Assembly (NCBI GenBank): GCA_945869725.1
Contig: CAMBPO010000076.1
Location: 1-10,339 of the forward strand
Direction: 5' to 3'
DNA: 10,339 nt
DNA from: Klebsiella pneumoniae
GTDB lineage: Bacteria > Pseudomonadota > Gammaproteobacteria > Pseudomonadales > Pseudohongiellaceae
Shown piece after piece: positions 1 through 10,339 of the stretch; the stretch's first letter is position 1; each line of letters starts with the position of its first letter. The notes below the pieces were generated by a model. The model was given only the letters and a program-made list of their open reading frames with translations. It made no database searches and was not told the origin of the DNA. The position numbers and the translations under genes were made by a program.

Positions 1-1184
1 CTCAAGGTGCCCGCACCCTGGCATACGAAGCTGCCATGGCTGCCCTAGTCGAGCAACATCCTGACGATATGGAAGCGCAGATTTTTTATGCGCTAGCTGT
101 CAACCAGACTGCCAGCCCCAACGACAAAACCTATTCACAGCAATTGAAAGCTGCCGAGATTCTGGAACCATTGTTTATGCAATACCGGGATCACCCAGGG
201 CTCGCACATTACATCATTCACGCCTATGATCACCCGCCTCTGGCAGCGCGCGCACTCAATGCTGCGCGCAGGTACGCATCATTGGCGCCAGATGCCCCAC
301 ATGCACTGCACATGCCATCACACACCTTCACCCGCGTGGGCATGTGGCAAGAATCGGTAGACAGCAATCTGCGTTCTGCACAGATTGCACGCGAAAGCAG
401 TACCGCTGGCGAAGAGCTTCATGCACTGGATTATCAGGTGTATGCATACCTGCAAATGGCGCAGGATAAAAAGGCGCTGGAAGTTGTGGAACGTGCACGA
501 GCATTGGTGTCCGAAGTAGACATTACCGCTATTGGTGCAACACAGGCCGGCGCATTTGCTATTGCAACGATACCTGCACGTTATGCTCTTGAGCGCGGCG
601 ACTTTGCAGCGGCGGCTGCACTGGAAGTCGTGCCCGCCGAGACAACGCCCCACACTCAGGCCATCACTCACTTTGCCCGAGCGGTGGGTGCCGCCCGTAA
701 CGGACAGCCAGACGCTGCAGCGCAAGACATCAGCATGCTGGCAGAACTGCGGGAGCGCGCCCGTGCCCGGCAAGATACCTACTGGACAGAGCAGATTGAC
801 ATACAGCACCTGGCGGCCAGCGCCTGGGTGGTTTTTGCTGCCGGAAACCAGCAAGAAGGCATCCGGATGATGAGCCAGGCTGCTGATATTGAAGATGCTA
901 CCGACAAAGCCTCCGTCTCTCCCGGCCCCATGGCACCCGCCCGGGAGTTGCTGGGCACTATGTTGCTGGAGGCTGGCCAGCCGGCTGACGCGCTCACAGC
1001 ACTCGAAGCCACGCTGGCGAAAGAGCCTAATCGTTTCCTGACACTGTCTGCAGCTGCGCAGGCTGCTGAAGACTCCGGTGACGCTGACAAAGCCCGCCAG
1101 TACTATCAGCAATTACTGACTGTTGCCGCCAGCGCAGACAGTGAACGCACGGCACTGGAACAGGCCAGGGAGTTTATGCGGTAA
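1..1184 (+). CDS. TPR-repeat protein, 5' end outside the window
   Basis: The reading frame is open from base 3 and runs into the first ATG at 36 without a stop, so this is the C-terminal part of a longer protein and the ATG at 36 is probably internal. Counting from that ATG, 382 residues remain. A segment HYIIHAYDHP at 58-67 is followed by HALHMPSHTFTRVGMW at 89-104. As I recall, this His-rich HMPSH-x-F-x-R-x-G-x-W arrangement is typical of a family of bacterial TPR proteins of unknown function, usually 500-600 residues with an export signal that would lie upstream here. The rest is Ala-rich helical-hairpin sequence, and the last about 70 residues (LLEAGQPADALTALEATLA, then DADKARQYYQQLL) look like two canonical TPRs. 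These repeats normally mediate protein-protein contacts, but nothing seen identifies a partner. The stop TAA is at 1182-1184. Confidence 0.72.
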   Translation, partial: QGARTLAYEAAMAALVEQHPDDMEAQIFYALAVNQTASPNDKTYSQQLKAAEILEPLFMQYRDHPGLAHYIIHAYDHPPLAARALNAARRYASLAPDAPHALHMPSHTFTRVGMWQESVDSNLRSAQIARESSTAGEELHALDYQVYAYLQMAQDKKALEVVERARALVSEVDITAIGATQAGAFAIATIPARYALERGDFAAAAALEVVPAETTPHTQAITHFARAVGAARNGQPDAAAQDISMLAELRERARARQDTYWTEQIDIQHLAASAWVVFAAGNQQEGIRMMSQAADIEDATDKASVSPGPMAPARELLGTMLLEAGQPADALTALEATLAKEPNRFLTLSAAAQAAEDSGDADKARQYYQQLLTVAASADSERTALEQAREFMR

Positions 1185-1190
1185 CACGTT

Positions 1191-1223
1191 GTTACGACCA
1201 CGCCGTTACGACCACGCCGTTAC
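1191..1223. repeat. 14-bp direct repeat, 2.4 copies
   Basis: The unit GTTACGACCACGCC occurs at 1191-1204 and 1205-1218, followed by a partial third copy GTTAC at 1219-1223, starting 7 bp after the TPR gene stop. The rest of the 173-bp gap to the next gene shows only a weak 6-bp inverted repeat, GGCGGT (1283-1288) with ACCGCC (1309-1314). It has no T-tract, so I do not call a terminator. Confidence 0.7.
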
Positions 1224-1357
1224 TACAACAGCTTCGATGAGCGTGGGAGGACAACACACCGTGACGGTTTTAACCAAATAGCGGCGGTTTTCGCCAGATT
1301 CCGGAGCGACCGCCAAACCGGCATGACAATATACAAACCGATTCAACAAGTTAAAAC

Positions 1358-1780
1358 ATGGGCACGACTTATGCTTGGCTAATTCAGTCGCTGATCTCTA
1401 AATTCGGCTTTGTATACGAGGATAACAACGTGCAGTTGCCCAAACCCATCTTCCGACCGATACCGCTGATCTATAAAATCGGCGTCTCCGTTCTGATTGC
1501 TGTATTTCTCGTCATAGGCCTGCTAGGGCTCATTCTTCCGATCATACCGGGGATACTATTTCTGGTACTGGCTGTGTTTCTGATGACACGCGTTTCACGT
1601 CGCGCAGCAACGTATGCGCATAACCAGGCTTGGTATCACCGACAGATGGGTCACTTAAATGCCACCCGTCATTTATCGGCAGGTGACCGGGTCAAGTACA
1701 GTTTTCTGATCGCCGCCAGGGGCACTGTCAACGCCATCAAACGTCTTTTCAAGACCATCAGAAAAGGCCGTCGAACTTAA
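1358..1780 (+). CDS. Small inner-membrane protein (PGPGW/DUF454-like)
   Basis: A 140-residue protein with one strongly hydrophobic stretch at roughly residues 38-74, probably two closely spaced membrane helices around a Pro/Gly turn (GLLGLILPIIPGILFLVLAV). This is followed by a basic RVSRR stop-transfer segment and a Lys/Arg-rich C-terminus. The Pro-Gly hairpin and flanking basic residues resemble small membrane proteins of the PGPGW or DUF454 (YbaN) type; which of the two, if either, I cannot decide by eye, and function is unknown. The ATG at 1358 has no convincing ribosome-binding site. An in-frame GTG at 1430 is preceded by GAGGA (1418-1422) with 7-nt spacing and would remove 24 N-terminal residues while keeping the membrane segment, so it is a serious alternative start. 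The gene converges on the Smr-like gene, and the two stop codons overlap. Confidence 0.6.
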   Translation: MGTTYAWLIQSLISKFGFVYEDNNVQLPKPIFRPIPLIYKIGVSVLIAVFLVIGLLGLILPIIPGILFLVLAVFLMTRVSRRAATYAHNQAWYHRQMGHLNATRHLSAGDRVKYSFLIAARGTVNAIKRLFKTIRKGRRT

Positions 1781-2229
1781 CGAATGCGTATGATCAGCGA
1801 GCCACGGTTCTCCTCCGAGAAGTCGAGCACCGTGCCGCGACTCTTTTTAAAATACAACTCTGCAAGCACAGCATCACGGATTAGTCCGCCACCCACAATC
1901 AGTCGCAGGGTCTGCGCGTGTGTCTGCCTCCATATCTTGTTCAGGGTTAGTTCCAGTTTTTCGACCGCCTGCACAACCGTCTCGCGATGATGGGCGATAT
2001 CCGCCGTGATGGTGCTACCGTCGCTCAGACTGAACAGGGGGGCATCACACTTGATACACAGTGGCTCACTGACACGATCAGCGATGTCCGGAGCAGGCTG
2101 CTGATGGTGCATACCGCAGTTCAGACACTCTCGTTTGGAGGTTTTCTCGCCGCGCGGCAATCTCTTAACGTTTTGATCAGACAAACCTGTACCCCTGCTT
2201 TGTGTCTGTGCCGATGCCTGAGCACCCAT
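1777..2229 (-). CDS. Zinc-ribbon protein with a Smr-like C-terminal domain
   Basis: Read on the minus strand from the ATG at 2229-2227, this gives 150 residues. The open frame extends further upstream, but there it runs across the divergent promoter and into the phosphatase gene, so a start at 2229 is chosen. Two cysteine pairs, C35-x2-C38 and C58-x2-C61, form a likely zinc ribbon. Residues 80-150 follow the Smr pattern: a helix after HHRETVVQAVEKLE, a strand LRLIVGGG (108-115) where Smr domains carry the glycine loop, a helix, then TVLDF and GSLIIRI strands. Smr domains are nucleases or nucleic-acid binding modules related to the MutS2 C-terminus. Here the usual D-x-H-G start is degenerate, so catalytic activity is doubtful. 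The stop TAA lies within the TTAA shared with the converging membrane-protein gene. Confidence 0.6.
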   Translation of the reverse strand: MGAQASAQTQSRGTGLSDQNVKRLPRGEKTSKRECLNCGMHHQQPAPDIADRVSEPLCIKCDAPLFSLSDGSTITADIAHHRETVVQAVEKLELTLNKIWRQTHAQTLRLIVGGGLIRDAVLAELYFKKSRGTVLDFSEENRGSLIIRIR

Positions 2230-2250
2230 TGAATTTTTAATCGCTCGAAA

Positions 2251-2270
2251 ATAATCAAAGTGATTATACT
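2251..2270. promoter_or_regulatory. Divergent promoter region with a 7-bp operator-like dyad
   Basis: In the 73-bp gap between the divergent Smr-like and phosphatase genes, ATAATCA (2251-2257) and TGATTAT (2261-2267) form a perfect dyad with a 3-bp centre. The dyad overlaps a plus-strand -10-like TATACT (2265-2270) and a minus-strand consensus TATAAT (2268 to 2263). Either would place transcription starts about 25 nt upstream of the respective start codon. No good -35 hexamer is visible for either. A regulator bound to the dyad would cover both -10 elements; this role is inferred. Confidence 0.4.
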
Positions 2271-2302
2271 GCTGAAAACAAAAAGTTCCTGAGGGAAAAC
2301 GC

Positions 2303-3148
2303 ATGAAAAACCTAACAACGCTTTTATCTGCTGCGATCTTCTCAGGCCCGCTGCTATGTGGCCTGACCTTTGCAGTGATGCCCCCGGAGGCATTTGCGCA
2401 GCCTGCGCCGGTTGAGGAAATCCGCCCTGGCCGATTGCCAGGATACCTGCATGAAGAAGATCTGCCTGACGCCTTGGCATTGATTCCGTCAGCACCCGCC
2501 CCGGACTCCACGGCGTATGCATGGGAACAAGAGGTCAACCAGAAAATCCAGACTCTGCGTGGTGGCCCGCGCTGGGATCTTGCCACGCTCGACAACGATC
2601 TGACATTTCCAAACGCAGCCGGCACTTTTTCCTGCGCACTGGGCGCGCCCATCACACAGGAACAAACCCCCTACCTTTACCAACTGCTGCGGCGCACCTT
2701 GCTGGATGCCGGCCTGGCGACCTACAGCGCAAAAAATTACTATCAACGCACACGCCCGTTTGTTGTCAATGAACAGTCTATCTGCGCTGTGGGGGCTGAA
2801 GAGACCTTACGCACCGACGGCTCTTACCCTTCCGGGCATACAGCCATTGGCTGGGCATGGGCACTGATTCTCAGTGAAATTGCACCCGATCGCTCCAACC
2901 AGATTCAGGCACGGGGACTGGCGTTTGGTGACAGCCGGATGGTGTGCAATGTACATTGGCCTATGGATGTTATTCAGGGTCAGACGATTGGAGCCGCCAC
3001 TGTTGCAGTGCTACAGTCCGACGCCCTGTTCCGCTCCGACCTGGCTGGCGCCAAAGCCGAAGTTGCTGCCATTCGCGCGCGAGGGTTGCCGCCCACCCGT
3101 GATTGCGCAGTCGAAGCCCAGGCCATGTCAATTGTTGTCCCGCGTTAA
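2303..3148 (+). CDS. Secreted class A nonspecific acid phosphatase (PAP2/PhoN type)
   Basis: A 281-residue protein with an N-terminal signal peptide (hydrophobic residues 5-25, likely cleavage after AFA at 30-32). It carries the full tripartite PAP2/PhoN signature: K144-x6-R151-P152; G173-SYPSGH-T180, the class A form of the second motif; and S211-R212-x5-H218-x3-D222. His218 should be the phospho-accepting nucleophile and His179 the acid/base, by analogy to PhoN. It should release phosphate from organic monoesters in the periplasm. Length matches the family, with a somewhat long N-terminal lead. The start is supported by GAGGG (2291-2295) 7 nt upstream. Only 19 bp separate its stop from the following rhodanese gene, so the two are probably co-transcribed; what links a phosphatase to sulfurtransfer is not evident. 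Confidence 0.88.
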   Translation: MKNLTTLLSAAIFSGPLLCGLTFAVMPPEAFAQPAPVEEIRPGRLPGYLHEEDLPDALALIPSAPAPDSTAYAWEQEVNQKIQTLRGGPRWDLATLDNDLTFPNAAGTFSCALGAPITQEQTPYLYQLLRRTLLDAGLATYSAKNYYQRTRPFVVNEQSICAVGAEETLRTDGSYPSGHTAIGWAWALILSEIAPDRSNQIQARGLAFGDSRMVCNVHWPMDVIQGQTIGAATVAVLQSDALFRSDLAGAKAEVAAIRARGLPPTRDCAVEAQAMSIVVPR

Positions 3149-3167
3149 CCAAAAGAGGATATCCACG

Positions 3168-4052
3168 ATGAAAATGTTCAAGATTCTCAGCTTTTTGCTG
3201 CTGTTCAGTTACACAGGCTTGCTGGCGGCTGCACCGGAAGGCTGGGCGCCTTTGCTGGAGCCTGCAGAACTCAATCAGATATTGGCCGGGTCTGAAGAAG
3301 TACGCGTCATCACGGTGACCGGCGATTACGCCACGGGCCATATTCCGGGCGCCCTCAATGCACCTTATTCCGGTTTCAGAGGCCCGCAAACCAATGCCGG
3401 CCAACTACCCTCCATCGAGGCATTGACCGCAGTCGTGCAGCAACTAGGCATTACCCCGAAAACACCGGTGGCGATTGTGCATCAAGGAAGCTCTGACGTG
3501 GATATGGGTGCATCAACCCGTGTTTACTGGACATTGAAATCTCTGGGCATAGAAAATCTAGCAGTTTTGAACGGTGGTTTTGCCGCATGGCAAGCTGCCG
3601 GCCTGCCCGTGAGCACCGATGCCAACACGGTGGCAGCATCTGACTTTGTGCCGGCCTGGTCTGATGCATACACCGTGCATACCGCTGAGGTGGAGCAACT
3701 AGTCACCAATGATGCAGCGCGACTCATTGATGGTCGCCCCGCCGCATTTTTTGAAGGCACTCAAGTAACAGCCGCGCGCGCCGGTACCATCAAAGGCGCG
3801 GAGAACCTAAGTTTTGTCAGCTTTTTTAATCAGGCCAGCATGAAATCTGCAAGTGATCTGTCAAGCGTGTTGTCGGCAGCGTCCGCATCTGACGACGAGC
3901 TCACCGTCGCCTTCTGCAACACGGGTCACATGGCTTCAATTAACTGGTTTGTCATGAGTGAAGTGGCCGGCATGGAGAATGTAAAACTGTATGCCGAAAG
4001 TATTGTTGAGTGGGCGCAATCGCCGGATCGGCCGATGGACAATGAGCCTTGA
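3168..4052 (+). CDS. Exported two-domain rhodanese (sulfurtransferase), shorter paralog
   Basis: A 294-residue protein starting at the ATG at 3168, which has AGAGGA at 3154-3159 and opens a signal peptide (hydrophobic residues 4-21, cleavage near AAA-PEG). The frame is open further upstream, but that part overlaps the phosphatase in another frame and is discarded. The N-terminal rhodanese domain (about 25-150) has VTGDYATGHIPGA and LNGGFAAW. Its active-site loop VHQGSSD has no cysteine, so it is structural only. The C-terminal domain (about 165-285) has C250 in CNTGHMAS, the expected persulfide-carrying cysteine. Its likely role is sulfur transfer from thiosulfate or a related donor in the periplasm. 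By eye it is about two-thirds identical over the N-terminal domain to the paralog at 5147-6163. It lacks that paralog's last about 22 residues: it stops at MDNEP, immediately before a tandem repeat array. Confidence 0.87.
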   Translation: MKMFKILSFLLLFSYTGLLAAAPEGWAPLLEPAELNQILAGSEEVRVITVTGDYATGHIPGALNAPYSGFRGPQTNAGQLPSIEALTAVVQQLGITPKTPVAIVHQGSSDVDMGASTRVYWTLKSLGIENLAVLNGGFAAWQAAGLPVSTDANTVAASDFVPAWSDAYTVHTAEVEQLVTNDAARLIDGRPAAFFEGTQVTAARAGTIKGAENLSFVSFFNQASMKSASDLSSVLSAASASDDELTVAFCNTGHMASINWFVMSEVAGMENVKLYAESIVEWAQSPDRPMDNEP

Positions 4053-4105
4053 TCAGACCGGTCTGAACGGTCTGAACGGTCTGAACGGTCTGAACGGTCT
4101 GAACG
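4053..4105. repeat. 14-bp palindrome leading into five 9-bp tandem repeats
   Basis: Directly after the rhodanese stop, TCAGACCGGTCTGA (4053-4066) is a perfect palindrome whose right half begins five exact copies of GTCTGAACG (4061-4105). Because the period is 9 bp, readthrough of the TGA would encode a repeated Ser-Glu-Arg triplet, and the opposite strand an Asp-Arg-Ser triplet. Neither frame looks like a real protein. Confidence 0.9.
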
Positions 4106-4130
4106 ATGCGCGTTAACAAAAGGACGATCC

Positions 4131-4213
4131 GGCCAGTCAAGCACCGGGGCATTCCTCAGAACGGCGCTGCGCGCCTGATCGTTCTTCGCTCATGCCCCGG
4201 TGCTTGACTGGCC
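4131..4213 (-). repeat. Large stem-loop element, copy 1
   Basis: Two perfectly complementary 22-nt arms (4131-4152 and 4192-4213) flank a 39-nt core (4153-4191). Read on the minus strand the core is GAGCGA, AGAAC, GATCA, GGCGC, GCA, GCGCC, GTTCT, GAGGA. This folds as an internal loop (GAGCGA opposite GAGGA), a 5-bp stem AGAAC/GTTCT, a 5-nt bulge GATCA, and a 5-bp stem GGCGC/GCGCC closed by GCA. The core and fold recur in copies 2 and 3 with different outer arms. The stem is not followed by a T-tract, so it is not a standard intrinsic terminator. It lies 78 bp past the rhodanese stop, beyond the 9-bp tandem repeats, and is inverted relative to copy 2, 44 bp away. Confidence 0.85.
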
Positions 4214-4257
4214 TCTTCGCCACTTTCGGGCTGCAGTAGTGCTCAATCGCTGGCACC

Positions 4258-4340
4258 AGCCCACCGGTGGCCAGGATGAGAGCGAGGCACAATCAGGCGC
4301 GCAGCGCCGTGCCGAGGAACATTCCGGCTACCGGTGGGCT
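4258..4340 (+). repeat. Large stem-loop element, copy 2
   Basis: It has the same 22+39+22 geometry as copy 1 in the opposite orientation. The arms are 4258-4279 and 4319-4340; they pair at 18 Watson-Crick and 2 G-T positions, with 2 mismatches. The core at 4280-4318 reads GAGCGA, GGCAC, AATCA, GGCGC, GCA, GCGCC, GTGCC, GAGGA. The second stem is GGCAC/GTGCC here against AGAAC/GTTCT in copy 1, a compensatory change at two base pairs, with the wobble-tolerant outer stem also suggesting selection on a fold. It ends 10 bp from the stop codon of the minus-strand GNAT gene, so copies 1 and 2 together fill the gap between two converging genes. Confidence 0.82.
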
Positions 4341-4350
4341 TTCTCCAGCG

Positions 4351-4605
4351 TTAAACTGACGTCAGAAACCTGGCAACATACCAGCAACTGGCGCTGATGC
4401 TCAGATGCTCAGCGCTGGCCCACGCCAACCCATAATGAACCAGCTTTTCGGCAAGACCTTTGCCTCTGAGTTCCGATGGAACGTAGGTACGTGTAAAGTC
4501 CACGTGCTGACCTTGCAATTGATACTGCAGAATGGATTCAATTCCATTTGTGTCAATGGTAAAACAGAGTCGATCAGGATTATGAACAACAATGGAATCA
4601 CGCAT
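4351..4605 (-). CDS. Minimal GNAT-fold N-acetyltransferase (Acetyltransf_CG type)
   Basis: An 84-residue protein read on the minus strand from the ATG at 4605-4603; a TTG one codon upstream is also possible. It matches the short YjdJ/NATD1-like acetyltransferase pattern: FTID-x-NGIESILQYQL (strand-turn-strand, 15-30), then YVPSELRGKGLAEKLVHYGL (41-60). There R47-G-K-G50 is the acetyl-CoA pyrophosphate-binding loop. A strand follows with SASCWYVARFL (71-81), where the family usually has a P-x-C-x-Y motif. The family normally continues about 10 residues further (typically ending like RHPEY), so the C-terminus is slightly short, ending LTSV just before stem-loop copy 2. The substrate is unknown. 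The gene is divergent from the next one with only 15 bp between start codons. Confidence 0.72.
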   Translation of the reverse strand: MRDSIVVHNPDRLCFTIDTNGIESILQYQLQGQHVDFTRTYVPSELRGKGLAEKLVHYGLAWASAEHLSISASCWYVARFLTSV

Positions 4606-4620
4606 CAAGGAATCTCATCT

Positions 4621-4743
4621 ATGTTTGTTGTCATTTTTCAGGCCACCATCAGACAAGCAGGTCTAAAACGCTGGCGCCCGGATTATTCGGTACAGATTAC
4701 CAAAATAGAACGGCACTATGACAGCAAGGGAGCCACGGCATGA
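4621..4743 (+). pseudogene. Internally deleted ABM-type monooxygenase remnant (40 codons)
   Basis: This short frame begins ATG at 4621 with AAGGA (4607-4611) upstream and encodes 40 residues. Its first 12, MFVVIFQATIRQ, look like the N-terminal strand of small antibiotic-biosynthesis-monooxygenase (ABM) domain proteins. The rest, AGLKRWRPDYSVQITKIERH, looks like that family's C-terminal end (pattern G-R-x-x-W-Y-x-x-Y-x-V-x-x-x-x-I-E-R). The middle, about 60 residues including the usual YWxSEE segment, is absent, so an in-frame internal deletion is inferred. The frame is intact, keeps a ribosome-binding site, and its TGA overlaps the ATG of the YchJ-like gene, so it may survive because its translation is coupled to that gene. 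A functional micropeptide is less likely but possible. Confidence 0.55.
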
Positions 4744-5150
4744 AACCTTGCGCGTGCTGTAGTGGCAAACTGTTCTCCACCTGCTGCAGTCCATTCCTGT
4801 CGGGAAAAGCCTTCCCCAAAACAGTTAAACAATTGATGCGCTCGCGGTATGCAGCGTTTGCGCTGAGCGGCTATGGCCAGTACTTGTTAGACACCTGGCA
4901 TCCGGATTCCGCGCCGGCGGTCACTGCAGAAGACCTGGGCTCGGTAGATTCCAACTGGCTGGGGCTTGACATACTGGATTCCTCGCAACAGGGCGATAGC
5001 GGTACAGTGGAGTTCTGCGCTCGCTTCCTGGACGAAGATGGCAAGCCAAAAACCCACCGCGAAAACTCCCGGTTTGTTCGGATCAAAGGCCGCTGGTACT
5101 ACGTTGATGCCCTGTCGCTTGACTATCAAAGTGCAGGTATAGCGCCATGA
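4740..5150 (+). CDS. ychJ: YchJ-family SEC-C motif protein (UPF0225)
   Basis: A 136-residue cytoplasmic protein of the YchJ/UPF0225 family. Residues 4-16 (CACCSGKLFSTCC) form the N-terminal SEC-C-like zinc-binding motif, followed by PFLSGKAFPKTVKQLMRSRY, which is nearly diagnostic of the family. A typical YchJ core follows (YLLDTWHPDS, then VEFCARF, ENSRFVRIKGRWYYVDA). E. coli YchJ is about 152 residues and has a second SEC-C motif at the C-terminus. This protein ends soon after the WYYVD core, so it is the single-motif form. The biochemical role is not established in the family. The start is supported by AAGGGAG about 7 nt upstream. The start overlaps the preceding remnant (ATGA) and the stop overlaps the rhodanese start (ATGA), indicating translational coupling. 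Confidence 0.87.
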   Translation: MKPCACCSGKLFSTCCSPFLSGKAFPKTVKQLMRSRYAAFALSGYGQYLLDTWHPDSAPAVTAEDLGSVDSNWLGLDILDSSQQGDSGTVEFCARFLDEDGKPKTHRENSRFVRIKGRWYYVDALSLDYQSAGIAP

Positions 5151-6163
5151 ATAACAGTTTGATTCACAGGCTTCTGAAGTCGCCCTTCACGCGTGCGACA
5201 CGTTTGGCTGGTTTGATGCTGATGACGCTAATGATGCCTGGCTTCGTGCTGGCACAACCAGCGGATTGGTCGGTACTGCTGGAGCCGGCCGAACTGTCGG
5301 TATTATTGAACAGTACACCCAACGTACGTGTCATTCATGTGACCGGCAATTATGCAGATGGCCATATCCCGGGAGCTGCCGAGGCGCCCTATGCGCAATT
5401 CAGGGGTCCGCAGAACAATGCCGGATCATTGCCGCCACTACAGCATCTGACAGCACTGCTGCAAAAACTGGGCATCGATGCCAATACACCGGTGGTCGTG
5501 GTGCATCAGGGCAACAGCGCATCTGATATGGGAGCGGCCACCCGCGTCTATTGGACGCTCAAATCCCTGGGGGTCCACCAATTGGCTGTGCTGAACGGCG
5601 GCTTTAGCGCGTGGCGCGAACAGCAATTGCCCGTCAGCACAACCGCAAGCACTGTTGCACCGTCTGGCTATCAACCCGAGTGGAATGATGCGTGGCAAAT
5701 CAGCGCATCCGCACTTGAGTCCGCTCTGAAACCCACTGATAAATCCAGCCAGTCGAACCCGAACATACGCTTGTTTGACGCACGGCCCAGCAGTTTTTTT
5801 ACCGGGCAACAATCCGTTGCAGTGCGTCCCGGCACTATCCGCGGCGCCAACAACCTGAGTTACGAGACATGGTTTGATAACAACCGCCTGAAGCCACTTC
5901 ATGAACTGGACATCCTGTTTGCCAGCAACCTGACCGACTCGTACAACAGCACTATCACCTTCTGTAACACCGGGCACTGGGCCTCTATCAACTGGTTTGT
6001 GATCAGTGAACTCGCCGGTGTCGCCAACACCCAACTGTATGCGGAAAGTGTAGTTGACTGGGCGCAATCCAACCGCCCAATGGATAATCAACCCGGTCGA
6101 CTTGCTTTTTATTGGTCGTTAACCCGCGACTGGATGCAGTCTTGGGCAGGATCAACTCCATGA
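5147..6163 (+). CDS. Exported two-domain rhodanese (sulfurtransferase), longer paralog
   Basis: A 338-residue protein with an N-terminal export signal (hydrophobic residues 19-36, likely cleavage after VLA-Q). The first rhodanese domain (about 42-165) carries VTGNYADGHIPGA and LNGGFSAW but, like its paralog at 3168-4052, has VHQGNSA instead of a catalytic cysteine. The second domain (about 180-305) has C273 in the loop CNTGHWAS, the expected persulfide site. The tail after MDNQP (GRLAFYWSLTRDWMQSWAG) is absent from the upstream paralog. It overlaps the YchJ-type gene by ATGA and the YeeE/YedE transporter start by ATGA. The pairing with a YeeE/YedE transporter supports a role in uptake and handling of thiosulfate-type sulfur. 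The donor and acceptor cannot be read from sequence. Confidence 0.88.
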   Translation: MNNSLIHRLLKSPFTRATRLAGLMLMTLMMPGFVLAQPADWSVLLEPAELSVLLNSTPNVRVIHVTGNYADGHIPGAAEAPYAQFRGPQNNAGSLPPLQHLTALLQKLGIDANTPVVVVHQGNSASDMGAATRVYWTLKSLGVHQLAVLNGGFSAWREQQLPVSTTASTVAPSGYQPEWNDAWQISASALESALKPTDKSSQSNPNIRLFDARPSSFFTGQQSVAVRPGTIRGANNLSYETWFDNNRLKPLHELDILFASNLTDSYNSTITFCNTGHWASINWFVISELAGVANTQLYAESVVDWAQSNRPMDNQPGRLAFYWSLTRDWMQSWAGSTP

Positions 6164-7467
6164 CACGTCCCGCACTCTTGGTATTAATGGCTGCGTTGAT
6201 TGTGGTCTGTTTTATCATTGCCGGCCCGCGCTCAGCGTTGCTGCTGGCCGTCGGCCTGGGATTTGGACTGGTGCTGGAAGGTTTACGCTTCGGGTTTGCC
6301 GGCCCATGGCGACAGATGCTAGTGGAACGCGATTGCCGCGGACTCATCGCCCAGTTTGTTGCCATCGGATTGTGTGCACTGGTGATGTTCCCCCTGCTGG
6401 CGGGTTCGCCCATCGAGCTTAGTGGCGCACATGCACCGATCGGTTTAGCCATGATTGCCGCCGCATTTGTGTTTGGAGTCACCATGCAGATTGTGATGGG
6501 ATGCGGCTCCGGTGTATTGGTGAATGCGGGCAGCGGAAATTTTAATGCCGTGCTGGCTTTACCCGGTTTTATAGCCGGCAGCTTTCTGGGCAGCCTGCAT
6601 CTGAACTGGTGGACAGCACTCGGCTCATTGCCGGTCTATTCATTGCAATCATTGATGGGAGTTGGCAATGGCCTGATTGCTACGCTGGCAGGTCTCGCCA
6701 TACTCAGTGGCATCGCAATTTTGAGCGCTAGTCCGGGCAAACGCATGCCACTCTCACGCTTGTGGTGGGCTGCGGGGTTGGTTGCTGGCCTGGCGATCCT
6801 CAATCTGATAATAGCCGGGCAACCCTGGGGCGTGGTCTATGGCCTCGGCTTATGGGGCGCCAAACTGGCACAAGCCGGCGGTTTGGAGGTGGCACTGACC
6901 AGCACCTGGTCATCGCCTGCCAATGCCGAGCGATTGACAGAGAGTCTGTTTACCGACGTCACCACACTCACTAATATCGGATTGATGACAGGTGCACTGG
7001 TGGTTACGCAATGGCGCCGAGCAGTGGCATACGGCAGGGATGAACCCCAGGTCCAGTCAACCAGCCATGGTGTCTGGCTGGTGATGCTGCTGGCGGGCGT
7101 GATCATGGGCTACAGCGCACGCATTGCGTTCGGGTGTAATGTCGGTGCGTATTTCAGCGGCATCTCATCGGGTAGTCTGCATGGCTGGGTCTGGTTTGCA
7201 GCGGCATTCGCAGGGTCAGTCATCGGCATCCAGTTCAGAAACAAACTGTTCAATACAAGCACCGATTCGGCAGCAAAAAACGCTTCAACAAAAGGTGTTG
7301 GTTTACCGACCAGAACCCGGGTAAGCACAGCAGCTGCCATCATGCTGGTATTGTTACTGTGGATAGACAGTCGCAATGCCGAGCCCATCAACCCGTTTGC
7401 AGCACCCTGGCCAACCGCTCTGGGCTCGGGTGAAGTACCCTCAGGGGCGCATTGCACCAACCTGTGA
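6160..7467 (+). CDS. YeeE/YedE (TsuA-like) sulfur-compound transporter
   Basis: A 435-residue polytopic inner-membrane protein. The frame is open from a TTG at 6112 inside the rhodanese gene, but the ATG at 6160 has GCAGGA at 6146-6151 and begins directly before the first membrane helix, so it is preferred; it overlaps the upstream stop as ATGA. Two pseudo-symmetric halves carry the Sulf_transp signatures: GLVLEGLRFGFAGPWRQM (37-54) with MGCGSG (C115) in the first half, and FGCNVGAYFSGISSGSLHGW (C326) in the second. In characterised TsuA proteins, conserved cysteines in these positions relay thiosulfate across the membrane. About 8-10 hydrophobic helices are visible, including one near the C-terminus (391-402). 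Being coupled to a rhodanese fits thiosulfate import, though selenium- or other sulfur-compound transport is not excluded. Confidence 0.85.
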   Translation: MTRPALLVLMAALIVVCFIIAGPRSALLLAVGLGFGLVLEGLRFGFAGPWRQMLVERDCRGLIAQFVAIGLCALVMFPLLAGSPIELSGAHAPIGLAMIAAAFVFGVTMQIVMGCGSGVLVNAGSGNFNAVLALPGFIAGSFLGSLHLNWWTALGSLPVYSLQSLMGVGNGLIATLAGLAILSGIAILSASPGKRMPLSRLWWAAGLVAGLAILNLIIAGQPWGVVYGLGLWGAKLAQAGGLEVALTSTWSSPANAERLTESLFTDVTTLTNIGLMTGALVVTQWRRAVAYGRDEPQVQSTSHGVWLVMLLAGVIMGYSARIAFGCNVGAYFSGISSGSLHGWVWFAAAFAGSVIGIQFRNKLFNTSTDSAAKNASTKGVGLPTRTRVSTAAAIMLVLLLWIDSRNAEPINPFAAPWPTALGSGEVPSGAHCTNL

Positions 7468-7484
7468 GAAATGGATATGTGCTC

Positions 7485-7624
7485 AGTCGACAAGTCAGGC
7501 GGGGAAACGGAGGTGAGCATAGTCGATAAGTCAGGCGGGGAAACGGAGGTGAGCTAGTCGATAAGTCAGGCGGGTAAACGGAGGTAAGCTAGTCGATAAG
7601 TCAGGCGGGGAAACGGAGGTGAGC
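7485..7624. repeat. Four tandem 35-bp repeats leading into stem-loop copy 3
   Basis: Units begin with AGTCGA and run 7485-7520 (36 bp), 7521-7555, 7556-7590 and 7591-7624. Each contains TCAGGCGGGGAAACGGAGGT, the left arm of stem-loop copy 3, and ends in GAGC, the first four bases of the stem-loop core. The third unit has two substitutions (GGGTAAACG and GGTAAGC). Only the last unit continues into a full core, so the upstream units look like duplicated left arms. The array starts 17 bp past the transporter stop. The 337-bp gap it sits in has no credible gene. Confidence 0.92.
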
Positions 7625-7679
7625 GAGCAACAATCAGACGCGCAGCGTCGTTGCGAGTAACCTCCGTTTCCCCGCCTGA
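7601..7679 (+). repeat. Large stem-loop element, copy 3
   Basis: Perfect 20-bp arms (7601-7620 and 7660-7679) enclose a 39-nt core (7621-7659). It reads GAGCGA, GCAAC, AATCA, GACGC, GCA, GCGTC, GTTGC, GAGTA. The second stem is GCAAC/GTTGC and the third GACGC/GCGTC, so relative to copies 1 and 2 the changes are again compensatory in both stems. The outer arms are unrelated in sequence to those of the other copies. There is no T-tract after the right arm. Confidence 0.85.
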
Positions 7680-7729
7680 AAAACCACTCATTTACAATTC
7701 CCCAGTTTCTTTCCGACGGATAATACGGC

Positions 7730-7743
7730 ATCCTACGTAGGAT
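7730..7743. promoter_or_regulatory. Perfect 14-bp palindrome upstream of DUF1800 gene
   Basis: ATCCTACGTAGGAT is a perfect inverted repeat located 61 bp before the DUF1800 start codon and 5 bp after a -10-like GATAAT (7719-7724). This position suits an operator just downstream of a promoter. No matching -35 at normal spacing is obvious (TTTACA at 7691-7696 is 22 bp away), so the regulatory role is an inference. Confidence 0.35.
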
Positions 7744-7804
7744 ATATTGGCTACAGCATCCCCGCCCAGCTTCCAATGTTGAACAAACATATAAGAGCGT
7801 GATC

Positions 7805-9208
7805 ATGACAACGTACTCGCCATTTATTGCAGCCAACCGATTCGGCCTCGGCATTCAGCCCGGGGAACACACCAAGATAGAAAAAGACCCCAAAGGCTGG
7901 CTCAGCGCGCAAGTATTACTCGCCAACCGCCTGCCTCCACGCTATGCCCAGCTCGTCAACTCCGCACAACTGATTGAAATGGCTGACGCCGACTACCGGC
8001 AACGCATCAGTTTTCAGCAGGACGGGGAGGTCACCCCTGCCGAACAGCTCCAGATCAACGCCGCTCAGCGTCTTGCTACCAATCTGATGCGAAACCATGC
8101 CAATCAGCGTCTGGCCGTGGCGATAGAATCCGATACTCCGTTTACCGAACGACTGGTGCGGTTCTGGTCAAACCATTTCAGCGTGACCTTGACCAACAAC
8201 AAACCCACCACGTTATATGCCGGACTGGCTTACGAAAACGAAACCATTCGCGCCAACATGAACCGCCGCTTTGAAGACATGCTGCTCAGTGTAGCTCGTC
8301 ATCCAGTGATGCTGACATATCTGGACAACACCAATTCACTTGGCCCGACTTCGGTCCTGGGGCGCCAGCGCAACCGCGGCCTCAACGAAAATCTGGCGCG
8401 AGAAATGCTAGAACTGCATAGCGTAGGCGTAGACGGTGGATACACCCAGGCGGATGTGATCGCACTGTCACGCATGTTGACGGGCTGGAGCGTTAATCTG
8501 CCAACAAACACAGCCGCACGGCCGGATCTGCAAACACCGGCTGGCAGTTTTTACTACAACGCCCGCGCGCATGAACCGGGCACCCAGCAATTTCTCGGCA
8601 AATCCTACGTGGATAACGGTCAACAGCAGGCAGTGTCTGCCATCCGTGATCTGGCAAATCATCCCTCGACGGCGGTTTTTATCGCCCGAAAACTGGTCAG
8701 ACACTTCATTGCTGACCAACCACCGGAGTCAGCAGTGATCCGACTTGCTAAGGTCTTCCGCGATAGCCGTGGGGATTTAGCCAGCCTGCACAAGGCATTG
8801 ATTGATCTGGATGAGGCCTGGGATCCGCGTCTGCAGAAACTGAAAACGGCCGAGGATTTTGTAGTCTCAACGGTGCGCGCCTTGACCGGCATTGCGCTCA
8901 CGGATGAAATACTCGGCATGCTCAATGACACACTGGGCAGTTTTAATCAGACGCCCTTCATGGCGCCCTCTCCTGCCGGATGGCCGGAACAGGCAGAGCA
9001 TTGGGGAGGACCGGATGCTCTGATCAAACGCGTGGAATTTATCAATATGGTCACCAGTGCAGTTGGACCTGATTTTGATGCACGAGACATCGTCAACTTG
9101 ATATTGCCGGCAAATCCGACCTTGCAGACTGCTGTCCGTCGCGCCGAAAGCAAAACCCAGGCGCTGACGCTGTTGCTGGCCAGTCCGCAGTTACAGTGGA
9201 GGGCTTAA
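7805..9208 (+). CDS. DUF1800 family protein
   Basis: A 467-residue protein of the DUF1800 family (PF08811), whose biochemical function is not established. The typical opening ANRFGLGIQPGE is at 9-20. The conserved RFWSNHFSVT is at 119-128, followed by ENETIRANMNRRFEDMLL and RHPVMLTYLDN. The most conserved block contains NENLAREMLELHSVGV (194-209), then DGGYTQADV and LTGW (225-228). ARKLVRHF marks the C-terminal half. The ATG at 7805 is chosen over the GTG at 7799 because AAGAG (7793-7797) is correctly spaced only for the ATG. There is no signal peptide. It is followed after a single base by a DUF1501 gene, the partner seen with DUF1800 in many genomes, so the two are one operon and probably act together. 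Confidence 0.88.
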   Translation: MTTYSPFIAANRFGLGIQPGEHTKIEKDPKGWLSAQVLLANRLPPRYAQLVNSAQLIEMADADYRQRISFQQDGEVTPAEQLQINAAQRLATNLMRNHANQRLAVAIESDTPFTERLVRFWSNHFSVTLTNNKPTTLYAGLAYENETIRANMNRRFEDMLLSVARHPVMLTYLDNTNSLGPTSVLGRQRNRGLNENLAREMLELHSVGVDGGYTQADVIALSRMLTGWSVNLPTNTAARPDLQTPAGSFYYNARAHEPGTQQFLGKSYVDNGQQQAVSAIRDLANHPSTAVFIARKLVRHFIADQPPESAVIRLAKVFRDSRGDLASLHKALIDLDEAWDPRLQKLKTAEDFVVSTVRALTGIALTDEILGMLNDTLGSFNQTPFMAPSPAGWPEQAEHWGGPDALIKRVEFINMVTSAVGPDFDARDIVNLILPANPTLQTAVRRAESKTQALTLLLASPQLQWRA

Positions 9209-9209
9209 C

Positions 9210-10339
9210 ATGACGCACCAACAGAATAGTCGTATCAACCGCCGACAGTTTATCCAGTCCGCAGCGGTCATGGCAGCGGCCGGCACCCTGCCGGGCCTGA
9301 GCTGGGCTAACAGCGCCATCTCCGGCAACAACAAGTTGGCTGTCATTATCTTGCGCGGTGCTATGGATGGCCTGGCTGCAGTGATTCCTTATGGTGATGC
9401 TGCACTGCGCACTCACCGTGCGGCACTGATTCCCGCGGATGAAACCTTGTTGAAGCTTGATAACTTTTTTGCGCTACACCCAGCATTTCCTGGTCTGTTT
9501 CAATTACAGAAGGCCGGCGAACTGGGCATTGTGCATGCAATCGCCAGCGGTTACCGGGAGCGTTCGCACTTTGACGGCCAGAATGTGCTGGAAAGCGGGC
9601 TGGAAACAGCTCTGCCCAATGCGACCGGCTGGCTGAACCGCGCCCTTCAGGTACAGAACCAGCAACAGGCGATGGCCCTGGGACAATCGGTTCCGCTGAT
9701 CCTCAGGGGCCAGGCCAGCGTTGGTTCATGGGCTCCGCCGGTCTTGCCGGCGCTGAATGAGGACACCCTCACACGCCTGCAAAGTTTGTACAACGCAGAC
9801 AGTTTTCTTGGACCTCGTTTGCAGGAAGCGCTTGATGCCAGAGCGATTGTCAGCGCAGGCATGACCAACAGTCGAGCACGGGGGTTTACCGCTCTCATTG
9901 ATGCGGCAGGAAATTTCCTCAAAGCCCCGGGTGGACCCAACATTGTGGTGCTGGAAAACGATGGCTGGGATACCCATGTCAATCAAGGCGGTGCGCAAGG
10001 CACCCTGCCCAGAAAATTCACAGAGCTGGATAGCAGCATCACCCGCCTTAAAACTGCATTGGGCACTACCTGGCAGAACACCGTTGTGGTGGTGATGACG
10101 GAGTTTGGCAGAACAGTGCGGGTTAACGGCACCCTGGGTACCGACCATGGCACGGCAGGCGTGGCTTTCCTGGCCGGTGGCGGACTGACTAAATATGGAT
10201 CGCGACCTGCGGTGCTGGGGCCGTGGCCAGGTCTGAGCGAGAGCAGTCTGCGTGAAGGCCGAGATCTGCAGCCGACCAATGATCTGCGCATTCTGATCGC
10301 TGAAATCCTGCAATCTCACATGGGATTTAATGGGCAGCT
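9210..10339 (+). CDS. DUF1501 family protein, Tat-exported, 3' end outside the window
   Basis: The frame starts at the ATG at 9210, with GGAGGG at 9198-9203, and stays open to the window end (376 residues seen). The N-terminus carries a twin-arginine signal: RINRRQFIQ (R11-R12), a hydrophobic stretch AAVMAAAGTLPGL, and a likely cleavage at SWA-NS (31-35). This indicates folded export to the periplasm. DUF1501 (PF07394) proteins belong to the alkaline phosphatase/sulfatase-like superfamily. Visible family motifs are LRGAMDGLAAVIPYGD (48-63), SHFDGQNVLE (119-128), ENDGWDTHVNQGG (249-261) and TEFGRT (297-302) with TDHGTA (311-316). The last two contain Asp/His residues in positions suited to metal binding. 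Substrate and reaction are unknown. Probably only a few dozen residues are missing. Confidence 0.88.
   Translation, partial: MTHQQNSRINRRQFIQSAAVMAAAGTLPGLSWANSAISGNNKLAVIILRGAMDGLAAVIPYGDAALRTHRAALIPADETLLKLDNFFALHPAFPGLFQLQKAGELGIVHAIASGYRERSHFDGQNVLESGLETALPNATGWLNRALQVQNQQQAMALGQSVPLILRGQASVGSWAPPVLPALNEDTLTRLQSLYNADSFLGPRLQEALDARAIVSAGMTNSRARGFTALIDAAGNFLKAPGGPNIVVLENDGWDTHVNQGGAQGTLPRKFTELDSSITRLKTALGTTWQNTVVVVMTEFGRTVRVNGTLGTDHGTAGVAFLAGGGLTKYGSRPAVLGPWPGLSESSLREGRDLQPTNDLRILIAEILQSHMGFNGQ

What the first reader, a model, noticed from the sequence alone, without database searches (positions are those of the whole stretch)
4131..4340. A dispersed stem-loop family with conserved core and unrelated outer stems
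Elements at 4131-4213 (minus), 4258-4340 (plus) and 7601-7679 (plus) share a 39-nt core of exactly equal length and order: GAGCGA, 5-nt stem, (A/G)ATCA bulge, 5-nt stem, GCA loop, returning strands, GAG(G/T)A. The outer stems are 20-22 bp, perfect or nearly so, yet share no sequence between copies. In ordinary inverted-repeat elements the arms are conserved and the centre drifts; here it is reversed. This fits an element whose core is inserted or copied into, or together with, a palindrome made from local DNA, or a structured RNA constrained only in pairing at its base. I do not recognise it as a named REP, attC, MITE or RNA family.
Basis: partly seen in the sequence, partly recalled or inferred. 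Interest (0 to 1): 0.87.

Follow-up and report, generated by a model that had tools for sequence, protein, structure and literature searches.

The report
Conserved-cap, variable-stem bacterial hairpin family
Marine bacteria related to Pseudohongiella carry many long hairpins just after their genes whose tip is nearly the same everywhere while the stem keeps its pairing but not its letters, which looks like a new branch of the known REP-like bacterial repeats and not yet a new kind of system.

Summary
They belong to a dispersed family: 11 of 15 held genomes of one Pseudohongiella-like genus match, 3 to 35 copies each, and none of 41 other-genus genomes in the same search. Rfam has no match at gathering threshold. 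In 150 copies, 29 of 30 pairs show two-sided changes and 95.3% of cells pair. The stems are not wholly unrelated: a weak consensus exists. The copies lie outside called genes, mostly after gene 3' ends, rarely between divergent genes, some as head-to-head pairs. Mismatches, loops and folding energy point to one strand as the folded one; near a gene end that strand usually runs opposite to the gene (92:35). At one orthologous locus, perhaps three, the cap was replaced while the stem stayed. Best reading: a new, genus-restricted, REP-like hairpin family whose cap is a recognition site and whose stem is a clamp. What reads the cap is not shown.

The parts
4131..4213 (-). Element E1: 22-bp perfect stem + 39-nt cap (type A)
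   Evidence: counterparts with a like stem in G011, G002 and G006, missing from G001
4153..4191 (-). 39-nt cap of E1: GAGCGA-AGAAC-GATCA-GGCGC-GCA-GCGCC-GTTCT-GAGGA
4258..4340 (+). Element E2: 22-column stem (18 Watson-Crick, 2 G.U) + 39-nt cap
   Evidence: counterparts in G001, G011, G002, G006
4280..4318 (+). 39-nt cap of E2: GAGCGA-GGCAC-AATCA-GGCGC-GCA-GCGCC-GTGCC-GAGGA
4214..4257 (.). Spacer between E1 and E2; the pair is divergent with 5' ends facing each other; the same spacing in G011, G002 and G006 (as an inverted block in G006)
7601..7679 (+). Element E3: 20-bp perfect stem + 39-nt cap
   Evidence: counterpart in G001, deletion remnant in G011, opposite-strand copy with another cap type in G002, absent in G006
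7621..7659 (+). 39-nt cap of E3: GAGCGA-GCAAC-AATCA-GACGC-GCA-GCGTC-GTTGC-GAGTA
7484..7600 (+). Tandem copies (35-36 bp apart) of the E3 left arm plus the first four cap letters (GAGC)
   Evidence: family D1

Best explanation
The three hairpins belong to a genus-restricted family of repetitive extragenic stem-loops that works like REP elements. The strand carrying GAGCGA...GAGGA folds into a long hairpin. Its cap (tandem G.A mismatch, 5-6-nt one-sided bulge, GNA triloop) is the part kept alike between loci, so it is most likely a recognition site for a protein that binds single-stranded hairpins (DNA or RNA). The 20-30-bp stem acts as a clamp that presents the cap and is kept by compensatory change more than by sequence. 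The elements sit after gene ends, singly or as head-to-head pairs, and are now mostly inherited with the locus, with occasional inversion, deletion and cap replacement. SHOWN by computation: the family, its structure, covariation, position, orientation and strand signals, restriction to one genus within what was searched, and cap replacement at one clear locus. INFERRED: a cap-binding protein, REP-like spread by single-strand transposition or conversion, and absence of an essential host function.
For: Copies. Covariation: 29 of 30 pairs changed on both sides, 95.3% of cells paired against 63.3% in shuffles. Inner stem types pair exactly, e.g. AGAAC/GTTCT 28, GCAAC/GTTGC 21, AGGAC/GTCCT 21, GGAAC/GTTCC 19 of 144. 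Strand signal: G.T against A.C mismatches 48:23 in type A and 18:4 in type B, counted once per locus group, position and kind; by locus group 24 lean to G.T, 10 to A.C, 18 tie (p 0.02); 104 of 144 loops are GNA; the cap strand folds more stably than its complement in 79 of 85 (RNA) and 77 of 85 (DNA) distinct caps. Location: 78 tandem, 63 convergent, 2 divergent, 7 at locus edges of 150; 0 of 150 overlap a called gene. Pairs: 21 of 27 neighbouring pairs are -+, 11 of 16 counted once per linked locus. Cap replacement: G005 L181:1328 against G006 L191:1217, stems 1 edit in 40 letters, apical module 12 edits in 28-31. The location pattern and head-to-head dimers match what was reported for REPs (PMC3733652: abstract, passages and one section seen).
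Against: No transposase was found with the element: 0 matches in 24 loci around Y1-transposase genes of 15 genus genomes, and the eight short Y1 genes whose flanks I printed have GGGG(A/T)CGGAG repeats of their own. No clean gain by insertion was seen: the absences read look like deletions (G001 at E1, G006 at leuA) or could not be polarised (G006 at E3). The strand signal depends on how relatives are grouped: a coarser grouping gave 25:21 (p 0.66). A GC-skew regression puts the folded strand on the C-rich side (intercept -0.0138, se 0.004, relatives not removed), which does not fit folding on the lagging-strand template if skew has its usual sign. At most 39 matches in a genome (G002), few for a REP family.
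Confidence: 0.5

Rival explanations
1. An RNA element of gene 3' ends: the hairpin is transcribed and blocks 3' exonucleases, or stops or limits transcription running in from the opposite side (the cap strand usually faces away from the nearest gene, so it would meet antisense or convergent read-through).
For: After gene ends, median 68 nt from the upstream stop codon in the 78 tandem cases; covariation with G.U tolerance; cap strand opposite to the nearest gene end in 92 of 127 within 150 nt; at one convergent locus in three genomes (L154, L181, L191) one element lies 25-28 nt from each stop codon; several species without this cap have other hairpins at the leuA and prfC 3' ends that I folded.
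Against: No T-tract: 4 of 150 have TTTT within 16 nt on the right side and 11 of 150 AAAA on the left. In the orientation in which the adjacent gene's own mRNA would usually carry it, the strand is the complement of the one whose pairing looks selected. In tandem-opposite cases the cap strand would be antisense to both genes, yet G.T still exceeds A.C there (11:3, raw counts).
Confidence: 0.3
2. Cap insertion: the roughly 39-nt cap is itself a mobile or converted unit that enters pre-existing palindromes such as terminators.
For: Cap type replaced on nearly unchanged stems at the L181/L191/L087 locus and, less cleanly, at L158/L167/L188 and L079/L179; tandem cores with different inner stems at one site (L076); a second conserved-cap, variable-stem family at gene ends of the genus.
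Against: No core-less palindrome with the same stem was seen at the orthologous sites read by eye. Most listed pairs with closely similar stems keep the same cap type. Stems share a weak consensus next to the cap, which independent host palindromes would not.
Confidence: 0.12
3. Pure DNA process: an old, functionless repeat whose arms stay complementary because template switching in palindromes copies one arm onto the other.
For: Inversions at orthologous loci; tandem partial copies; 39 two-sided Watson-Crick changes in 36 orthologous pairs.
Against: The 18 closest pairs show single-sided changes almost throughout (2 two-sided), as stepwise change would. The G.T over A.C excess is strand-specific and a symmetric DNA process does not predict it, but it depends on the grouping. 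The internal loop is far more conserved than the flanks (1.6% against 25.8% differences, pairs pre-selected for similar arms).
Confidence: 0.08

Closest known systems
REP / GTAG-tagged repetitive extragenic palindromes and their RAYT (TnpA-REP) transposases
   Same: Dispersed extragenic hairpins after gene 3' ends, mostly between tandem and convergent genes, often head-to-head dimers; E. coli REPs need a bulge in the stem for activity (PMC3733652 and PMC8266576: passages seen)
   Different: No GTAG tag at the foot (1 of 101), length about 80 bp and more against 20-40 bp, cap conserved and stem variable, not found beside RAYT genes
CGTC-tagged REPs
   Same: Type B members here have CGTC or TGTC in the internal loop; CGTC REPs also lack a known transposase and favour head-to-head dimers (PMC3733652, passages seen)
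   Different: CGTC REPs have 8-9-bp stems beginning AT and 4-5-nt loops; here two 5-6-bp stems, a one-sided bulge and a long variable outer stem; the CGTC is inside, not at the foot
Stem-loop sequence (SLS) families of bacterial genomes (Cozzuto et al. 2008)
   Same: Repeated intergenic families sharing a secondary structure (PMC2267715, abstract and outline seen)
   Different: Whether this family is among their 92 was not checked; their 40 genomes were not compared with this genus
IS200/IS605 ends and integron attC sites (recalled, not tested here)
   Same: Function through a folded single strand with extrahelical bases
   Different: There the base or boxes near it are recognised and the loop varies; here the apex is constant and the base varies; no such recombinase was linked to it

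Membership tests
REP (GTAG) family | Extragenic palindromes in several to many copies after gene ends, often as inverted dimers | tested here: met
REP (GTAG) family | GTAG tetranucleotide at the foot of the hairpin | tested here: not met
   GTAG within 12 nt of the 5' foot in 1 of 101 type A copies, about 2.8 expected by composition; the left flank is enriched for TGGCAC instead, 18 of 73 locus groups
REP (GTAG) family | Element beside a RAYT gene | tested here: not met
   0 matches in 24 Y1-transposase loci; eight printed short-Y1 flanks carry GGGG(A/T)CGGAG repeats instead
REP (GTAG) family | 20-40 bp total length | tested here: not met
   most matches 70-83 nt; stems extend to 34 pairs
CGTC REP family | CGTC at one end, 8-9-bp stem starting with AT, 4-5-nt loop, CCA tail | tested here: not met
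   CGTC within 12 nt of the 5' foot in 3 of 101 type A copies; type B has it in the internal loop with 5- to 6-bp inner stems
Any Rfam family | Score at or above the gathering threshold | tested here: not met
   0 matches in the window; at E up to 1 six hits in 4100-4400, all far below their gathering scores, five to microRNA families (best MIR8622, E 3.4e-7, 45 bits against 197) and one to an sRNA
Intrinsic terminator | G+C-rich hairpin followed by a run of T | tested here: not met
   TTTT within 16 nt in 4 of 150, AAAA on the other side in 11 of 150
Active mobile element | Clean insertion against an empty site | tested here: inconclusive
   absences seen look like deletions or could not be polarised
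Structured RNA | Transcription and a function of the RNA | not testable with these tools
   no expression data held

The most novel reading that the evidence does not exclude
The cap is a roughly 40-nt mobile cassette that replaces the tips of hairpins at gene ends without disturbing their stems, by strand exchange at the conserved GA-mismatch junction of folded single-stranded DNA, and several such cap families compete for the same gene 3' ends.
Probability: 0.1. Interest if true: 0.85.

Novelty: new variant of a known kind. Interest (0 to 1): 0.52.

Why it matters
REP-like repeats are usually described by a conserved short stem and tag. A family in which the apex is fixed and the stem is nearly free, with strong covariation and a one-strand signal, shows that such repeats could be missed by searches for conserved stems and gives a natural test set for what reads a folded hairpin tip. 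The cap replacement, if confirmed in close strains, would show sequence exchange on a scale of about 40 nt.

Tried and rejected
Rfam at gathering and relaxed threshold: no credible family. Viral contigs with a strict cap pattern: 0 stretches. RAYT/Y1 transposase as a carrier: not found as neighbour. The number of copies per genome is higher where a short Y1 gene is present (one-sided Mann-Whitney p 0.01; 15 genomes sorted by me, the truncated G009 gene counted as present), but kinship is not corrected for, and G005 (20 copies) and G014 (6) have none found. Nesting inside GGGGACGGAG palindromes: 35 of 150 have such a word within 200 nt on either side, against 0.19 words per 400 bases over all loci held; not pursued. 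Intrinsic terminators: no T-tract. A first de-duplication of mismatches by arm similarity alone merged 86 of 103 copies into one cluster and gave no strand signal (25:21, p 0.66). I replaced it by grouping that also requires flank homology and got 48:23; a reader should weigh that choice. G128, the single match outside the genus with the core model, lies in a stretch whose fold lacks the long outer stem and is taken as chance. The second cap family was sought in 185 class genomes with one pattern: 1 genome with a 1-mismatch hit, not read; the pattern also missed G001, so it says little. Literature: for Pseudohongiella with repeat, 41 papers held both words and I saw the listing of 15; Pseudohongiella with palindromic gave 0; three searches on REP-like or conserved-loop hairpins listed 0, 7 and 1 papers. 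None of the listings seen describes this family; the library is open PMC text only.

Rows dropped: of 157 matches at E up to 0.01 the 150 best were aligned; of these, 6 shorter than 70 nt were left out of cap counts (144); the arm table used 98 type A copies after removing duplicates, two copies with many mismatches and any lacking 20 pairs; the mismatch test used 129 (103 type A, 26 type B). Gene calls are from a home-made ORF caller that missed or shortened some window genes (DUF454 1358-1780, GNAT 4351-4608; compare), so context counts are approximate. Not every match was listed or fetched, so the 150 are not all copies of the seven genomes, and many are orthologues of one another.

Full report
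WHAT IS THERE. Each folds on its own far more stably than shuffles. By Pfam the window genes include a TPR protein, a DUF454 protein, a PAP2 protein, two rhodanese paralogues, a small GNAT, a YchJ-like protein, a sulphur transporter and a DUF1800 protein. E1 and E2 lie between a rhodanese gene (+, ends 4052) and the GNAT gene (-, 4351-4608), so at convergent 3' ends, each with its cap strand opposite to the nearer gene; E3 lies after the transporter gene with its cap strand the same as the gene.

FAMILY. The window's own assembly is not held; its nearest relative is G001. A covariance model of nine copies found matches in 11 of 56 genomes, all within one genus (11 of 15), 3 to 35 each, none in 41 genomes of other genera; the filters used there lose weak matches. 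With a cap-only model, 5 of 293 genomes of the order matched (four of the genus and one probable chance hit, G128) and 1 of 321 of the class (G001). A strict cap pattern matched 35 stretches in GTDB contigs, titled Pseudohongiella sp. or Gammaproteobacteria bacterium (LSUCC0112, UBA6173, RE-18aug17-195), plus a bin labelled Rhodoferax whose locus is syntenic with the window (G011) and so looks misnamed. A shorter cap, GAGCGA GGG TGTA CCC GAGGA, occurs exactly at 14 places in five genus genomes (G007, G008, G009, G010, G014), on several quite different stems; with it 13 of the 15 genus genomes carry some form.

ANATOMY FROM 150 COPIES. The apical module is NNNAC, bulge AATCA (93 of 144) or AATAAA (24 of 144), stem GGCGC or GACGC(C), triloop GNA (104 of 144), returning strands. 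The internal loop has several forms: GAGCGA/GAGGA (type A, most), GTCGA/GAGAC and like (type B), and others; types A and B share a C-GA/GA-G tandem mismatch (read). On the model-fitted alignment (146 distinct rows) 29 of 30 pairs show changes on both sides, 95.3% of cells pair (shuffles 63.3%, slid structures 28-46%), and no shuffle of 500 reached any of the five measures. That alignment leans to the model and many rows are related, but the inner-stem table shows the same exact pairing. Outer stems run to 34 pairs, allowing G.U and single mismatches.

THE STEMS ARE NOT QUITE UNRELATED. Across 98 type A copies position 5 from the cap is G-C in 94, and a pattern like C..CGG...CGGGA.GT recurs; over 44 locus groups the left arm holds about 8.9 bits, roughly 8 after small-sample correction. 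So the stems look like descendants of related sequences that drifted while keeping pairing, not independent local palindromes.

WHICH STRAND FOLDS. Counted once per locus group, position and kind, G.T mismatches exceed A.C on the cap strand: 48:23 in type A (p 0.004) and 18:4 in type B (p 0.004; the best of five offsets was used to place type B arms); by whole group 24 lean to G.T, 10 to A.C and 18 tie (p 0.02). A coarser grouping by arm similarity alone gave no excess (25:21), having merged 86 copies. GNA loops and lower folding energy of the cap strand (79 of 85 distinct type A caps as RNA, 77 of 85 as DNA) agree. GNA triloops closed by C-G are known as very stable DNA mini-hairpins (recalled; one search is a listing of papers that hold GCGAAGC and 'extraordinarily stable').

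WHERE THEY SIT. Of 150, none overlaps a called gene; 78 lie between tandem, 63 between convergent and 2 between divergent genes, 7 at locus edges; intergenic gaps of 100 bases or more in the same loci were 99 tandem, 56 convergent and 32 divergent (home-made gene caller). Within 150 nt of a gene 3' end the cap strand is opposite to that gene in 92 and the same in 35 (p 4e-7; by linked loci 26 to 8 with one tie). Of 27 neighbouring pairs 21 are divergent (-+), 49-256 bases apart; counted once per linked locus, 11 of 16. TGGCAC is enriched in the left flank, 18 of 73 locus groups against at most 10 for any 6-mer in shuffles. After correcting for gene orientation the cap strand has negative GC skew (intercept -0.0138, se 0.004; relatives not removed), which speaks against folding on the lagging-strand template if skew has its usual sign here.

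HISTORY AT ORTHOLOGOUS LOCI. E1 and E2 have counterparts with like stems in G011, G002 and G006; in G006 the whole pair is inverted; G001 lacks E1, probably by deletion. E3 is present in G001, a deletion remnant in G011, an opposite-strand copy with another cap type and an inserted stretch in G002, and absent in G006. At a further locus G001 has one element on the opposite strand where G011 has a pair; its left flank matches that of one G011 copy and its right flank that of the other, so inversion and loss are mixed there. At leuA, G006 has lost the element together with the end of the gene. In 29 orthologous type A pairs chosen for similar stems, differences per base were 1.6% in the internal loop, 8.6% in the apical module, 8.8% in the stem (biased low by the choice) and 25.8% in the flanks (24 of the 29 pairs); stem and apical module do not differ significantly (p 0.28). 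So within a locus the apical module is no more conserved than a similar stem; its likeness between loci is what stands out. In 36 close pairs (types A and B) there were 39 two-sided Watson-Crick changes, 23 single changes involving G.U, 12 A.C, 28 other mismatches and 5 two-sided non-pairs. Against this background one locus is clear-cut: G005 L181:1328 has the AGAAC-AATCA-GGCGC cap while G006 L191:1217 and G002 L087 have GGGAC-AATAAA-GACGCC on stems that differ by 1-2 of 40 letters; L158/L167/L188 (stems 5-6 differences, caps 13-14, homology to about 560 flank bases) and L079/L179 (10 and 14) are weaker cases. Most pairs with closely similar stems in that list keep their cap type.

OTHER HAIRPINS AT THE SAME GENE ENDS. 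At the prfC and leuA 3' ends several species without this cap carry another hairpin, some with a second conserved cap (GA(G/C)ACGCCCGTGAA...CCCTG...GGGCTCG) on varying stems. This suggests that gene ends in this genus often host hairpins and that this is one of several families.

WHAT IT IS. Location, dimer geometry and dispersal are those of REP-like repeats (PMC3733652: abstract, passages, section 15), and a bulge matters for E. coli TnpA-REP activity (PMC8266576: passages). But the tags, size and transposase association that define GTAG or CGTC REPs were tested and not met. I therefore file it as REP-like and as a new variant, not as a REP. The listings seen in the searches named under Tried and rejected do not describe it; the library holds open PMC papers only.

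Noticed in passing
L243, L247, L248, L249, L250, L256, L135, L153 (prfC and leuA 3' regions and others): A second hairpin family with a conserved cap (GA(G/C)ACGCCCGTGAACCCATCCCTGGGGGGCTCG ... ACGCTCC or ACGGTCC) on differing stems, at gene ends in the same genus.
   Followed up: partly
L106-L113, flanks of short Y1 transposase genes: Eight short RAYT-like genes (open frames of 235-261 aa) with GGGG(A/T)CGGAG repeats beside them, mostly long perfect palindromes such as GGGGACGGAGGGATCAAAATTTGATCCCTCCGTCCCC, probably their own REP.
   Followed up: partly
window 4053-4105: Several head-to-tail copies of a 9-bp unit (GGTCTGAAC) just after the first rhodanese gene.
   Followed up: no
window 3168-4052 and 5147-6163: Two rhodanese-domain paralogues, 70-76% identical in three long DNA blocks, flanking the GNAT and YchJ-like genes.
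   Followed up: no
L096, L101, L104 (G009): Three short-cap hairpins share outer inverted ends (GCGGTCTACGTCCCC and like), as a small MITE around the hairpin would.
   Followed up: no
L044, L046, L056, L057 (contigs CALQJO02): A bin labelled Rhodoferax sp. OV413 carries this family and, through G011, is syntenic with the window, so it is probably mislabelled.
   Followed up: no
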